DNA from: Acidobacteriota bacterium
Lineage (GTDB): Bacteria; Acidobacteriota; UBA4820; DSQY01
Length of the DNA: 58,701 nt
Direction of reading: 5' to 3'
Assembly (NCBI GenBank): GCA_021787565.1
Contig: JAJYLT010000023.1
Location: forward strand, 1-58,701
A program made the position numbers and the translations under genes. Under the pieces are notes generated by a model. The model worked only from the letters and a program-made list of their open reading frames with translations. It searched no databases and had not been told where the DNA came from. Shown here piece by piece: positions 1 through 58,701 of this stretch. Every line of letters begins with the position of its first letter. Positions within the stretch are counted from its first letter, which is position 1.

Positions 1-103
1 GGATGCCCTTGACTATGAAGTCTCGGTCAACTCCGTACTCCTTCTTCGCCGTTGCGTCGCTGAGGGTTGCCCCCTTGCGATTCCACTCACCGTATTCCGC
101 CAT
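1..103 (-). CDS. Small cassette-encoded protein, N-terminal part (runs off the left edge)
   Basis: The frame starts with ATG at 103 and reads MAEYGEWNRKGATL, then a segment rich in Ala/Lys, then EYGVDRDFIVKGI up to the window edge. There is no stop in the 34 visible codons. The sequence resembles, from memory, a family of short (about 70 aa) proteins of unknown function often found in integron cassettes; the segment after residue 14 has the look of a helix-turn-helix of the excisionase/MerR type. It lies left of the first attC site and in the same orientation as the other cassette genes. The function is not known, and the 3' part is outside the window. Confidence 0.6.
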   Translation of the reverse strand, partial: MAEYGEWNRKGATLSDATAKKEYGVDRDFIVKGI

Positions 104-115
104 GTCCTATCTCTT

Positions 116-222
116 CGACCGAACGCCCGCGTTCAGCGGCCCGGGCAACCATGCTCGAACTTGTACAGCGCCTAGCGAATCTGCACATGCGCGGACCGGT
201 CCGCTGCAACGCGTGGTTAGGG
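116..222 (-). repeat. attC site 1 (degenerate core)
   Basis: An imperfect palindrome whose arms pair GCGTTCAGCGG with CCGCTGCAACGC, ending in GTTAG at 216-220. The left core reads CCGAAC where the other sites have CCTAAC, so the R' core on the minus strand is altered. It separates the partial cassette at 1-103 from the cassette gene at 249-1073. Confidence 0.75.
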
Positions 223-248
223 GGCTAATTGCAATAGGCGAGCCTATG

Positions 249-1073
249 TCAGTAAGTAGCATCTACTTCAACATCCTCTTGGCGAATAACGACATGGAGA
301 GGGTCCTTGACGGAAATGTTGATGTTCGCTTGAATCGGGTAAAGACGGGAGAACTGCACGCCGTTGCCCCTATCCCAATCCCCGTCACTGCCATACTGAT
401 GCTTAACCTCCACTTGGCCAGAAATATTCAGATATATAGCTGCTTCGTCAATGGCCTCGACCGTTATGTCGTCTACACCTACGTCTTCAACCCAGTAGTG
501 TGTAGCTAACGTGTCTATCTGTGGAATCACGTCTGAGATTAAGGCCTCGAAAACGCTTTCCGAAACTCTCTCTTCATAAGCTGACGTGATGTCGTGGCGG
601 AAGTCATGGACCGTTTCCAAGAAACTACGGAGGGCCTCAAGAGTGCTCAGCACCATTGAATCTCCGTCATTCGCAGACACATGGAATGTCTCCTCCTCGA
701 TGTGGGTATACTTGCTGAGACGATCAATTGCCTCTCTTAGCTTGTTCGAGCCCGAGCCCAGGTCAATTCCAAGTTCCTGCCTAACGAAGTCATCACTCAA
801 GCCGCCTTTTATCGCATAAAGCATTCGTTGGCGGCGAGAAATACCATTGTTCTCTTGAGTTTCCTTCTTGTACCACTGACACTTAAGGATGGCCTCGTTA
901 GGTGCAAGGCGTGCCAGAATATGCCTTGTCAACTCGCGAAGACCTAATGCAAAGGAATTGTAACGAATGGGGTTACCCTTGTTCTCCAGTTGGCTGAGTG
1001 AAGCGTGGAGCAGACCATGTTCAAGTGTTTTGGTCAGTTCTCGATCAATCTGCGCTACGATTCTCTGGAACAT
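249..1073 (-). CDS. Cassette protein resembling predicted pPIWI-associated nucleases
   Basis: A 274-residue protein encoded alone in a cassette between attC sites 1 and 2. It appears cytosolic: no signal peptide or membrane helix is seen. The pattern in the second half (RRQRMLYAIKGGLSDDFV, then HIEEETFHV, then DTLATHYWVEDVGVDDITV, then a beta-rich tail with GQVEV and QYGSDGDWDRGNG) matches, from memory, proteins annotated as predicted pPIWI-associating nuclease. That family name comes from gene-neighbourhood work on prokaryotic Argonaute-like systems, and no activity is established here. The N-terminal 110 residues are helical and not recognised. Base composition is clearly lower in G+C than the chromosomal genes beyond 4633, as expected for a mobile cassette. 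A role in defence is an inference only. Confidence 0.55.
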   Translation of the reverse strand: MFQRIVAQIDRELTKTLEHGLLHASLSQLENKGNPIRYNSFALGLRELTRHILARLAPNEAILKCQWYKKETQENNGISRRQRMLYAIKGGLSDDFVRQELGIDLGSGSNKLREAIDRLSKYTHIEEETFHVSANDGDSMVLSTLEALRSFLETVHDFRHDITSAYEERVSESVFEALISDVIPQIDTLATHYWVEDVGVDDITVEAIDEAAIYLNISGQVEVKHQYGSDGDWDRGNGVQFSRLYPIQANINISVKDPLHVVIRQEDVEVDATY

Positions 1074-1115
1074 TCCTGACCCCCTATGCTCCTATGTGAC
1101 GATTTCTGCGAAGCA

Positions 1116-1243
1116 CCCTAACGCCCGCGTTCAGCGGGCCGGGCAACCAACGTTCGAGATAAGAGAATGGTGCAGCGGACTACCCCAAAGGGCAAAGCGT
1201 GAAGCTGGGCCCTGTCCCGGTCCGCTGCACCGCATCGTTAGGC
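1116..1243 (-). repeat. attC site 2
   Basis: Left core CCCTAAC at 1116-1122, right core GTTAGGC at 1237-1243, inner arms GCGTTCAGCGGGCCGGGC and CCCGGTCCGCTGCACCGC. The stop codon of the gene at 1238 (TAA) is formed by the right core, a common arrangement in cassettes. Confidence 0.85.
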
Positions 1244-1735
1244 TCCTCCGCACTCTTCACCTGGCATGTTATAGAAGAATCGAAAGTGACCTTTTAGATG
1301 GGGTGCAGTGAAGCCTGAAGGGAGAGGCAACTCTCTACTAGATGTGCGGAGGGCATCGATGGCGGCTTGATCGAAGAACGAGCAGCCGGAAAAGTGCCCC
1401 ACTGTGATATCGGTAATGGTGCCGTCACCTAGCACAGTAAAACACAGTTCGACCCAGCCTCTAAACCCATGTGCCATGGCATGTTGCGGCACCTGCCAGT
1501 GGGACTGAACCACTATCTGCATCTCATGAGCATAGGGTCCAAGGTCGACGTGGGAACCGGCAGGTGCCTCAAGAGAAAAACACTTGCCTTCGACAGCTTG
1601 AGCGCAGGATGGATGAGGTTGCCTAACATAAGCGGCTTGATCCCCCGATGAAAGACAGTCGACCGCGTGATTGGTTTCTCGAGCGGTGCAGGCACATAGT
1701 GCAACAAGGAGCAGGATGAAGGTCGGCAACTTCAT
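1238..1735 (-). CDS. TonB C-terminal domain lipoprotein (cassette gene)
   Basis: A 165-residue protein. The N-terminus (MKLPTFILLLVALCACTARE) is a signal sequence with a plausible lipobox ending at the Cys of LCAC, so it is probably lipid-anchored. The C-terminal half has the TonB-C/energy-transducer pattern: GWVELCFTVLGDGTITDITV, then FDQAAIDALRTS, then a short basic strand. Such domains contact TonB-box proteins or act as stand-alone envelope proteins; no proline-rich TonB spacer or N-terminal anchor helix of true TonB is present. The ATG at 1735 is preferred because GAGAGG lies 8 bases upstream; a longer start at 1750 is possible. The stop lies within attC site 2. Confidence 0.7.
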   Translation of the reverse strand: MKLPTFILLLVALCACTARETNHAVDCLSSGDQAAYVRQPHPSCAQAVEGKCFSLEAPAGSHVDLGPYAHEMQIVVQSHWQVPQHAMAHGFRGWVELCFTVLGDGTITDITVGHFSGCSFFDQAAIDALRTSSRELPLPSGFTAPHLKGHFRFFYNMPGEECGGA

Positions 1736-1759
1736 ATTCGCGCCTCTCATGATAAAGGA

Positions 1760-1889
1760 GCCTAACGCGTGCGTTCACCGGACCGGGCAACCAAGGCTAA
1801 AGATGAACAAGCGGAGCAACGGACCTCCTACAAAGGGCACCAGTTGAAGCATAGGCGGCGAACCGGTCCGGTGCAACGCGTTGTTAGGT
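1760..1889 (-). repeat. attC site 3
   Basis: Left core GCCTAAC at 1760-1766 and right core GTTAGGT at 1883-1889, with arms GCGTTCACCGGACCGGGC and CCGGTCCGGTGCAACGC. The single base changes in the two arms relative to the other sites (CACCGG versus CAGCGG, and CCGGTGC versus CCGCTGC) are compensatory. This shows that the folded stem, not the sequence, is conserved. Confidence 0.85.
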
Positions 1890-1946
1890 TGCGCTTGTTT
1901 TGAGGAGGTCTTGTTGCGCCGGTTTGGGCGCCTTGAGACACGCGCT

Positions 1947-2183
1947 CTATGCGCTTTCAATACCGAATTCTGCCTTGTACTGAAGATATCTTGCCGAAAC
2001 CTCTTTCTCATGCCGGACTTCATCGTCATAGAAACCTATGAGGATCGATTTCAGTGCTGGCTCTTCACACAAGTCAACTGCCTTCTGGTACATTGCTTGC
2101 GCCGAACGCTCAGCTTCTATTGCTATCTTGAAGGTCGCAAACAACTCTCGTTCTTTGTCGGTCATCGCCTTTATTACCTGCAT
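1947..2183 (-). CDS. Short ferritin-like (rubrerythrin-type) two-helix protein, cassette gene
   Basis: A 78-residue protein with two predicted amphipathic helices. The first carries AIEAERSAQAMYQKA and the second IGFYDDEVRHEKEV; the Glu of the first and the ExxRH of the second match one half of a ferritin-like di-iron site. A single four-helix ferritin unit needs two such halves, so the product probably dimerises, as known for encapsulated ferritin-like proteins. The start at 2183 is chosen because GGAGG lies 6 bases upstream; an in-frame start at 2204 has no such site. It sits alone between attC sites 3 and 4. A role in oxidative stress or iron handling is inference. Confidence 0.6.
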   Translation of the reverse strand: MQVIKAMTDKERELFATFKIAIEAERSAQAMYQKAVDLCEEPALKSILIGFYDDEVRHEKEVSARYLQYKAEFGIESA

Positions 2184-2246
2184 GCTCCACCTCCAATAAC
2201 GCAACTCAGGCCGATTCCGCAGCTCGTGTAGTTATTATACCCCGCA

Positions 2247-2352
2247 ACCTAACGCCAGCGTTCAGCGGGCCGGGCAACTGCGTCCGAACCAGCACAACGC
2301 CTTGCGAATCATTGAACATGATGGACCGGTCCGCTGCAACGCGTTGTTAGGC
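2247..2352 (-). repeat. attC site 4
   Basis: Left core ACCTAAC at 2247-2253 and right core GTTAGGC at 2346-2352; arms GCGTTCAGCGGGCCGGGC and GGACCGGTCCGCTGCAACGC. The stop codon of the VOC gene at 2347 lies in the right core. Confidence 0.87.
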
Positions 2353-2715
2353 CTCGGGCTTGTGGCAGACCGCTTCGACGTTGTGACCATCAGGGCCGAT
2401 GACAAATGCGCCATAGTAATTTGCATGGTAGTGCGGACGGAGGCCTGGCGCCCCATTGTCTTTGCCCCCGGCTTCAAGAGCGGCCCGATAGAAGTCTTGG
2501 ACCTGTTTGCGGGTCTCAGCTGTGAAAGCCAGGTGTAACTGTGCGGGCTTCTCTGAGCTTTGATAGAGCCAAAGCGATGGCTTTCCTTTTGGCCCTATTC
2601 CAAGGCCGTACTCGCCTTCCATAACGACACCCACTCCGAGAGGCTCAAGGGCTCGCTGGAAAAACGATTTGCTCGCATCGTAGTTGGTAACGCCAAAGCC
2701 AATGTGATCGAACAT
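2347..2715 (-). CDS. VOC-fold protein (glyoxalase/bleomycin resistance/dioxygenase superfamily), cassette gene
   Basis: A 122-residue protein with the paired beta-alpha-beta-beta-beta units of the vicinal oxygen chelate fold. It begins MFDHIGFGVTNYDASKSFF, has a central LHLAF strand and ends with a DGHNVEAVCH segment. The His near the N-terminus, the His of LHLAF and the Glu of NVEAV are the positions that usually bind metal. The substrate cannot be told from sequence; family members include glyoxalases, antibiotic-binding proteins and dioxygenases. AAGGAG lies 7 bases before the ATG at 2715. The single-gene cassette ends within attC site 4. Confidence 0.8.
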   Translation of the reverse strand: MFDHIGFGVTNYDASKSFFQRALEPLGVGVVMEGEYGLGIGPKGKPSLWLYQSSEKPAQLHLAFTAETRKQVQDFYRAALEAGGKDNGAPGLRPHYHANYYGAFVIGPDGHNVEAVCHKPEA

Positions 2716-2754
2716 GGGACTCTCCTTGTGAAAACGATGTGAGGTGAGTGCGAG

Positions 2755-2860
2755 GCCTAACGCCGGCGTTCAGCGGCCGGGCAACTGCGCGCTCAACCCT
2801 GCACGGCGCTTAGCGGACCTGCAAACGCGCGGACCGGTCCGCTGCAACGCGTGGTTAGGG
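2755..2860 (-). repeat. attC site 5
   Basis: Left core GCCTAAC at 2755-2761 and right core GTTAGGG at 2854-2860, with arms GCGTTCAGCGGCCGGGC and GGACCGGTCCGCTGCAACGC. This is the last site of the family that can be folded with confidence in the window. Confidence 0.85.
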
Positions 2861-3184
2861 GTTTCTCTTGGACTTGACCGCACCGTGCAACACGACTTGA
2901 GGTGAGCAAGACTACCGCCGGCCTGTGCCGGCCATTGCGGGGAGCATCGGGACATGGCGTGCTCAAAGCCCCGGTGCGGAGAGCCTGCACAAGCCTCGCG
3001 GCGAAGGGCCACCCTAGATGCGGGCGGAGGTGAAGCTGAGCCACGACCGGCTTTGTGAGCACCCTGCCGCCGCAGAACGTTGCCGCCGCACCTGCACGTG
3101 CCCACGCGGGCGGATGACCCGCCGTTTTGCACCGCACGCCTTGCCCCCCTTGAATGTTCCTTCAACCTTTTCACCAGCAATGGC
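2861..3184. other. Cassette-sized segment with no convincing gene
   Basis: This stretch lies between attC site 5 and a further CCCTAAC core at 3185-3191, so it has the size and flanks of a cassette. An open frame on the minus strand starts at 3180 but runs through the attC site and gives a low-complexity Arg/Gly/Ser-rich product. The alternative frames are no better. It may be a non-coding or decayed cassette. Confidence 0.4.
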
Positions 3185-3340
3185 CCCTAACGCGCATTAT
3201 GCGTCTCGCGACGGCAAGTACGACAGGGTGGTGTCGTATAACACATCTTCATGGGAACCCCCGCTATCCACAAACTCCTTGTAGCACACACCGATAAACG
3301 TGTCCACATCTCCGACGGCGCCGTGTTATGCGACATGCCC
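3185..3340. repeat. Right boundary of the cassette array: isolated core site and inverted repeat
   Basis: CCCTAAC at 3185-3191 (GTTAGGG on the minus strand, preceded by GCGC) looks like an R' core, but no matching arm of the attC family follows. About 40 bases further, GTGTCGTATAACAC (near 3232) and GTGTTATGCGACA (near 3326) form an inverted repeat around about 80 bases. It could be a decayed attC of another family, an attI remnant or an unrelated hairpin; the inner arms do not pair well. Confidence 0.35.
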
Positions 3341-3594
3341 TTGTCGCAAAGCATGATCAGCCCCTGTCGAAGGGGCCGAGCAAGCCGGCGGTGCCGGTGG
3401 GCGCCCGGCCGGTCTGGAGGCATCGCGACCCGAAGGTCGCTCCCGCATTGCCATCCGCCTTCCGTCCTTGCTTCCAAGCCCTCCCTCGCCCTACTCGCGG
3501 ACTCACCTACTCACCTACTCACCCTTCTTCCTCCGTGCTCCCCGTGTTCTCCGTGGTGAGGTCTTTCCTTTTCCCTGTCTCCCTACGACCTCCC

Positions 3595-3655
3595 AAGGCC
3601 TCCATACGCCCTCATCACCTCATCTCCTCATCCCCTCATCTCGCCCCCGAAGGCC
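3595..3655. repeat. Pyrimidine-rich direct repeat, copy 1
   Basis: About 60 bases beginning AAGGCCTCCATACGCC and continuing with tandem TCATC/TCCTC units, ending near CCCGAAGGCC. A near-identical copy is at 3860-3921. The region 3341-4632 has no supported gene; open frames there encode only Pro/Ser/Leu low-complexity products of these repeats. Confidence 0.8.
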
Positions 3656-3685
3656 CCCCCCCTCGCCCTCCTCACTTCCTCACTC

Positions 3686-3830
3686 CGTGCCTACATGAGT
3701 TGTGGGTCATCCTGAAGTCTCCCTCGAAGCTTCTCCCCTGAAGGATCTCGGGCAACGGCCCTGCACGTCCGGCGATTGAGATCCTTCGAAAGCACTCCCT
3801 CGAAGCAGCCCTCAGGATGACCGGGACCGG
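3686..3830. repeat. Hairpin element, copy 1
   Basis: About 145 bases with nested inverted repeats: outer arms GGGTCATCCTGA and TCAGGATGACC, inner arms GAAGGATCTC and GAGATCCTTC, around a short GC-rich loop. A second copy with scattered changes lies at 3965-4110. The structure resembles the short palindromic repetitive elements (REP/MITE-like) with TCATCCTGA ends found in many bacterial genomes. No coding capacity. Confidence 0.8.
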
Positions 3831-3859
3831 AGCAGGGATGACCGGTCTTCCCTGCCCCG

Positions 3860-3921
3860 AAGGCCTCCATACGCCCTCATCACCTCATCTCCTCATCCCC
3901 TCATCTCCTCCCCCGAAGGCC
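3860..3921. repeat. Pyrimidine-rich direct repeat, copy 2
   Basis: Second copy of the 60-base unit at 3595, identical over most of its length. With the hairpin copies it makes a composite tandem duplication of about 270 bases. Confidence 0.8.
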
Positions 3922-3964
3922 TGCCCGCGCCCTACTCACGGACTCACCTCATCACCTATTCAAC

Positions 3965-4110
3965 CCGTGCCCACATGAGGTGCGGGTCATCCTGAAGACT
4001 CCTTCGAAGCTTCTCCCCTGAAGGATCTCGGGCAACGGCCCTGCACGTCCGGCGGCAGAGATCCTTCGGGAGTACTCCCTCGAAGCAGCCCTCAGGATGA
4101 CCGGGATCGG
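3965..4110. repeat. Hairpin element, copy 2
   Basis: Second copy of the nested inverted-repeat element at 3686-3830. Differences between copies (for example GATTGAG versus GCAGAG next to the inner arm) fall mainly in loops, while the arms are kept. Confidence 0.8.
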
Positions 4111-4498
4111 CGCCGGGATGCGCGCGCTTTGCCGCCTTCGAAGGTCGCCCCTCACCCTCATCACCTACTCACGGACTTACCTCATGACCTTCTCATCTCG
4201 CCCCCGAAGGCCTCCCCTCGCCCTCCTCACTTCCTCACTTCCTCACTTCCTCACCTCATCACCTACTCATCTCATCGCCTCATCGCCCTCTCACCCTTTC
4301 CCCTCCGTGCTCTCCGCGCTCTCCGTGGTGACTCATCGCGTCTCTCCTCCGTCTAAGATAGCACCGCGAGTCCCCCGCGCCACCTGAAGCTCCGCGGAGA
4401 GCTGCCCGGCGACTCTCGCACGGGCCCGAACGGTCTCCCGCCGAGCGGCGCACCGGTGCGTCGGAGCGGAGCCGCGCACTTGGGCGGGACCCCCGCCA

Positions 4499-4522
4499 GA
4501 ATTCACCCCTCGGGGTGAATTC
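4499..4522. repeat. Perfect short inverted repeat upstream of the Cys-rich protein gene
   Basis: Two 11-base arms, GAATTCACCCC and GGGGTGAATTC, separated by two bases, followed at once by a partial third copy (TTCACCCCTCGGGCTG). It lies about 110 bases before the start of the gene at 4633, so it could be an operator or a transcript hairpin. No direct evidence separates these. Confidence 0.5.
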
Positions 4523-4632
4523 CTTCACCCCTCGGGCTGATGACATCCCTTGCGCCGGGCTCCACATTGCTGTCAGGATTGGCTCGCCGTGCGGCGAGCT
4601 TCGGGACGAAGCGGTTACTCGGGAGGTGAGAC

Positions 4633-5250
4633 ATGAGAAGGAACGCTTGGTTTGGGCTCGCCGTTGCTCTCTGTGCGATGCTGGCCGTGGCGGTTCTTGC
4701 CCAGCCGCCAGAAGTAGGCCCAGGTGGGATCTGGATCCAGGGCAGCACCGATGAGTACAGCTCCTTTTACCTCAGGGTCGGCCTCCGTCAGGCTGAACCG
4801 GGACTATTCACGATCCTGGCCGCCAAGATCTACAGCGAGCCAAGCCATACCCTGCTCGCGGCCGTTGTGGACGGCGCCGCGCCAGCGCTGGTTTTGACAT
4901 CCGTGAACGCGGAGAAACCTCGGGCTACGATGGTCACCTCCATCGCGGCGGTTCAATCGGACCTGCACTTGGGCATCCCCGCACCTCCCGCCTCCGACTC
5001 GCGCATCCGCATTGATTACGTCATCCGGAAGGGCAAGTCCATCTCCACCATCACGGTGTCCGACGCCCAACTCTCATCGCTCTCCGATTTCGAGTTCTCC
5101 TCCAGACCGAGCGCGGGCGGAGGCTTCCACAACTGCGGCTACTGCGGCGGCAGTTATTGCGGCTGCGTGGATTGCTCGACGCCCGGGTGGACCCTCTGCT
5201 GCCCCTCCTGCACCGTAAGCTGCGGCGCAGTGAAGTGCCCGGGGGAATAG
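4633..5250 (+). CDS. Secreted protein with Cys-rich C-terminal tail
   Basis: A 205-residue protein. The first 23 residues are a signal peptide (MRRNAWFGLAVALCAMLAVA, cleavage likely after VLA). Residues of about 30-165 are a beta-rich domain with no recognised family. The last 40 residues hold ten Cys in the order C-YC-GGSYC-GC-VDC-TLCC-PSC-VSC-KC, spaced like a disulfide-rich or metal-binding tail. GGAGGTGAG lies 5 bases before the ATG. It is the only plus-strand gene between the cassette array and 49784, and is followed by its own terminator. The function is unknown; export to the periplasm or outside is supported by the signal peptide. Confidence 0.8.
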   Translation: MRRNAWFGLAVALCAMLAVAVLAQPPEVGPGGIWIQGSTDEYSSFYLRVGLRQAEPGLFTILAAKIYSEPSHTLLAAVVDGAAPALVLTSVNAEKPRATMVTSIAAVQSDLHLGIPAPPASDSRIRIDYVIRKGKSISTITVSDAQLSSLSDFEFSSRPSAGGGFHNCGYCGGSYCGCVDCSTPGWTLCCPSCTVSCGAVKCPGE

Positions 5251-5290
5251 GGCCGCCTCTCTGGACGCGACGATACCTTCCTTTCCTGTG

Positions 5291-5322
5291 CGGGGCCGGG
5301 GTTACCCGGCCCCTATTTTTCT
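5291..5322 (+). terminator. Rho-independent terminator of the Cys-rich protein gene
   Basis: Stem GGGGCCGGG/CCCGGCCCC with loop GTTA, followed by TATTTTT, about 40 bases after the stop at 5250. The TAG stop of the convergent minus-strand regulator lies at 5313-5315, just beyond the stem. Confidence 0.85.
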
Positions 5323-6017
5323 TCGAGCCCCGGCGCCTGCACGTCGGCAGGGGCGATGAGCCCGCGACCGACGGCCCACAGGATGGCCTCGGCCCGGTTG
5401 GCCACGCCGATCTTCTGGAAGAGGTGGCGGGTGTGGCTCTTGACGGTGTTGCGGCTGACCTCGAGGGCTTGGGCGATCTGGCCGGGGGCGAGCCCCCTCG
5501 CGATGTGGATCAGGATCTCCCGCTCTCGCCGGGTGAGCGCCTCAAGTTCATCGGAGGGGGCGGCCGCCATGGCCAGGTCCAGCTCACGGTGGCCCGACGC
5601 GATCCGGCGCACCCGCTCCTGGTCCAGGAGATTCTCGCCCGCGGCCACCCTCCGGACGACGCCGAGGAGCTCCTGGCCGTCGGAGCCCTTCAGGAGGTAG
5701 GCCGAGGCGCCGGCGGCCATGGCCGCCCGTACGTAGTCCTCGTCCGCATAGCTGGTGAACAGGACGGCGCGGGTGCCAGGGCTCTTGGCGCGGATGGCCC
5801 TCAGGGCTTGCAGTCCACCCAGGTTGGGCATCCGGACGTCCAGGACCACCACGTCCGGCTTGAGCAGCACCGCGGCCGCCAGCAGATCCCTCCCGTCGGC
5901 CGCCTCCGCCACCACCTCAAGTTCCTCGGAGGATAGGGCTGCGCGAATTCCCTGCCTGACGACGGGGTGGTCGTCGGCGATGAGAACGCGAATCACCCGA
6001 ACGGCCGTCCTCTCCAT
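5313..6017 (-). CDS. NarL/LuxR-type response regulator
   Basis: A 234-residue two-domain regulator. Residues 8-125 form the receiver: IADDH acidic pair, phospho-acceptor Asp in VVLDVRMP, the switch Thr in LFTSYA and the Lys in YLLKGS. Residues 165-225 form the GerE/LuxR helix-turn-helix: LTRREREIL, then GQIAQALEVSRNTVKSHTRHLFQKIGV. It should bind DNA as a dimer once phosphorylated. The partner is the kinase ending 63 bases upstream (6081-7757), in the same direction. The target genes cannot be told. The stop codon abuts the hairpin of the convergent terminator. Confidence 0.92.
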   Translation of the reverse strand: MERTAVRVIRVLIADDHPVVRQGIRAALSSEELEVVAEAADGRDLLAAAVLLKPDVVVLDVRMPNLGGLQALRAIRAKSPGTRAVLFTSYADEDYVRAAMAAGASAYLLKGSDGQELLGVVRRVAAGENLLDQERVRRIASGHRELDLAMAAAPSDELEALTRREREILIHIARGLAPGQIAQALEVSRNTVKSHTRHLFQKIGVANRAEAILWAVGRGLIAPADVQAPGLEEK

Positions 6018-6080
6018 GGCATGGCTTCCATCGCGGCGAGCCCGTTGTCTTCTCCCCGAGAAGAGGTGGGTGCCTGGGGA

Positions 6081-7757
6081 TCAGGAACCGTGGCCGCTGC
6101 TTCTGCTCCATGTTAGCACGACGCGGGTCCCGCCGCCTCCAGGCCTGCTGCGAATGTCAAGGGAGGCCCCGATGAGCAGCGCCCTCTCGCGCATGCCCTC
6201 CAGCCCGAAGTGCCCGGGGGCAATGCGTTCGTCGGGATCGAAGCCCCTCCCGCCATCCTCTACCGACAGGGTGAGGCCTTCCCCGTCGGCCTCCAAACGC
6301 ACCTCGATTTCTCGCCCGCCTCCGTGCTTGAGCGCGTTCTGGACCGCCTCCTGGGCGATCCGAAAGACGGCCAGCGACACCTCCTGCGGGAGGGCGGCCA
6401 GAAGATCTTCGCCGGAGACCAGGAAGCGCGCGCCCGAAGGAACCGCCGAGTCGAGCTGGTGGCGCAGCGCCCCCACCAACCCCTGTTCCACCAGCTCGGG
6501 CGGGCGGAGTAGGGTGATGATGTGCCGGCACTTGCGGGCCGCCTCCGAAAGGGACTGGCGGCCCTGCCTCAAGGCACGCCGCGCCGGGTCGGGCTCCCCG
6601 CGGCCCCAGGCGTTCTCGGCCCCCACCACGAACATCTCCGCGGCCGCCAACAGTTGGGAGAGATCGTCGTGCAGCTCCCGCGCGATGGTTCGCCTCTCCT
6701 CCTCCTGAGCCGTCAGCAGCCTGCGGACCATCTCCTGCAGCCTGGAGGCCAGCGCGTCCACCAGCGCCTGCTGCCGGCGTGTCCACGCGAGATACCGCCA
6801 GGCGGCCATGAGGAGGGTGGAGAGCAGGGCCGATCCCCAAACCAGGAAGGCCGTGAGCGGCATGGTGGAAAGCACCTCGCGGCGTTGGATGGTGGCCAGC
6901 AGGTGCCATCCGAAGAGGCCGTTGTACTGGGTGCCAAATAGCACCCGTTCTCCCTTTGCGTTCATGGCCTCGCCCGTGCGTGTGGTCGAGCTCAGGGCGT
7001 TCTCCCAGAGCGCCTGACCGGGACCGGCTTGGCTGGGGTCCACCGGTTGAGGCCCCTCCTTCGGGGAGACGTTCATGATCATCGCCTTCTCCCCCACGGG
7101 CACCAGGAGAAGAGTTCTCTCCGTCTTGTAGGAGCGCAGATTCATGGCGGTGATCCAGTAGAGGGTCTTCCAGGGATTCATGGCGACGACGAAATAGACG
7201 GGGGCCCCGGGCACCGTCGAATGCGGGGAGAGATTGGCCCCCACCAGAAGCCTCGGCCTTGTCTGGGCGGTCGGATCGAGCCAGATCGCCGGCCTCTCTT
7301 TATCCCATGCCTTCCGGATGGTCTCGGCGGGCACCGGCGGGCCGGGCTGCCCTACCGTGGAGCCGGCGATCCAGCGGCCCGAATCATCCATGAAGCCGGC
7401 GCCCAGGTAACCCCGCTCCTTCACCCAGCTCTCCAGGGCGAGGCGGCTCGCTTGCGCCTCTGCCGGCGACAGCCCATCCCATTGCCACGCCCGCCCTCGT
7501 GCGGCCTGAAGGCCCGGCAGGGAGAGGGCCGCCGCGGCCCGGTCCTCGAGGCGCCCTATCCAGATATAGGTGAGGAGATTCTGGTAGTAGAGCTGCAAGT
7601 GCAGGTAGGACCGCGCCCTCTCCTCGAGCGTCCTTTCCTGATAGCGGTAGCCCCAGGTCCCCAGCGATGCGACCAGCACGAGCACGAGGAGCGGCAGCAG
7701 GAGGATGTCCCACTGCCGGTACCAGCGCCGGGCTCCGATGGTCCGAGAACCCTCCAT
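6081..7757 (-). CDS. Membrane sensor histidine kinase, NarL-type partner (HisKA_3)
   Basis: A 558-residue inner-membrane kinase. One membrane helix at about 17-37 and a second at about 300-322 enclose a 260-residue periplasmic domain that looks like a Cache-type sensor. The cytoplasmic part has a short linker, the HisKA_3 phospho-acceptor motif EERRTIARELHDDLSQLL (His at about 365) and an HATPase_c domain with DGGRGFD and a GLEGMRERA G-box, ending at about 553. This subclass pairs with NarL-type regulators, and one follows 63 bases downstream. GGGGAGGGGG lies just before the ATG at 7757. The ligand is not evident. Confidence 0.92.
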   Translation of the reverse strand: MEGSRTIGARRWYRQWDILLLPLLVLVLVASLGTWGYRYQERTLEERARSYLHLQLYYQNLLTYIWIGRLEDRAAAALSLPGLQAARGRAWQWDGLSPAEAQASRLALESWVKERGYLGAGFMDDSGRWIAGSTVGQPGPPVPAETIRKAWDKERPAIWLDPTAQTRPRLLVGANLSPHSTVPGAPVYFVVAMNPWKTLYWITAMNLRSYKTERTLLLVPVGEKAMIMNVSPKEGPQPVDPSQAGPGQALWENALSSTTRTGEAMNAKGERVLFGTQYNGLFGWHLLATIQRREVLSTMPLTAFLVWGSALLSTLLMAAWRYLAWTRRQQALVDALASRLQEMVRRLLTAQEEERRTIARELHDDLSQLLAAAEMFVVGAENAWGRGEPDPARRALRQGRQSLSEAARKCRHIITLLRPPELVEQGLVGALRHQLDSAVPSGARFLVSGEDLLAALPQEVSLAVFRIAQEAVQNALKHGGGREIEVRLEADGEGLTLSVEDGGRGFDPDERIAPGHFGLEGMRERALLIGASLDIRSRPGGGGTRVVLTWSRSSGHGS

Positions 7758-7782
7758 GCCCCCTCCCCGGATCGGTCGCCCC

Positions 7783-8766
7783 TCAATGCCCGGGGGCCTG
7801 GGCCATGATCTTCGCGAGCAGGGCCTTGTCCTTCGGCAGCAGGCCCACGCCGGGGAGGCGCGGGGTCAGCTCGGCCCAGCGGGGCTCCTTGGCGAAGACC
7901 TCCTTGAAGAGGGGCAGGGCCTTGTCGAGCTGGTGGTTGCTCGCCAGCGCGACGGCCTCCCAGTAGGGCAGCTCCATGACGGTGGGGGCGAGGCGGGCCG
8001 CTTCGGAGTACTCCTTGAGGGCGGCGTCGATCTTGCCCGCGGCCGTGAAGTCGTCGCCCGCGGAGGCGTGGTTGTAGGCTCGCTGGAGCGTCACGAGGCG
8101 GCGCAGCTCCTTGAGCGGCTGGGGGGAGTCCTCCACGCGCAGGTTGAAGATCGTGTCGGCCCACGGACGGCCCGTGGAGGCGCCCTTCACCACGATGATG
8201 GCGGCCGACTGCATGCCGCGGATGTCGCCGCCCGCGGCCTGGGCCGCGTCGAGGGCCGCCAGCATGCGGTCGGCGAGACCGCCCTTGGCCTCGCGGTAGG
8301 CCTTGGCCATGGCGGGCCAGACCCCGGCGTTCTCCATGAGGTTGGCCTCGACGCTGAACTGGTCGCCCGTCTCATCGCCCGCGGCGGGGATGCACTTGGA
8401 GCCGGTGAAGGCGGCCACGCGCCCCCGCGCGTCCACCATGGCCACCTGGCGCACCTCTCGGTCCTTATCGCCCGCCAGCAGCGCCTTCAGGGCCTCGGGC
8501 GCGCTCCTGCCCGCCCGCATGAGATCCAGGCCCAGCGGGCCGTAGGAGGGGTCCACGAAGGACTGCGTAGCCACGGCGCCCACGCCGGCCTCCGCCCACG
8601 GGACCACCGAGCCGACGGAGAACCAGTGGGACTGGACCGCCACGCCGATCTCGCCCGTGGCCGGATCCCTCGCCACGATGGAGAAGGTGAAGGCCCTCGG
8701 GACGGAGCCGAAGGCCGAGATGGTGCAGGCCGTCAAGAGAACCGCCAGAAGCCACGTCGCGCGCAT
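7783..8766 (-). CDS. DUF1028 family secreted protein with C-terminal TPR-like segment
   Basis: A 327-residue protein. An N-terminal signal peptide (MRATWLLAVLLTACTISAFG) is followed by the DUF1028 domain, an Ntn-hydrolase-like fold: FTFSIVARDPATGEIGVAVQSHW, then VGAVATQSFVDPSYGPLGLDLM, then DTIFNLRVED at about 200. Residues of about 235-300 look like one or two TPR repeats. The enzymatic activity of DUF1028 proteins is not settled. The start at 8766 is chosen because GGGAGGT lies 5 bases upstream and a signal peptide follows; a longer frame upstream is low-complexity. It may be co-transcribed with the kinase 25 bases downstream. Confidence 0.85.
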   Translation of the reverse strand: MRATWLLAVLLTACTISAFGSVPRAFTFSIVARDPATGEIGVAVQSHWFSVGSVVPWAEAGVGAVATQSFVDPSYGPLGLDLMRAGRSAPEALKALLAGDKDREVRQVAMVDARGRVAAFTGSKCIPAAGDETGDQFSVEANLMENAGVWPAMAKAYREAKGGLADRMLAALDAAQAAGGDIRGMQSAAIIVVKGASTGRPWADTIFNLRVEDSPQPLKELRRLVTLQRAYNHASAGDDFTAAGKIDAALKEYSEAARLAPTVMELPYWEAVALASNHQLDKALPLFKEVFAKEPRWAELTPRLPGVGLLPKDKALLAKIMAQAPGH

Positions 8767-8784
8767 GGGAACCTCCCTTGGAAA

Positions 8785-8812
8785 TAGTGAGGAGTGAGGA
8801 GTGAAAAGAGAG
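8785..8812. repeat. Tandem GAGTGAG-type heptamer tract
   Basis: Imperfect tandem GTGAGGA units between two genes. The same unit recurs at 28850, 43617, 46018 and 51106. Confidence 0.6.
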
Positions 8813-8881
8813 GAGAAAAGAAAAACATGGACCATCTCCTCCTGCGGAGCCGCCGCGGATCCGAAGAAAGGCCGAGGCGGC

Positions 8882-9190
8882 CTACCGTCCGGCCAGGATG
8901 GTCTCCACGGCCTCGACCTTGGCGGCCATGGTATAGGCCTTATCGCGGCGCTCGCTGACCTTGATCGAGGTGGAGAGGCGGGGCGCACCCATCTCGAAGA
9001 GGCGGTCCATGCAGCGCCGGACGAGCTCCATGACCTCCTCCCACTCGCCCTCGACGTTCGTGCCCATGCTGTGGAACTCGTGGCTCAGCCCGCTCTCGCG
9101 GATCAGGCGTACGGCCTCGGCCACGTAGGCGGAGAGCGAGACCCCGGCGCCGAGGGGGACGAACGAGACTTCGACGATCACGCGGGACAT
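8882..9190 (-). CDS. UPF0045/MTH1187 family protein (thiamine-binding type)
   Basis: A 102-residue cytosolic protein with a ferredoxin-like alpha/beta fold. It begins MSRVIVEVSFVPLGAGVSLSAYVAEAV and contains HEFHSMGTNVEGEWEEVMEL, the conserved core of the MTH1187/YkoF-related family. Family members form tetramers and some bind thiamine or hydroxymethylpyrimidine. The start at 9190 has AAGGAGGT 5 bases upstream. It lies 31 bases after the CNNM-type gene in the same direction, so it is probably part of that operon. Confidence 0.88.
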   Translation of the reverse strand: MSRVIVEVSFVPLGAGVSLSAYVAEAVRLIRESGLSHEFHSMGTNVEGEWEEVMELVRRCMDRLFEMGAPRLSTSIKVSERRDKAYTMAAKVEAVETILAGR

Positions 9191-9221
9191 GGGAACCTCC
9201 TTCCTCACGCTGCGGATGGCG

Positions 9222-10493
9222 CTAGGGTTCCCCTTCGGGGGGCGCCCCCGCTGCAGGCTTGGGCAGGCTCACGCGCACCCTGTGGATGCGCCGGCGGTCG
9301 GCCGAGAGGACCTCCACCTCCAGCCCGTGGATGGTGAATCGCTCTCCCGACCGGGGTATGGTGCCCAGAGCCGTGGAGATCCAGCCCGCCACCGAATCGT
9401 AGTCCCCCTCCGGGATGTCCACTCCGAGCCGCTCTGCCAGGTCGTAGACGGAGGCCCGCCCGAGGGTCTCGACGACGCCGGGCGCCCTTTCCACGAAGGG
9501 CTCCTCCTCCGCCTCGTCGTACTCCTGGATCTCGCCCACGATCTCCTCCAGGAGGTCCTCCGTGGTGACCAGGCCGTCCACGCCCCCGTATTCGTCCACC
9601 ACGATGGCCAGCTGGAGCTTCTGCTCCTGAAACTCCCGCAGGAGCTGGGAGATGGGCTTGTTCTCGGGGACGAAGGGGACCGGGCGGGCGAACCCGCGCA
9701 CGGGGCGGCCGCCCTCGCCCGCCAGGAGGGCGCCGAGGAAGTCCTTCAGGTAGGCCACCCCCACGATGTCGTCGATCTGCTCCTCGTAGAGGGGCAGCCG
9801 GGTGTGGCGGGCCTTGGCCAGGAGCTCGGCGGCGGCGGTGAGGGGGGTGTTGGCCTGGGCCGAGACCATGTCGGTGCGGGGGGTCATGACCTCCCGCGCC
9901 ACCGTGTCCCCGAACTCCATGACCCCGCGGATGAGGACCGAGTCCTCCTTTTCCAGGATGCCCTCGCTCTGCCCCACGTTGATCAGGGCCGAGATCTCCT
10001 CCTCCTCGTCCTCGTCGTCCATGCGTTCGCGCAGCACGTGGAGGCGCCTGGAGAGGAGCGAGGCAAGCGGTACGGTGACGATCCCGAACACCCACAGGAA
10101 GGCCCTCACCACCGGAAGGGTGGCGAGGAAGACCCTCTCCGGGTCGAGGGCGGCCACCGCCTGGGCCACGGAGGCCAGCACCAGGACAGAGAGGAGGCTG
10201 GCCACGAAGCCCCAGAGCAGGGGCTGGGCCGCCTTGCTCCGCACGAGGTCGGCCGTGAGCAGGAGGGTGGCGCCGATGCTCAGAACCAGCACCGAGAATT
10301 GCAGGGTGAGCAGGTAGGCGAGGCGGCGGCGCAGGTAGGCCCTCACCGCGGCCGCCGAGGGCGCCTCCTCCTCGGCCATCCGGTTCAGGGTCATGGCGGA
10401 GAGGCCGTTGAGGGCCGCCCGGACCAGGAGGAGCAGGAAGAGCAGGGCGAGCGCCGCCGCCAAGCCCAGCCGGATCATCAGGCGAGCCCCCAT
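9222..10493 (-). CDS. CNNM/CorC family membrane protein with CBS pair
   Basis: A 423-residue inner-membrane protein. N-terminal helices at about 7-27, 60-80, 90-115 and 125-147 form a CNNM-like transmembrane domain. Then follow a CBS pair (about 195-320; VMTPRTDMVSAQ, HTRLPLYEEQIDDIVGVAYLKD, then VVDEYGGVDGLVTTEDLLEEIVGEI) and a C-terminal CorC/HlyC domain (about 335-415). Relatives act in magnesium or cobalt efflux. The N-terminal domain is short and diverged from typical CNNM sequences. Its start overlaps the end of ybeY; an internal ATG at 10478 forms a TGATG overlap with the ybeY stop. Both starts allow coupled translation. Confidence 0.85.
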   Translation of the reverse strand: MGARLMIRLGLAAALALLFLLLLVRAALNGLSAMTLNRMAEEEAPSAAAVRAYLRRRLAYLLTLQFSVLVLSIGATLLLTADLVRSKAAQPLLWGFVASLLSVLVLASVAQAVAALDPERVFLATLPVVRAFLWVFGIVTVPLASLLSRRLHVLRERMDDEDEEEEISALINVGQSEGILEKEDSVLIRGVMEFGDTVAREVMTPRTDMVSAQANTPLTAAAELLAKARHTRLPLYEEQIDDIVGVAYLKDFLGALLAGEGGRPVRGFARPVPFVPENKPISQLLREFQEQKLQLAIVVDEYGGVDGLVTTEDLLEEIVGEIQEYDEAEEEPFVERAPGVVETLGRASVYDLAERLGVDIPEGDYDSVAGWISTALGTIPRSGERFTIHGLEVEVLSADRRRIHRVRVSLPKPAAGAPPEGEP

Positions 10494-10909
10494 TCCTTTC
10501 TCAGGCCGCGCTCCTTGCGGGCCATGGTCCCCCCGTCGGTCTCGTGGTCGAAGCCGGCCAGGTGAAGGATGCCGTGCAGGATGAGGCGCTTCAGTTCCGT
10601 CTCCAGGTCGAGCCCCGCCTCGAGCGCCGCCCTTTGGGCCACCGGGGCGGCGATGAGGATGTCTCCGAGGTAGGTCAGCCCGTCCGGGGAGAGCCCGCCG
10701 TCGGGGAAGGAGAGGACGTCGGTGGGGCCGGCCTTGTGGCGGAACTCGCGGTTGGCCTGGGTCATGAGGCGCACCCCGCAGATCTTGATCCCCACCTCGC
10801 CCTCGAGGTCCAGGCGCGCCAGCACGTCCAGGGCGAAGGCCACCAGAGCCTCCCTGGGAACGGGAGGGGTCCGCAGGCGGCTGTGGAGCCGGACCTCACG
10901 TCGCGTCAT
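10478..10909 (-). CDS. ybeY: Endoribonuclease YbeY (rRNA maturation factor)
   Basis: A 143-residue zinc-dependent RNase involved in 16S rRNA 3'-end maturation and ribosome quality control. The signature HGILHLAGFDHETD at about 111-124 supplies the three metal-binding His. TDVLSFPDGG at about 63-72 is also conserved. The gene overlaps the 7TM-HD gene by 14 bases and the CNNM gene by 16, and phoH lies upstream. PhoH-7TM-HD-YbeY-CorC is a widespread conserved order, which supports the call. Confidence 0.95.
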   Translation of the reverse strand: MTRREVRLHSRLRTPPVPREALVAFALDVLARLDLEGEVGIKICGVRLMTQANREFRHKAGPTDVLSFPDGGLSPDGLTYLGDILIAAPVAQRAALEAGLDLETELKRLILHGILHLAGFDHETDGGTMARKERGLRKEWGLA

Positions 10910-13250
10910 TCTTCTGCTCCTTGTCGAATGAGTAGCCGGGGTAGGAGATCCTCCGGCTGAAGACCCCCAGCAGCATCTGGAAGAAGGCCTCCTGGACCTT
11001 GGTCAGGTCATGGAAGGTCAGCGGGCACTCGGAGAGCTGGTCCTCCCCCACGACCCGGTTGGCGATCTCGGTGATGAGGGAGCGGAGCCGGTGGTGAGAG
11101 GGCTCCTTGAGCACCCTGGAGCCGGCCTCCACGCCGTCCGCGATCATCACGATGGCGGCCTCCCGGCTCTGGGGCTTAGGCCCCGGGTAGGAGAAGTCGG
11201 CCTCGTTGATGCTCTCCTTCTCCGGGTCCAGCATGGTCAGCGCCTTGTCCAGGAAGTAGCTGATCCGCCGCGTGCCGTGGTGCTGGGGGATGATGTCGAT
11301 GACCGCCTGGGGGAGCTTGTACTGGCGCCCCATGGCGATCCCCTCCTTGACGTGGGCGCCGACGATGAGAGCCGATATCCTCGGGGCCAGCTTGTCGTGG
11401 GGGTTCTGGCCCGGCACCTGGTTCTCCACGAAGTAGATGGGGTTCAGCATCTTGCCGATGTCGTGGTAGTAGCAGGCCACGCGGCAGTAGAGCGCGTTGG
11501 CGCCGATGGCGTTGGCGGCGGCCTCCGAGAGGGAGGCCATCATGAGGGAGTGGTTGTAGGTGCCCGGGGCGTCCAGCGCCAGCCGCCGGAGCAGGGGGTG
11601 GTTCATGTTGGAGAGCTCGAGGAGGCGGACCTCGGTCAGGATGCCGAAGAGGCTCTCGAAGATCGGCAGGAGCGTGGAGACCAGCATCATGGTGAGCGGG
11701 AAGGCCGATAGGAAGGCCAGCGTCAGGGGCGCCACCACCTTCACGGTGCTGTGCTCCATCTCCGGCGCCATGGCCAGAACGGCCAGCGCCAGCGGCACGT
11801 TGACCGCCGCCAGGAGGAGGCAGGCCTTCCACTGGGCCGTCCGCTGCGCCATGCGGCTGGCGGCGTAGATGGCCGTGAAGGAGGAGAGCACGCAGTAGAT
11901 CAGCATGCCGAAGTTGAGATCGGTGTAGATGCCGAAGAGCAGGCCGTACATCAGCGTATAGATGATCGCGATGTGCCGGTCCACCAGGAAGGTCATGAGC
12001 ATGGCGCCGGCCGCCGCCGGAATGGCGAACATGAGGAGCTCGGGCGAACCCAGGAGGGCCGACTTGCTGCCCTCGGCGGCCAGGCGCGCCAGCACCTGGA
12101 TGCCGAAACCGATGAGGATGAACAGGATGGTCACCTGGAGCGTGAGCACGAAGAGGTTCAGGTTAGGGCAGTGCTTCTTCCGGTAAGACTTCAGGTACAT
12201 GAAATTGAAGCCCATCAGCAGGAGGAGGAACAGCAGAAGGGCGCCCAGGAGGGAGAAGTTGAGGACGTTTCGGCTGGCCTCCTGGAAGGCCTGGATCTTC
12301 TGGAGCGCGCTCTCGTCGATCTTCTCCCCGGCCTTGACCAGCACCTGGCCCTTCCGGAGGAACACCACCAGGGGCTCCACCTGCTCGGCGGCCCGCTCCT
12401 CGCGCGCCGTGGTCTCCTGGCTGTTGTAGGTGAGGTTGGGGGCCAGGATGCCCCGGACGTAGTCTTCCAGGGCCCCGCGCAGTTGGGAGGGCAGGACCGT
12501 CAGGCTCTCCAGGATGGTGCCCGGGATCCGGCGGGCCTCGCTGAGGGTGATGATGTCGCTCGCCGCCGGGTTCTTCTGGGTCCACTCCACGCCCTTCCGG
12601 CGGATGTCCCGGATGCGGATGGAGTCGCTGCCCTGAAACTGCTCCCCGTCGGGCACGATCTTCTGCCCCTCCACCTGGGTGACCATGTCCTGCACGGTCT
12701 TTTCCAGGCTCGCGCTGAACCCCTCCTTCTCGAACTGTCGGAGGGCGAAGCGGGACAGGCTCCCGCCCAGGTCCTCGGAGAGGCGGTCCAGGAACTGCTC
12801 CTCCGCCTGGCTTCGCTGGTCCCGGGTCAGGTTGCCGGTGTGGAGGTACCGGTTCAGGTCCGCCAGGTTGGAGCGGGCCGCATGGAAGGCCGTGGCCACG
12901 CGGGCCACCATGTCCGCCGCCATGCCCGAATCCCAGTCGTAGACGGGCAGGACCTTGGCGCTGGTCTCCTGGCGCTTCTGGTTGGTGGCCACCTTGTCCA
13001 CGATCTGCAGGTCGAAGGGAGCGCGGATGTCCCGCGAGGACACCGAGCCGATCGGCAGGCTGGGGGGAGGCTGGACGCGGAACTGGCGCGTGAAGAGGGC
13101 GAAAGCCACGAGCAGGAAGGCCGCGGCCCAGAACCACTCGTTTTCGCGGAGGAAGTGGGCCAGGCGCTGCGCCACCCCGACCTTCACCTTTCCCCGATAC
13201 CGCGCGCGCTCCGCGGACACCTCGGGATCAGTGGGATCGTCGGGCGTCAT
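10896..13250 (-). CDS. 7TM-HD family membrane phosphohydrolase (PgpH-like)
   Basis: A 784-residue inner-membrane protein. A cytoplasmic N-terminus is followed by one helix (about 39-57) and an extracytoplasmic 7TMR-HDED domain (about 60-325). Seven closely spaced helices follow (about 330-530), then a cytoplasmic HD domain with YNHSLMMASLSEAAA, CYYHDIGKMLNP and IPQHHGT as metal ligands (about 565-740). Characterised relatives such as Listeria PgpH hydrolyse cyclic di-AMP. No diadenylate cyclase gene is in this window, so the substrate is an inference. The weak upstream region leaves the exact start less certain. Confidence 0.92.
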   Translation of the reverse strand: MTPDDPTDPEVSAERARYRGKVKVGVAQRLAHFLRENEWFWAAAFLLVAFALFTRQFRVQPPPSLPIGSVSSRDIRAPFDLQIVDKVATNQKRQETSAKVLPVYDWDSGMAADMVARVATAFHAARSNLADLNRYLHTGNLTRDQRSQAEEQFLDRLSEDLGGSLSRFALRQFEKEGFSASLEKTVQDMVTQVEGQKIVPDGEQFQGSDSIRIRDIRRKGVEWTQKNPAASDIITLSEARRIPGTILESLTVLPSQLRGALEDYVRGILAPNLTYNSQETTAREERAAEQVEPLVVFLRKGQVLVKAGEKIDESALQKIQAFQEASRNVLNFSLLGALLLFLLLLMGFNFMYLKSYRKKHCPNLNLFVLTLQVTILFILIGFGIQVLARLAAEGSKSALLGSPELLMFAIPAAAGAMLMTFLVDRHIAIIYTLMYGLLFGIYTDLNFGMLIYCVLSSFTAIYAASRMAQRTAQWKACLLLAAVNVPLALAVLAMAPEMEHSTVKVVAPLTLAFLSAFPLTMMLVSTLLPIFESLFGILTEVRLLELSNMNHPLLRRLALDAPGTYNHSLMMASLSEAAANAIGANALYCRVACYYHDIGKMLNPIYFVENQVPGQNPHDKLAPRISALIVGAHVKEGIAMGRQYKLPQAVIDIIPQHHGTRRISYFLDKALTMLDPEKESINEADFSYPGPKPQSREAAIVMIADGVEAGSRVLKEPSHHRLRSLITEIANRVVGEDQLSECPLTFHDLTKVQEAFFQMLLGVFSRRISYPGYSFDKEQKNDAT

Positions 13251-13311
13251 GATGGGTCGCTGTCCCTCATGGGCTCATATTAGCACAGGCGGCGGGAGGG
13301 GGGGCAAAGGG

Positions 13312-13470
13312 TGGGCCGGACCCCAATTCCGCGATAGCGGCTCAACGCCTGTGTAGGAGCGGCGCCTCGCCGCGAGCCGGGTGACCCTGCGACCAGGATG
13401 CGGTGCCCGCGTAGGGTCCGTCGCGCCGGGGCGGCGCTCCTACGGTGAAAAATCAATCGCGGAATTGGGG
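13312..13470. repeat. GTAGGAGCG-type hairpin repeat, copy 1
   Basis: About 155 bases between phoH and the 7TM-HD gene. CCCAATTCCGCGATAGCGG is followed by GTAGGAGCGGCGCC, and an inverted end GGCGGCGCTCCTAC closes the element before TCGCGGAATTGGGG. The outer AATTCCGCGA/TCGCGGAATT and inner GTAGGAGCG arms pair. A second copy is at 45868-45995 and a fragment at 51058-51078. Confidence 0.8.
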
Positions 13471-13528
13471 CCGGACGCGGCGAAGTGGACGCCCAGGCGG
13501 CCGTTTCCCTCTCGCGTCACCCCCCGCG

Positions 13529-14509
13529 TCACCGGCCGGAGGCCCGGTCGTAGGCGCGGATGATCTCCTGCACGAGCGGATGGCGGACCACGTCCCGCTC
13601 CGTGAAGGTGACGAACGCCAGACCCTGGACCGAGCGCAGGACCTCCGCCGCGTCCACGAGGCCCGATTTCCGCGCCGGGTCGATGTCGATCTGGGTCACG
13701 TCGCCCGTGATGACGGTCTTGGAGTTGAACCCGAGGCGGGTGAGGAACATCTTCATCTGGTCTATGGTCGTGTTCTGGGCCTCGTCCAGGATGATGAAGG
13801 AGTCGTTCAGCGTGCGGCCCCGCATGAAGGCGATGGGCGCGATCTCCAGAATCCCTGTTTCAAGGGATTTGTAGACCCGGTCCGCCTCCATGAGGTCGAA
13901 GAGGGCGTCGTACAGGGGCCTGAGGTAGGGGTTCACCTTCTCCGCGATGTCCCCGGGAAGGAATCCAAGCTTCTCACCCACCTCCACCGCGGGCCTGGTC
14001 AGGATGATGCGCTTGACCCGCTTCTCCTTGAGCGCCGCCACGGCCATGGCGACGGCGAGGTAGGTCTTGCCGGTGCCCGCCGGGCCGATGCCGAAAACCA
14101 CGTCATTCTCCCGGATGGCGCGGAGGTAGCGGCCCTGGTTGAGGCCCTTGGGAAAGACGACGCGGCCGTGCGCGCACTGGATGCGCGCCTCGCGGTAGAA
14201 CTCCAGGAGTTCACCCCGGTAGCCCTCCGCCCTCAGCGCGCAGGCGGTCCTGAGGTCCCCGGCGCCGATGCGGATGCCCGCCTGGTAGAGCTTGAGGATC
14301 TGATCGACGATGTCCCGGCAGGCAGCCACGGCCTCCTCATCGCCGTCGAGGAAGAGCGCCTCCCCCCGGGCGGAGAGGCGCACGCCCAGGGCCTGTTCGA
14401 GGAACTCGGCGTTGCGCAGCTCAACGCCCAGCAACTGCTGGAGAAATTCGTCGGGGTAGGTGAGCGAGTGTGTCGCGGCGGTCAGGAGCGGATCTTCAGG
14501 CATCTGCAT
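13529..14509 (-). CDS. phoH: PhoH family ATPase
   Basis: A 326-residue cytosolic P-loop ATPase, of the usual family length. Residues 30-85 form an N-terminal KH-like segment. The ATPase has Walker [12 protein letters not shown] (about 141-151), [19 protein letters not shown], Walker [10 protein letters not shown] (about 238-246) and a GDVTQID motif. PhoH-like proteins are linked to RNA metabolism and usually sit next to ybeY, as here. No clear ribosome site precedes the ATG at 14509 or the in-frame ATG two codons later. Confidence 0.93.
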
Positions 14510-14566
14510 TGACGAGGGGCGGGCATGGGCCGTGGCGGCTCCGCCGGATCGCCGGCGCGGGGAAAG

Positions 14567-14597
14567 GGGAGGCGGAGGGACGGACCCTCCGCCTCCC
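14567..14597 (-). terminator. Stem-loop after the LysM protein gene
   Basis: A perfect 13-base stem (GGGAGGCGGAGGG on each strand) with a five-base loop begins about 10 bases after the stop at 14607. It is followed on the minus strand by CTTTCC rather than a full T tract, so termination may be partial. Confidence 0.6.
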
Positions 14598-14606
14598 TGG
14601 GTGGAG

Positions 14607-15659
14607 TTACTTGGTCTCGGGGGCTGGCGCGGGGGCCGGTGCCGGTGCGGGCGCGGGGGCCGGAGCGGGAGCCTCTTCGGGCTGGGTCTTCATGGTTTCC
14701 GGGGCCTTCGGGGCCGGAGGGGCCGGCGGCTCCCAGTGGTGGTTGCGGGCCGTCTTCTCCGCCTTCTTGGCGTCGGCGTCGGTGTACTCGCGGTTGATCT
14801 TCAGGTCCCACTTCGGATAGATGAGGTCCGGGTGGTTCTTGATCTTGTCCCGGTTCGCATCCCAGATGAGGGGCCAGAGGAAGGGATTGGCGTAGATGTC
14901 GTTCTTCGCGGAGATCTTCCAGAGGCAGTCGCCCTTCTGCACCATGTAGTGGAGCGGCTTGCACTTGACGATCAGGTCCTGGACCATGGTGGTCTTGCGC
15001 TCGTCCTCCGCCTTGATGCTGGCCGTCTCGGAATCCGCCTCGCTCTTGGCCTTGTTGGCCAGGTCCATGGCGTTCTTGGCGGCGTCGCGGGCCTTGTAGT
15101 AGTCGCAGGGGTTGCCCATGTAGCGCTCGGCCTCGGAGAAGGCGGCCTTGGCCTGGTCGTAGGTCGCGGGAGACACCTGGGCGGTCTCCACGCTGTAGGT
15201 GATCTCGTTCACCTCGTTCTGGGCGCAGGCCTGGCTGGCCTTGGTCTTCAGCTCCTGCAGGTGCTGGTTCGTGGCCGAGGCCTGCTGGTTCTGAGCACCG
15301 ATGGCCTGCTCGGCCCCACTCATGGCGTCCTTGGCGGCGGCGATGGCCGCCTCGGCGTCCTTTTGGGCCCTGGCCTGCTCGGCCGTGGCCTCCGTGGTGG
15401 CCTCCTTGACCTTTTCGGTAGCGGCCAGGGCCTCCTTCTTAGCGTCCCGGCACTTCTTGTTGGCCACCAGGTCATTGGCCTTGTTCAGCATGGATTGTGC
15501 GTCTTGGAAGGTAGTGGCGGCGTAGGTAGGAGTGCAGGTTTTCTGGGCTTCGTTGAGGGCCGCCGTGGCGTCCCCCACCTCTTTGGGCGCCTTTCGGCAG
15601 CACGCCGCCGTAAGGACCACCATTACTCCGACCGTTGCCAGCTTGACCGCTGTCTTCAT
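14607..15659 (-). CDS. Envelope LysM protein with coiled-coil and Ala-Pro tail
   Basis: A 350-residue exported protein. The signal sequence MKTAVKLATVGVMVVLTAACC ends in a possible lipobox (TAAC). Residues of about 25-235 are Ala/Lys/Glu-rich helices with regularly spaced Cys, probably a coiled coil. A LysM domain follows at about 240-295 (YMVQKGDCLWKISAKNDIY, WPLIWDANRDKI, LIYPKWDLKI), which should bind peptidoglycan. The C-terminus is a run of about nine Ala-Pro pairs that could span the cell wall. The start at 15659 has AAGG just upstream; a start eight codons earlier is possible. It may tether the outer membrane to peptidoglycan, an inference. Confidence 0.82.
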   Translation of the reverse strand: MKTAVKLATVGVMVVLTAACCRKAPKEVGDATAALNEAQKTCTPTYAATTFQDAQSMLNKANDLVANKKCRDAKKEALAATEKVKEATTEATAEQARAQKDAEAAIAAAKDAMSGAEQAIGAQNQQASATNQHLQELKTKASQACAQNEVNEITYSVETAQVSPATYDQAKAAFSEAERYMGNPCDYYKARDAAKNAMDLANKAKSEADSETASIKAEDERKTTMVQDLIVKCKPLHYMVQKGDCLWKISAKNDIYANPFLWPLIWDANRDKIKNHPDLIYPKWDLKINREYTDADAKKAEKTARNHHWEPPAPPAPKAPETMKTQPEEAPAPAPAPAPAPAPAPAPETK

Positions 15660-15709
15660 TCCTTTTCCCCCTTTCTCAAACAAGGCGAGATTTGGTTTGT
15701 CCGGACGGT

Positions 15710-15946
15710 TCAGGGTCCCACTTCGACTTGCAGCACCTCGCCGCTGTCGGGTAGCGCCGGCGGCGTGGTCTCATTCACCTTCCAATCGATTTTCCCCGCG
15801 AGAACCTCCTGCATGGCCACGAAGGCCGGCTTGTGAAAAGGGCTTTCGACCCTGGTCTGGGCCCCTTCGAGCAACTGCTTGGTGCGCTGGGCACATATTA
15901 GCACAAACCTGTACTTGCTGCCGATCTTTTCATCCACTATGAACAT
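15710..15946 (-). CDS. rpoZ: RNA polymerase omega subunit
   Basis: A 78-residue protein matching the omega N-terminal region: SKYRFVLICAQRTKQLLEGA, with the basic and aromatic residues that contact the beta' C-terminus, then a short tail. It begins inside gmk (17-base overlap); gmk-rpoZ is a conserved pair. Omega helps assemble RNA polymerase and, in many bacteria, forms part of a (p)ppGpp site; a RelA/SpoT gene starts at the right edge of the window. Confidence 0.88.
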   Translation of the reverse strand: MFIVDEKIGSKYRFVLICAQRTKQLLEGAQTRVESPFHKPAFVAMQEVLAGKIDWKVNETTPPALPDSGEVLQVEVGP

Positions 15947-16586
15947 TCGTGCTCCTCAACCAATGCGTGATCTCTCTTCGGAGTTCGTCCACCCTTGCCG
16001 TGCAGGCGCGAGGGCGCAGGCGGGCGGAAGCCAAGATTACCGCTACGGCATCCACCGCCCCATCCAAGTCCTCATTGATTACATTATAGTCATAAGAACC
16101 AGCCAGTTCAAGCTCGACCAGGGCGGTCTCCAGCCGGCGCCTCAAATCGAACCCCCGCTCCCCGGCTCTCCGCCCCAGGCGGTCCAGCAGCACCTGGAGG
16201 GAGGGAGGCAGGATGAACACCAGGAGACAGCCCGGTTCGGCCTTCTTCACCTGGAGGCCCCCCTGCACGTCGATGTCCAGGATGAGGTCCCGACCCTCGG
16301 CCGCGGCTCTCTTCCACTCCGAACGGTGGGTGCCGTATTCGTGGTCGTGCACCTCGGCCCATTCCAGGAACTCGCCTCGCGCGGCCATGGCCCGAAAGGC
16401 GTCCCGCTCCACGAAATGATAGTCCACGCCGTCCTTCTCTCCGGGCCGCGCGCTCCGGGTGGTGTGGGAGACCGAAAAGCGCACCAGGGGATCTCGCGCC
16501 GCCAGCCTTCGGGCGATGGTCGTCTTGCCGCCACCGGTGGGGGCCGAGAGGACGAGCAGGATGCCGGAGGACGGATCACGCGACAT
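15930..16586 (-). CDS. gmk: Guanylate kinase
   Basis: A 218-residue cytosolic kinase converting GMP and ATP to GDP and ADP. P-loop SAPTGGGKTTIARRL (about 13-28), GMP-binding SHTTRSARPGEKDGVDYHFV (about 39-58), EFLEWAEVHDHEYGT (about 72-86) and the LDIDVQGG segment (about 104-111) are all in order. The P-loop is slightly unusual, with Thr-Gly-Gly where most have Ser-Gly-Ala/Val. It overlaps yicC by 11 bases and rpoZ by 17, so it belongs to one operon. Confidence 0.95.
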   Translation of the reverse strand: MSRDPSSGILLVLSAPTGGGKTTIARRLAARDPLVRFSVSHTTRSARPGEKDGVDYHFVERDAFRAMAARGEFLEWAEVHDHEYGTHRSEWKRAAAEGRDLILDIDVQGGLQVKKAEPGCLLVFILPPSLQVLLDRLGRRAGERGFDLRRRLETALVELELAGSYDYNVINEDLDGAVDAVAVILASARLRPRACTARVDELRREITHWLRSTNVHSG

Positions 16587-17448
16587 TCTGGGCCTGTTCG
16601 CGGAGCTGTTCGACCAGCAGGCGCATCCGCAGGGCGACCTGGGTCAGGTCGAAGAAGGTGGCCTTGGCCAGGAGCGTGGAGATCTCCCTGTACATCTCCT
16701 GGAAGAGGTGGTCCAGCCGGCGCCCAAGGTCTCCCGGATTCTTCTCCAGGAGCTCCTCCATGGCCCGGTGGTGTGCCTTCAGCCTGACCACCTCCTCCTC
16801 CACGTCCGCCTTTTCCGCCGCCAGAACCACCTCCTGCTCCACCCTCGTCGCGTCCACGGAGATGGCCACCTGCTGGAGCTTCTGGTTCAGCTTCTCTCGA
16901 ACGGTCTCCACCTGAAGGACCTGCATGGGACCGAGGGCATCGAGGTGGCCCTTCATGTGGCCGGCCGCCTGCCGGAACTGCTCCTCCAGGCGCCTGCCCT
17001 CCTCGCGGCGGGTCTGGAGGAAGCACTCGAGGGCCTTCTCCACGCAGGCGAGAAGCAGATCTCCCGCCCGCGCTTCCACGTCGGGGCGGAGGCGGACCGA
17101 GACGGCGTCCGGGAGGGCCAGAAAATCTCCGAGCGTCATGCCCCTGGCCAGGACGCCCTCACCTTGCAGCCGGGATGCCAGGTGGCCGAGGGCCTGGGCC
17201 ACGCCGTGGGAATAGTGCACCTCGACGGCCTGCTCGCCCAGGAACTCGAGGGAGACCCTTCCCTCCACCCGTCCCCGGGCTACGGCGGACCGGATCCTCT
17301 GGCGGACGGCCATCTCGTGACACAGCAGGGGGGCCGGGAGGCCAAGGTGGACGTCCAGCCCCTTGTTGTTGACGCCCCGGATCTCAACCAGGAGCCTCAG
17401 CCCGTCGGCCTCGGCCTGGTGCCTGCCATAGCCGGTCATGCTTTCCAT
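16576..17448 (-). CDS. yicC: YicC family endoribonuclease
   Basis: A 290-residue protein, the normal family length, beginning MESMTGYGRHQAEADGLRLL and RGVNNKGLDVHLGLP, the hallmark YicC N-terminus. The C-terminus has GRRLDHLFQEMYREISTLLAKA, the DUF1732 domain that holds conserved acidic residues. YicC proteins are endoribonucleases involved in RNA turnover. AGGAG lies 7 bases before the ATG at 17448; MTGYG three codons on is an alternative whose ATG overlaps the true stop of the preceding DUF374 reading frame. Confidence 0.92.
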   Translation of the reverse strand: MESMTGYGRHQAEADGLRLLVEIRGVNNKGLDVHLGLPAPLLCHEMAVRQRIRSAVARGRVEGRVSLEFLGEQAVEVHYSHGVAQALGHLASRLQGEGVLARGMTLGDFLALPDAVSVRLRPDVEARAGDLLLACVEKALECFLQTRREEGRRLEEQFRQAAGHMKGHLDALGPMQVLQVETVREKLNQKLQQVAISVDATRVEQEVVLAAEKADVEEEVVRLKAHHRAMEELLEKNPGDLGRRLDHLFQEMYREISTLLAKATFFDLTQVALRMRLLVEQLREQAQNVA

Positions 17449-18127
17449 GGAGCGGCTCCTCCAAGACTCTCTTCGGCCAAGCGGTTCGCGGCGATCAGGC
17501 CTTCCTCCACCCGGCACCGGAGGGCTTCGGCCTCCTCCGGGCTGAGCTCTCGTGGGACCGGGATGGCTTCTCCGTAGGCGATGGCCACTCGCGTGAAAGG
17601 GAACGGGATCATGAACTCATCCCAGGAGCGCAGCGTTTTTTTTTACGGGCCGCCACGCCGATCGGGACGATGGGCAACCCCGACAGCCTGGCGGCCTGGA
17701 TCACCCCGAGCTGCGCCACCCTGGCTGGCCCCCTCGGGCCGTCGGGGGTAAAGGCCACGTCGTAGCCCTCTTTCACCTTTCTCAACAGGGAGTGGAGGGC
17801 GCGCATTCCCCCCCGGGTGGAGGATCCGCGGGTCGGGTTCATGCCGAAGTGCTTCATGACGCGGGTGACCAGCTCGCCGTCCCTGTGCCAGGAGACCAGG
17901 AAGGTCAGCCTCCGCCCCACGTAGGCGAAGACCATGAGCAGAAGAGTGCCGTGCCAGAAGGCCATGATGTACTGGCCGCCTCGCTTCTTGTAGCTCTCCA
18001 GCTCATCGCGTCCGACGATCTTGATCCTCAGGGTGGCGTGCAGCGCCTTGAGGGCAAGCGCGAGCGGGAGCGGCCCCAGCGCCAGTACGAGGTTCTGCTT
18101 CCATCTCCGCCAGGCGCTCTTGCCCAT
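17436..18127 (-). CDS. DUF374 lysophospholipid acyltransferase-like protein, split by a frameshift at an A9 tract
   Basis: The 5' frame (18127 down to 17609) gives 172 residues: MAFWHGTLLLMVFAYVG with the HxxxxD-type start of the acyltransferase motif, LVSWHRDGELVTRVM, TRGSSTRGGMRAL and AFTPDGPRGPARVAQLG, typical of DUF374 proteins related to lipid A acyltransferases. It then breaks at nine A on the coding strand (17637-17645) and stops soon after. With one A more or two fewer the frame continues as RSWDEFMIPFPFTRVAIAYG, which fits the family, and ends at 17436, where its stop overlaps the yicC start. The whole would be about 230 residues. The break may be transcriptional slippage, phase variation or an assembly error. 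Confidence 0.85.
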
Positions 18128-18493
18128 ACCCCGAGTCTCCTCAGGGCTTCATTATGGCCTCTTATCGCGCGCGCAGTCCAGCCCGTGCCCGCGTCGGCCG
18201 GGCTCCTGCTCCGCTCCTCCGCGTGTCGAGGCGCGAGAGGCGTCCGAAATCTAGGCACCCGGAGGGGGGCCTCCCTGGCCAGCCGGCTTTCCCTCCATGT
18301 CGTGGATGAGGACGGAGAAGATCCTTTTCGGCCCGCTGGTACTGATCCAGCGCGGAGGCCACGTTGTGGAACCCCCTCGCCCTCTCGATGAAGGTCATCC
18401 TCGCCTCGATGGCGGCGAAGCGCCGATGGAGGGCGGAGGCGTCCTGGTTGCGGCGGTTGAATTCTTGATCACCCATGCATTTCTAGGCGCTCG
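18128..18493. other. Intergenic stretch with one weak reading frame
   Basis: A minus-strand frame at 18162-18476 could encode 104 residues starting MGDQEFNRRNQDASALHRRF. Its first 55 residues look like an amphipathic helix, but the rest is Arg/Pro/Gly-rich and unlike the neighbouring proteins. No good ribosome site precedes it. It is left as a doubtful small gene, possibly one whose 3' half is in the wrong frame. Confidence 0.3.
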
Positions 18494-19291
18494 CTAGCCG
18501 TATTCAAGGGCCCTTGCAGCGGTGGACAGCGTGCGATCACCCGCTGGAATCAAGGCCTGCAACCGTGCGGGAAGGGCCTGGAGGGCCCCGTACCTGACGG
18601 CCGTGAAGAGGGCGCCCGCCCGCAGCCGGGGCGCCTCCGGGTCCACTTCCCACGGGTGGAACCAGTAGACCGCTGGCCGACGTCTGGCAGTTTGACGATG
18701 CCGGGCGCGGCGCAACCAGCTCAGAGGAAGGATCCTGAGGGCAAGGGTCCCGCCGGCGGGGAGGGGAATCCCGAGAAGGCGCGCCGAGAAGGCCGGGATC
18801 TCGAGCACGCCATCGATCCGCCTCGGATGGCTCTGCCCCAAACCCAGACCGGCTATGCAGAGGCGGCTCGAGGAGATCTTGAATCCCGCTTCCGCAAGGA
18901 TAGAATAGGGCCAGCACCTTCGGCCCATGGACCATCGCGGCGCCCTGTAGGCGGTCACGCTGAAACCCAGCAGGTCTTCCAGCGCTGCGCGGCTCCTGGC
19001 AAGATCAAGCCGGAAGGCGTCAGAATCCATTCGTTCCAGGGGAGTGTGGTCCCAGCCGTGGCAGCCGATCTCGTGTCCGGCCTGGGCGATCTGTTTGACC
19101 AGGCTGGGCTGCTTCCGGGCGACCCAGCCCAAGGTGAAGAAGGTGGCCCGAACCTGCATGGATTCCAGGAGACCCAATGTCCTGTCGATCGCTGACGGCA
19201 GCGAGGGGGGCAACCGGTCCCACTGGGCTACATCCACGCCCAGCGGGTGTTCTGGGGCGTGGAACCACTCCTCCACGTCCACCGTGAGCAC
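18494..19291 (-). CDS. Polysaccharide deacetylase, XrtA/PEP-CTERM-associated type
   Basis: A protein of about 265 residues with the NodB/carbohydrate esterase 4 fold. VLTVDVEEWFH gives the catalytic and metal Asp, IGCHGWDHTPL gives the metal His pair, and YRAPRWSM the arginine motif. The C-terminal WFHPWEVDPEAPR matches the DUF3473 end of exosortase-linked deacetylases. It should remove acetyl groups from an envelope polysaccharide. The start is uncertain: GTG at 19291, 11 bases after the preceding stop, is preferred; a TTG at 19357 would overlap that gene by 56 bases. No exosortase is in the window. Confidence 0.85.
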   Translation of the reverse strand: MLTVDVEEWFHAPEHPLGVDVAQWDRLPPSLPSAIDRTLGLLESMQVRATFFTLGWVARKQPSLVKQIAQAGHEIGCHGWDHTPLERMDSDAFRLDLARSRAALEDLLGFSVTAYRAPRWSMGRRCWPYSILAEAGFKISSSRLCIAGLGLGQSHPRRIDGVLEIPAFSARLLGIPLPAGGTLALRILPLSWLRRARHRQTARRRPAVYWFHPWEVDPEAPRLRAGALFTAVRYGALQALPARLQALIPAGDRTLSTAARALEYG

Positions 19292-19301
19292 TACCCCCTG
19301 A

Positions 19302-19847
19302 TCAGCGGAGGTTGGCGGCACCGTCGTGAGGAACCGATTGTCCGGGCTGGGGGACAATCATGGGGAAGCCAGGCCGTTGCGGGACTGGGCGCGGCACTCC
19401 AGGGGAAGGAGGCTGAACCACCGAAGGCTCCTCCTCATCCCCTTCGTCCGGGGAGGCGGACTCGGGCTCCTCCTCGTCGGGCTGGGTCTCTTCAGGGACC
19501 TTGTTGAAAGCGGGCGCGGGAGCCGCACCCGGGAAATGCATGCGAGGGGGTATGGGCCTGGCCACTGGCGGCTGCGCGGCGGTAGGGGCGAAATGGTTGA
19601 CGGGAGGCGCATAGGGCGCCGGTACCGCCGAGACGGGCTGCGCCGGTTCATTCCTGATCTGGAGGATCTCCTTGGTGAGGACCGCCATCTCCCCGCTCCC
19701 GACTCGGAAGTAGGTCCACTCGCCTTGGACATAGTGGCTTTGCACCACGAGGGAACGGTAGTCCTGAAAGACCACGACCTCCTGGGCCCACGCCGCCACC
19801 GAACCGAACGCCAGAGCCAGCACCAGCCCAGCCAGCAAGCGTTTCAT
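19302..19847 (-). CDS. Secreted proline-rich protein
   Basis: A 181-residue protein. The signal peptide MKRLLAGLVLALAFGSVAAWA is followed by a short conserved-looking module (EVVVFQDYRSLVVQSHYVQGEWTYFRVGSGEMAVLTKEIL, here split for reading at about residue 40) and then a long Pro/Ala and Glu-rich disordered tail. No family is recognised. The ATG overlaps the stop of the GHMP kinase (ATGA), and GGAGG lies upstream, so translation is coupled. Its place between a sugar kinase and a polysaccharide deacetylase suggests an envelope role. Confidence 0.72.
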   Translation of the reverse strand: MKRLLAGLVLALAFGSVAAWAQEVVVFQDYRSLVVQSHYVQGEWTYFRVGSGEMAVLTKEILQIRNEPAQPVSAVPAPYAPPVNHFAPTAAQPPVARPIPPRMHFPGAAPAPAFNKVPEETQPDEEEPESASPDEGDEEEPSVVQPPSPGVPRPVPQRPGFPMIVPQPGQSVPHDGAANLR

Positions 19848-20839
19848 GATTCAACCTCCACGGAGCTGCCACGGTCCACGGGCCGGGCCGACAAAACCCG
19901 CAACCCCCCGTCCCGGAGCGCCTCCTCCACGGCCAAATGTGCGCCCTCCCGCGTCCAAAATGCAAGGCAGCCTCCGCCCCCCGCCCCGCAACCTTTTCCC
20001 CCCAAGCTGCCGGCGGATGCGGCCACGTCCAGAGCGGCGTCCATGACGGGAGTCGAGATGCCCTCCGCCAGGCCCTTGCGAAACGCCCACTCCTCCACCA
20101 TCAGGGGGCCCACGGCGTCCCAGTTGCCGGCCAGCAGCTGCTCCTCCATGAGTCCCGCCGTCTGGGCGATGCCCAATAGTGACCGATACGCCCGCTCATC
20201 ACCGTCGAGAAATCGCCGCATGAGGTCCCAGTTGGTCCTCGCCGAGAGGCGACTCTGCCCACTGAAGGCCACCACCATGCGGGTTCCGAAGGCCTTGAGG
20301 GAAATCGGGAGACGGTCCACCTGGGTTCCGCCGGCCGGATAGCGCAGGCGGATCACGCCCCCCATGAGAGCCGGCCAGAAGTCCTGGACCCCCGTGGGTA
20401 TCCGAAGATGGGCCGCCTCCAGGTCGCGGCACTCGGCCACGATTCTCCCCGTTCCCGGATGCCTGTGAACGGCCCTTCCCAGCGCCAGCGCCAGCGCCAC
20501 GGAGAGTGCCGAGGAGCCGCCCAGACCGCTTCCGCGGGGGATCTCGCTGGAAGTCACGACGGTCCAGCCGCGAACTACTCCGTAGGCCTCGCACAGGCGC
20601 TCCGCGAGCCCCAGGGGACCGGGCGATTCCCCCGGCCGCCACACGTAGTCCGCCTGAAGATCCTGAGAAATCAGGTGGACTCCGGGTTGGCCGTTGGGCT
20701 CGCACTGGGCCGTGGCGTACAGTCCCACCCCCACGTTCAGCGTCCTGGCGCCTGGCAGCATGACACCGATGGGCCAGAGATCAAGGCTGCCCCCCGCCAG
20801 GTCCACCCGGGCGGCCGCCCGAGCCACCACTCGCCTCAT
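19844..20839 (-). CDS. GHMP family sugar kinase (HddA-like)
   Basis: A 331-residue cytosolic kinase. It begins with ARAAARVDLAGGSLDLWP, the substrate-binding motif seen in D-glycero-D-manno-heptose 7-phosphate kinases and related sugar kinases. The P-loop is IPRGSGLGGSSALSVAL (about 100-116), and the C-terminal motif GGKGCGAGGGGCLAF (about 281-295) closes the fold. The exact sugar is not certain; heptose 7-phosphate or a fucose/galactose-type sugar are likely. AAGGGG lies 7 bases before the ATG. The adjacent envelope genes fit a role in surface glycan precursor synthesis. Confidence 0.88.
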   Translation of the reverse strand: MRRVVARAAARVDLAGGSLDLWPIGVMLPGARTLNVGVGLYATAQCEPNGQPGVHLISQDLQADYVWRPGESPGPLGLAERLCEAYGVVRGWTVVTSSEIPRGSGLGGSSALSVALALALGRAVHRHPGTGRIVAECRDLEAAHLRIPTGVQDFWPALMGGVIRLRYPAGGTQVDRLPISLKAFGTRMVVAFSGQSRLSARTNWDLMRRFLDGDERAYRSLLGIAQTAGLMEEQLLAGNWDAVGPLMVEEWAFRKGLAEGISTPVMDAALDVAASAGSLGGKGCGAGGGGCLAFWTREGAHLAVEEALRDGGLRVLSARPVDRGSSVEVES

Positions 20840-20897
20840 CGATTACCCCTTCCAAGAATGGACGCACCGGCTCGGAAAGCGCCTCGTCCCGCTCCCC

Positions 20898-23024
20898 TCA
20901 TTCGCCGCCTTCGGCCGCCTGGAGCGCCCGGACCATCTCCCGGAGATCCTTGGCCCTTGGCCCGTATGGGTCGGCCGCCAGGGCGCGCTGGAAGTACTTG
21001 AGCGCATGAGCTTGGTCATTCTTCCCGTTGAGATAGAGAGAGCCCACCGTGGCCAGGTATTCAACGTTTTGAGGGGCAAGGCGGAGCGCCCTCTCGTACT
21101 GGGCGATGGCCTCGTCCACCCTTCCCTGCTGGAAGGCGATGCGTCCGAGATTGGCCATGGCTGCATCCCGCCGCGGGTCCAGGACGAGCACTTTGGTAAA
21201 GGCGTATCGGGCCGCCTCCCAGTTTTGGGTCATGGCTTCGAGCACTCCCTTCTCGAAGTAAACGTCGGCGCTCTCCACGTGAGCGGAGAGTGCGGACTCC
21301 AACACCTGCCGGGCCTCGGTGGTCCTCTTCTGGCCGAGCATGATCTGCGCCAGGTTCGCCACCGCCTCGGGCATGCGGGGGGAGAGCGCGAGGGCCGCCC
21401 TGTACTCCCGCTCCGCGAGCTCCGGCCTGCCGGTGCGCTTGTACACGGTACCCAGGTTGAGATGGGCCGTGTCCATTTGGGGTTTCAGGCGGATTTCCTC
21501 CTGGAAGCAGACCTGGGCCTTGTCGAACTGTCCCGCCTTCATGTAGGCGATCCCCAGCATGGAGAGGGCCGGAACGTTTTGGGGGTTCCTCTTCAGTACG
21601 CCGAGCAGCTTCCGGGTCCCCTCGCGCGCATTCCCCAAATCCATCATTTCGTTGGCCTCCCTAAGCTCCTCCTCGATCCCGATAGCATCCTTCGGATCCA
21701 GAAGGCCGGGGGTGTCCGGACGGGTGCCCCCGCCCGAAAGGTACCCCAGGCTCATGAGCTGACGGAGGGTTTCCGCGTTGGAGGGGTCCTTGAGCAGGCT
21801 CTCCATGGCCGCCCGCTCGCCCCGATCGGCTTCAGGGTAACGGGCCAGCGCCTTCCTCGCCTCGGCCACTTCGGGCGCATCGGACCGGTAGAGGTTCCGC
21901 GTTTCCGACTTCCGCCACTCATAGAGCTCCGGCTTCGGGGCCTCTATGAATTTCCAGCGGTCCGTCATGATGCCCCTCAGAGGCGCCCACCCATAGGTGA
22001 AGAAGCCGTGGTAGGACTCGATGTACAGGCTCCGGGAGGGCAGCGAGCCGCCGTTCAGCAGGGGGACGAGGCTTTCGCCGTCGGTCCTCGCGGGGGGTGG
22101 AATGTCCATGAGGGAGAGAACGGTGGGCGCAACGTCGGCCAGGCCGCACAGGTCGGGGACCCTCCGGCCCTCGGGAAGGTGGCCCGTCCAGTTCAGGATG
22201 AGGGGAACGCGGAGCGCGTACTCGTAAAGGAAAACGCCGTGCTGGCGCTCGCCGTGTTCCATGAAGCCCTCTCCGTGGTCGCCGGCTACTACCACCAGCG
22301 TATCATCGAGGCGCCCCTGGCTTCGCAGGCCGTCCAGGAGCCGGCCGATGGAAGCGTCCATATAGGCGATCTCGCCGTCGTAAGGGCGCCCCTGGAACTC
22401 TCTGGCGTAAGGCTCGGGCGGGCGGTAAGGGAAGTGGGCATCGTAATAGTGCACCCAGAGGAAGAATGGGGCTTTCACGGACCTGACGGCGGCCAGCGCC
22501 GCGTCGGTTACCTCCCCGCCGGGCCGCTCCTCGGGCGGGGAGCCGGGCTGGGAGCTGACGGTCATTCGATCGTCGTAGTGCATGAACCCCTGATTCAGGC
22601 CCCGGGCGCGATCCAGGATCACCGACGAGACCACCGCGCCCGTCCAATAGCCCCGGCCTTTCAAAATGGAGGCCAGGGTGGCCGCGCCGGCCTTGAGGTT
22701 GAGTCCGTTGACGCGGAGGTTCAGGGTCGAGGGGAGGTCGCCCGTCATCAGAACGGCGTGGGAGGGCAGCGTCAAGGGCACGTGGCTGTGGGCCTCTTCG
22801 AAGAGAACCCCCGAGCGGGCCAGATGGTCCAAAACGGGGGTCCGCGCCCGCTCATCGCCGTAGCACCCCAGATGGTCCGCGCGGGTCGTGTCCAGGGTGA
22901 TGATCAGGAGATTAGGCCTTCTCGCCGCCCCCGGTGGCACGGACGGGGTGGCAGCGCTAACGCCCGCCGCCGCGATGGTCGCGGCGGCCAACAGGGCACA
23001 GAAGCCGCGGGATGGCTCAGCCAC
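20898..23024 (-). CDS. Exported sulfatase/alkaline phosphatase-superfamily protein fused to TPR repeats
   Basis: A 708-residue protein starting with GTG at 23024, whose first bases overlap the TAG stop of the upstream gene; GGAGGG lies 6 bases before. A signal peptide (FCALLAAATIAAAGVSA) precedes the sulfatase domain (about 35-400): NLLIITLDTTRADHLGCYG metal site, VPLTLPSHAVLMTG nucleophile region, VAGDHGEGFMEHGE second metal site. The nucleophile position in TLPSH is Thr, not the Cys/Ser that is converted to formylglycine, so it may be a phosphohydrolase or transferase. Residues of about 480-700 are at least five TPR repeats. The partner proteins or substrate are unknown. Confidence 0.88.
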   Translation of the reverse strand: MAEPSRGFCALLAAATIAAAGVSAATPSVPPGAARRPNLLIITLDTTRADHLGCYGDERARTPVLDHLARSGVLFEEAHSHVPLTLPSHAVLMTGDLPSTLNLRVNGLNLKAGAATLASILKGRGYWTGAVVSSVILDRARGLNQGFMHYDDRMTVSSQPGSPPEERPGGEVTDAALAAVRSVKAPFFLWVHYYDAHFPYRPPEPYAREFQGRPYDGEIAYMDASIGRLLDGLRSQGRLDDTLVVVAGDHGEGFMEHGERQHGVFLYEYALRVPLILNWTGHLPEGRRVPDLCGLADVAPTVLSLMDIPPPARTDGESLVPLLNGGSLPSRSLYIESYHGFFTYGWAPLRGIMTDRWKFIEAPKPELYEWRKSETRNLYRSDAPEVAEARKALARYPEADRGERAAMESLLKDPSNAETLRQLMSLGYLSGGGTRPDTPGLLDPKDAIGIEEELREANEMMDLGNAREGTRKLLGVLKRNPQNVPALSMLGIAYMKAGQFDKAQVCFQEEIRLKPQMDTAHLNLGTVYKRTGRPELAEREYRAALALSPRMPEAVANLAQIMLGQKRTTEARQVLESALSAHVESADVYFEKGVLEAMTQNWEAARYAFTKVLVLDPRRDAAMANLGRIAFQQGRVDEAIAQYERALRLAPQNVEYLATVGSLYLNGKNDQAHALKYFQRALAADPYGPRAKDLREMVRALQAAEGGE

Positions 23025-24820
23025 TAGTGACCCTCCGGACTCCAGAGCCCTTTCAGCCAGCTCGTGAGGGGCCCCAGCTTGCTGCCCTCCACCAAGCCGG
23101 TCGGCGATCCCTGTTCGTTCTGGGGGGTGAGTTGGTGGCCGACCCCTGGGAGTAGCTCCGCCTTCTGCCCCGCGTGCAGGTAATCCGACAAGACGTCTTT
23201 GTGGAAGGCCATGATGACTTTGTCCTGTTCGGGGTAGGCAAAGAGGCAGGGGAGCTTGAGAGAGGCGGCCAGGCTGTCGGGATCGATCTGGTCCATGGTT
23301 CTGATGGTGGGGAGATAGACCTTGGCTCCCCGGAAGTTGGCCCATTCGGCGCCGGCCTCCTGGAGCTTGCCCTGCATGGCGTCCAAGTCCAAATAGGCCT
23401 GCTGTCGGGTCTGGGGGTCGTTGATGTTCCCGATCTGCTCCTTCCAGAGCCGCAAGAGCGGCTTGGCGGGATACGAGATGGCTACCAACCCCTTCACCGG
23501 CAGCGAAGCCGATGTGACGGCCTGGGCGGAAACCCAGCCACCCAGCCCCAGGGAGAGCACCGCCACCTCATGGCCGCTCGTGGACGGCCTGTCGGCGAGC
23601 CAGCGAACGAGGGCCTGCACGTCCCCCACCCGATCGGCCCACGAAGTCTTCTGGGCATCGCCCCCCGATTCGCCCACACCCCTGGAATCCACCCTGAGCG
23701 TCGCGAATCCTTGCTCGGTGAGATAATAGGCGAGCTGTTTCCACGTTCCGGCGCGGCTGTATGGGTTCGAGGGGTCGTTGCCATCCCGGTCGGCGGGTTC
23801 CAGGTCCTCCACCATGAGAATAGTGGGAAAGGGGCCCGCTCCCGGAGGCACGGTCAGCGTCCCGCCCAGCGTGATCCCGCCGGATGGAATGTGGACGCGG
23901 CTTTCGTTGAAGCCCCCCTGCATCTTGATGGTCTCCTTCACGATCCTCGGTTCTTCGCGGTCGTAGGCCTGGGGTTTGTAGTTCGCGATGACCGCCAGAA
24001 GGCCCTGATCTGGAATCACCACCTGGATCAACTGGCCTGCCTTGTCCACCCAGAAGGAGGAGAGGGTACTGCCCCCGATGTTCACGTCGTAATGCCTGAG
24101 AATCATCATCTTGCCTTTGAAGGGCGTCCGTTCGATACCCATGTAGTCCACGGTGCCGGGCTTGAGCGCCATGCCCTGCGGCATGGCCACCGTCACGGGA
24201 AGGCTGTCTCCCTTCATGGCAAGCGCCTTCTCGGCGAGCGGGATGTACAGGCAGAAGGCATAGGCGTCCAGGATCACCAGGCGCTTCGGAAGGGGCTCGT
24301 CCTTGACGCGGTTGTTGGAGAAGCGGTACTGCTGGAAGTGCAGGGTGTCGCCGATGGGTTCGCACTTGCCCGCATTCACCCCCAGGTCGATGCGGTCCCG
24401 CAGCTCGTCCTGTTGCTCCTGAGCGCTCCGGTTGAAGAGGTCGTAGTTCCGGAAGTCCTGGTCGATGACCTCGGTGGCCGAGTTTTTCGCCTCCATCATG
24501 TCCATGTTGCTGAAGTCGTTATAGGTCAGGCGGTAGGAATAGCCCTTGACCTGTTTCGTCCGGGCATTCAGATCCAGGACCGGGTAAAGGAAGAGATCCA
24601 CGTATCCGCGTTTGGCCTTGGCCACGGGGAGTTTGAAGCGGACCTCCGAACTGACGGTCCACTCGTCTTTCTTGGCGTCGAGCTTCGTCCTGAACTTCTC
24701 GTAGCCCTTGTTCACCCCGTTCAGGTAGAGATCGAATTTTCCCTTGGTCATGGAGGATCCCGCCCACGCGGGCAGCACCCACGCCACGGCCAGGATCAGT
24801 AGGGCCCAGTTGCGACGCAT
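23024..24820 (-). CDS. Exported alpha/beta-hydrolase with N-terminal DUF3108-like domain
   Basis: A 598-residue protein. After a signal peptide (MRRNWALLILAVAWVLPAWA), residues of about 22-320 form a beta-rich domain that looks like the periplasmic DUF3108/YcjX-type barrel (FDLYLNGVNKGYEKFRTKLD). Residues of about 330-595 are an alpha/beta-hydrolase: LRVDSRGVGESGG, the nucleophile elbow VLSLGLGG, Asp in AYPEQDKVI and His in GVGHQLTP. The elbow has Val where most have Gly (GxSxG). AAGGAG lies 8 bases before the ATG at 24820. Its stop overlaps the GTG start of the sulfatase gene, showing an operon. Confidence 0.8.
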   Translation of the reverse strand: MRRNWALLILAVAWVLPAWAGSSMTKGKFDLYLNGVNKGYEKFRTKLDAKKDEWTVSSEVRFKLPVAKAKRGYVDLFLYPVLDLNARTKQVKGYSYRLTYNDFSNMDMMEAKNSATEVIDQDFRNYDLFNRSAQEQQDELRDRIDLGVNAGKCEPIGDTLHFQQYRFSNNRVKDEPLPKRLVILDAYAFCLYIPLAEKALAMKGDSLPVTVAMPQGMALKPGTVDYMGIERTPFKGKMMILRHYDVNIGGSTLSSFWVDKAGQLIQVVIPDQGLLAVIANYKPQAYDREEPRIVKETIKMQGGFNESRVHIPSGGITLGGTLTVPPGAGPFPTILMVEDLEPADRDGNDPSNPYSRAGTWKQLAYYLTEQGFATLRVDSRGVGESGGDAQKTSWADRVGDVQALVRWLADRPSTSGHEVAVLSLGLGGWVSAQAVTSASLPVKGLVAISYPAKPLLRLWKEQIGNINDPQTRQQAYLDLDAMQGKLQEAGAEWANFRGAKVYLPTIRTMDQIDPDSLAASLKLPCLFAYPEQDKVIMAFHKDVLSDYLHAGQKAELLPGVGHQLTPQNEQGSPTGLVEGSKLGPLTSWLKGLWSPEGH

Positions 24821-24944
24821 CGTCTTGCTCCTTCTTGGTTGGCCCGCCCCCGGCCGTCTCATGGATTTTCCACCGGTCCGCCCGGCCCGTCCAGCCGTTC
24901 CAGGGGCACGGGACTTCGCCCCTCGGGCAGAGCCCCTCCTGAAC

Positions 24945-26381
24945 CTACAGGACTTTCCGGCTCCCTGCAACCTGGCCGCTCGGAACACCGGTCCGCGGAC
25001 GGCTCCAGGGGCCCGAAGGATCCAGCAGGCCCAGCAGAATCCGGTCGTTATCGAGGGTCCCCATCAGGCCGGCGCGCCGGGCTCTCTCCTCTGCCGCGGC
25101 CCATTCCGATCTGGCGGCCCCCCCGTCCCCCAGCAGAAGCTGCCCCAACGCTCTGGACGCAGCGGCCCGTATGTCCTGTGAGGCATCGATGAGGGTGGCC
25201 AGGCCCGTGGGCGGGTTGTCGTAGGAATGGGCGGCCTGTGGGAGGGATTCGGGTACCATGAGCAGAAAAGCGTCGCGCCTCGCCTGGTCGCACCGCCCCG
25301 CCAGATACTCCGCAACCGCTCGGATGGCCAGCATCCTTTGGGGAGGAGTCCCGTCTTCCGGTCTCTGAAGGTCCCCGAGCGCCGCCCCGTACCGTCCCTC
25401 CTGCAACCGGAGCAAGGCCTTCGTGGCCTTCATGTCACCCTTTCTGCCGCCCCGGCCATCCGCAAGGAGCTTTTCAGCCTCCCGAACATGCCCGAGCCGG
25501 ACGGCGATGTCCAAGGCCAGCGGGCCCTTCCCGCCTATCAGGCGAAGCGCCAGGGGGGCGCGGCCGTTCACGATGAGGAGCCGCACCAGGGTGGCTCCGT
25601 CGCCCGCGTAGCCGGGACCGATGCTCAGCATTTCCAGCCGGTCGGCGATCTGCGATTGCAGGCAGGCGGCCTGATCACAGGCGGGCATGACGGAGAGGTA
25701 CAAGACCCAGGGCCTGAATTCGGGATGGTCCTTAAGCAGAGCCGCGATCTTGGCTGAGTTCCCGGATTCCACGGCCCGGTAGATCCGCCTGAGGACCGTC
25801 CTGTGCTCGATGACGGGCCGCTCCAGCCAAGCAGCTCCCGCCAACAGGATCACCAGGAGCCCCAGGAGGGGGCTGGCCAGCCGCCGCCAGTGCCACAGGG
25901 GAGAGGGCCCGTTCGCCGCGCATCGCAGCCAGTCCGCGCCGCCGGAATCCACGTAACCCTTCGGCACGAAGAACCAGCGGCCCGCCCCGAGACACCACGC
26001 TCCGCCCGGCGATCCGATCATCCCGCGGACCACCTCCGGCCCGCGCCTGCCCAGCCATCGCCAGCCGCCCTCCACGGCCTGCACCTCGCAGGTGCTCCGT
26101 TTCCAGAGGGCCTGAAGCCAGGCCTCGAGAGCGAGCATCGCCAGCGTGACGAGCCCGAAGTTGGGCAGGATTCCCGCCTTGAAGGCCACCTCCTCCGCGA
26201 AGACGCCGTGAAAGTGCCTGAAGTACTCCACTTCCACGATCCGGCCCCACCCGAACAGGAGCCAGTGGGCGAAGAACAGCCATGCCACGAGCAGCGACCA
26301 CTGCAGCGGTGATATCCACTTCGTCGGGGAGATGCGCACCTTGTAGAGGAAATAGCGGAACCGCCCGTCCGTCTGGCTCAT
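24945..26381 (-). CDS. Membrane protein with C-terminal helical repeats, unknown function
   Basis: A 478-residue protein. Three likely membrane helices are at about 27-45 (WSLLVAWLFFAHWLLFGWG), 70-90 and 170-190. Between them is a Trp/Gly-rich domain of about 80 residues. The rest (about 200-465) is helical, Leu/Ala-rich, in the style of TPR or ankyrin repeats, with two Cys pairs near CDQAACLQ. No family is recognised. The ATG at 26381 has GGGGG upstream; a GTG three codons earlier is possible. The rhomboid-like general layout (helices plus TPR) was considered, but no Ser/His catalytic motif is seen. Confidence 0.65.
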   Translation of the reverse strand: MSQTDGRFRYFLYKVRISPTKWISPLQWSLLVAWLFFAHWLLFGWGRIVEVEYFRHFHGVFAEEVAFKAGILPNFGLVTLAMLALEAWLQALWKRSTCEVQAVEGGWRWLGRRGPEVVRGMIGSPGGAWCLGAGRWFFVPKGYVDSGGADWLRCAANGPSPLWHWRRLASPLLGLLVILLAGAAWLERPVIEHRTVLRRIYRAVESGNSAKIAALLKDHPEFRPWVLYLSVMPACDQAACLQSQIADRLEMLSIGPGYAGDGATLVRLLIVNGRAPLALRLIGGKGPLALDIAVRLGHVREAEKLLADGRGGRKGDMKATKALLRLQEGRYGAALGDLQRPEDGTPPQRMLAIRAVAEYLAGRCDQARRDAFLLMVPESLPQAAHSYDNPPTGLATLIDASQDIRAAASRALGQLLLGDGGAARSEWAAAEERARRAGLMGTLDNDRILLGLLDPSGPWSRPRTGVPSGQVAGSRKVL

Positions 26382-26542
26382 GGCCCCCACTCAGCGAATT
26401 CGGGGCCGCTTCTGGCTGGGCACCCGGTTCCCCACCATACCACACCCCTCCGCGTGGCGGCGGCCGAGCCGGATGGGCTTCGGCGCCAGCCCCCTCAAGG
26501 AGCCGGAAGACCGCACCGCCGCGGGCGGAGAGATACGACCTG

Positions 26543-28111
26543 CTAGGGCCGGAACACCCTCGGGAAGGCCCTTAGAACGGCCGGCAACCCCCTCAGACGC
26601 CGCCCCCAGCCGCTTCCATACAGGAGATCCAGCAGGCCGCGCAGGGCCGCGTAAACCTCCTCGCCGTGCGGATGCCACCAGAGGTCCCGGCGCAGACCGG
26701 GCAGGACATCGTGGACGATCACCTGGGGCTGGGTCATCTCATCGAATCCGATGCGGCCGTGGGTCCTCCCTAAGCTGGACTCCTTGAAGCCGCCCCAGGG
26801 AGTCTCCGGCAGGCCGTGGCTCATGAGGTGGTCGTTGACCGTCACCGCCCCCGCTTCGATGCGTCGGGCCAGCGCCTCGGCACTGCGGCGGCTGCGCGAC
26901 CAGACCGATGCCGTGAGGCCGAGGTTGGAGTCGTTGGCCAGGGAGACCGCCTCATCCACGCTCGCCACCTTCATCACGCCCACCACGGGCCCGAAGGTCT
27001 CCTCCCGCATGACGAGCATGTCGTGGGTCACCTCGGTGAGGACCACGGCCGGCAGGAAGAGGCCCGGCCCTTCCTCGGGTGAGGCTGAGCTCGCGTACAG
27101 GCACGCCCCCTTGGCGAGGGCGTCCTCTACGTGCCGGCGCACCGTCTCCACCTGCCGCTGCGTGGTCATGGCGCCCATGTCCACCGAGAAATCCCCGTCC
27201 TGCCCTACCCGGAGCCCCTCGACGCGTCGCTTCAGGGAGCCCAGGAAGGCGTCGTAGATCCTCTGGTGGACGTAGATGCGCTCCACGCCGCCGCAGGACT
27301 GCCCCGCGTTCTGCATGCCCGCCCAGAGGGCCCCCGCGGCCGCCCTCTCCGCGTCCGCGTCCTCGCACACGAGCATGGCATCGTTGCCGCCCAGCTCCAG
27401 CGAGAGCGGCGTGAGCGTCTGAGAGGCCTTGGCCATGAGGCTCTTGCCCACGGCGGTGGAGCCCGTGAAGAAGAGCTTGTTCACGCCCTCCTCCAGGAAG
27501 GCCTCGCCCGCCAGGCGTCCCGGCATGTTCACGTAGGCGAACAGCCCCTTGGGCAGTCGCGCCGCGGACAGGCACTCCTCCAGCGCCCGGCCGACCATCT
27601 GGGTCTCGGTGGCGGTCTTGAGCACCACGGCGTTCCCCGCGAGCAGGGCCATGACGACTTCGGAAAAGGGGATGGCGAACGGGTAGTTCCAGGGCGAGAT
27701 GATCCCGATGACGCCGTAGGGAACCCGGACCACGTGGCTCCGCTTGTTGGCCAGGAGCCACGTGGCGGGACGCAGACCTCGGGCGGCGAGGAAGCCCGCG
27801 GCCTTTCTCGCGTAGTAGGTGAGAGCGATGGCCGCGGGCAGGACCTCCGTGGCCAGGGCGTCCACCCTCGTCTTGCCGTTGTCACGGGAAATCGTGGCGG
27901 CGAGCTCGTCGGCCCGGCCGACGATGAACTCCCTGACCGGCAACAGGGCCCTGGCCCGGGTCCGGGGCGAGAGGGCCGCCCAGGCGGGCTGGACGGCCCT
28001 CGCTTCCGCGATGAACCGGCGCAAGTCCTCGCGGGTGTGGACCCGCGAGGTACCGATCACCTCTCCCGTGGCGGGATTCACGCACCGGGTCGCTTCCTGT
28101 TCGGCGTTCAT
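26543..28111 (-). CDS. NAD(P)-dependent aldehyde dehydrogenase
   Basis: A 522-residue enzyme of the aldehyde dehydrogenase superfamily, oxidising an aldehyde to an acid. The Rossmann region has GIISPWNYPFAIPFSEV and FFTGSTAVGKSL, the catalytic Glu is in LELGGNDAML, and the catalytic Cys is in NAGQSCGGVERIY. The C-terminal extension (about 470-522) is longer than usual, with YGSGWGRRLRGLPAVLRAFPRV, as in succinate-semialdehyde-like or benzaldehyde-type members. The start at 28111 has GGGAGGAGG upstream. It follows the UPF0173 gene by 27 bases. Confidence 0.92.
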   Translation of the reverse strand: MNAEQEATRCVNPATGEVIGTSRVHTREDLRRFIAEARAVQPAWAALSPRTRARALLPVREFIVGRADELAATISRDNGKTRVDALATEVLPAAIALTYYARKAAGFLAARGLRPATWLLANKRSHVVRVPYGVIGIISPWNYPFAIPFSEVVMALLAGNAVVLKTATETQMVGRALEECLSAARLPKGLFAYVNMPGRLAGEAFLEEGVNKLFFTGSTAVGKSLMAKASQTLTPLSLELGGNDAMLVCEDADAERAAAGALWAGMQNAGQSCGGVERIYVHQRIYDAFLGSLKRRVEGLRVGQDGDFSVDMGAMTTQRQVETVRRHVEDALAKGACLYASSASPEEGPGLFLPAVVLTEVTHDMLVMREETFGPVVGVMKVASVDEAVSLANDSNLGLTASVWSRSRRSAEALARRIEAGAVTVNDHLMSHGLPETPWGGFKESSLGRTHGRIGFDEMTQPQVIVHDVLPGLRRDLWWHPHGEEVYAALRGLLDLLYGSGWGRRLRGLPAVLRAFPRVFRP

Positions 28112-28138
28112 CGGCCTCCTCCCAGCGTTCCTCACCTC

Positions 28139-28816
28139 TCACACGGCGACCGTCTGCCCGAACTCCACGACCCTGCCCTTGATGCCCCGGGCCTGGCAGC
28201 GCTTGACGAACTCGTGCGGGTCCGCCGGGATCACGGGGAAGGTGTCGTAGTGGATGGGCATGACCTCCTTGGCCTGGCAGAGGGCGGCGGCTTCCACCGC
28301 GTCATCCAACCCCATGGTGAAATTGTCGCCGATGGGCAGCAGGGCCAGGTCGATGGGATTGAGCCGTCCATAGAGCGCCATGTCGGAGTGGATCCCCGTG
28401 TCGCCGGCGAAGTAGACGCACTTGCCGCCCATCCAGATGAGCAGGCCCGCGGGCGTTCCGCCGTAGCTCCCGTCGGGCAGCGAGGAGCCGTGCCAGGCGG
28501 GCGTCAGCTTGACCCGCCCCCAGGGGAAGGTGTGGGAGCCCCCGATGTGCATGCCGTGGGCCTCCACTCCCTGCGCCGAGAACCAGTTGGCGATCTCGAA
28601 GTTGGAGACCACCCCGCAGCGGTTGTTCTTGGCGATCTGCACCGCGTCCCCCACGTGGTCGCCGTGGCCGTGGCTGACGAGGATGGCGTCCACGCGGATG
28701 TCGGCGGGCTTGACCTTGGCGTGGACGTTTCCGGTGAGGAAGGGGTCCACGATGACTCGCTTGCCCTCCGCCTCCAGTTCGAAACAGGAATGGCCGTGAT
28801 AGGTCAGCTTCAGCAT
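28139..28816 (-). CDS. UPF0173 family metal-dependent hydrolase (metallo-beta-lactamase fold)
   Basis: A 225-residue cytosolic protein, normal length. It starts MLKLTYHGHSCFELE, has the metal motif SHGHGDHVGD (about 49-58), HTFPWGRVKLTPAWHG, and FAGDTGIHSDM (about 136-146), and ends with IHYDTFPVI. These are the conserved metal ligands of the YtkL/UPF0173 branch. Substrate unknown. AGGAGGT lies 5 bases before the ATG. Probably co-transcribed with the aldehyde dehydrogenase. Confidence 0.92.
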   Translation of the reverse strand: MLKLTYHGHSCFELEAEGKRVIVDPFLTGNVHAKVKPADIRVDAILVSHGHGDHVGDAVQIAKNNRCGVVSNFEIANWFSAQGVEAHGMHIGGSHTFPWGRVKLTPAWHGSSLPDGSYGGTPAGLLIWMGGKCVYFAGDTGIHSDMALYGRLNPIDLALLPIGDNFTMGLDDAVEAAALCQAKEVMPIHYDTFPVIPADPHEFVKRCQARGIKGRVVEFGQTVAV

Positions 28817-28849
28817 GGGAACCTCCTAGGACTGTGGCTCGTGCTTGGA

Positions 28850-28893
28850 AAGCCCGCTCGGAAATGGTGGAGAGTGGAGAGTGGAGGGTGGGG
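28850..28893. repeat. GGAGAGT tandem tract
   Basis: Imperfect heptamers of GGTGGAGAGTGGAGAG type between the UPF0173 gene and the lipoate ligase gene. No other feature is seen in this 190-base gap. Confidence 0.55.
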
Positions 28894-29007
28894 AGTGAGA
28901 ACCGTGCCCGTGCGGAATTTCCAGTTCGCGCGTTTCGCCCCCCGTTCTCCGCTCCAACCTAGCCCGCATCGAGAACGTAGATTCCCATCGAGGGTTGGCA
29001 AGGACCA

Positions 29008-29844
29008 TCACGCCTCCGCGGTCCGCCCGGCGCCCCCCGGGCCCTCCTGGGTCCAAAGGGCCGACCCGTATCGCCGAGCCTTCAAAATTTCCGCCCGTGC
29101 CCGCTCGGCGTCCGTGAGGGGCCTCTCGTCCCACTCGGCCTTCAGGGAGCGTTCAAACCCGTTTCGCAACGCCTCTCGTACGGCCCGGGCGGACAAACCG
29201 GGAAGGAGGTCCGCCACTCCCGCGAAGGCGGCCTTGTAGCGCTCCGCCTCTTCCCTGCCCTGCCCCGTGGCGCGGCGCAGCTCCTCGTAGTCGACGTGAA
29301 GAGGGACGGCGCCGTGTTGAAGAAAGGACTTGCGGCCCCGGCGCTGGGCGCTGCCCACGACCTTTCTGCCCTGGGCCAGGAGCTCTTTCTCCGAGGGGAC
29401 GAGAAAGCAGGGAGCGCCCCCCCTGGGGGGAATGGGCAGGGTCCGCCGGGTCAGGACCACCGGCAGGCCGAGCCATTCCAGGGAGGCGGCCAGGGCCTCC
29501 GCGATGAGGCCGTAGGTGCCCTCCAGGGAGCAGCCCGCGAAGGGCGGGAGGTCCTGGCGCGCGATGACGGCGTAGGTGATCTCCTGGGCGTGCAGGACGG
29601 CCTTGCCGCCCGTGGGCCTGCGGACCACGTCGTAACCGGCCGTCCGGCAGTAGAGCGGATCGCAGGCCTCCCGGTACTCCTGGTGGAAGCCGATGGAGAG
29701 GCAGTGGGGCAGCCAGCCGTAGAGCCTGAGCGTGGGGGCCTGCTCTCCCCCTTCCTCCGCCTCCTGGAAGAGGAGATCGTCCACGGCCATGTTCCAGGCG
29801 CCCTCCCGCGGTTCCTCCTCATCCATGAATCGCCATGTCGTCAC
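29008..29844 (-). CDS. Lipoate-protein ligase A / octanoyltransferase family (BPL/LplA fold)
   Basis: A 278-residue cytosolic enzyme that attaches lipoate or octanoate to carrier domains. Conserved signatures are VVRRPTGGKAVLHAQEITYAV (here about 73-93), GGAPCFLVPSEKELLAQGRKVVGSAQRR and QHGAVPL. The Cys in APCF matches the position of the active Cys in LipM-type octanoyltransferases. The GTG start overlaps the stop of the gene upstream (GTGA). Which of ligase or transferase cannot be settled from sequence. Confidence 0.9.
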   Translation of the reverse strand: MTTWRFMDEEEPREGAWNMAVDDLLFQEAEEGGEQAPTLRLYGWLPHCLSIGFHQEYREACDPLYCRTAGYDVVRRPTGGKAVLHAQEITYAVIARQDLPPFAGCSLEGTYGLIAEALAASLEWLGLPVVLTRRTLPIPPRGGAPCFLVPSEKELLAQGRKVVGSAQRRGRKSFLQHGAVPLHVDYEELRRATGQGREEAERYKAAFAGVADLLPGLSARAVREALRNGFERSLKAEWDERPLTDAERARAEILKARRYGSALWTQEGPGGAGRTAEA

Positions 29845-30818
29845 GCTTTCCTCCCGAGTTGGTCGAGGAAACGCAGAAGCCCCTTCTCTTCAGGGGGCGA
29901 AAGGAGCTCTCCCCCGCGGTTTTCCACGGTGTGGACGGGCAGGCCGAGATTGGCCTTGAAGAAACCCTCGTCGCGCAGGCAGTCGGAGAGGTACTCCACC
30001 CCAAGGATGACCCCGTGGAGCCTCCGCGTGGCCGCTTCGCGCTGGGTCCGCTCCAGCCTCCGTTTCAGCCCGTAAGGCAGGGAACATTGATGGTAGAGCA
30101 CGCTCAGGTCGGTGGAGGCGGACATGGGATTGTTCTCGACACCCCATTCGTCGTAGATGACGACGGCCTTGGCCTGCTCCAGTAGCCCGTAGAAGCCGCC
30201 GCGATAGGGGGTGAGGCCGAGAATGCCCAGGCGGATCCAGCGCTCCCGGTTCAGGTCTCGGTAGTCCAGGATGCCCCGCTCGATCTCCCTGCGGAGACCC
30301 TCCAGATCTCCGCGGGGGTCCATGCTCCTCGCCAGCATGGCGCTGTAGTCTCTTGAGGAGAAGGCGCCGGTCCGCTGTTGGAGCCCGTCGAAGCGGCGCA
30401 GGACGGTGCGGACCTGCTGCCAGGTCTCCATCACCGTCTCGAGCACTCCTTGGTCCACATCCAGGCGCTTGCAGAGCTTGTCGAGTTCTTCCCTGAGCCG
30501 CTGCTGGTTGCGCAGCAAGGGAAAGCTGAATGGAACCAGCCGGATCTCCTGTTCCTCCAGGAGATGGAGGACGTTGACGACCTCGCGGGGCACGCCCGTC
30601 TCGGGATAGAAAACGGCTTCGATACCCCGCTCGCAGACCAGCCCGTACAGGCCCATGGCCCACGGAGAGTAGTTCTCCGGGAATCCGGCCAGGTGGGCCG
30701 TGTCCATCCACGACACGCGGTCCTGCTCCAGGAAGAAGGCGCTCCACAGGTTGACCACCTCGTGGTGCGAGGCCACGAATGGCTCCATGGGTACGGGAGG
30801 GATCACCCCGATCTTCAT
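29841..30818 (-). CDS. 2-hydroxyacyl-CoA dehydratase D-component-like protein
   Basis: A 325-residue protein. The N-terminus MKIGVIPPVPMEPFVASHHEVV and the region RLGILGLTPYRGGFYGLLEQAKAVVIYDEW (split in two about residue 215) match the HgdB/FldC-type fold. The C-terminal CSLPYGLKRRLERTQ, RLHGVILGVEYLSDC, LGLPVHTVE and a final helical FLDQLGRKA follow the same family order. The first [4Fe-4S] Cys seen in dehydratases is not apparent; two later Cys are kept. The ATG at 30818 is chosen; the frame continues upstream but is low-complexity. An activator (ATPase) gene is not nearby, so a dehydratase role is not assured. Confidence 0.6.
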   Translation of the reverse strand: MKIGVIPPVPMEPFVASHHEVVNLWSAFFLEQDRVSWMDTAHLAGFPENYSPWAMGLYGLVCERGIEAVFYPETGVPREVVNVLHLLEEQEIRLVPFSFPLLRNQQRLREELDKLCKRLDVDQGVLETVMETWQQVRTVLRRFDGLQQRTGAFSSRDYSAMLARSMDPRGDLEGLRREIERGILDYRDLNRERWIRLGILGLTPYRGGFYGLLEQAKAVVIYDEWGVENNPMSASTDLSVLYHQCSLPYGLKRRLERTQREAATRRLHGVILGVEYLSDCLRDEGFFKANLGLPVHTVENRGGELLSPPEEKGLLRFLDQLGRKA

Positions 30819-31033
30819 GCCCGGATTCCGCGATGGAACCGCGGGCGCCTCGTTGCTCGCCACGAAGAGCCCTTCACCACCATTCGCATTCTCCACCGAG
30901 GGACTGGGGTCATGGGCTGCGCTTCCTCCACCGGGAGTGCGTCCCGCGAACACGGGCACCCTCTTGCTCCGGCCCCTCGGATACCCTCGACTCCCGTCGC
31001 TCCATTTAATTGTAGCAGGGCCTCCCCTGCCTG
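30819..31033. other. Non-coding gap
   Basis: Nothing clear is seen here other than the in-frame extension of the downstream gene, which lacks a ribosome site and has no family match. It may hold the promoter of the 2-hydroxyacyl-CoA dehydratase-like gene. Confidence 0.4.
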
Positions 31034-31174
31034 TCACAGCTCGGCGCGCCCCATCCCAGGGAGGTCAGGAGCTTGGTCGCCCCACGGGCACGATCGGGAG
31101 GGGGGGGCTCGCCGGAGGCCAATCCCAGCCAGGACAAGAAGGGCCGCCACGACGGCCCATAGGCGCCTGTTCAT
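31034..31174 (-). CDS. Small one-helix membrane peptide (doubtful)
   Basis: A 46-residue frame, MNRRLWAVVAALLVLAGIGL then a hydrophilic Pro-rich tail. It has one membrane helix and GGGAGGT shortly before the ATG. It lies 44 bases after the radical SAM gene in the same direction. No family recognised; it may be a real small protein or chance. Confidence 0.35.
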   Translation of the reverse strand: MNRRLWAVVAALLVLAGIGLRRAPPSRSCPWGDQAPDLPGMGRAEL

Positions 31175-31218
31175 GACCTCCCCCTCTCCGCTCCAAGCCG
31201 CGGCTGCGGCCTTTGAGA

Positions 31219-32529
31219 TCAGGAAGGCTGGACGGTGCTCAACCGGGTGCTCGGGGCACGTCGAAAGACGTTGTAGGCCAGGTTGGCCAAACGGTGGTGG
31301 GGGTTCCTGGCCACCCTGGAGAGGATCGAGGGCCAGGAGTACGCCTCCCTCCGGGCCCCGACCCATCCGGCGTAGAGCTCATCGGGGCTCATCCTTCGGG
31401 GCAGGAAAACCACCTGGCTGTGGTTGTAGCGGGACCACTCCTTGTGCAGCAGCCGCCCCTCCTCCTCGAACTGCCGGAAGAGCTGCGTCCCCGGGTAGGG
31501 AGTGAGGATGTGAAAGGTGGCGCCGCTGGGGGCGCACTTCTTCACGAATCCGACCGCCTCCTCGAACACCTCCGGTCCGTGGTCATCGAAGCCGAAGATC
31601 ATGGAGACCTCCACCAGAATCCCCGCCTCCTGGACCCGGCGCACGAGCTCGGCCATCGGCAGGCGGGCCCGGAGCTTGGGCAGACCGGCGAGATCGCCGC
31701 TCAGCCCCTCGACCCCGGCAAACACTCCCAGGCAGCCCGAGCGCCGCATGAGGGCGAGGAGCTCTGGATCTTCGGCAAAGTGGAGGGTGGTTTGGGTTAC
31801 CCAGCGTTTGCCCATGGGCACGAGGCCTTCGAGGATGGGGATGGCGCGGCGAGGGTCGCCCAGCAGGTTGTCATCCAGGAAGAGAAGGAACCCTCCCGGG
31901 AGGCACCGTACCTCATCGAGGATCTCCTCCGCCGCTCGATACCGGAAGCGCCGGCCGAAGTGCGGCGTCACGGTGCAGAAGGGGCAGTCGTAGGGGCAGC
32001 CGCGGCTGGCCTGGAGAACCTGGCGCGTCAGGTAGGGCCAGCCGTCCAGGACATCCCGGCGAGGGCCGGGGATTCCCAGCACGTCGCCCCGGGGCTCCGG
32101 AGATTCGTAGAGCGGGGCCAGCCGGCCCCGCGTCAGGTCGTCGAGGAGGGTGGCCCAGACGGGCTCGGCCTCCCCCACCACCACCGAATCGGCGTGAAGG
32201 GCCGCCTCCTGAGGCAGGACCGTCGGATGGATCCCGCCCAGCACCACCGGAACCCCCGCGGCGCGGAACTGCCCCGCCAGCTCGTACGCCCGGCCGGCCT
32301 GGTGGGTCATGGCCGTGATTCCCACGAGGTCCCACCCCCTCTCCACCCGGGCCGAACCGTGGGTCTCGTCCCAGAGGGAGACCTTCCACGGCTCGGGCGT
32401 GCAGGCGGCCACCTGGAGGAGGGCCATGGGGGGGATCTGGAACCGGCGCTCCCACCCGAGGCGCTGGGACATGGGATTGACGAGAAGAATCCGGGGACCC
32501 GCCCCCGGGGTGCGACGGGCAGCAGCCAT
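31219..32529 (-). CDS. B12-binding-domain radical SAM protein
   Basis: A 436-residue enzyme. Residues of about 10-135 are a cobalamin-binding-like domain (RILLVNPMSQRLGWERRF, GITAMTHQAGRAYELAGQF, VLGGIHPTVLP) that lacks the DxHxxG cobalt-binding His motif. The radical SAM domain follows, with the CxxxCxxC iron-sulfur motif in SRGCPYDCPFCTV, the Gly-rich FLLFLDDNLLG and SMIFGFDDHG. Such proteins do methyl transfers or rearrangements on lipids and natural products. The start at 32529 is preceded by GAGAGGGG. No neighbouring substrate gene identifies its target. Confidence 0.88.
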   Translation of the reverse strand: MAAARRTPGAGPRILLVNPMSQRLGWERRFQIPPMALLQVAACTPEPWKVSLWDETHGSARVERGWDLVGITAMTHQAGRAYELAGQFRAAGVPVVLGGIHPTVLPQEAALHADSVVVGEAEPVWATLLDDLTRGRLAPLYESPEPRGDVLGIPGPRRDVLDGWPYLTRQVLQASRGCPYDCPFCTVTPHFGRRFRYRAAEEILDEVRCLPGGFLLFLDDNLLGDPRRAIPILEGLVPMGKRWVTQTTLHFAEDPELLALMRRSGCLGVFAGVEGLSGDLAGLPKLRARLPMAELVRRVQEAGILVEVSMIFGFDDHGPEVFEEAVGFVKKCAPSGATFHILTPYPGTQLFRQFEEEGRLLHKEWSRYNHSQVVFLPRRMSPDELYAGWVGARREAYSWPSILSRVARNPHHRLANLAYNVFRRAPSTRLSTVQPS

Positions 32530-32585
32530 CACCCCTCTCCACGCGCCTTCCCGGCCGGGTCGAAGCCGCCCCTTCCGCGAACGCG

Positions 32586-35662
<3,077 letters not shown>

Positions 35663-35666
<4 letters not shown>

Positions 35667-36058
35667 CCCTCCACCTCCACCCGCGTCCCGGGCGAGCGCA
35701 CCACGAACACCTTCCTGTTGTTGTCCAGTGGATCCGCCGGGTAGAGAAAGAATCCGCTCCGCCCCTCGGCCAGGTTGAGCACCCGGCCCCGGATCACCTC
35801 CCCGTCCTGGAAGCAGACGCGGACGATCCTTCCGGCCTTGGGGGAAGCCTCCTCAAAATCCCCGCCCGCCTTGTAGCCGGGGTTTCCCTCAAACTCATAC
35901 ACGAAGAAGATGGCCTTCAGATCGCTGAGGTCGACGCTCTCGACCTTGCCCTCCGTGGTCACCACCTTCATCTTGGTGAAAGCCGCTGAGAAGTGGGAGT
36001 AGGTGGAGCACTTCCGCATGCTCCCGTCCTTCATGCGCAGAACGATCTTCTCCTGCAT
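35663..36058 (-). CDS. Two-domain beta-barrel protein (DUF6982-like), paralogue of the protein at 54414
   Basis: A 131-residue protein of two similar halves, each starting with a strand like KIVLRMKDGSMRK or RIVRVCFQDGEVIRG and a turn near F/YxP. The pattern KVVTTEGKVESVDLSDLKAIFFV closes the first half. It shares this layout and several residues with the 132-residue protein at 54414-54812, so both belong to one family (I believe DUF6982). AAGGAG lies 6 bases before the ATG at 36058. Its stop overlaps the Clp-type gene by four bases and it starts 15 bases after the PilB-like gene, so all three are one operon. Its fold suggests a binding or PilZ-like regulatory module; function unknown. Confidence 0.75.
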
Positions 36059-36072
36059 GGGCTCCTTCCGGC

Positions 36073-37299
36073 TTACAGCGCGTTCAGAACCTCTTCGAGC
36101 GTGCAAAGGCCGCCGAGCGCCTTCAGGACGCCGTCCATTTTCAGCGAGCTCTGGCCCTCCCTCTGGGCTCGCTGCCGCAACGACTGGACGGGCTCCTTGG
36201 CCACGACCAACTTGTTGAGCTCCTCGCTGGGCAGGTAGAGCTCGAAGATCGCCACCTGCCCGTTGAACCCCCGAAACTCGCATTGGGGACAGCCCTTGGG
36301 CTTGTAGAAGCGGGCGTTCTCCGGAAAGCGGAAGCCCAGCTCCTTCTTGAGGGCCTCGTCCACCGGGTATGCCTCCCTGCACGAGGGGCAGAGCCTGCGG
36401 ATCAGGCGCTGGTTCAGGATCGCGGCCACGGAGGCCGCCACGAGGAACGGCTGGATCCCCATGTCGATGAGGTTCTGGAGGGCGTTGATGGCGTCGTTGG
36501 CCGTCATCCTGGCGAAGACCCGCCGCTTGGCGAAGGCGCCCTGGATGGCGGCCCGAGCCTCGTCCAGGTTCAGGATGTCGCCGATGTAGGCCAAGTCGGG
36601 CTCCTGTTTCATCAGGGCGTCGATGGCCTCGGCGAAGGTGAATTCGCTGCGATCGTCCGGCTTGCCCTGGATCATGCCCGGTATCTCGTATTTCACGATC
36701 GGATCGAAGCCCATGGCCAGAAGATCGGGCTTGAGGACCTCCAGAATGGAGGCGTAGAGGGTGGTGCGCTTGCCCGATGCCGGAGGGCCCGTGACCAGGT
36801 AGAGTCCCGAGTTCCGGGCCAGGGCCCTGCGGTAGCTCGTCAGGACCGAGGGGCTCATGCCGAGCTGCTCCAGCTTCATGGTGGCGCTCTGCTTGTACTG
36901 GATCTTCACCACGAGGGATTCGCCGTAAAGGGTCGGCAGGACGTAGACGTAGAGCTCCACCTTCCGCTCGCCCGCCGTCATCCGGAAGAACCCGGATTGG
37001 GGAATCTTGGTCTTGGTGATATCCATTCCAGAGAGGACCTTGAGTCGGTTGATGACGTTGCCCTTCGTGCGCTCGGGCATCTCCTTGACCGTGCTCATGA
37101 GGCCGCCCACCCTCGTCCGGACGCTCAGCCCCTCCTGCTGCGGCTCGAAGTGGATGTCGGTGGCGTTGCCATCCACGGCGGCCGCCAGCACCGAGTCCAC
37201 CTCCTGGATGACCCCCTTGTCCTCCGCCGCGTTGCGGACCTGCTTCACGTCCGCATCGGGCGTCCGCCGCGCCGTCTCGAACTGGATCTTCTCCGCCAT
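36073..37299 (-). CDS. GspE/PilB-type secretion ATPase homologue with degenerate catalytic motifs
   Basis: A 408-residue protein of the type II secretion/type IV pilus ATPase fold. An N-terminal part (ADVKQV...ATDIHFEPQQEGLSVRTRVGG) is followed by the ATPase. Walker A is GPPASGKRTTLYA, with Arg in place of the Thr/Ser after Lys. The Asp box is DPIVKYEIPGM instead of EDPVEY. The Walker B region is YIGDILNLDEA instead of hhGEIRDxETA. The His box is RMTANDA instead of TLHTNDA. A CPSC...CPQC zinc-type motif and the C-terminal end are kept. GspE-like members hydrolyse ATP to drive pilus or secretion; here activity is doubtful. The start at 37299 (MAEKIQ) fits family length. Confidence 0.85.
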   Translation of the reverse strand: MAEKIQFETARRTPDADVKQVRNAAEDKGVIQEVDSVLAAAVDGNATDIHFEPQQEGLSVRTRVGGLMSTVKEMPERTKGNVINRLKVLSGMDITKTKIPQSGFFRMTAGERKVELYVYVLPTLYGESLVVKIQYKQSATMKLEQLGMSPSVLTSYRRALARNSGLYLVTGPPASGKRTTLYASILEVLKPDLLAMGFDPIVKYEIPGMIQGKPDDRSEFTFAEAIDALMKQEPDLAYIGDILNLDEARAAIQGAFAKRRVFARMTANDAINALQNLIDMGIQPFLVAASVAAILNQRLIRRLCPSCREAYPVDEALKKELGFRFPENARFYKPKGCPQCEFRGFNGQVAIFELYLPSEELNKLVVAKEPVQSLRQRAQREGQSSLKMDGVLKALGGLCTLEEVLNAL

Positions 37300-37381
37300 G
37301 GCCGTATCCCTCAATGGCAATCTAGCACCCCCGCCGGGCACCGGCAAGAAGAAGCAAGGAAGGGGATCAGCTCACCCGCCC

Positions 37382-38170
37382 TCACGCGGGAGGCGCAGAA
37401 ACGAGGATCCTCTCCACGGATAGGCAGCGGCCGCTCTCGTCGTCGAGTTCGGCGAAGAGGCCGGCGAGGCGGGGTTGCGCCCTGGCCACGTTGAGGATCC
37501 TCGGCATGCCCGTGAGGAGGCGGTCCAGGGAGTCGGACACCTCCATGCCGATGACGGAGCCGTAGGGCCCCGTCATGCCGGCGTCCGTGAGGTAGCCCGT
37601 CCCCTTCGGGAGGATCTCCTCGTCGGCGGTGGGCACGTGGGTATGCGTCCCGATCACCAGGCTCACCCTTCCGTCGAGGAAGAAGCCCATGGCCCGCTTC
37701 TCGCTCGTGGCCTCGGCGTGCATGTCCACCAGGATGCAGCGGTCCCCCTCGGGCAGGCCCGCGAGAATCTCCGCGGCCTTGCGGAAGGGACAGTCCACCG
37801 GCGGCATGAGGATCTTGCCCTGGAGGTTCAGGACCCACAGGGCCCTTCCATCCGCGAGGGGCAGGCGGCAGAGGCCGCGCCCCGGCGTCCCGGGCGGGTA
37901 GTTGGCCGGCCGGAGGAGCCTGTCCTGCGCTCCGATGAAGGTGAGGATCTCCTTCTTGTCCCAGATGTGGTTGCCGGTGGTCAGGAGATCCAATCCGTAT
38001 CCGAGAAGCTCCTCTACGACCTTCCGGGTCAGGCCGAAGCCCCCGGCGGCGTTTTCTGCGTTGGCCACCACCAGGTCGGGGGCCAGCCGCGCGCGCAACC
38101 CCGGCAGGGCCTCCCTCACGGCGGTCCGGCCCGGCTTTCCCACGATGTCGCCGAGGAAGAGGACCCTCAT
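37382..38170 (-). CDS. ymdB: YmdB/TIGR00282 family metallophosphoesterase
   Basis: A 262-residue calcineurin-like phosphoesterase. Metal motifs are FLGDIVGKPGR (about 5-15), VANAENAAGG (about 35-45), TTGNHIWDKKE (about 65-75), LVDMHAEATSEK and IGTHTHVPTADE. Members have 2',3'-cAMP phosphodiesterase activity and bind RNA-degradation pathways. It follows RNase Y, a widely conserved pairing, with a 173-base gap that holds only a repeat. Confidence 0.92.
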   Translation of the reverse strand: MRVLFLGDIVGKPGRTAVREALPGLRARLAPDLVVANAENAAGGFGLTRKVVEELLGYGLDLLTTGNHIWDKKEILTFIGAQDRLLRPANYPPGTPGRGLCRLPLADGRALWVLNLQGKILMPPVDCPFRKAAEILAGLPEGDRCILVDMHAEATSEKRAMGFFLDGRVSLVIGTHTHVPTADEEILPKGTGYLTDAGMTGPYGSVIGMEVSDSLDRLLTGMPRILNVARAQPRLAGLFAELDDESGRCLSVERILVSAPPA

Positions 38171-38267
38171 GCCGGAGGGCCTCCCAGCGGGGAGATGGGA
38201 GCCTGGCGGGGCCGCACAATGCGAGGCTTCCGCGGACCTGCGGCTCCGCCCGTCTGCGGCTTCAGCC

Positions 38268-38331
38268 GCTCCTCATCTCGCCATCTCCTCATCACCTCAT
38301 CACCTCATCACCTCATCACGGCTCCATCGGG
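38268..38331. repeat. Tandem TCATCACC octamer tract
   Basis: Four or more tandem CATCACCT units precede the end of rny, between rny and ymdB. It resembles the pyrimidine tracts at 3595-3655 and 4240-4290. The rest of the gap shows no gene. Confidence 0.7.
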
Positions 38332-38343
38332 CCCCTTCGAAGC

Positions 38344-39900
38344 TCAGGTGGCGTACCCGACGAAGCGGGTCTCCCGCACGACCTGCACCTTCACCTGACC
38401 CGTGAATTTCACTTCGCGCTCGATGCGTTCCGCGATGTCCTTGGCCAGCCAGATGGTGTATTCGTCGTCCACGCTGGCCGAATCCACCAGGATCAGCAGT
38501 TCCCGGCCCGCCTTCATGGCGTAGACCTTCTTGACCCCCTTGAAGCCCATGATAAGCTGTTCCAGGGAGTCCATGTGCTCGATGTACTTCTCCAGCCCGT
38601 GCTTGTGCACCCCCGGGGCCGAAAGCGCGAGGTTCTCGGCCGTCTCCAATAGGTGGGCTTCGGGCAGCGTGGACGGATGGTCCGCGTGGAGGTGGGCGAT
38701 GCAGGCCGCGACCGCCGGCGACTCGCCGAAACGTTTGGCCAGATGGGAGGCCGCCAGCGCCGGGTGCACGTCACCCATGTTTTCCTCGATGTGGCCGATC
38801 TCGTGGAGAATGCCGGCCCGCTTGACGATGTCCCCGTTGGCGTCCAGGGCCTGGGCCATGAACAAGGCAATCTTGGCCGTTTCGATGCTGTGCTCGAGCA
38901 GGTTCTGCCCGTGCATCATCCGGAAGCGCATGCGCCCCACGAGGTGGATCAGCCGCTCGTGCATGTCGGGGATGCCCAGGTGGAACAGGGTGTCGCGACC
39001 CTGCTGCATGATGACCTCGTCCACCTGCTCCCGGGCCTTCTCGTGGAACTCCTCGATGCGGGCGGGATGGATGCGGCCGTCCTCCACCAGATGCTCGAGC
39101 GTGACGCGGGCCACCTCTCGCCTGAGGGGGTTGTGGCTGGCCAGCATGATGATCTCCGGCGTGTCGTCCACGATCACGTCCACCCCCGTGACCCGTTCGA
39201 AGGCCCGGATGTTGCGGCCCTCCCGGCCGATGATCCGGCCCTTCATCTCCTCGTTGGGGAGGCGCACCACGGCGACGGCGCCCTCCAGGGGGAGGAAGGG
39301 GACGACCTTCTCGACCGCCTGGGTGGTGATGATGCGGGCGAGGTTCTTCGCCCGGTCCCTGGCGTTCTCCTCGATCTTCTTGATGATGCGGGTCGCCTCC
39401 TTGCGGGCGTCGTATTCGAGCTGCCGCAGGAGCTCGGCCTTGGCGTCGGCGGTGGAGAGGCCGGCGATCTCCTCCAGCTTGCTCCGCTGGGCCTTCAGGA
39501 GGGCTTCGGCCTCCCGCTTCTCCTTGTCGACGATCTCCTCGCGCTGGGCCAGCTTCTTCTCGCGCGCCGCGAACTCGTTCTGCTGCTCCTTGAGCTGGGA
39601 TTGGCCCCTTTCGAGCTGCTGGTCCCGCGCGGCCAGGTCGGATTCCTGCTTGGAGAGGTCCTTTCGCTTGTTTTTCCATTCCTTCTCGAGCGCCTGTTCG
39701 CGGGCGAGCAGGCGCTCCTTGGCCTTCACCTCCGCGTCCTGGAGGAGCTGCTGCGCCTCCCTCCGGGCGCGGTCACGGATGAGATCCGCTTCGGAACTGG
39801 CCTGGCGGACCTCGTTCCGGTGCTGCATCCGCCACACGCCGGCCACGATGCCAGCGCCCAGCAGCAGTGCCAGAAGGGCCACCACAAAAGTTGTGATCAA
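38344..39900 (-). CDS. rny: Ribonuclease Y
   Basis: A 518-residue membrane-anchored endoribonuclease, normal length. The helix TTFVVALLALLLGAGIVAG at 3-21 is followed by a long coiled coil (about 25-205) and a KH domain (NEEMKGRIIGREGRNIRAFE, about 215-240). The HD domain has the HD of ILHEIGHIEE and HAD motifs. It starts mRNA decay at the inner membrane. The start codon is TTG at 39900, supported by GGGGAGG 6 bases upstream. ZapA lies upstream. Confidence 0.95.
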   Translation of the reverse strand: MITTFVVALLALLLGAGIVAGVWRMQHRNEVRQASSEADLIRDRARREAQQLLQDAEVKAKERLLAREQALEKEWKNKRKDLSKQESDLAARDQQLERGQSQLKEQQNEFAAREKKLAQREEIVDKEKREAEALLKAQRSKLEEIAGLSTADAKAELLRQLEYDARKEATRIIKKIEENARDRAKNLARIITTQAVEKVVPFLPLEGAVAVVRLPNEEMKGRIIGREGRNIRAFERVTGVDVIVDDTPEIIMLASHNPLRREVARVTLEHLVEDGRIHPARIEEFHEKAREQVDEVIMQQGRDTLFHLGIPDMHERLIHLVGRMRFRMMHGQNLLEHSIETAKIALFMAQALDANGDIVKRAGILHEIGHIEENMGDVHPALAASHLAKRFGESPAVAACIAHLHADHPSTLPEAHLLETAENLALSAPGVHKHGLEKYIEHMDSLEQLIMGFKGVKKVYAMKAGRELLILVDSASVDDEYTIWLAKDIAERIEREVKFTGQVKVQVVRETRFVGYAT

Positions 39901-39946
39901 GGTACGCCTCCCCTCTTAGGGCCAAGGGGGGATCAGGGCGGTTGGT

Positions 39947-40240
39947 TCAGCGCAAAGCCTCCTCAAGGGCTTCGGCGACCTGCTGCGAAACCGATTGCAG
40001 TTCGGCCGCCGCGGCCGCTTGATTCTCTTGGAGGGTGATCAGACGATCCGCCAGGTTCAAGGCGGCGAGGATGGCCACCTTGGTGGTTTCCTGGAGCCGC
40101 GTTTCTCGCTGGATTTGCCGCATGGTCTCGTCGACTAAGCCGCCAACCTTCTGCGCCCACTCTTGGGAGCCGTGCACCCGGACCTGGTAGGTCTGGCCCA
40201 GGATGTCCAACTCCACGAGGTGATCCCCGGTCTGACTCAT
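39947..40240 (-). CDS. zapA: Cell division protein ZapA
   Basis: A 97-residue protein with the ZapA pattern VELDILGQTYQVRVHGSQEW at the N-terminus, then a long C-terminal coiled coil (VAILAALNLADRLITLQEN). It binds and bundles FtsZ. The ATG overlaps the stop of the coiled-coil gene upstream (ATGA). Confidence 0.9.
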   Translation of the reverse strand: MSQTGDHLVELDILGQTYQVRVHGSQEWAQKVGGLVDETMRQIQRETRLQETTKVAILAALNLADRLITLQENQAAAAAELQSVSQQVAEALEEALR

Positions 40241-40488
40241 TGCGCGACCTGTTCGAACTCCTTCAGAAGCTCCTCCACCACCGCCTTGAGCTCCTGGCGT
40301 TCGCCTTCATAAAAGGCGACCTGATCCTTGAGCCGGTCTGCATCGGCGCGAGCGACGGCAGCCTCGGCCTTCAGCCGCTCGTTCTCCTTCCTGAGCTCCT
40401 TGAGTGCGCTCGACACCTCTCGAGCGCGCTCCTTAAGTTTCTCAAACAATTCTTTCTGGACGCTTTTTCCTTCACCATCGAAAAGCAT
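40237..40488 (-). CDS. Small coiled-coil protein, ZapB-like
   Basis: An 83-residue coiled coil (LFEKLKERAREVSSALKELR, then further heptads). It lies between pheT and zapA, a position in which many bacteria have a coiled-coil partner of ZapA, but the sequence alone is only suggestive. AGGAGAG precedes the ATG. Confidence 0.65.
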   Translation of the reverse strand: MLFDGEGKSVQKELFEKLKERAREVSSALKELRKENERLKAEAAVARADADRLKDQVAFYEGERQELKAVVEELLKEFEQVAQ

Positions 40489-40497
40489 CTGGCTCTC

Positions 40498-42537
40498 CTA
40501 GCGTAGGGTGGCGCCGAAACGCGGACCCAGGACCCCCATCACGGCGTCGGCCACGGGAGCCACGTCCGCTTCGGTCAGTGTCCGGTCGGCGGCCTGAAAC
40601 GTCAATGAGAAAGTCACCGAGCGCTGTCCCTCGGGAACACCGCTCCCTTCGTAGCAGTCCACGAGGTCCGCCGACCTCAGGTCGGCCAGCGGGAGGCTCT
40701 TCAGCGCACCCAGCAGGTCCCCCCAAGGGACCCGCTTGTCCACCATCACCGAAAAATCGCGCACCGCCGAGGGGAAGCGGGAGAGCGGCGCGAACTTCGG
40801 CTGGCTCTCCAATGGGGCCAACGCTCCCAGATCCAGCTCGGCTCCGTAGGCCGCCCCGCTCTTCAGTCCGGCCGCTTCCAGCGCCTTGGGGTCCAAGGCG
40901 CCGAGGTGGCCCAGCCTCACCGGGCCCGCCTGCACCGCCACACACGACCCGGCGGTGAAGGGGTGGCCCTCCAAGGATTCGAACGAGGCACGGATGCCCA
41001 GGCGTTCGAGGATTGCCTCCACCTTGCCTTTTAGTTCCAGAAGCCCTGGCGGCCGCGGGGTTCCCCAGCGGGCGGGCGGTGCATCCGCGTACAGGAGGAT
41101 CGCCAGCCTGGACGATTCCCGCTGGGCCCCGTCGTCCCCTTTGGGATAAACCCTTCCCAGCTCGAACAGGGAGGCTCGCCTGGCTCCCCTGGCACGATTT
41201 CTGGCCAGGGAGGCCGCCATGGGCCCGAGCAGGGAGGTGCGCAGCACCGAGAAGGCCGGGGCGAGCGGGTTGCTGAGGCGGGCGGGCTCCCGGCCCTCGC
41301 CGAACGCGGCCTCCAGGACCGGGTCGGTCATGCTCATGTGGATGGTCTCGCTGCACCCCGAAGCCCAAAGGAGGTCGCGAAGGCGCTCCTCCAGGGCCTG
41401 CTCCGTGGGTCTGCCTCCCACCGGGTCCACGCCCGAGGGCAGTTCGGAGGGCAGGTCCTCGAGGCCGTGGATCCGAACCACCTCCTCGATGAGGTCCGCC
41501 TCCCTGGAGACATCTACGCGGAAGGAGGGCACCGTCACCGTCCAGACCCGGGTGGCGCTCTCGTCCAGGCCGAAGCCCAGGGAGCGCAGGATGGATGCAC
41601 ACCGTTCCGGCGGCACCCGCATGCCGAGAAGGGTCTCCAGGCGGGCGTGCCGGAGGGTCACCGCGCGCGGGCCGGCCGGGGCCGGGTGAACGTCCACGGC
41701 GCCCTTGGCCAGCCGGCCGCCGCTGAGCTCGACGATGAGGCGGGCGGCCCGGTCCAGGGCGGCTACGGGCCCTTCGGGGTCAACTCCCCGCTCGAAGCGG
41801 TGGGAGGCGTCGGTGTGCATGCCCAGGGCCTTGCTCGTTCTCCGGATGCTGATGGGATCGAAGACGGCACCCTCCAGCAGCAGATCCGAGGTGGCCTCCG
41901 TGACTCCCGTCTCCTCGCCGCCCATGACGCCGGCCAGCGCCACCGGGCGGACGGCGTCGGCGATGACGAGCCGCTCGGGATCGAGCTTTCTCTCCACCCC
42001 GTCGAGGGTCAGGAGCGTCTCGCCGGCCCTGGCCCTCCTGACCACGATGCGCCGCTGGGCCAGCTTGGCCATGTCGAAGGCGTGCAGGGGGTGGCCCATT
42101 TCCAGGAGGACGTAGTTGGTCACGTCCACCACGGCGTTGATGGGTCGGATCCCGCACTGGATGAGGCGCTTCTGCATCCACGCGGGGCTCTGGCCCACGC
42201 GCAGGCCGGTGATGACGCGCGCCCTGTACCGCGGGCAGAGGTCGGGGGCCTCTACCGTCACGCCGGCGAGGTCGGCCGCGGGCGGGCCCGCTTCCGCGCA
42301 GTCGGTCTCCGGCGGCCGCAGGGGCTTGCCCAGCAGCACCGACGCCTCCCTGGCCAGCCCGAAGACGTTCATGCAGTCCGGGCGGTTGACGGTGATGTTG
42401 AAGTCGAAGACCGTCTCGCCCTCGACGCGCTCCCGGCCCTCCACCTCGCTCCCCGAGAGGGTGAAGGCGCGGGCCACCGCCTCTTCGTCCGCTGGCAGCT
42501 CCACGTACTGCGCGATCCATCCGATGGGAAATTTCAT
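40498..42537 (-). CDS. pheT: Phenylalanyl-tRNA synthetase beta subunit, lacking the tRNA-binding (EMAP-type) domain
   Basis: A 679-residue beta subunit. It starts MKFPIGWIAQYVELPADEEAV and goes straight from SGSEVEGRERVEGETVFDFNITVNRPDCMN to the B1/B5 core, so the N-terminal tRNA-binding OB domain of about 110 residues found in E. coli PheT is absent. B3/B4 editing (GHPLHAFDMAKL, VMGGEETGVTE), B5, and the C-terminal FDX-ACB domain (SRFPSAVRDFSVMVDKRVPW) are present. With PheS it charges tRNA-Phe. The start at 42537 is four codons after the first possible start. Confidence 0.93.
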   Translation of the reverse strand: MKFPIGWIAQYVELPADEEAVARAFTLSGSEVEGRERVEGETVFDFNITVNRPDCMNVFGLAREASVLLGKPLRPPETDCAEAGPPAADLAGVTVEAPDLCPRYRARVITGLRVGQSPAWMQKRLIQCGIRPINAVVDVTNYVLLEMGHPLHAFDMAKLAQRRIVVRRARAGETLLTLDGVERKLDPERLVIADAVRPVALAGVMGGEETGVTEATSDLLLEGAVFDPISIRRTSKALGMHTDASHRFERGVDPEGPVAALDRAARLIVELSGGRLAKGAVDVHPAPAGPRAVTLRHARLETLLGMRVPPERCASILRSLGFGLDESATRVWTVTVPSFRVDVSREADLIEEVVRIHGLEDLPSELPSGVDPVGGRPTEQALEERLRDLLWASGCSETIHMSMTDPVLEAAFGEGREPARLSNPLAPAFSVLRTSLLGPMAASLARNRARGARRASLFELGRVYPKGDDGAQRESSRLAILLYADAPPARWGTPRPPGLLELKGKVEAILERLGIRASFESLEGHPFTAGSCVAVQAGPVRLGHLGALDPKALEAAGLKSGAAYGAELDLGALAPLESQPKFAPLSRFPSAVRDFSVMVDKRVPWGDLLGALKSLPLADLRSADLVDCYEGSGVPEGQRSVTFSLTFQAADRTLTEADVAPVADAVMGVLGPRFGATLR

Positions 42538-42544
42538 GGCGGCC

Positions 42545-43555
42545 TCAGAACTGCTCCAGGAATCGCAGGTCGTTGTCACAGAAGTGCCGGATGTGGTCGA
42601 TGCCGTACTTGAGCATGGCCATGCGGTCGATGCCCAACCCGAAGGCGAAGCCGGTGTAGCGCTCCGGATCGATGCCCACGAAGCCGAAGACCGCCGGGTC
42701 CACCATCCCGCAGCCGCCCACCTCCAGCCATCCGGTGCGCTTGCAGACGGGGCATCCCGCGCCGTCGCAGAGCACGCAGGAGAGGTCCGTCTCGGCCGAC
42801 GGCTCGGTGAAGGGGAAGTAGGAGGGGCGGAAGCGAACCGCGACGTCCTTCTGGAAGAGCTTGGCGTAGAAGTGGGCGAGGGTCCCCTTGAGGTGAGCCA
42901 TGGTGATCCCCTCGTCCACGACCAGTCCCTCCACCTGGAAGAACATGGGGGAGTGGCTCACGTCGTCGTCGCGACGGAAGACCCTCCCGGGGGCGATGAT
43001 CTTGATGGGGGGCTTGCGCGCCTCCATGGTGCGGATCTGGACGGGGGAGGTCTGCGTCCTCAGCAGGAGGTCCCCCTCGAGGTAGAAGGTGTCCTGGATG
43101 TCGCGCGAGGGGTGGTCGGCCGGCGTGTTGAGGGCTTCGAAGTTGTGGTAGGCGTCCTCCACCTCCGGCCCCGAGGCCACTGCGTACCCCATGGAGAGGA
43201 AGATCTCCTCGATCTCCCTCCGGACGCGGGAGATGGGATGGATGGTACCGAGGTCGGGCCGGATGCCGGGCAGGGTCACGTCCACCGGGGGCGGTGCGTT
43301 CCTGGCCGCGCGGATGCGCCCCAGCGCCGCCTCCACGCCGGCCTCCAACTCCTGCTTCAGGGCGTTCACGCTCTGGCCGAAGGCGCGCCGCTCTTCGGGC
43401 GGCAGCGTCTTGAGCGCGGCCATCAGCTCCTGCAAGACGCCCCTCTTCTTGCCGACGTACTGCCCCTTCACTTCCAACAGGGCCGATTCGGTGGAGGCCT
43501 CCTCGATATCACGGGAAAAGTCTCGCCGGATCTGCTCGATTCGCTCCAGGTGCAT
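42545..43555 (-). CDS. pheS: Phenylalanyl-tRNA synthetase alpha subunit
   Basis: A 336-residue alpha subunit, normal length. N-terminal coiled coil, then class II motifs: HPISRVRREIEEIF, KIIAPGRVFRRDDDVSHSPMF (motif 2 here about 185-205), GWLEVGGCGMVDP and AFGLGIDRMAMLKYGI (motif 3). A CxxC...CxxC pair lies at about 258-270. GGAGAGG precedes the ATG. It is followed by pheT with an overlap of a few bases in the longer reading. Confidence 0.97.
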   Translation of the reverse strand: MHLERIEQIRRDFSRDIEEASTESALLEVKGQYVGKKRGVLQELMAALKTLPPEERRAFGQSVNALKQELEAGVEAALGRIRAARNAPPPVDVTLPGIRPDLGTIHPISRVRREIEEIFLSMGYAVASGPEVEDAYHNFEALNTPADHPSRDIQDTFYLEGDLLLRTQTSPVQIRTMEARKPPIKIIAPGRVFRRDDDVSHSPMFFQVEGLVVDEGITMAHLKGTLAHFYAKLFQKDVAVRFRPSYFPFTEPSAETDLSCVLCDGAGCPVCKRTGWLEVGGCGMVDPAVFGFVGIDPERYTGFAFGLGIDRMAMLKYGIDHIRHFCDNDLRFLEQF

Positions 43556-43578
43556 ACACCTCTCCCATCGAAATGGGG

Positions 43579-43607
43579 AGTATACAGTATTCCCTTATAT
43601 TCCACAA
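43579..43607 (-). promoter_or_regulatory. Predicted sigma-70 promoter of pheST
   Basis: On the minus strand TTGTGG, 17 bases, TATACT, ending 24 bases before the pheS ATG. The -10 is close to consensus, the -35 weaker. Confidence 0.6.
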
Positions 43608-43616
43608 CGTTTACCC

Positions 43617-43890
43617 GGAGTGAGTTTACCCGGAGTGAGGAGTGAGGAGTGAGGAGTGAGAACTGAAAGAGAAGCGCACAAGCGCTGCTGGCGGCCTTCC
43701 CTGTCCCCTGTCCCCTGTCCCCCTTGCGAATGGCGAATTGCGAATTGAAAAGAACAACGAAGGCCCGAGGGGATTGATACGGGAAGCGCACCCGACCCCT
43801 CATCCATCATCTTTCATCCATCATCCATCATCCAACCGGAGGGATTTGGGATGGATGCCACAACCACCCCCTGTCCCTTGTCCCCCATCA
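43617..43890. repeat. Mixed microsatellite region upstream of pheS
   Basis: Three kinds of tandem repeats lie side by side: GAGTGAG heptamers (43617-43660), CCCTGTC heptamers (43698-43722 and again near 43864) and CATCATC heptamers (43800-43835). No gene is supported between lepA and pheS. Confidence 0.75.
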
Positions 43891-43941
43891 TCTACAAGAG
43901 CCGGGGCGGCCGAGGGAGCAGCTCCCGGTCCCGGCGCGGCG

Positions 43942-45756
43942 CTACTTCTCGTCTCCCCCGGCCTGCACCCGGAGGACGGAGAGGAAGGCCTCCTGGGGGA
44001 TCTGGACCTCGCCCACCTGCTTCATGCGCTTCTTGCCCTCCTTCTGCTTCTCCAGAAGCTTGCGCTTTCTCGTGATGTCGCCTCCGTAGCACTTGGCGAG
44101 CACGTTCTTGCGCAGGGGCTTGACGACGGTCCGGCAGACGATGCGGCTCCCCAGGGCCGCCTGCACCACCACCTCGAAGAGCTGGCGGGGGATGGACTCC
44201 TTCAGCTTCTGGGCGATGGCCCGCCCGCGGCTCTCGGCCTGGTCGCGGTGGACGATGAAGGAGAGGGCGTCCACCGGCTTGGCGTTCACCATGATGTCCA
44301 GCTTGACGAGATCGCCCGGCTTGTAGCCCTCCACTTGGTAGTCCATGGAGGCGTAGCCGCGGGAGAGCGCCTTCAGGCGGTCGTAGAAGTCCACGATGAT
44401 CTCGCTCAGCGGCATGTCGTACTTGAGGAGGACCGTGTCCTGGGAGGCGTACTGGAAGGCGCTCTGGGTCCCCCGTCGCTCCTCGAAAAGCCGCAGCAGG
44501 TTGCCGACGTACTCGCTCCGCGTCAGGACGGTGACGGAGGCATAAGGCTCCCGGATCTCCTCTGTCTCTACCGGAGATGGCAACTGGGAAGGGTTCTCGA
44601 TGTCCACCACCTCCTGCTTCCTGTTGAGCACCTGGTATCGGACGTTGGGGGCCGTCGTGATGAGGTCCAGGTTGAACTCCCTCTCCAGGCGCTCCTGGAT
44701 GATCTCCATGTGGAGGAAACCCAGGAAGCCGCACCGGAAGCCGAAGCCCAGGGCCTCGCTCGTCTCCGGTTCGAAGACGAAGGAGGAGTCGTTCAGCCTG
44801 AGCTTGTCCAGGGCCTCGCGCAGGTTGGGGTAGTCCGAGGGATCTACCGGATAGAGCCCCGCGAAGACCATGGGCTTCACCTTGCGGAAGCCGCCGAAGG
44901 CCTCCTTGGTGGGGTTGGTCGGTGACGTGAGGGTGTCCCCCACGCGCACCTCCTGGACCTCCTTGATGCCGGCGATGACGAAGCCCACCTCGCCGGCCTC
45001 CAGCAGGGGCACGGAGAGCGGCTTGGGGGTGAAGATGCCCAGGGCCTCCACGTCGTGGTCGGTGCCCGAGTTCATGAAGCGGACGCGGTCCTTCACGCCG
45101 ATGCGGCCGTCGATCACGCGGACGAGCATGATGACGCCCCGGTAGGCGTCGTACCAGGAGTCGAAGACCATGGCCTTCAGGGGGGCTTCCCGATCCCCAT
45201 GGGGCGGCGGGAGACGGTGGACCACGGCCTCCAGGACCTCCTGGATGCCGATGCGCTCCTTGGCCGAGGTCAGGACGGCGCCGGTGGCGTCCAGCCCCAC
45301 CACCTCCTCGATCTCCTGCGCCACCCGCTCGGGCTGGGCGGAGGGGAGGTCGATCTTGTTGATGACCGGCACGACCTCGAGATCCTGATCCACGGCGAGG
45401 TAGGCGTTGGCGAGGGTCTGGGCCTCCACCCCCTGCGTGGCGTCCACCACCAGCAGGGCGCCCTCGCAGGCCGCCAGCGCCCGCGAGACCTCGTAGTTGA
45501 AGTCCACGTGGCCGGGTGTGTCGATGAGGTTGAGCTGGTACTCATGGCCGTCCAGCGCCCGGTAGCGGAGGCTCACGGCGTGGGCCTTGATGGTGATGCC
45601 CCGCTCCCTCTCCAGGTCCATCCCATCCAGGAACTGCGCCACCATCTCGCGCTCGCTCACCGCGTGGGTGGCCTCCAGGATCCGGTCGGAGAGGGTCGTC
45701 TTCCCGTGATCGATGTGCGCGATGATGGAGAAGTTCCTGATGCGATCGAGTTCCAT
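43942..45756 (-). CDS. lepA: Elongation factor 4 (LepA)
   Basis: A 604-residue translational GTPase. G1 [10 protein letters not shown] (about 11-20), G3 DTPGHVDF, G4 NKIDLP, and the LepA C-terminal domain ending [21 protein letters not shown] (in two parts at about 570-590). It back-translocates or rescues stalled ribosomes. The ATG at 45756 ([10 protein letters not shown]) gives family length. Confidence 0.97.
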
Positions 45757-45824
45757 CTCCGGCGCCCTCCGCGGGACCACTCCCGCCCATTCCCACGGTC
45801 CACCCTGGATGCCGTGAAATGCTG

Positions 45825-45853
45825 ATTATATCAATATTTCCAAGGAATGTCAC
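45825..45853 (-). promoter_or_regulatory. Predicted strong sigma-70 promoter of lepA
   Basis: On the minus strand GTGACA, 17 bases, TATAAT, ending about 68 bases before the lepA ATG. The -10 is perfect and the -35 matches five of six. Confidence 0.8.
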
Positions 45854-45867
45854 CGATCCGGGTCCCC

Positions 45868-46056
45868 CCCCAATTCCGCTATAGCGGCTCAACGCCTGCG
45901 TAGGAGCGGCGCCTCGCCGCGATCCGGGTGACCCTGCGACCAGGATGCGGTGCCCGCGTACGGTCCGTCGCGCCGGGGGCGGCGCTCCCACGGCCATCAT
46001 GGGGGAGGAGGCTTTTGCTCCTTACTCCTTACTCCTCACTCCTCACTCCTCACTTC
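45868..46056. repeat. GTAGGAGCG-type hairpin repeat, copy 2, with ACTCCTC heptamers
   Basis: Same element as at 13312-13470 (CCAATTCCGCTATAGCGG, GTAGGAGCGGCGCC, GGCGGCGCTCCCAC), followed by CATCATGGG and tandem ACTCCTC units to about 46055. It ends right beside the lipoprotein gene. Confidence 0.8.
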
Positions 46057-46057
46057 T

Positions 46058-46621
46058 TCACCGTCCCCGCATGAGGTCGATGCGCTTGAGCTCGTCCATC
46101 TGCCGCCGGAGGGCCTCCAACTCCCGGTCCCTCTGGGCGAGCAGTGCCTTCAACTGCTGGATCTGCTCCTGGCTGCGGGAACGGTCCTGCTGGGCCGAGG
46201 CCGCCGCCTCCTGGCCCTGGCGGTTGCAGGAGGTCAGTTCGGCCTTGAGCCGGGCCTGAAGCCGCGCGGTTTCCCGCGAGGCCTTGTCCATGGCATCGAG
46301 CAGGGCGAGCGGCAGGGCCGCCTCGCGGGCGTAACTCGATCCGGGGTGGGTTCGGCGAAGCGTTTCAAAGGCCCTCCTCGCCTTCGCGGGATCGAAGGCC
46401 GGGCCGCCGGGCTCGGACCTGGAGACGCCCAGGCGGTACAGCGCCCGGGCATCGGTGCGGGGTCCGGGGTGGGTCGAGAGCACCTCCTCATAGACCGATG
46501 CGGCCCGGGAATAGTCTCCCGCCTTGAAGTAGCCGTCGGCCTGCCGCAGCGCGGGCGAGCAGGAGGCCAAGAGAAGCAGGGCCGTAATCGGCCATGCGGC
46601 TGTTCTGACAGGCGGTCTCAT
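46058..46621 (-). CDS. TPR lipoprotein with C-terminal coiled coil
   Basis: A 187-residue protein. The signal sequence MRPPVRTAAWPITALLLLASCSP has a clear lipobox LASC. TPR-like helices (ADGYFKAGDYSRAASVYEEV, DARALYRLGVSRS) are followed by a C-terminal coiled coil (about 140-180). Its start overlaps the kinase stop. In enterobacteria the GlrK/GlrR system has a lipoprotein (QseG) next to it; this is an analogous layout, not proof of homology. Confidence 0.78.
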   Translation of the reverse strand: MRPPVRTAAWPITALLLLASCSPALRQADGYFKAGDYSRAASVYEEVLSTHPGPRTDARALYRLGVSRSEPGGPAFDPAKARRAFETLRRTHPGSSYAREAALPLALLDAMDKASRETARLQARLKAELTSCNRQGQEAAASAQQDRSRSQEQIQQLKALLAQRDRELEALRRQMDELKRIDLMRGR

Positions 46622-48135
46622 TGCCTTTCCTCCCCTTCTCCTCGCGCGGCGGCAGGTTTGGCCCCCTCCGGCGCCGGCAGCAGGCACCGGAATCGGCTGC
46701 CACCCCCCGCATTGTCTTCCACCCAGAGGGCCCCGCCGTGGGCCGACACGATCTCCCGGCAGATGGCCAGCCCCAGGCCCACCCCCCCGCCCGCCCGATT
46801 GCCCGTCGGCGCCACCTGGTGAAAGCGGTCGAAGATCCTGGTCTTCTGATCGTCGGGCACGCCGGGGCCGCGATCCGAGACCGTCAGGAGGACCCAGCCG
46901 GCCGCTCCCGGGGAAGCGGGCCCAAGGAGCTCACCGCGCCTGCCCGGCGGAGTCTGAGCGGACCAAGCCGCGGCCACTTCCACGGCCGATCCGGACGGAG
47001 AGAACTTGACCGCGTTCTCCAGCAGGTTTTCCACCACTTGGAAGAGGCGGTCCCCGTCGCCGCGCACCCAGAGGGTGTCCCTCGGAAGCTCCGTGCGCAG
47101 GGCGATGCCCCTCTCGCCGGCCCGCACCTCCATCAGGGAGAGGGCCGAGCCCACCACCTGCGAGAAGTCCGTCGGCCGGAGGTCGTACTCCATCACTCCC
47201 GCCTCCAGGCGGGCCAGGTCCAGCAGCTTGGCGATCATGGCCGAGAGCCTCCTGGCGCTCTGGAGGTTCATCTCGAGAAGCCGGCGCTGGTCCCCCGTCA
47301 ACGGCCCGGCGATCTCCTCCAGCAGGAGCTGATGGGTCTCCTGCACGGCGGCCAGCGGAGTCTTCAGCTCGTGGGAGACGTGGGAGAGGATGTCCTTCTT
47401 CATCTGGTCCAGCTCCGAGAGCCGCCGCACCATGACGTTGAAGTCTTCCGCGAGCTGGTCGAATTCGTCCCGGCCCCGGCTGGGAAGCTGCAGGTCGAAG
47501 CGCCCGCCCGCCACGGCGTGGGTGGCGCTGGCGAGGCGCTCCAGGGGCTTCCGGATGGAGCGGATCGTGGCCCACAGCACGATCACGCTGGCCGCGAGCG
47601 CCAGAAGCCCAGCCAGCAGGGAGACGTCATGCGCCCGGCGGGCCGATGCCTCGGCCCTGGAGGCCTCCGCGGACACGGCCTCCTGAGCGGCCTCGGCCAC
47701 CGTGCGGGCCCGCTTCTGCGCCAGAGCCACTCGGGCCAGCAGGTCCGCCTCCGGCCCGGCTGGAGGCCCTGGATCCACCTCCTCCCCAAGTCCTCGCCAG
47801 GCGGTGCCGAAGGCCTCCACCGCCTCCCGTTCCACCCCGGAAAGCGGCAATCCCAGCAGGACCTGCTGCCTGAGGGAGACCTGACCCCCGAGCTCGCGAG
47901 TCAGCCGAGCGTAGTCGGGATCCCGCGTGACGAAGTATTTCCTCAGGGCCTGTTGGAGGCCATCCAGGTCGTGGATCTGGGAGAGGGAGAGCCGCGCGGC
48001 CCTGAGCCCCACCCGCGACACCTCGCGGCTGATGGAGGCGAGGTGCCGCACCTGGATGAGCTGGTAGGCGAGCGCCCCCAGGAGCAGGAGCAGAACCAGA
48101 GAGGACCCTGCCGTGAGCCGGGTGGAGACCCTCAT
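46618..48135 (-). CDS. Membrane sensor histidine kinase with HAMP domain
   Basis: A 505-residue kinase. A first helix (AGSSLVLLLLLGALAYQLI, about 8-27) and a second (about 180-205) enclose a helical periplasmic sensor of about 150 residues. HAMP (RSIRKPLERLASATHAVAGG), HisKA with SHVSHELKTPLAAVQ (His at about 265) and HATPase_c (DRGPGVPDDQ, GVGLGLAICREIVSAHGG) follow. The ATG overlaps the regulator stop (TGATG), so the two are translationally coupled. Confidence 0.94.
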   Translation of the reverse strand: MRVSTRLTAGSSLVLLLLLGALAYQLIQVRHLASISREVSRVGLRAARLSLSQIHDLDGLQQALRKYFVTRDPDYARLTRELGGQVSLRQQVLLGLPLSGVEREAVEAFGTAWRGLGEEVDPGPPAGPEADLLARVALAQKRARTVAEAAQEAVSAEASRAEASARRAHDVSLLAGLLALAASVIVLWATIRSIRKPLERLASATHAVAGGRFDLQLPSRGRDEFDQLAEDFNVMVRRLSELDQMKKDILSHVSHELKTPLAAVQETHQLLLEEIAGPLTGDQRRLLEMNLQSARRLSAMIAKLLDLARLEAGVMEYDLRPTDFSQVVGSALSLMEVRAGERGIALRTELPRDTLWVRGDGDRLFQVVENLLENAVKFSPSGSAVEVAAAWSAQTPPGRRGELLGPASPGAAGWVLLTVSDRGPGVPDDQKTRIFDRFHQVAPTGNRAGGGVGLGLAICREIVSAHGGALWVEDNAGGGSRFRCLLPAPEGAKPAAARGEGEERQ

Positions 48136-49496
48136 CACCTGCCGTCCAGTCCATATTGCTTCAGCTTGTTCCGGATTGTCTTGACGTCCAGGCCCAGGCG
48201 GCGCGCGGCCTCGGCTTTGTTCTGGTCGGCCTCTTTGAGGGTTTGCAGGATCAGGACCTTCTCGGCCTCGGCCAGCGTGAGCCCCGCGGGCAGGCGCAGA
48301 TCCTCTCCCGCGTCGTCCGGGCGCCGCACGTAGGGCGGAAGGTGAGACAGCTCGATCCAGCCCGCCCGCGCCAGGATCACGGCCCGCTCGATCACGTTTC
48401 TGAGCTCGCGCACGTTCCCGGGCCACGGATAGGCCTGCAGGAGGGCCAGCACGTCGGGACGCACGCCCGCCGCCGAAGCCCCGTGCTTCCTGTTGAAGAG
48501 GCCGACGAAGTGCTGCACCAGGAGCGGCACGTCCTCCTTCCGCTCCCGGAGGGGCGGGAGCACCAGCGTGAAGACGTTCAGCCGGTAGTAGAGGTCGGCC
48601 CTCAGCAACCCGTCGCGCACGGCCTCCTCGGGCACCCTGTTGGTGGCGGCGAGCAGCCGCACGTCGAAGGCGTTCTCGGTGGCGCCTCCCAACCGGCGCA
48701 CCCGGCCGTTCTCCAGGGTCCGCAGGAACTTGGGCTGAAGCGGGGCGGGCATTTCGGCGATCTCATCCAGAAAGAGCGTCCCCCGGTTGGCCAGCTCGAA
48801 GCAGCCAGGCCTGGCCGAGACCGCCCCGGTGAAGGCCCCCTTCTCGTTCCCGAAGAGCTCGCTCTCCATCAGTCCCTCGGGAATGGCGGCGGCGTTCACC
48901 GCCACGAAGGGTCCCGAAGCCCTCCGGCTCCGGTCGTGGATGGCGTGGGCCACCAGCTCCTTGCCCGTGCCGCTCTCGCCCGTGATCAGGGCCGAGGCGT
49001 CGCTCCCCGCGAGGACGTCTATGAGCTCGTAGAGGTCGAGCATGGGCTTGCTGTCGCCGATGAGGGGCCCCAGGCCGGAGCCCTTGGCCAGGGTCTCCTC
49101 CAGGCGCTTCAGCGAGCTCCTCTGCTCGACTTCGGATACGGCGTCGTCGAGGACCGCCTTGAGCTTGGTATAGTCCAGCGGCTTGGTCAGAAAATCCCTG
49201 GCCCCGCGCTTGACGGCCTCCACGGCCGCATCGATGCTGCCGTGGGCCGTGATCATGATCACGGGGCGGGGCGCAGAGTCGCCCCGGAGCTTGGGCAGAA
49301 GGTCCAGACCCGAGCCGTCGGGAAGGACCACGTCGCAGAGCACGAGATCAAGTGACGCCTTTGCGGCCAGGGCCTCCGCCTCGGACGCGCTGGCCGCCAC
49401 GGCGACCTCGAAGCCCCATTGGCCGAGGCGCAAACGAAGCACCTCCCGCATGGAGGGTTCATCGTCCACAACGAGGATGGTGTAGTGCCGTTTCAT
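48135..49496 (-). CDS. NtrC-family sigma-54-dependent response regulator
   Basis: A 453-residue activator. Receiver (about 5-118; VDDE, phospho-Asp in DVVLPDGS), then the sigma-54 AAA+ domain (about 140-370) with Walker A GESGTGKE, GAFTGA loop (ELFGNEKGAFTGAVS) and Walker B FLDEI, then a C-terminal Fis-type helix-turn-helix (NKAEAARRLGLDVKTIRNKLKQ). The GAFTGA loop contacts sigma-54. The start at 49496 has GGAGGAG upstream. The divergent gene at 49784 has a sigma-54-like promoter and is a likely target. The sequence favours the GlrR/AtoC branch. Confidence 0.95.
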   Translation of the reverse strand: MKRHYTILVVDDEPSMREVLRLRLGQWGFEVAVAASASEAEALAAKASLDLVLCDVVLPDGSGLDLLPKLRGDSAPRPVIMITAHGSIDAAVEAVKRGARDFLTKPLDYTKLKAVLDDAVSEVEQRSSLKRLEETLAKGSGLGPLIGDSKPMLDLYELIDVLAGSDASALITGESGTGKELVAHAIHDRSRRASGPFVAVNAAAIPEGLMESELFGNEKGAFTGAVSARPGCFELANRGTLFLDEIAEMPAPLQPKFLRTLENGRVRRLGGATENAFDVRLLAATNRVPEEAVRDGLLRADLYYRLNVFTLVLPPLRERKEDVPLLVQHFVGLFNRKHGASAAGVRPDVLALLQAYPWPGNVRELRNVIERAVILARAGWIELSHLPPYVRRPDDAGEDLRLPAGLTLAEAEKVLILQTLKEADQNKAEAARRLGLDVKTIRNKLKQYGLDGR

Positions 49497-49691
49497 GGTC
49501 CGCTCCTCCATTCCTTTCCGCGGGCCGAGTATACCAACCAGCGGGAATGGCCCTCAAGGCTGACTTCCTCTCCATCGTCTCCGAAACCAGGGAATATTTC
49601 CTCGTTTCCATCAGGCCCCGGTTCTTAGACTTGGCCCTCCCCTCTCCATGTTTCCCTTTAATTTCCAGGTGAATGAACCCGTGCTGCCCGA

Positions 49692-49708
49692 TTGGCACGA
49701 CCCTTGTA
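49692..49708 (+). promoter_or_regulatory. Sigma-54-type promoter before the lipoprotein gene at 49784
   Basis: TTGGCACGACCCTTGTA: the -24 GG and -12 GT lie ten bases apart, against the consensus TGGCAC-N5-TTGCW. The only mismatch in the -12 core is GT for GC. It is 76 bases before the ATG, and the NtrC-type gene lies on the other side. Confidence 0.7.
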
Positions 49709-49783
49709 CTGATCGGACCGTCCAGGAAGATCCGGGGCCGGGGTCGGGAGGCCCCGGTTCCCGGGAGAGAAAGGAGACGAACC

Positions 49784-50929
49784 ATGAAACGCTTATCGAG
49801 TATCGCCGCGATGGGGGGCCTTTTGCTGGCGCTGGCCTGCGCCCAGCACCAGGGAAAAACCGAGGTCCAGATGGAGACGGCCCAGCGGATCGCCAAGCTC
49901 GAGCAAGAGATCGACGCCAACCAGGCCGAAGTGAACGCCCTCACGACGCAGTACCTCCAGGCCGGCGGCAAGGACCTGGGAACGGTCCTGGGCCGGGGGC
50001 TGAGTCCCGAACAGACGGCCCTTCTCGAACAGAGGCTGAAGAACGAGCAAGGCATCGGTTACAAGGATCTGATCTCGGACATTCTGGCCAAGCAGAAGGC
50101 GGCCGACGACCTCAAGGTCAAGGTCCAGAACCTGGAGCGGACCCTGCCGGCCCCCGTGGATGTGGTGAAGGGTGAGCGCCACATCGACATCGCCATGGCC
50201 TACCTCACCAAGGACCAGGGCCTCGACCCGGCAACGGCCAAGAGCCTCGTGCAGAAGGTCAATCTGATGGACGAGCTGGTGCCCGGGTTCAAGGTGTGGA
50301 ACTTCTACCACGACGGCGTGTACGGCACCTTCGTCACCCAGGGCGACGCCAAGGTCAGCCCCTACGGCGTCATCCAGCACGCCAAGAAGGTCCTGGTGGA
50401 CCAGAAGAACAGCGCCATCGCCCAACGGGACGCCCTGGCCAAGGAAAAGGCCAACCTCGCGCAGCAGGTGGCCGACCTCACCGGCAAGCGCGACCAGCTG
50501 ACCCAGGAGATCTCGCTGCTTCAGACCGAGCGCGCGAGCCTGACCCAGAAGGTGAGCGACCTCGATACCCTCTCGAAGAACCTGCAGTCCAAGGTGAACT
50601 CCGTCTTCTACCGGATCGGCCCCCGAAAGGCGTTGATCAAGGAGGGCCTGGTCCGCGACCCCTGGTACGCCAAGCCTCAGCTCATCCAGTTCGCCGAAAC
50701 CGACTACCCGCAGCAGCTCGACCTGCGTAGCGACGACACCATCAGTTTCAGCGCCAAGGATGCGGACGTGGCTAGGATCGAAAAGGTCCGCATCGCCCCC
50801 GGCGCGCTCTACAAGCCGGGCGTGGACTACCGCGTCTCCGTCCAGCCCGACGGCACGAAGGCCACCGTCACCCTGCTCAACCGCGACAAGTTCCGCGCCG
50901 AGCGCTCGATGATGGTCCTCGTCAACTAG
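49784..50929 (+). CDS. Coiled-coil lipoprotein with degenerate LysM-like motif
   Basis: A 381-residue protein. The signal sequence MKRLSSIAAMGGLLLALACAQ has a lipobox (ALAC). Residues of about 30-120 and 210-290 are coiled coils; a central part (VVKGERHIDIAMAYLTKDQ, NLMDELVPGFKVWNFYHDG) resembles one or two LysM repeats but is diverged. A C-terminal beta-rich domain follows. AAAGGAG lies 8 bases before the ATG. Expression under a sigma-54 promoter next to the two-component operon is predicted. Confidence 0.78.
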   Translation: MKRLSSIAAMGGLLLALACAQHQGKTEVQMETAQRIAKLEQEIDANQAEVNALTTQYLQAGGKDLGTVLGRGLSPEQTALLEQRLKNEQGIGYKDLISDILAKQKAADDLKVKVQNLERTLPAPVDVVKGERHIDIAMAYLTKDQGLDPATAKSLVQKVNLMDELVPGFKVWNFYHDGVYGTFVTQGDAKVSPYGVIQHAKKVLVDQKNSAIAQRDALAKEKANLAQQVADLTGKRDQLTQEISLLQTERASLTQKVSDLDTLSKNLQSKVNSVFYRIGPRKALIKEGLVRDPWYAKPQLIQFAETDYPQQLDLRSDDTISFSAKDADVARIEKVRIAPGALYKPGVDYRVSVQPDGTKATVTLLNRDKFRAERSMMVLVN

Positions 50930-50972
50930 GCCACCTTCACGCGGAGGACTCCCCTTCCCCTCCGCAGCCTCA

Positions 50973-51001
50973 AAGGCCGCCCTTCGGGGCGGCCTTTTTT
51001 T
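50973..51001 (+). terminator. Rho-independent terminator after the lipoprotein gene
   Basis: Stem AAGGCCGCCC/GGGCGGCCTT (loop TTCG-type) followed by seven T. Confidence 0.92.
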
Positions 51002-51049
51002 GGGTGAGAAGTAACGCGAGGCGCAAGACGAGGGACGGTGGTGCCCGCT

Positions 51050-51140
51050 CTTCCCTCGCGCTCTGGAGAGCGCTCCTACGGTCCTCATGGGGATGGGGGC
51101 CTTTGCTTCTCACTTCTTACTTCTTACTTCTCACTTCTCC
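51050..51140. repeat. Fragment of the GTAGGAGCG repeat followed by ACTTCTT heptamers
   Basis: GAGCGCTCCTACGGTCCTCATGG resembles the right end of the repeat at 45868 (here cut short), then GCTTCTCACTTCTTACTTCT tandem units. Together with 45868 it shows a common composite order. Confidence 0.6.
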
Positions 51141-51218
51141 CTTTGTATCTTGGTGCCTTGGTGGTGAATCAATGTCTTCGGTCTTCGGCCCGCTTGGACA
51201 AGCGCCCGCTCACCCTTC

Positions 51219-51602
51219 CTACCGGGCGAGGGCGATGACCTCGATCTCTACGCGCACGTCCTTGGGGAGCCTCGCCACCTCCACCGTGGCACGCGCGGGG
51301 GGATCGGAGGGAAAGAATTCGGCGTAGGCCTCGTTCATGGCCGCGAAGTCGTTCATGTCCTTGAGGAAGACGGTGGTCTTGACCACGGTTCCGAGGGAGG
51401 CCCCCGCCGCATCGAGGACGGCGCCCAGGTTTTGGAGGACCCGGCGGGTCTGCTCGGCCACCCCGCCCTCCACCACGGTCATCGTGGCTGGATCCAGGGG
51501 GATCTGTCCCGAGCAGAAGACGAGGCCTCCGGCCCTCACGGCCTGGGAGTAAGGGCCGATCGCCTTGGGCGCACCCTCCGTTCGAACGATCTCTCTCTGC
51601 AT
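51219..51602 (-). CDS. ridA: RidA family enamine/imine deaminase
   Basis: A 127-residue protein of normal length. It has [39 protein letters not shown], and [20 protein letters not shown], with the Arg and Glu of the active site. It clears reactive enamines from PLP enzymes. The start at 51602 has GGAGGGG upstream. Confidence 0.93.
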
Positions 51603-51683
51603 GGACCCCTCCTTGGACAACGACGTCCCCCTAACGAGTACGAACGGCCCGAGGGCCGGATGCCTTCCCCGGCGGGTCCGGGC

Positions 51684-52370
51684 TCACTGCACGACGAGGG
51701 GCGTGAAGGGCCCCTTGAGTTCGGCCTTGGCCCGCTTCCCGAAGTCTTTGAGCACGACCTGCTCGGACCCGCTCACCAGTTTCACGACGCCGAAGGGAAT
51801 GACCTCGTCGTTGAGCCAGACCTCGGCGTCCTGCCCGTTGGGGCCGATCACCTTGATGTGGCGACACTTCAGGGAGTCCCGCCCCACCTTGATCACCTCG
51901 TCGGGCAGGGGCTGCAGCTTGCCCACCGTGGGTCCGATGGGCAGGGCCTGGCCTCCGAATACTTCGTGGCCGTCTCTCTTGAGTTTCTCCAGGGTGGAGC
52001 GGTCCATTTCGAGAGCCGGTCCCGACGAGTCCTTGGCGCGGATCTTGAGGACGTTGGCGTCGTCGGTGGGATCGCCCTTGATGAGGAAGGCCACTACCGC
52101 CTTCTCGCTCCCCTGGGCCGTGCGGAGCTCCATCCAATAGGCCCCGTTGTCCTCTCTCACGATGGCGAAGGTGAGGTCGGCGGTCTCACCCCGGGCGTCC
52201 TGGATGTGGTACTCGCTCCACCCCCCCACCTTCGGGGTGAAGGTATGGAAGAACTCGGGGAAGTAGGATGAGGCCGAGAGGCCGAGGGAGGCGAGTGCGA
52301 GGAGCAGCAGGGCGACGAGGTGCGGCAGGGAAAAATGGGACGGCGGGAGGGGATTCCTGAGTCTGCTCAT
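51684..52370 (-). CDS. Exported protein of unknown family
   Basis: A 228-residue protein with an N-terminal hydrophobic helix (LVALLLLALASLGLSASSY) that may be a signal peptide or anchor. The rest is beta-rich (for example EYHIQDARGETADLTFAIV, LKCRHIKVIGPNGQDAEVWL), similar in style to LolA/DUF3108-type outer membrane folds. No family is recognised. Confidence 0.65.
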   Translation of the reverse strand: MSRLRNPLPPSHFSLPHLVALLLLALASLGLSASSYFPEFFHTFTPKVGGWSEYHIQDARGETADLTFAIVREDNGAYWMELRTAQGSEKAVVAFLIKGDPTDDANVLKIRAKDSSGPALEMDRSTLEKLKRDGHEVFGGQALPIGPTVGKLQPLPDEVIKVGRDSLKCRHIKVIGPNGQDAEVWLNDEVIPFGVVKLVSGSEQVVLKDFGKRAKAELKGPFTPLVVQ

Positions 52371-52461
52371 CTGTCAATCCTTCTGGCGCCGCATCGCGCC
52401 ACCGCTGAGTTCTCCGGTCGTTGGATCGTTCGGCCGATGTCCCGGCTCCCGCGCTCCGCGG

Positions 52462-53823
52462 CTAATTCCTCAGCGAGGTGATGGGCGCGGGCATCTGGCC
52501 GCCCCGGCGCACGAAAGCCTCGCAGGAGAGCCGCCGGAGGTCCATGACGGGCGCTTCGCCCAGAAGCCCCCCGAAGGAGACGCTCTCCCCCACCCGCTTG
52601 CCGTAGGCCGGGATGACCCGCACCGCCGTGGTCTTGTGGTTGATGATGCCGATCGCCAGCTCATCGGCGATGAAGCCGGTGAGCAGTTCTTCCGAGACGT
52701 CGCCGGGGACGGCCACCATGTCGAGGCCCACGGAGCACACGCTGGTCATGGCCTCCAGCTTCTCGAGGCTCAGGGCGCCTTCCCGAGCCGCGGCGATCAT
52801 GGCGGCGTCCTCGCTGACGGGGATGAAGGCGCCGGAGAGTCCGCCCACGGCGGATGTGGCCATAACCCCGCCCTTCTTCACGGCATCGGTCAGCATGGCC
52901 AGGGCGGCCGTCGTGCCGCAGGCCCCCGTCCGCTCCAGGCCCATGGCCTCCAGCACCTCACCCACGGAGTCCCCGAGTTCGGGCGTGGGCGCGAGCGACA
53001 GGTCCACGATACCGAAGGGCACTCCCATCCTGTCGGCCACCTGACGCCCCAGGATCTCGCCCACCTTGGTGATCCTGTAGGCTGCCCGCTTGATCACCTC
53101 GGCCAGCGCCCGAAGGTCGCACGGGCCGGCCCGGCGGATGGCCTGACAGACGACGCCGGGGCCGCTCACGCCCGTGTGGATCACCACCTCCGGCAGGCCG
53201 ATGCCGTGGAAGGCCCCCGCCATGAACGGGTTATCCTCCACCGCGTTGGCGAAGATCACGAACTTGGCGCAGCCCAGGCTGCCGCTTTCGCGCGTCAGGT
53301 AGGCCGTCTCCTTGAGCATGTGCGCCACGAGGCGGACAGCGTCCAGGTTGAGCCCCGTCCTGCTGCTGCCGGCATTCACGGAGGAGCAGAGGGTCTTGGT
53401 GGTGCTGAGGGCCTCTGGCATGGAGGCGATGAGGGCGCGGTCGGCCTGCGTGAACCCGTCGTGCACGAGGGCCGTGTATCCCCCCACGAAGTCGAAGCCC
53501 ATCTCCTGCGCGGCCCTATCGATGGCGCGCGCGATGGCGAGATAGGAGCCCGGCTCCGCCCTGGTCCCGATGAGCGCCACCGGGCTCACGGCGATCCTGC
53601 GGTTCGCCACCCGTATGCCCAGAGCCTCCGTGATCTCCGCGACCACGCCCGGCAGGGGACCGGCCACGCGCACGAGCTTGGCGTAGACGCGGCGGCCGGC
53701 CTCTTCGGGATCTTCATGGCCGCAGTCCAGGAGGCTGACGCCGACGGTCACCGTGCGCACGTCGAAGTGCTCGAGCTCCGTCATCCTAAGGGTTTCCAAG
53801 ATCTCGCGCCGGGTGTAGTCCAT
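52462..53823 (-). CDS. UPF0210/PFL family protein
   Basis: A 453-residue protein, normal length, starting MDYTRREILETLRMTELEHFDVRTVTVGVS and containing GGYTALVHDGFT, SSVNAGSSRTGLN and FGIVDLSLAPTPELGDSVGE. The fold is related to pyruvate-formate lyase-like proteins, but without the glycyl radical end; the function is not known. The ACT protein lies just upstream. This pair is conserved in many bacteria and archaea. Confidence 0.92.
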   Translation of the reverse strand: MDYTRREILETLRMTELEHFDVRTVTVGVSLLDCGHEDPEEAGRRVYAKLVRVAGPLPGVVAEITEALGIRVANRRIAVSPVALIGTRAEPGSYLAIARAIDRAAQEMGFDFVGGYTALVHDGFTQADRALIASMPEALSTTKTLCSSVNAGSSRTGLNLDAVRLVAHMLKETAYLTRESGSLGCAKFVIFANAVEDNPFMAGAFHGIGLPEVVIHTGVSGPGVVCQAIRRAGPCDLRALAEVIKRAAYRITKVGEILGRQVADRMGVPFGIVDLSLAPTPELGDSVGEVLEAMGLERTGACGTTAALAMLTDAVKKGGVMATSAVGGLSGAFIPVSEDAAMIAAAREGALSLEKLEAMTSVCSVGLDMVAVPGDVSEELLTGFIADELAIGIINHKTTAVRVIPAYGKRVGESVSFGGLLGEAPVMDLRRLSCEAFVRRGGQMPAPITSLRN

Positions 53824-53878
53824 GGCTTCAGGAACTCCCGCAAAGGCGGTCAGACGACCACGCGGTCACGCGGTGGGG

Positions 53879-54310
53879 TCATATCCGGTTCAGGGCCCGC
53901 ATGAGGTCCTCGTACTGGACGAAGACCTGTACGCCCACCTCGTCACCGCGACGCTTGAGAGCGGTCTTGAGGTCGGCGAAGGAGAGCTTGGAGGAGGTGG
54001 GGTCCACGATCATCATCATGGCGAAATTCCCGTGGACGATGGTCTGGTTGATGTCCACGATGTCCACGGCGGCCTCCGCGAGCACCTCCGAGAAGGCGTG
54101 AACGATGCCCGAATGGTTCCGGCCCAGAACGGTCAAGACCATGAGCCTGCGGCCGGAGGGCTCGTCCGTCGCCGCCGGCTCGCTTCCCGCGGCCTCCAGC
54201 AGCCGGACCAGATCCGCCGTCACGGCCTCCACGGCGGAGGGCGCGGCACCCTGCGGCAGGTGCCGCAGCAGGATCTCCGCCACCTGGTAAGCCAGCCGTT
54301 CCCTGTCCAT
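53879..54310 (-). CDS. ACT-domain protein, UPF0237 type
   Basis: A 143-residue protein. The N-terminal 50 residues (MDRERLAYQVAEILLRHLPQ) are helical, then an ACT domain (about 53-143): RLMVLTVLGRNHSGIVHAFSEVLAE and VDIVDINQTIVHGNFAMMMIVD. UPF0237 members are usually about 90 residues; the extra N-terminus is unusual. It is a likely regulatory partner of the UPF0210 protein downstream. GGGAGG lies before the ATG at 54310. Confidence 0.85.
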   Translation of the reverse strand: MDRERLAYQVAEILLRHLPQGAAPSAVEAVTADLVRLLEAAGSEPAATDEPSGRRLMVLTVLGRNHSGIVHAFSEVLAEAAVDIVDINQTIVHGNFAMMMIVDPTSSKLSFADLKTALKRRGDEVGVQVFVQYEDLMRALNRI

Positions 54311-54413
54311 GACGCCTCCCGAGCCAAGAATACCCGAAGGGTGCTGGCCGCGCAAGGCGGCCGGTTGAGGGAGCGGGCCTTTCGTGTCATAGTGAGACGG
54401 GAGTCCTGTTGCC

Positions 54414-54812
54414 ATGTTCGACGAGAAGCTTGTGGTCCACTTCCTCGAAGGCGGAACGATCCAGGGCTTCGGCGAGAACTTCCTGCCCGGAGAAGGGGAA
54501 ATCCTCCTCCAGGACCTCCAGGGAAAAATCCACCACATCGAGCTCCGCACGGTGAAGGTCATCTGTTTCGTCAAGGACTTCCGGACGGTGCGGGCGGAGG
54601 GTGACCGGAAGGATACGCGGTTCCTCTACCAGGCGATGAGCGGGAGGAAGCTGAATCTCGTATTCAAGGACGGGGAGCACCTGGAGGGGACCGCAGCCCT
54701 GAGGGAAAGACCTGCGCAGGGTTTCTTCCTGACCCCCTTGTCAGACCAGACGAACAACCTCCAGATCTACGTGAATCCGGAGGCCCTCCTGCACTTCGGC
54801 TTCTCGGATTAG
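54414..54812 (+). CDS. Two-domain beta protein (DUF6982-like), paralogue of 35663-36058
   Basis: A 132-residue protein with two like halves: KLVVHFLEGGTIQGFGENFLP and KLNLVFKDGEHLEGTAALR. The halves each have an FxxG/DG turn and a Phe-rich closing strand. The pattern matches the protein at 35663-36058. It lies between the ACT gene and the chemoreceptor gene, both on the opposite strand. Function unknown. Confidence 0.72.
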   Translation: MFDEKLVVHFLEGGTIQGFGENFLPGEGEILLQDLQGKIHHIELRTVKVICFVKDFRTVRAEGDRKDTRFLYQAMSGRKLNLVFKDGEHLEGTAALRERPAQGFFLTPLSDQTNNLQIYVNPEALLHFGFSD

Positions 54813-54953
54813 GAGCCCATCCGGGAACATGGCTGTCCAAAACGATTTCAGCTCGCACTTGTAGTGTTGGCCTTACGGGGCGAAGCGCGCGAAGGCCGGT
54901 GCGGTGCCATCGGATGAGCGAACTGACAAAGCCAGGCGCCCGAAGGCCAGCCC

Positions 54954-57900
54954 TTACCTAGCCCCCTCCGCCAGCCAAATGTGATGGGCCCGCATGAGGG
55001 GGGGCGTGAACGAGAGCTTCATGCCCATCACCTCCGGCCGGTGAGGAATCATCCCCCAGCTATGCGTCAGAAAGACTGACGGAGCCTCCTCGACAATGAG
55101 GTCCTCCGCCTCCTCGTACAGCGCCGCCCGCTCCTCCAGGTCGAGGGATCTGCGCGCGCGCTCGATGAGGTCATCGAGGAGGGGGTTGTGGTATCGGGTC
55201 TGAAGGGCATCGCCGCCCAGCCTATGGAAGAGCACGAAGAGGAAGCTATCGGGGTCCGGGTAATCCGCGTACCACCCCGACGGGTAGAGGAGCGGGCGGC
55301 CTCCCGCGGTTCTGCGGCGCGCCTCGAATTCCTCGTGGCTCACCGGGTCCACCGTGATGCGCACGCCCACCGCGCGGTACATGTCAAAGACCAGGAGGGA
55401 CTCCTGAAATTGCGTGGCACGGCTCTTATCCATGGCTATGGTCAAATCGAGGCCCTGGGCGAAGCCCGCCTTGGCCAGCAGCCACCGGGCCTTGTCCGGG
55501 TCATGGTAGTAGCCCTTGCGATCCGCCTTGTAGCCGAGGATGCCCGGAGGGAAGATGCCCTTGGCCGGCGTGGCCCGGACGTGCGGGTGGCGGGCCAGGA
55601 GGCCGCTCCTGTCCACGGCGTAGTTGAGGGCCTGCCTGAACTCCTTGACGTTCCCCGGCGCCAGGTCGTTGCGGATGACGTGGATCTGGGTGTTCAGGAG
55701 GATGGTTTGCTCCGTGTTGTTTTCCCAGAAGGGATCCGCTAGCAGGCTCTCCAGGCTCTCGGAGGAAAGGGCCATCGCTATCTGCGACGCTCCCGATTTC
55801 AGACGCCCCATCAGCTCGCTTTCGGAGGATGAGGAGTAGTCGAACACGAGCCGGTCGATATAGGGGAGACCGGGTTCGTAATAGCCCTTGAAGCGTTCGA
55901 AATGGACCCGGGCCGGATCCGTACTCACGACCCGGAAAGGACCGCAGCCGATAGGTTTTGTGACCCGGAGGGTTCTCTCATCCACGGCCTCTGGAGGGAT
56001 GATGCTCGCCTCCGGGGTGGTCAGCATGTAGAGGAAGAAGGCGAGGGGCTCCCGGAGGCGGACCTCCACCGACCGGCTATCCAACGCCTTGATTCCCTCT
56101 ATCCGCCGGGCCTTTCCCGCCATGTACTCCTCGGAGCCCACCACCGCCGACAGGAACCACTGCCCCTCCTTGCCCAGCTTGGGGTCCAGCGCCCTGTGCC
56201 ACGAGAAGACCACGTCCTCGGCGGTCACCGTCCGGCCATTGTGAAACAATGCTCCGGGGCGCAGGTGGAACAGGTACACCAGGCCGTCCATGCTCACGTC
56301 CCAACTTTCGGCCACGGCGGGCAGGAGCTTGGTGCCGTAGCCGAACTTCACGAGGCCCTCGTTGAAGTTCTCCACCAGGGCCGAATCCCGGACGTTGTCG
56401 GCGAAAGCGTGGTCCAGGTTGAACTCGTAACGGACATACCCCACGCGGACCTCACCGCCCGGCGCGGGCTTGGGCAGCCGGAATCCCGACAGTTGTTCCA
56501 CCATCAAGATGCTGTCCTGGCGAAGGGTTCCCGCGGTCGAGGAGAGATCCCTCGCGCCGGCGAGGTTCTGTTGGGATACCGCCGCGACGGTATCGACGGC
56601 CTTGACGATCTGCTGGCCGGCCTGGGACATGCGCAAAAGGGCCTTCTGCGCCCTTTCCACGGAGCTCCGAACCTGGTTCATTCCGTCGGCAATGGCGCTG
56701 CTGCCCAGCGCCTCCTCCTGCATGGCCCGGTCCACGCTCTTGGTCAGGTCTTTCATGACCAAGCTCTTCTGGCTGATGAGCTTGGAGGTCTTGGCCTGTT
56801 CGCGGGTCGCCAGAGAGATCTGCTCGATCCTGCCCGTCATCTCCTCGATGGCCGTGGTCACCTGGCGGCTTCCCTTGGCCTGCTCCGAGGCCGCCCGCGC
56901 GATGTGGCTGATGCTGGTACCGGCCGTCTCGATGGACTCGCGGATGCTCTTCAAGTTGTCCTCGGAGGCACGCCCCAGCCGGACCCCCTCCTCGACCCGC
57001 TGCGTGCCCTCCCGGGCGACCCGGCCGGCCTGCTCCACCTCCTTCTGGATCGTCAGGATGATGGTGCCCACTTCGGAGGTGGAGGCGGAGGTGCGCTCCG
57101 CCAGACCCCGGATCTCCTCGGCGACCACGCCGAAGCTCTTGCCGTGCTCGCCCGCCTGCGCCGCTATGATGGCGGCGTTGAGGGCCAGGAGGTTGGTCTG
57201 ATCGGCGATCTCGCGGATCACCTTCAGGATCTTGCCGATCTCCTTGGATCTCTGGCTGAGGGACTCCATGGAAGCCATGTTCGCATTCATGGCGGCCTGG
57301 ATCTTCTCCAGTCCGTTGACCGTCTCCTTCACCACGGTCACCCCGCCCTGGGAGGCGGTCGATACCTGGTTGGACATGACCTCCGCCTCCTGGATGTTGG
57401 CCTCGATCTGTCCGATCGTGGCATCCATCTGCACCATGGCGGAGGAGTTCTGGATCGCGAAGGAGGAGAGGCTCTCGGCGTGGCCGGCCACCTCCTCGAC
57501 GGAGCGCGCCATCTCCTCGATCGACGCGCTGATCTCGTCCACGAAGTTCGACAGGTTCCGCGTAGCGCCCAGCACCTCCTCGATGGAGGCCCGCATCTCC
57601 AAAATGGAGCTGCTGGTCTTGTCCGTGAACCCGGAGAGGATGTCCGCTCCCTCCACCACCTTCTCAATCTCGTTTTCGAGCTGGGCGATGGAGTTTCGGA
57701 CCTGCGTCACGGACTCGGCCTGATCCTTGGTTTCCCGGAAGAGGCTGCGGGTCTTGTCGGTGATGAGGCTGGAGGCGGTGGAGACGCTCTCCGCCGTGTC
57801 CTGGAGATAGCTGATGATGCTCTGGAAGGAGCGGAGCACCCTCAGGAAGCCGGGGTGTGCCTCCGTGACCTCCTGGGAGCGCGCGTCGCCCCCGATGGTC

Positions 57901-58127
57901 AGGTTGCCGGAGGCCAGGCTGCGGAGCATCTGGTCCAGAGGGGACTGGTCCGCCGCGGTCTCTCGGCGGGCGAGGGCCGCCACCCCTCCGGCCAGCGCGC
58001 CGCAGATCAGCAGGTACAGCCAGAAGCGGCCAGTGAAGGTGGAGGTGGGCAACATCAGAACACCCAGCACCGCCAGGAAAGCCATCGCCACCGCGCCGAC
58101 CAGCACCGCTCTCAGCCAAGCCTGCAT
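54954..58127 (-). CDS. Chemoreceptor (MCP) fused to an ABC-type peptide-binding domain
   Basis: A 1057-residue protein. Two membrane helices lie near the N-terminus (about 5-27 and 35-55) with only about eight residues between them, so all that follows should be cytoplasmic. A HAMP-like start (LASGNLT) is followed by a long coiled coil with the MCP tip EIADQTNLLALNAAII at about 310-325. The usual Glu and Arg of AAIEAARAGE are Ile and Gln here. Residues of about 555-1057 are an SBP_bac_5 (OppA/DppA-like) domain: ALVENFNEGLVKFGYG, DVSMDGLVYLFHLRPGALFH, TAEDVVFSWHRALDP and GGDALQTRYHNPLLDDLI. The ATG at 58127 has AAGGAGGGG upstream. A cytoplasmic peptide sensor is an inference. Confidence 0.85.
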   Translation of the reverse strand: MQAWLRAVLVGAVAMAFLAVLGVLMLPTSTFTGRFWLYLLICGALAGGVAALARRETAADQSPLDQMLRSLASGNLTIGGDARSQEVTEAHPGFLRVLRSFQSIISYLQDTAESVSTASSLITDKTRSLFRETKDQAESVTQVRNSIAQLENEIEKVVEGADILSGFTDKTSSSILEMRASIEEVLGATRNLSNFVDEISASIEEMARSVEEVAGHAESLSSFAIQNSSAMVQMDATIGQIEANIQEAEVMSNQVSTASQGGVTVVKETVNGLEKIQAAMNANMASMESLSQRSKEIGKILKVIREIADQTNLLALNAAIIAAQAGEHGKSFGVVAEEIRGLAERTSASTSEVGTIILTIQKEVEQAGRVAREGTQRVEEGVRLGRASEDNLKSIRESIETAGTSISHIARAASEQAKGSRQVTTAIEEMTGRIEQISLATREQAKTSKLISQKSLVMKDLTKSVDRAMQEEALGSSAIADGMNQVRSSVERAQKALLRMSQAGQQIVKAVDTVAAVSQQNLAGARDLSSTAGTLRQDSILMVEQLSGFRLPKPAPGGEVRVGYVRYEFNLDHAFADNVRDSALVENFNEGLVKFGYGTKLLPAVAESWDVSMDGLVYLFHLRPGALFHNGRTVTAEDVVFSWHRALDPKLGKEGQWFLSAVVGSEEYMAGKARRIEGIKALDSRSVEVRLREPLAFFLYMLTTPEASIIPPEAVDERTLRVTKPIGCGPFRVVSTDPARVHFERFKGYYEPGLPYIDRLVFDYSSSSESELMGRLKSGASQIAMALSSESLESLLADPFWENNTEQTILLNTQIHVIRNDLAPGNVKEFRQALNYAVDRSGLLARHPHVRATPAKGIFPPGILGYKADRKGYYHDPDKARWLLAKAGFAQGLDLTIAMDKSRATQFQESLLVFDMYRAVGVRITVDPVSHEEFEARRRTAGGRPLLYPSGWYADYPDPDSFLFVLFHRLGGDALQTRYHNPLLDDLIERARRSLDLEERAALYEEAEDLIVEEAPSVFLTHSWGMIPHRPEVMGMKLSFTPPLMRAHHIWLAEGAR

Positions 58128-58288
58128 GGGCGCTTCCCCTCCTTCCGTTATCCCGCCCATCATAAGGGTCGCGCCGGAACCATGTCAATGAAGATGAGGT
58201 GATTTCGAAAAGGGCCGGCGGGCGGTGCTCCCCTCCCGCCCCCTGTCCGCTGTCCGCTGTCCCCACGCCCCCGCTCGCCGCCGCACTG

Positions 58289-58317
58289 TTGCACCAGAGC
58301 CTCTTGCACCCTAACTT
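58289..58317 (+). promoter_or_regulatory. Possible promoter for the RelA/SpoT gene
   Basis: TTGCAC at 58289-58294 and TAACTT at 58312-58317, 17 bases apart, with a second TTGCAC nearby. The -10 is a weak match. Confidence 0.3.
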
Positions 58318-58381
58318 TATTAGAATGGGCTGGGGAGCGGCCATCCGGCCCTCTTTGCGAGATGGAAGGAAGTGAAAGACC

Positions 58382-58701
58382 GTGCTGCCGCGCATAGACC
58401 ACGTCATCGAAAAGGTCAAGCTGTACAATCCGAGCTCGGACTCGCGGCTGCTGCAGCGGGCCTACCTCTTTTCCGCTTACGCGCACGAGGGCCAGACGAG
58501 GGTTTCGGGGGAGCCCTACCTGGTCCACCCCGTGGCCGTCTGCGACATCCTTGCCGACCTGAAGGCGGACGACGTCGCCATCGTCTCGGGACTTCTGCAC
58601 GACGTGGTGGAGGACAACCTCTCCGTGAGCCTTCAGGAGATCCAGCGCCGGTTCGGGCCGGAGGTGAGCCACATCGTGGACGGGGTGACCAAGATCGAGG
58701 A
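58382..58701 (+). CDS. RelA/SpoT (p)ppGpp synthetase/hydrolase, N-terminal part
   Basis: The frame runs from a GTG at 58382 to the right edge without a stop, giving 106 residues. It contains HVIEKVKLYNPSSDSRLLQRA, YLFSAYAHEGQTRVSGEPYL and VHPVAVCDILADLKADDVAI, then the HD motif GLLHDVVED and FGPEVSHIVDGVTKIE. This is the conserved hydrolase domain of bifunctional Rel proteins. The synthetase domain would lie past the edge. AAGGAAG precedes the GTG by about 9 bases. Confidence 0.9.
   Translation, partial: MLPRIDHVIEKVKLYNPSSDSRLLQRAYLFSAYAHEGQTRVSGEPYLVHPVAVCDILADLKADDVAIVSGLLHDVVEDNLSVSLQEIQRRFGPEVSHIVDGVTKIE

What the first reader, a model, noticed from the sequence alone, without database searches (positions are those of the whole stretch)
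1..3191. Integron cassette array in a non-proteobacterial-like chromosome, integrase not visible
Five attC sites share one stem and show compensatory arm changes (site 3). Cassettes are small, of lower G+C and in one direction. On the orientation deduced, attI and intI should lie to the right near 3200, but only repeats follow. This may be a CALIN or an array cut off from its integrase.
Basis: partly seen in the sequence, partly recalled or inferred. Interest (0 to 1): 0.65.

Follow-up and report, generated by a model that had tools for sequence, protein, structure and literature searches.

The report
Integron arrays with their own attI
The window starts in a real integron gene-cassette array that has its own copy of the integron docking site (attI) but no integrase beside it; the one integrase gene found lies elsewhere in the genome, and similar integrase-less docking sites recur in relatives and in an unrelated genus, suggesting one integrase could serve several gene-capture sites.

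Summary
The five attC sites are real. A covariance model built without them finds exactly these five in the window (E 4e-27 to 7e-12; next hit 0.13). The genome holds four such attI copies, one with intI and three without (window; two on contig C30). Each heads different cassettes, and similarity stops at the G|TTA crossover point.

Integrase-less attI copies turned up in 6 of 9 genomes of the GTDB family (Aminicenantes relatives; e.g. one intI-linked plus five others in one MAG). In Rhodanobacter, 18 of 30 attI loci lacked intI within 1.5 kb. A genus of eight other Acidobacteriota showed none. The attI copies keep the core and, in two types, a promoter-like element exactly 87 nt from the crossover.

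Best reading: integrase-less daughter platforms, made by duplication plus intI loss, probably served in trans. Shown: anatomy, recurrence. Inferred: activity, trans service. Two-attI precedent: SGI1.

The parts
3191..3356 (-). attI copy B (type 1); crossover G at 3191 (G|TTAGG on the minus strand)
   Evidence: 80% identical over 197 nt to the attI beside intI on C44, alignment A1, eight-copy alignment; similarity ends at the crossover
3357..3383 (-). likely remnant of the intI 3' end (reads LLGPFDRG*; intact intI ends VLSPIDRG*)
   Evidence: alignment A1; read by eye, homology of this short stretch was not tested statistically
3278..3306 (-). candidate cassette promoter Pc: TGGACA-N17-TACAAG, extended -10 TGC
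   Evidence: 9/12 consensus matches, 10 of 200 shuffles as good; same place (87 nt) in 7 of 7 type 1 copies
3219..3243 (-). inverted repeat TGTTATACGACA/TGTCGTA near the crossover, candidate integrase-binding element
   Evidence: sequence; similar repeat in the G008 attI; binding not tested
3330..3347 (-). inverted repeat GCGACAAGGGCATGTCGC that follows intI in the linked copy
2862..3190 (-). first cassette segment; no convincing gene (G+C 0.651 over 2862-3188)
2755..2861 (-). attC site 5
   Evidence: R1 95.7 bits, E 1.2e-24
2347..2715 (-). cassette gene, glyoxalase/VOC-like, 122 aa
   Evidence: PF00903 E 1.1e-6
2247..2353 (-). attC site 4
   Evidence: R1 104.5 bits, E 4.3e-27
1947..2204 (-). 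cassette gene, ferritin-like, 85 aa
   Evidence: PF00210 E 7.7e-5, under its cut-off
1760..1890 (-). attC site 3, with the compensatory stem change
   Evidence: R1 61.9 bits
1238..1750 (-). cassette gene, TonB C-terminus-like, 170 aa
   Evidence: PF03544 E 5.1e-7
1116..1244 (-). attC site 2
   Evidence: R1 50.3 bits
249..1073 (-). cassette gene, predicted pPIWI-associating nuclease, 274 aa
   Evidence: PF18165 E 8.6e-34, PF18166 E 3.8e-28; PADLOC Aga_Nuclease E 5.7e-81
118..223 (-). attC site 1
   Evidence: R1 89.8 bits
1..118 (-). start of the next cassette; bases 1-127 of C71 and of C30 are identical (assembly break at a repeated cassette)
3186..4131 (-). extent of the duplicated segment (attI plus upstream dispersed repeats) shared with C30:621-1518, 87%

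Best explanation
The array is an integrase-less daughter integron. An intI-attI platform was duplicated within the genome and the extra intI copy was lost. The attI, with a likely cassette promoter about 90 bp upstream of the crossover, was kept and further copied. The single intact IntI encoded on contig C44 probably inserts and excises cassettes at this attI, and at two more copies on C30, in trans. The genome would then have one integrase and several docking platforms, each with its own first, best-expressed cassette position. Shown: attC identity, attI homology, absence of an adjacent intI, a different cassette at the same crossover position in each copy, recurrence in related genomes and in Rhodanobacter. 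Inferred: that IntI works in trans on these sites, that the promoter-like element works, and the duplication-then-loss origin.
For: intI: one over-cut-off match in G000, 366 aa, 473 bits against a cut-off of 265. attI copies: A (C44, beside intI), B (window), C and D (C30), about 80% identical to A over 197-201 nt. Seven full type 1 copies (4 in G000, 3 in G001): mean ungapped pairwise identity 0.90 in the 30 nt before the crossover, 0.68 at 120-150 nt before it, 0.23-0.26 beyond 30 nt after it. Six copies in G008: 0.93, 0.59 and 0.25-0.27. All 13 copies have a sigma70-like element with N17 spacing whose -10 ends exactly 87 nt from the crossover. In G008 it scores 10/12 and 0-4 of 200 shuffles match it. 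The second attI of G004 is preceded by what reads as a decayed intI 3' end. Two arrays (C71, C30) end in the same cassette, identical over 127 nt, which suggests recent cassette movement or duplication. In Rhodanobacter, same-genome intI-linked and orphan attI are more alike (0.80 over 80 nt, 6 pairs) than different-genome pairs (0.69, 156 pairs); exact permutation 2 of 720.
Against: No recombination was observed; everything is sequence inference. Sister species G001 has three type 1 attI copies but no intI was found, so the copies can persist without a partner (or intI is in a gap: 180 contigs, 97% complete). G005 has a type 1 orphan while its own intI has a different attI. The type 1 promoter-like element is weak when each copy is judged alone (up to 76 of 200 shuffles as good). 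Same-genome similarity could reflect recent duplication or phylogeny rather than co-evolution with IntI. Three of 9 family genomes (G002, G003, G006) showed no clear orphan copy. MAG contigs may be chimeric.
Confidence: 0.68

Rival explanations
1. Dead relics: the orphan attI arrays are remains of decayed integrons that no longer exchange cassettes; nothing serves them in trans.
For: G001 keeps three type 1 copies without a detected intI; most orphan arrays of G001 hold one cassette; some attC and attI are degenerate (L249); published proposals see CALINs as degraded integrons (PMC9024848, PMC8618304, passages).
Against: The core next to the crossover and the element at -87 stay conserved while neighbouring positions diverge; each copy holds a different cassette; 127 nt of a cassette are identical in two arrays; an intact intI is present in G000.
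Confidence: 0.24
2. A single integron split by assembly: C71, C30 and C44 are pieces of one array headed by the C44 intI.
For: All three contigs end inside arrays; C71 and C30 share an exact 127-nt end; splitting of arrays in draft genomes is known (PMC9024848, passage).
Against: The C71 array starts at its own attI, with chromosome on its upstream side that is 90-96% identical to a region of G001, and C30 holds two further attI copies. Because C44 and C71 both run from a chromosomal side into a contig end, joining their ends would put the two arrays head to head.
Confidence: 0.03
3. Off-target insertion: cassettes entered a random chromosomal site (attG type) and expanded there.
For: Known route for CALIN formation (passages in PMC12444791 and PMC8618304).
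Against: The sequence at the head of the array is a roughly 190-nt homologue of the intI-linked attI, not a short random target.
Confidence: 0.03
4. The attI unit is a small mobile or repeat-borne element that spreads by itself (or with the dispersed repeats upstream) and was not left behind by intI loss.
For: The shared segments include genome-wide repeats; a REP-like hairpin with different arms precedes the orphans in G000, G001 and G005; G001:C125 and G005:C218 copies are 97.7% identical across genera; in G008 the similarity of some orphans starts right after the intI stop.
Against: No terminal inverted repeats or target duplications were seen (they were not searched for systematically); an intI 3' remnant precedes the second attI of G004 and probably those of G000.
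Confidence: 0.12

Closest known systems
CALIN (cluster of attC sites lacking an integron integrase)
   Same: Several attC sites with cassettes and no intI nearby
   Different: CALINs are described as degraded integrons, off-target insertions or rearranged pieces (PMC9024848, PMC8618304, passages); here the array is headed by a paralogue of the intI-linked attI
Complex class 1 integron of Salmonella genomic island 1, with cassettes at a first and a second attI site (PMC7056807, passage)
   Same: Two attI sites in one genome, each with its own cassette
   Different: There the second attI lies within one 15-kb complex integron on a mobile island; here copies are scattered on the chromosome, three or more per genome, and recur in several species
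Chromosomal integrons with inactivated intI in Xanthomonas (PMC12444791, passages)
   Same: attI and cassettes persist without a working integrase
   Different: There it is the original locus (ilvD) that lost intI; its extra CALINs at seven other loci are not said, in the passages seen, to have attI
Delta-attI cassettes of class 1 and 2 integrons (PMC12901181, passages)
   Same: attI sequence away from its usual place beside intI
   Different: Short attI fragments downstream of cassette genes replacing attC, not complete sites at the head of arrays

Membership tests
attC site | fits a sequence-plus-structure model made from other attC sites | tested here: met
   five of five window sites, E 4e-27 to 7e-12 with R1 built without them
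attC site | model also recognises attC sites of classical integrons | tested here: met
   hits beside cassettes in L122, L123, L124, all on the cassette strand; none in L125
attC site | two-box stem with extrahelical bases and orientation matching the cassette genes | tested here: met
   structure; top strand = minus strand = gene strand
complete integron | intI beside the array | tested here: not met
   only over-cut-off intI of G000 is on C44; none on C71
complete integron | attI at the head of the array | tested here: met
   80% identity over 197 nt to the intI-linked attI, ending at the crossover
complete integron | promoter Pc reading into the first cassette | tested here: inconclusive
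   element at constant place in 13 of 13 copies but weak in type 1; no expression data
CALIN | at least two attC sites and no intI near | tested here: met
   five attC, no intI
working attI | is bound and recombined by the cognate IntI | not testable with these tools
   needs an assay
integron integrase (C44) | matches the integron integrase model over its cut-off and is uninterrupted | tested here: met
   TIGR02249 473 bits, cut-off 265, open frame of 366 aa
attG-type off-target insertion | array starts at a non-attI chromosomal target | tested here: not met
   array starts at an attI homologue

The most novel reading that the evidence does not exclude
A multi-port integron: one integrase gene serves several dispersed attI-plus-promoter platforms in trans, so that several cassettes hold the expressed first position at once. 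Orphan attI heads would then explain a good part of what is catalogued as CALINs, overlooked because attI is not searched for outside class 1 integrons.
Probability: 0.5. Interest if true: 0.8.

Novelty: new variant of a known kind. Interest (0 to 1): 0.68.

Why it matters
CALINs are about as common as complete integrons (2,961 against 2,760 in PMC9024848, passage) and their origin is debated. If many are headed by orphan attI sites, they are additional capture platforms rather than debris, and the standard picture of one integrase, one attI and one expressed first cassette is incomplete. The Rhodanobacter cases, some in isolates with long contigs, make this testable in culturable bacteria.

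Tried and rejected
Rfam, whole window, gathering thresholds: no match, so attC had to be tested with a model of my own. Empty-site comparison: the G001 contig orthologous to window 5274-12600 ends 168 bases beyond that stretch, so what G001 carries in place of array B could not be read. C60:545 and C34:27221 have weak attC hits but no known attI type near them. Tests with other attI types: the intI-linked attI of G002/G005 and of G003 had no second copy among the loci fetched; only the G008 type was then searched genome-wide within the family, so the types of G002, G003 and G004 were not searched genome-wide and their counts are lower bounds. Control genus g30 (8 genomes): no extra attI seen, with the caveat that the exact attI there was not identified and the query was intI with about 400 bases on each side. 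Paper searches were useless or near so (one search matched 'attitude'). Structure prediction was not used because no protein question needed it.
Full report
WHAT IS THERE. The window is the whole of contig C71 of a 3.47 Mb, 77-contig genome, G000 (98% complete), and base 1 is a contig end. Five attC sites lie between 118 and 2861. I built a covariance model (R1) from 11 attC sites of other contigs and related genomes. On the window it returns these five on the minus strand at E 4.3e-27 to 6.8e-12, their weaker mirror hits, and then nothing better than E 0.13. The same model, run over stretches of annotated class 1 integrons, hits sites beside cassettes in three of four. Four cassette genes read in the same direction as the sites, with G+C 0.465-0.553 against 0.669 for the backbone. 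The compensatory change claimed for site 3 is seen in the alignment.

THE INTEGRASE IS ELSEWHERE. G000 has one integron integrase over the family cut-off, on C44 at 97779-98717 (473 bits, cut-off 265), an uninterrupted 366-aa frame. Its array runs in the same direction as intI to the end of C44.

A DNA search with window 2700-3700 found that 3182-3382 matches the stretch directly after intI on C44 at 80%, and that 3186-3647 matches two places of the 6.7-kb contig C30 at 92% and 85%. The four copies align up to GCGTTAGG and then diverge. Ungapped pairwise identity over seven full type 1 copies (four of G000, three of sister species G001) is 0.90 in the 30 nt before the crossover and 0.23-0.26 from 30 nt after it. 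Each copy is followed by a different segment and then an attC: C44 by a 158-aa gene; the window by an apparently gene-less segment of about 330 bp; C30 by a TonB-like gene at one copy and a gene without family match at the other. The upstream side of the window copy is more than 55 kb of chromosome without intI. Window 5274-12600 is 90-96% identical to a G001 contig, so the array sits in the chromosome.

ORIGIN. The three orphan copies of G000 carry a short stretch that reads like the last codons of intI (LLGPFDRG* in the window copy against VLSPIDRG*, by eye, not tested). In G004 a second attI, 96% identical over 181 nt to the one beside its intI, follows a longer decayed intI 3' end (by eye). 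In G008 two of the four orphans aligned start their similarity at the repeat right after the intI stop. Duplication with later loss of intI fits best. Shared upstream repeats, 87% over 947 bp between window and C30, suggest recombination at dispersed repeats as a means of copying; that step is inference.

RECURRENCE IN THE FAMILY. The attI of C44 found matches in 3 of 149 genomes searched: G000 (4 copies), G001 of the same genus (3) and G005 (1, cut by a contig end). G001 has no intI at E<=1e-60 and only weak recombinase-like matches, yet its three copies each carry a cassette, two with a clear attC and one with a truncated one. A second attI type stands beside intI in G004, once more in G004, and without intI in G001 (C80), G000 (C77) and G007 (two, one partial). 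A third, in G008, has six copies: one beside intI, five without. Four of these five (C265, C315, C389, C61) have an attC within 0.7 kb downstream; the fifth (C181) lies about 0.3 kb from a contig end and showed none. In all, orphan attI copies were seen in 6 of 9 family genomes (G000, G001, G004, G005, G007, G008) and not clearly in G002, G003 and G006. Three types were not searched genome-wide.

RECURRENCE ELSEWHERE AND CONTROL. In eight intI-bearing genomes of another Acidobacteriota genus no extra attI was seen. Three genomes named Rhodanobacter, meant as a second control, gave the opposite result: two had extra copies, with cassettes and attC beside most of them and one apparently unoccupied or degenerate. 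In 45 genomes of the genus, an attI pattern with up to 3 mismatches occurs in 21, at 33 places, and at least twice in 10; the reversed pattern occurs nowhere. Of 30 loci held, 9 have a long intI match within 1.5 kb, 3 have fragments, and 18 none. Of the 18, two end at a contig end, and 15 of the other 16 have attC-like motifs within 1.5 kb downstream, L260 being the exception. Same-genome linked/orphan pairs are more alike than others.

PROMOTER. In all 13 copies of two attI types the best sigma70-like pair has N17 spacing and its -10 ends 87 nt from the crossover. It is strong in G008 (10/12) and modest in G000 and G001 (8-9/12; 9-76 of 200 shuffles as good). I read this as Pc, not proven. 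In Rhodanobacter a TTGAC(G/C) element recurs nearer the crossover, but it is not better than shuffles.

HOW IT PROBABLY WORKS. IntI made from C44 recombines circular cassettes into any attI of its type. Each platform then expresses its first cassette. With several platforms more cassettes sit next to a promoter. Trans action of IntI on CALINs is stated as possible in the literature (PMC12444791 and PMC9668308, passages); multiple attI heads were not described in the passages seen.

LITERATURE. Searches for multiple, second, additional, orphan or secondary attI and for CALINs with attI or attG, in an open-access library only, returned one precedent: the SGI1 complex integron with cassettes at a first and a second attI (PMC7056807, passage). 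IntegronFinder does not look for attI outside class 1 (PMC9024848, passage), which may be why such heads go unseen. Aminicenantes with integron returned nothing relevant in the listing seen.

VERDICT. Observation confirmed; interpretation partly right. The feature is a new variant of a known kind, interesting because it is recurrent and testable.

Noticed in passing
window 249-1073 (-): A cassette gene for a predicted pPIWI-associating nuclease (PADLOC Aga_Nuclease, E 5.7e-81), seen here in a cassette with no Argonaute gene in the same cassette.
   Followed up: no
window 1238-1750 (-) and L040:5622-6071 (-): Small TonB-C-terminus-like proteins occur as cassette genes in two different arrays of the genome.
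   Followed up: no
window 1-127 and L040:1-127: Two arrays end in an identical 127-nt stretch; the length suggests an assembly k-mer of 127 and a repeated cassette.
   Followed up: partly
L100:8516-8672 and L102:1-157: Orphan attI copies of G001 and G005 (different genera) are about 97.5% identical, with similar upstream repeats; transfer or contamination.
   Followed up: no
window 3419-3443 (-): A REP-like hairpin precedes the orphan attI copies; its arms differ between species but still pair.
   Followed up: no
window 3490-4330: Dispersed repeats rich in CTCATCACCTC and a 190-nt repeat pair occur on many contigs of the genome.
   Followed up: no
L107:820-3111: A further array on C77 with a second, divergent attI type, a patatin-like cassette gene and a degenerate last attC.
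   Followed up: partly
L249:1818-1857: A Rhodanobacter attI-like site lacking the GCGTTAG end, possibly unoccupied or degenerate.
   Followed up: no
window 3251-3313 (+): The attI copies of G000 all contain an open frame on the opposite strand beginning MGTPAIH; may be chance.
   Followed up: no

Follow-up and report, generated by a model that had tools for sequence, protein, structure and literature searches.

Chemoreceptors with internal sensors are already known, TlpD with its C-terminal CZB domain among them. SBP_bac_5 has likewise been described at the C-terminus of SgrR/DsvR, transcription factors in which it is combined with an HTH (PMC13060122). Chemoreceptors activated by periplasmic binding proteins have been reviewed (PMC9602780), and a census of solute-binding proteins (SBPs) notes that cytosolic proteins and sensor domains, too, are hit by SBP profiles (PMC9602780). 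Binding proteins are treated as extracytoplasmic; the conserved lineage described here appears to work inside the cell, as covalently attached sensors of chemoreceptors. No published report of an MCP with a C-terminal SBP was found in the open-access papers searched. The gene in question lies in a 58,701-nucleotide stretch of Acidobacteriota DNA, called the window below.

Layout and conservation of the fusion

The 1057-aa protein (P0001) is encoded by a minus-strand ORF in one continuous frame, open over 1069 codons (54954-58163), for which the best start is the ATG at 58127, with GGAGG ~10 nt upstream. The following features were assigned to it:

54954..58127, minus strand: MCP-SBP_bac_5 fusion gene, 1057 aa (single open frame, Shine-Dalgarno upstream, Pfam MCPsignal and SBP_bac_5)
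58050..58106, minus strand: predicted membrane helix 1, residues 8-26 (Kyte-Doolittle peak 2.79)
57969..58025, minus strand: predicted membrane helix 2, residues 35-53, then ARRE (Kyte-Doolittle peak 2.03)
56487..57830, minus strand: chemoreceptor coiled-coil hairpin, residues 100-547, arms of 225 and 222 residues (identical arms in 29 fusions and 16 non-fused receptors)
56835..57293, minus strand: MCPsignal domain, residues 279-431 (Pfam PF00015, 3.2e-44)
57147..57179, minus strand: signalling tip NAAIIAAQAGE, residues 317-327 (I321 and Q324 in place of Glu and Arg)
54957..56462, minus strand: C-terminal peptide-type solute-binding domain, residues 556-1057 (SBP_bac_5 5.5e-68; PDB relatives 8upi, HbpA, DppA)
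55242..55277, minus strand: pocket motif GWYADYPDPDSF, residues 951-962 (W952, D955, D958 and D960 invariant in 29/29 fusions)

Both Pfam matches exceed their curated cut-offs (151 vs. 34.6 bits for PF00015; 230 vs. 32.4 bits for SBP_bac_5), and the SBP_bac_5 match, at residues 601-968, spans positions 2-362 of 368 and thus nearly the entire profile. A preliminary description of this DNA had placed an SBP_bac_5 domain (about residues 555-1057) behind a full MCP coiled coil, which the Pfam matches and the single frame bear out. The linker from hairpin to SBP is short and of fixed length (F-x-L-P-x-P-x-x-GG).

Relatives were searched in two rounds, 60 genomes first and then 396 Acidobacteriota genomes, and the same MCP-SBP_bac_5 order, which the preliminary description had proposed to look for, was found in 31 of the 396. 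The full-length set comprises 29 aligned open frames, leaving out G005, where the fusion runs off the end of a contig, and G229, where it is divided between two contigs. Identity to the fusion is 96% within the genus, 55-69% within the family, ~50% within the order and 26-39% in about ten further families. A stop between the domains, or confinement to one assembly, had been named as grounds for doubt; none of the 29 full-length homologues has such a stop, and they come from separate assemblies. Between fixed landmarks the arms are 225 and 222 residues long in every one of the 29, with zero indels in the coiled coil, and the distance to the conserved GG of the SBP part is constant as well. The SBP part is under purifying selection: its dN/dS, where measurable (three pairs), was 0.07-0.20, about the value for the hairpin, and the membrane segment diverges faster. 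In a plasmid collection no record covered 80% of the query, and hence no fusion was found there.

Receptor class and signalling tip

The tip (sequence LNAAIIAAQAGEHGK) carries Ile321 where Tsr has E385 and Gln324 where it has R388, as had been noticed previously. In Tsr and its relatives, E385-R388' forms an ionic lock between dimers (PMC8144572). This Glu/Arg trimer-contact pair, usual in the MCP family though not defining it, is absent from the fusion; we count its absence as a class feature, common to the non-fused relatives. Across the 29 fusions the Glu-equivalent site holds Ile (18), Leu (7), Ala (3) or Phe (1), and the Arg-equivalent site Gln (28) or Asn (1). This type of tip is not specific to the fusion and was rejected as a fusion-specific feature, being common to 16 non-fused receptors of the same genome set (15 with Ile/Leu plus Gln, one with Ile plus Gly) whose arms are exactly 225/222 residues long. 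These non-fused members stop 0-3 residues after residue 551, where the SBP of the fusion begins. Given the same tip, arm length and end point, the fusion amounts to an SBP appended to a complete receptor of this class. By length the fusion fits 32 heptads per arm, class 64H in the published scheme; the Glu/Arg receptors encoded in this genome differ from it in length. Glu pairs that might serve reversible methylation occur in the arms (IEEM, VEEV), and the genome encodes CheR.

Among the receptors seen, the contact pair was either Glu with Arg/His or Ile/Leu/Ala with Gln/Gly, with no Glu-Gln or Ile-Arg mixture. That both partners of the lock changed together, and never one alone, is as expected of a changed rather than a lost contact. 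A third variant of the pair was observed in a 903-aa receptor of the same arm length (L003 289-3000; G000, contig C57), which has an Ile/Gly tip, NASIIAAGAGEYG. In the fusions of family f14 (L099 in G211, L023, L097 and L098) the tip is degraded, e.g., NATIFSHNIDERPQ, and these members are perhaps losing kinase control. The f14 genome G024 gave only a weak CheA dimer match, and kinase coupling in this family may be weak or lost.

The solute-binding domain and its pocket

The best solved-structure relatives of the SBP part are 8upi, HbpA and DppA (peptide and haem/dipeptide binding proteins), while its match to the SgrR model is weak (33 bits). Two trees, rooted at the midpoint only, separate all stand-alone SBPs, by a branch with support of 99/99 (94 in the quick tree), from the MCP-fused SBPs and those of the giant kinases described below; the placement of four f14 fusions in these trees is unsure, so that they do not establish a single origin of all fusions.

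Motif GWYADYPDPDSF aligns with DppA 404-415, which puts D955 on DppA D408, the residue that binds the amino end of the peptide. W952, D955, D958 and D960 are invariant in all 29 fusions, down to about 26% identity. The peptide C-terminus is bound in DppA by R355, which falls on R903, and an Arg is matched here in only 11 of the 29. With D955 invariant and R903 variable, the site for the amino group has probably been retained, and specificity may vary; since R355 is matched in so few fusions, the ligand may differ between lineages or may not be a dipeptide. AlphaFold2 models of the SBP part and of the whole protein (nine sequences) had pLDDT values of 44 and 47.5 and pTM of about 0.3, too poor for a pocket, linker or fold search.

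The variable Arg also leaves room for a receptor that faces the cytoplasm and is coupled to a kinase but whose SBP no longer binds a small ligand, having become a structural cap or a protein docking site; docking of stand-alone SBPs on receptors is known (PMC9602780). We consider this unlikely, although it deserves to be kept in mind: the cleft motif W952/D955/D958/D960 stays invariant where overall identity has fallen to about 26%, the dN/dS of the SBP is about as low as that of the hairpin, and an unrelated sugar-binding protein occupies the same junction in other receptors of the class (see below), which suggests that binding is the shared function.

Chemosensory genes and probable kinase coupling

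The preliminary description had noted that no CheA or CheW gene lies in the window. This is true of the window but not of the genome, which has eight matches to the CheW domain, a CheR and, beside a CheY on contig C56, a full CheA with Hpt, dimer, ATPase and CheW domains. In G021, G039 and G051 one intact cluster runs CheY-CheA2-AAA, then CheW, a zinc-ribbon response regulator, a HEAT-repeat protein, CheR and CheB; in G000, G009, G010 and G011 this cluster is split. No receptor gene was seen within it in the genomes looked at. In G000 the CheA2 chemosensory system with its AAA ATPase, HEAT-repeat protein and zinc-ribbon response regulator is found at L078 7541-10839 (C56) and L080 620-5369 (C35).

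The Glu/Arg receptors examined sit beside CheA-like genes of their own (on C2 and C40 in G000, and in G009, G010, G011 and G021) and the CheA2 system is receptor-less; by exclusion, the Ile/Gln receptors are assigned to CheA2. A CheA2-like match (1e-80) was obtained in 28 of the 31 fusion genomes and in 62 of 366 others (Fisher 6e-17, uncorrected for shared ancestry), the three without it being G007 (67% completeness), G211 and G227. We thus infer the pairing with CheA2 from exclusion and from a profile that shared ancestry can also produce. In the sample of 60 genomes, CheW was present in all 18 fusion genomes, and the fusion in none of the 19 genomes lacking CheW. In addition, a non-fused 730-aa Ile/Gln receptor or its counterpart adjoins cheW in 14 genomes. 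From the gene content we infer that the fusion would be coupled to a kinase. Directly upstream of the 730-aa receptor and its CheW in G000 (C37) lies a gene for an ABC_sub_bind-family protein with a signal-like N-terminus (L002, 6-920, the receptor being at 913-3069), possibly a separate binding protein that feeds this receptor.

An altered tip had been read previously as a sign that classic kinase coupling may not be used; on this view the Ile/Gln pair would abolish classic trimer formation and kinase control, and the signal would take another route. Replacement of both partners of the Glu-Arg lock (Tsr E385-R388', PMC8144572) and the further decay of the tip in f14 would fit this, yet we regard it as improbable. 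The same tip is found in non-fused receptors, including the one adjacent to cheW in 14 genomes; the two sites changed together and never singly; CheW accompanies every fusion in the 60-genome sample, with no fusion in the CheW-less genomes; and the receptor-less CheA2 system, a set of CheA, CheW, CheR and CheY for which the genome offers no other obvious receptor, runs counter to the claim.

Predicted location of the solute-binding domain

Two close N-terminal membrane helices, from which a cytoplasmic SBP had been proposed, were recovered at residues 8-26 and 35-53, and Kyte-Doolittle analysis of P0001 gave no hydrophobic helix after residue 53. The SBP domain is strongly predicted to be cytoplasmic, because the whole signalling hairpin, necessarily cytoplasmic itself, separates the anchor from the SBP. 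Five fusions (L021, L091, L092, L093 and L096) have no N-terminal membrane helix and thereby provide a natural topology test, and no fusion homologue with a periplasmic SBP part was found. Among stand-alone SBPs, those nearest to the fused one (32-37% identity) bear lipoprotein-type signals (e.g., LACG, TACA, DGCS) and are adjoined by DppB/DppC-like permeases; no signal peptide or lipobox precedes the fused SBP, and permeases occur only beside the stand-alone relatives. Lack of an export signal and of a permease neighbour points to a sensor domain of SBP_bac_5 fold rather than a transport SBP.

Although an extracytoplasmic location is normal for SBP_bac_5 proteins, export of the SBP part to act outside the membrane is very improbable, with no signal peptide before the domain, no helix past residue 53, a necessarily cytoplasmic MCP part between anchor and SBP, and five homologues without any helix; we rejected it on the helix-less homologues and the missing signal. 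An assembly or annotation artefact, conceivable in a window from a draft genome of 77 contigs, can be dismissed, as chance and misassembly are excluded by recurrence of the fusion in 31 genomes, with 29 aligned full-length copies in separate assemblies, including the single-contig genome G021, and a linker of fixed length.

Genomic neighbourhood and likely output

The genes around the fusion in the window include:

53879..54574, minus strand: ACT-domain protein, next same-strand gene, adjacent in related genomes (Pfam ACT_6 1.4e-13; synteny)
52462..53823, minus strand: DUF711 protein, syntenic (Pfam 7.7e-170)
51219..51620, minus strand: RidA-like protein, syntenic (Pfam PF01042 5.9e-47)
58382..58701, plus strand: RelA/SpoT gene, divergent, start only in the window (98% identical to a 762-aa HD-RelA_SpoT-TGS-ACT ORF in L036)

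The order fusion, ACT-domain gene, DUF711, unknown protein and RidA is preserved across the taxonomic order, with RelA/SpoT divergent from the fusion wherever the upstream side is readable. ACT, RidA and RelA/SpoT all touch on amino-acid status, which would fit a sensor of amino acids or peptides. That RelA/SpoT or the ACT-domain protein is a direct partner was nevertheless rejected, since the synteny holds within the order only and this neighbourhood is absent from six other fusion genomes that were read. A DUF6982 protein (window 54414-54812, plus strand) is convergent with the fusion; it adjoins the fusion in L036 and L039 but not in L038, L040, L041 and L043.

No flagellar rod family was found in members of the order, and the pilus protein PilO is present in most of them, so the output is probably pilus-driven or some other surface behaviour.

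Proposed mechanism

We favour, with a probability of roughly 60%, a membrane-tethered, cytoplasm-facing chemoreceptor that reads an intracellular peptide-like or amino-acid-like ligand, joins arrays of its own class and controls the CheA2 system with a pilus or surface output. The suggestion of an internal peptide or metabolite sensor made in the preliminary description thus remains the best reading, on the basis of the conserved fusion and the predicted cytoplasmic SBP.

Under this model, the two N-terminal helices would anchor the receptor in the membrane, and the long hairpin would run out to the Ile/Gln tip and then back, which would bring the C-terminus to the membrane-proximal base, where the linker would hold the SBP. 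Closing of the SBP on its ligand would pull on the C-terminal arm at its base or twist it there, a change that would be relayed along this arm to the tip. The tip would join arrays with other receptors of the same length and tip class, and the receptor would control the CheY-CheA2-AAA plus CheW-ZnRR-HEAT-CheR-CheB system, altering CheA2 activity. CheR and CheB would adapt the signal, and CheY would act on the pili or the surface behaviour of these cells, which bear pili but no flagella.

Other putative intracellular binding-protein fusions

Receptors of the 225/222 class were also found in three deltaproteobacteria-like genomes (G397, G406 and G407), the search of another phylum having covered three genomes. 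Two of the receptors, L198 in G397 and L195 in G406, carry a 314-residue XylF-like sugar-binding domain at the same junction (Peripla_BP_4 2.9e-47; xylF model 1.3e-88, below its curated cut-off), with two N-terminal hydrophobic helices and no signal before the sugar domain.

Within the Acidobacteriota, giant proteins with tandem SBP_bac_5 domains were observed in G016, G036 and G051 (L107 2703-8348, L108 961-6639, L109 170-5806, L110 2468-8203 and L111 2548-8973). The three that were scanned (L107, L109 and L111) are fusions of a Ser/Thr kinase with AAA_16, in part also with TPR-like repeats; these giant kinases measure 1.9-2.1 kaa, have two SBP_bac_5 domains and little or no membrane segment. 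In the same phylum, then, binding proteins apparently also serve as covalent intracellular sensors of Ser/Thr kinases.

Binding-protein folds appear to have been used repeatedly as cytoplasmic sensors, and we read these cases as a general design of intracellular binding-protein sensors. More tentatively, and with somewhat less than even odds, the receptor class with 225/222 arms, an Ile/Gln-type tip and its own CheA/CheW/HEAT system would take binding proteins as plug-in cytoplasmic C-terminal sensors, SBP_bac_5 in Acidobacteriota and XylF-like in deltaproteobacteria, to report internal peptides or sugars, its tip having swapped the Glu-Arg lock for a different contact, by which its arrays stay separate from classic ones. 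The fusion makes it testable whether the Glu-Arg trimer lock can be exchanged for another contact, keeping parallel arrays apart in one cell, and it could be used directly to study how a binding domain of the clamshell type can drive a receptor from the hairpin base, with no membrane crossing.

Comparison with known systems

Like McpR (PMC10579534) and TlpD, the fusion has an MCP hairpin that would be controlled by an intracellular sensor, and TlpD is a precedent for the C-terminal position of that sensor; unlike in either, a peptide-type solute-binding protein of 500 residues would serve as the sensor, and most of the fusion family is membrane-tethered. SgrR and DsvR share the use of a C-terminal SBP_bac_5 as an intracellular sensor, but their output is DNA binding, whereas that of the fusion would be a chemosensory array. 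DppA, HbpA and related peptide binders of ABC importers are its closest sequence relatives of solved structure, and the equivalent of D408 is kept; in contrast to them, the fusion has neither signal peptide nor permease partner, and its SBP is joined to the receptor and predicted to lie inside the cell. Finally, as in the chemoreceptors served by periplasmic binding proteins, a binding protein and a receptor would work together, although there the binder is separate and outside, while here it is covalently attached and, as predicted, inside.
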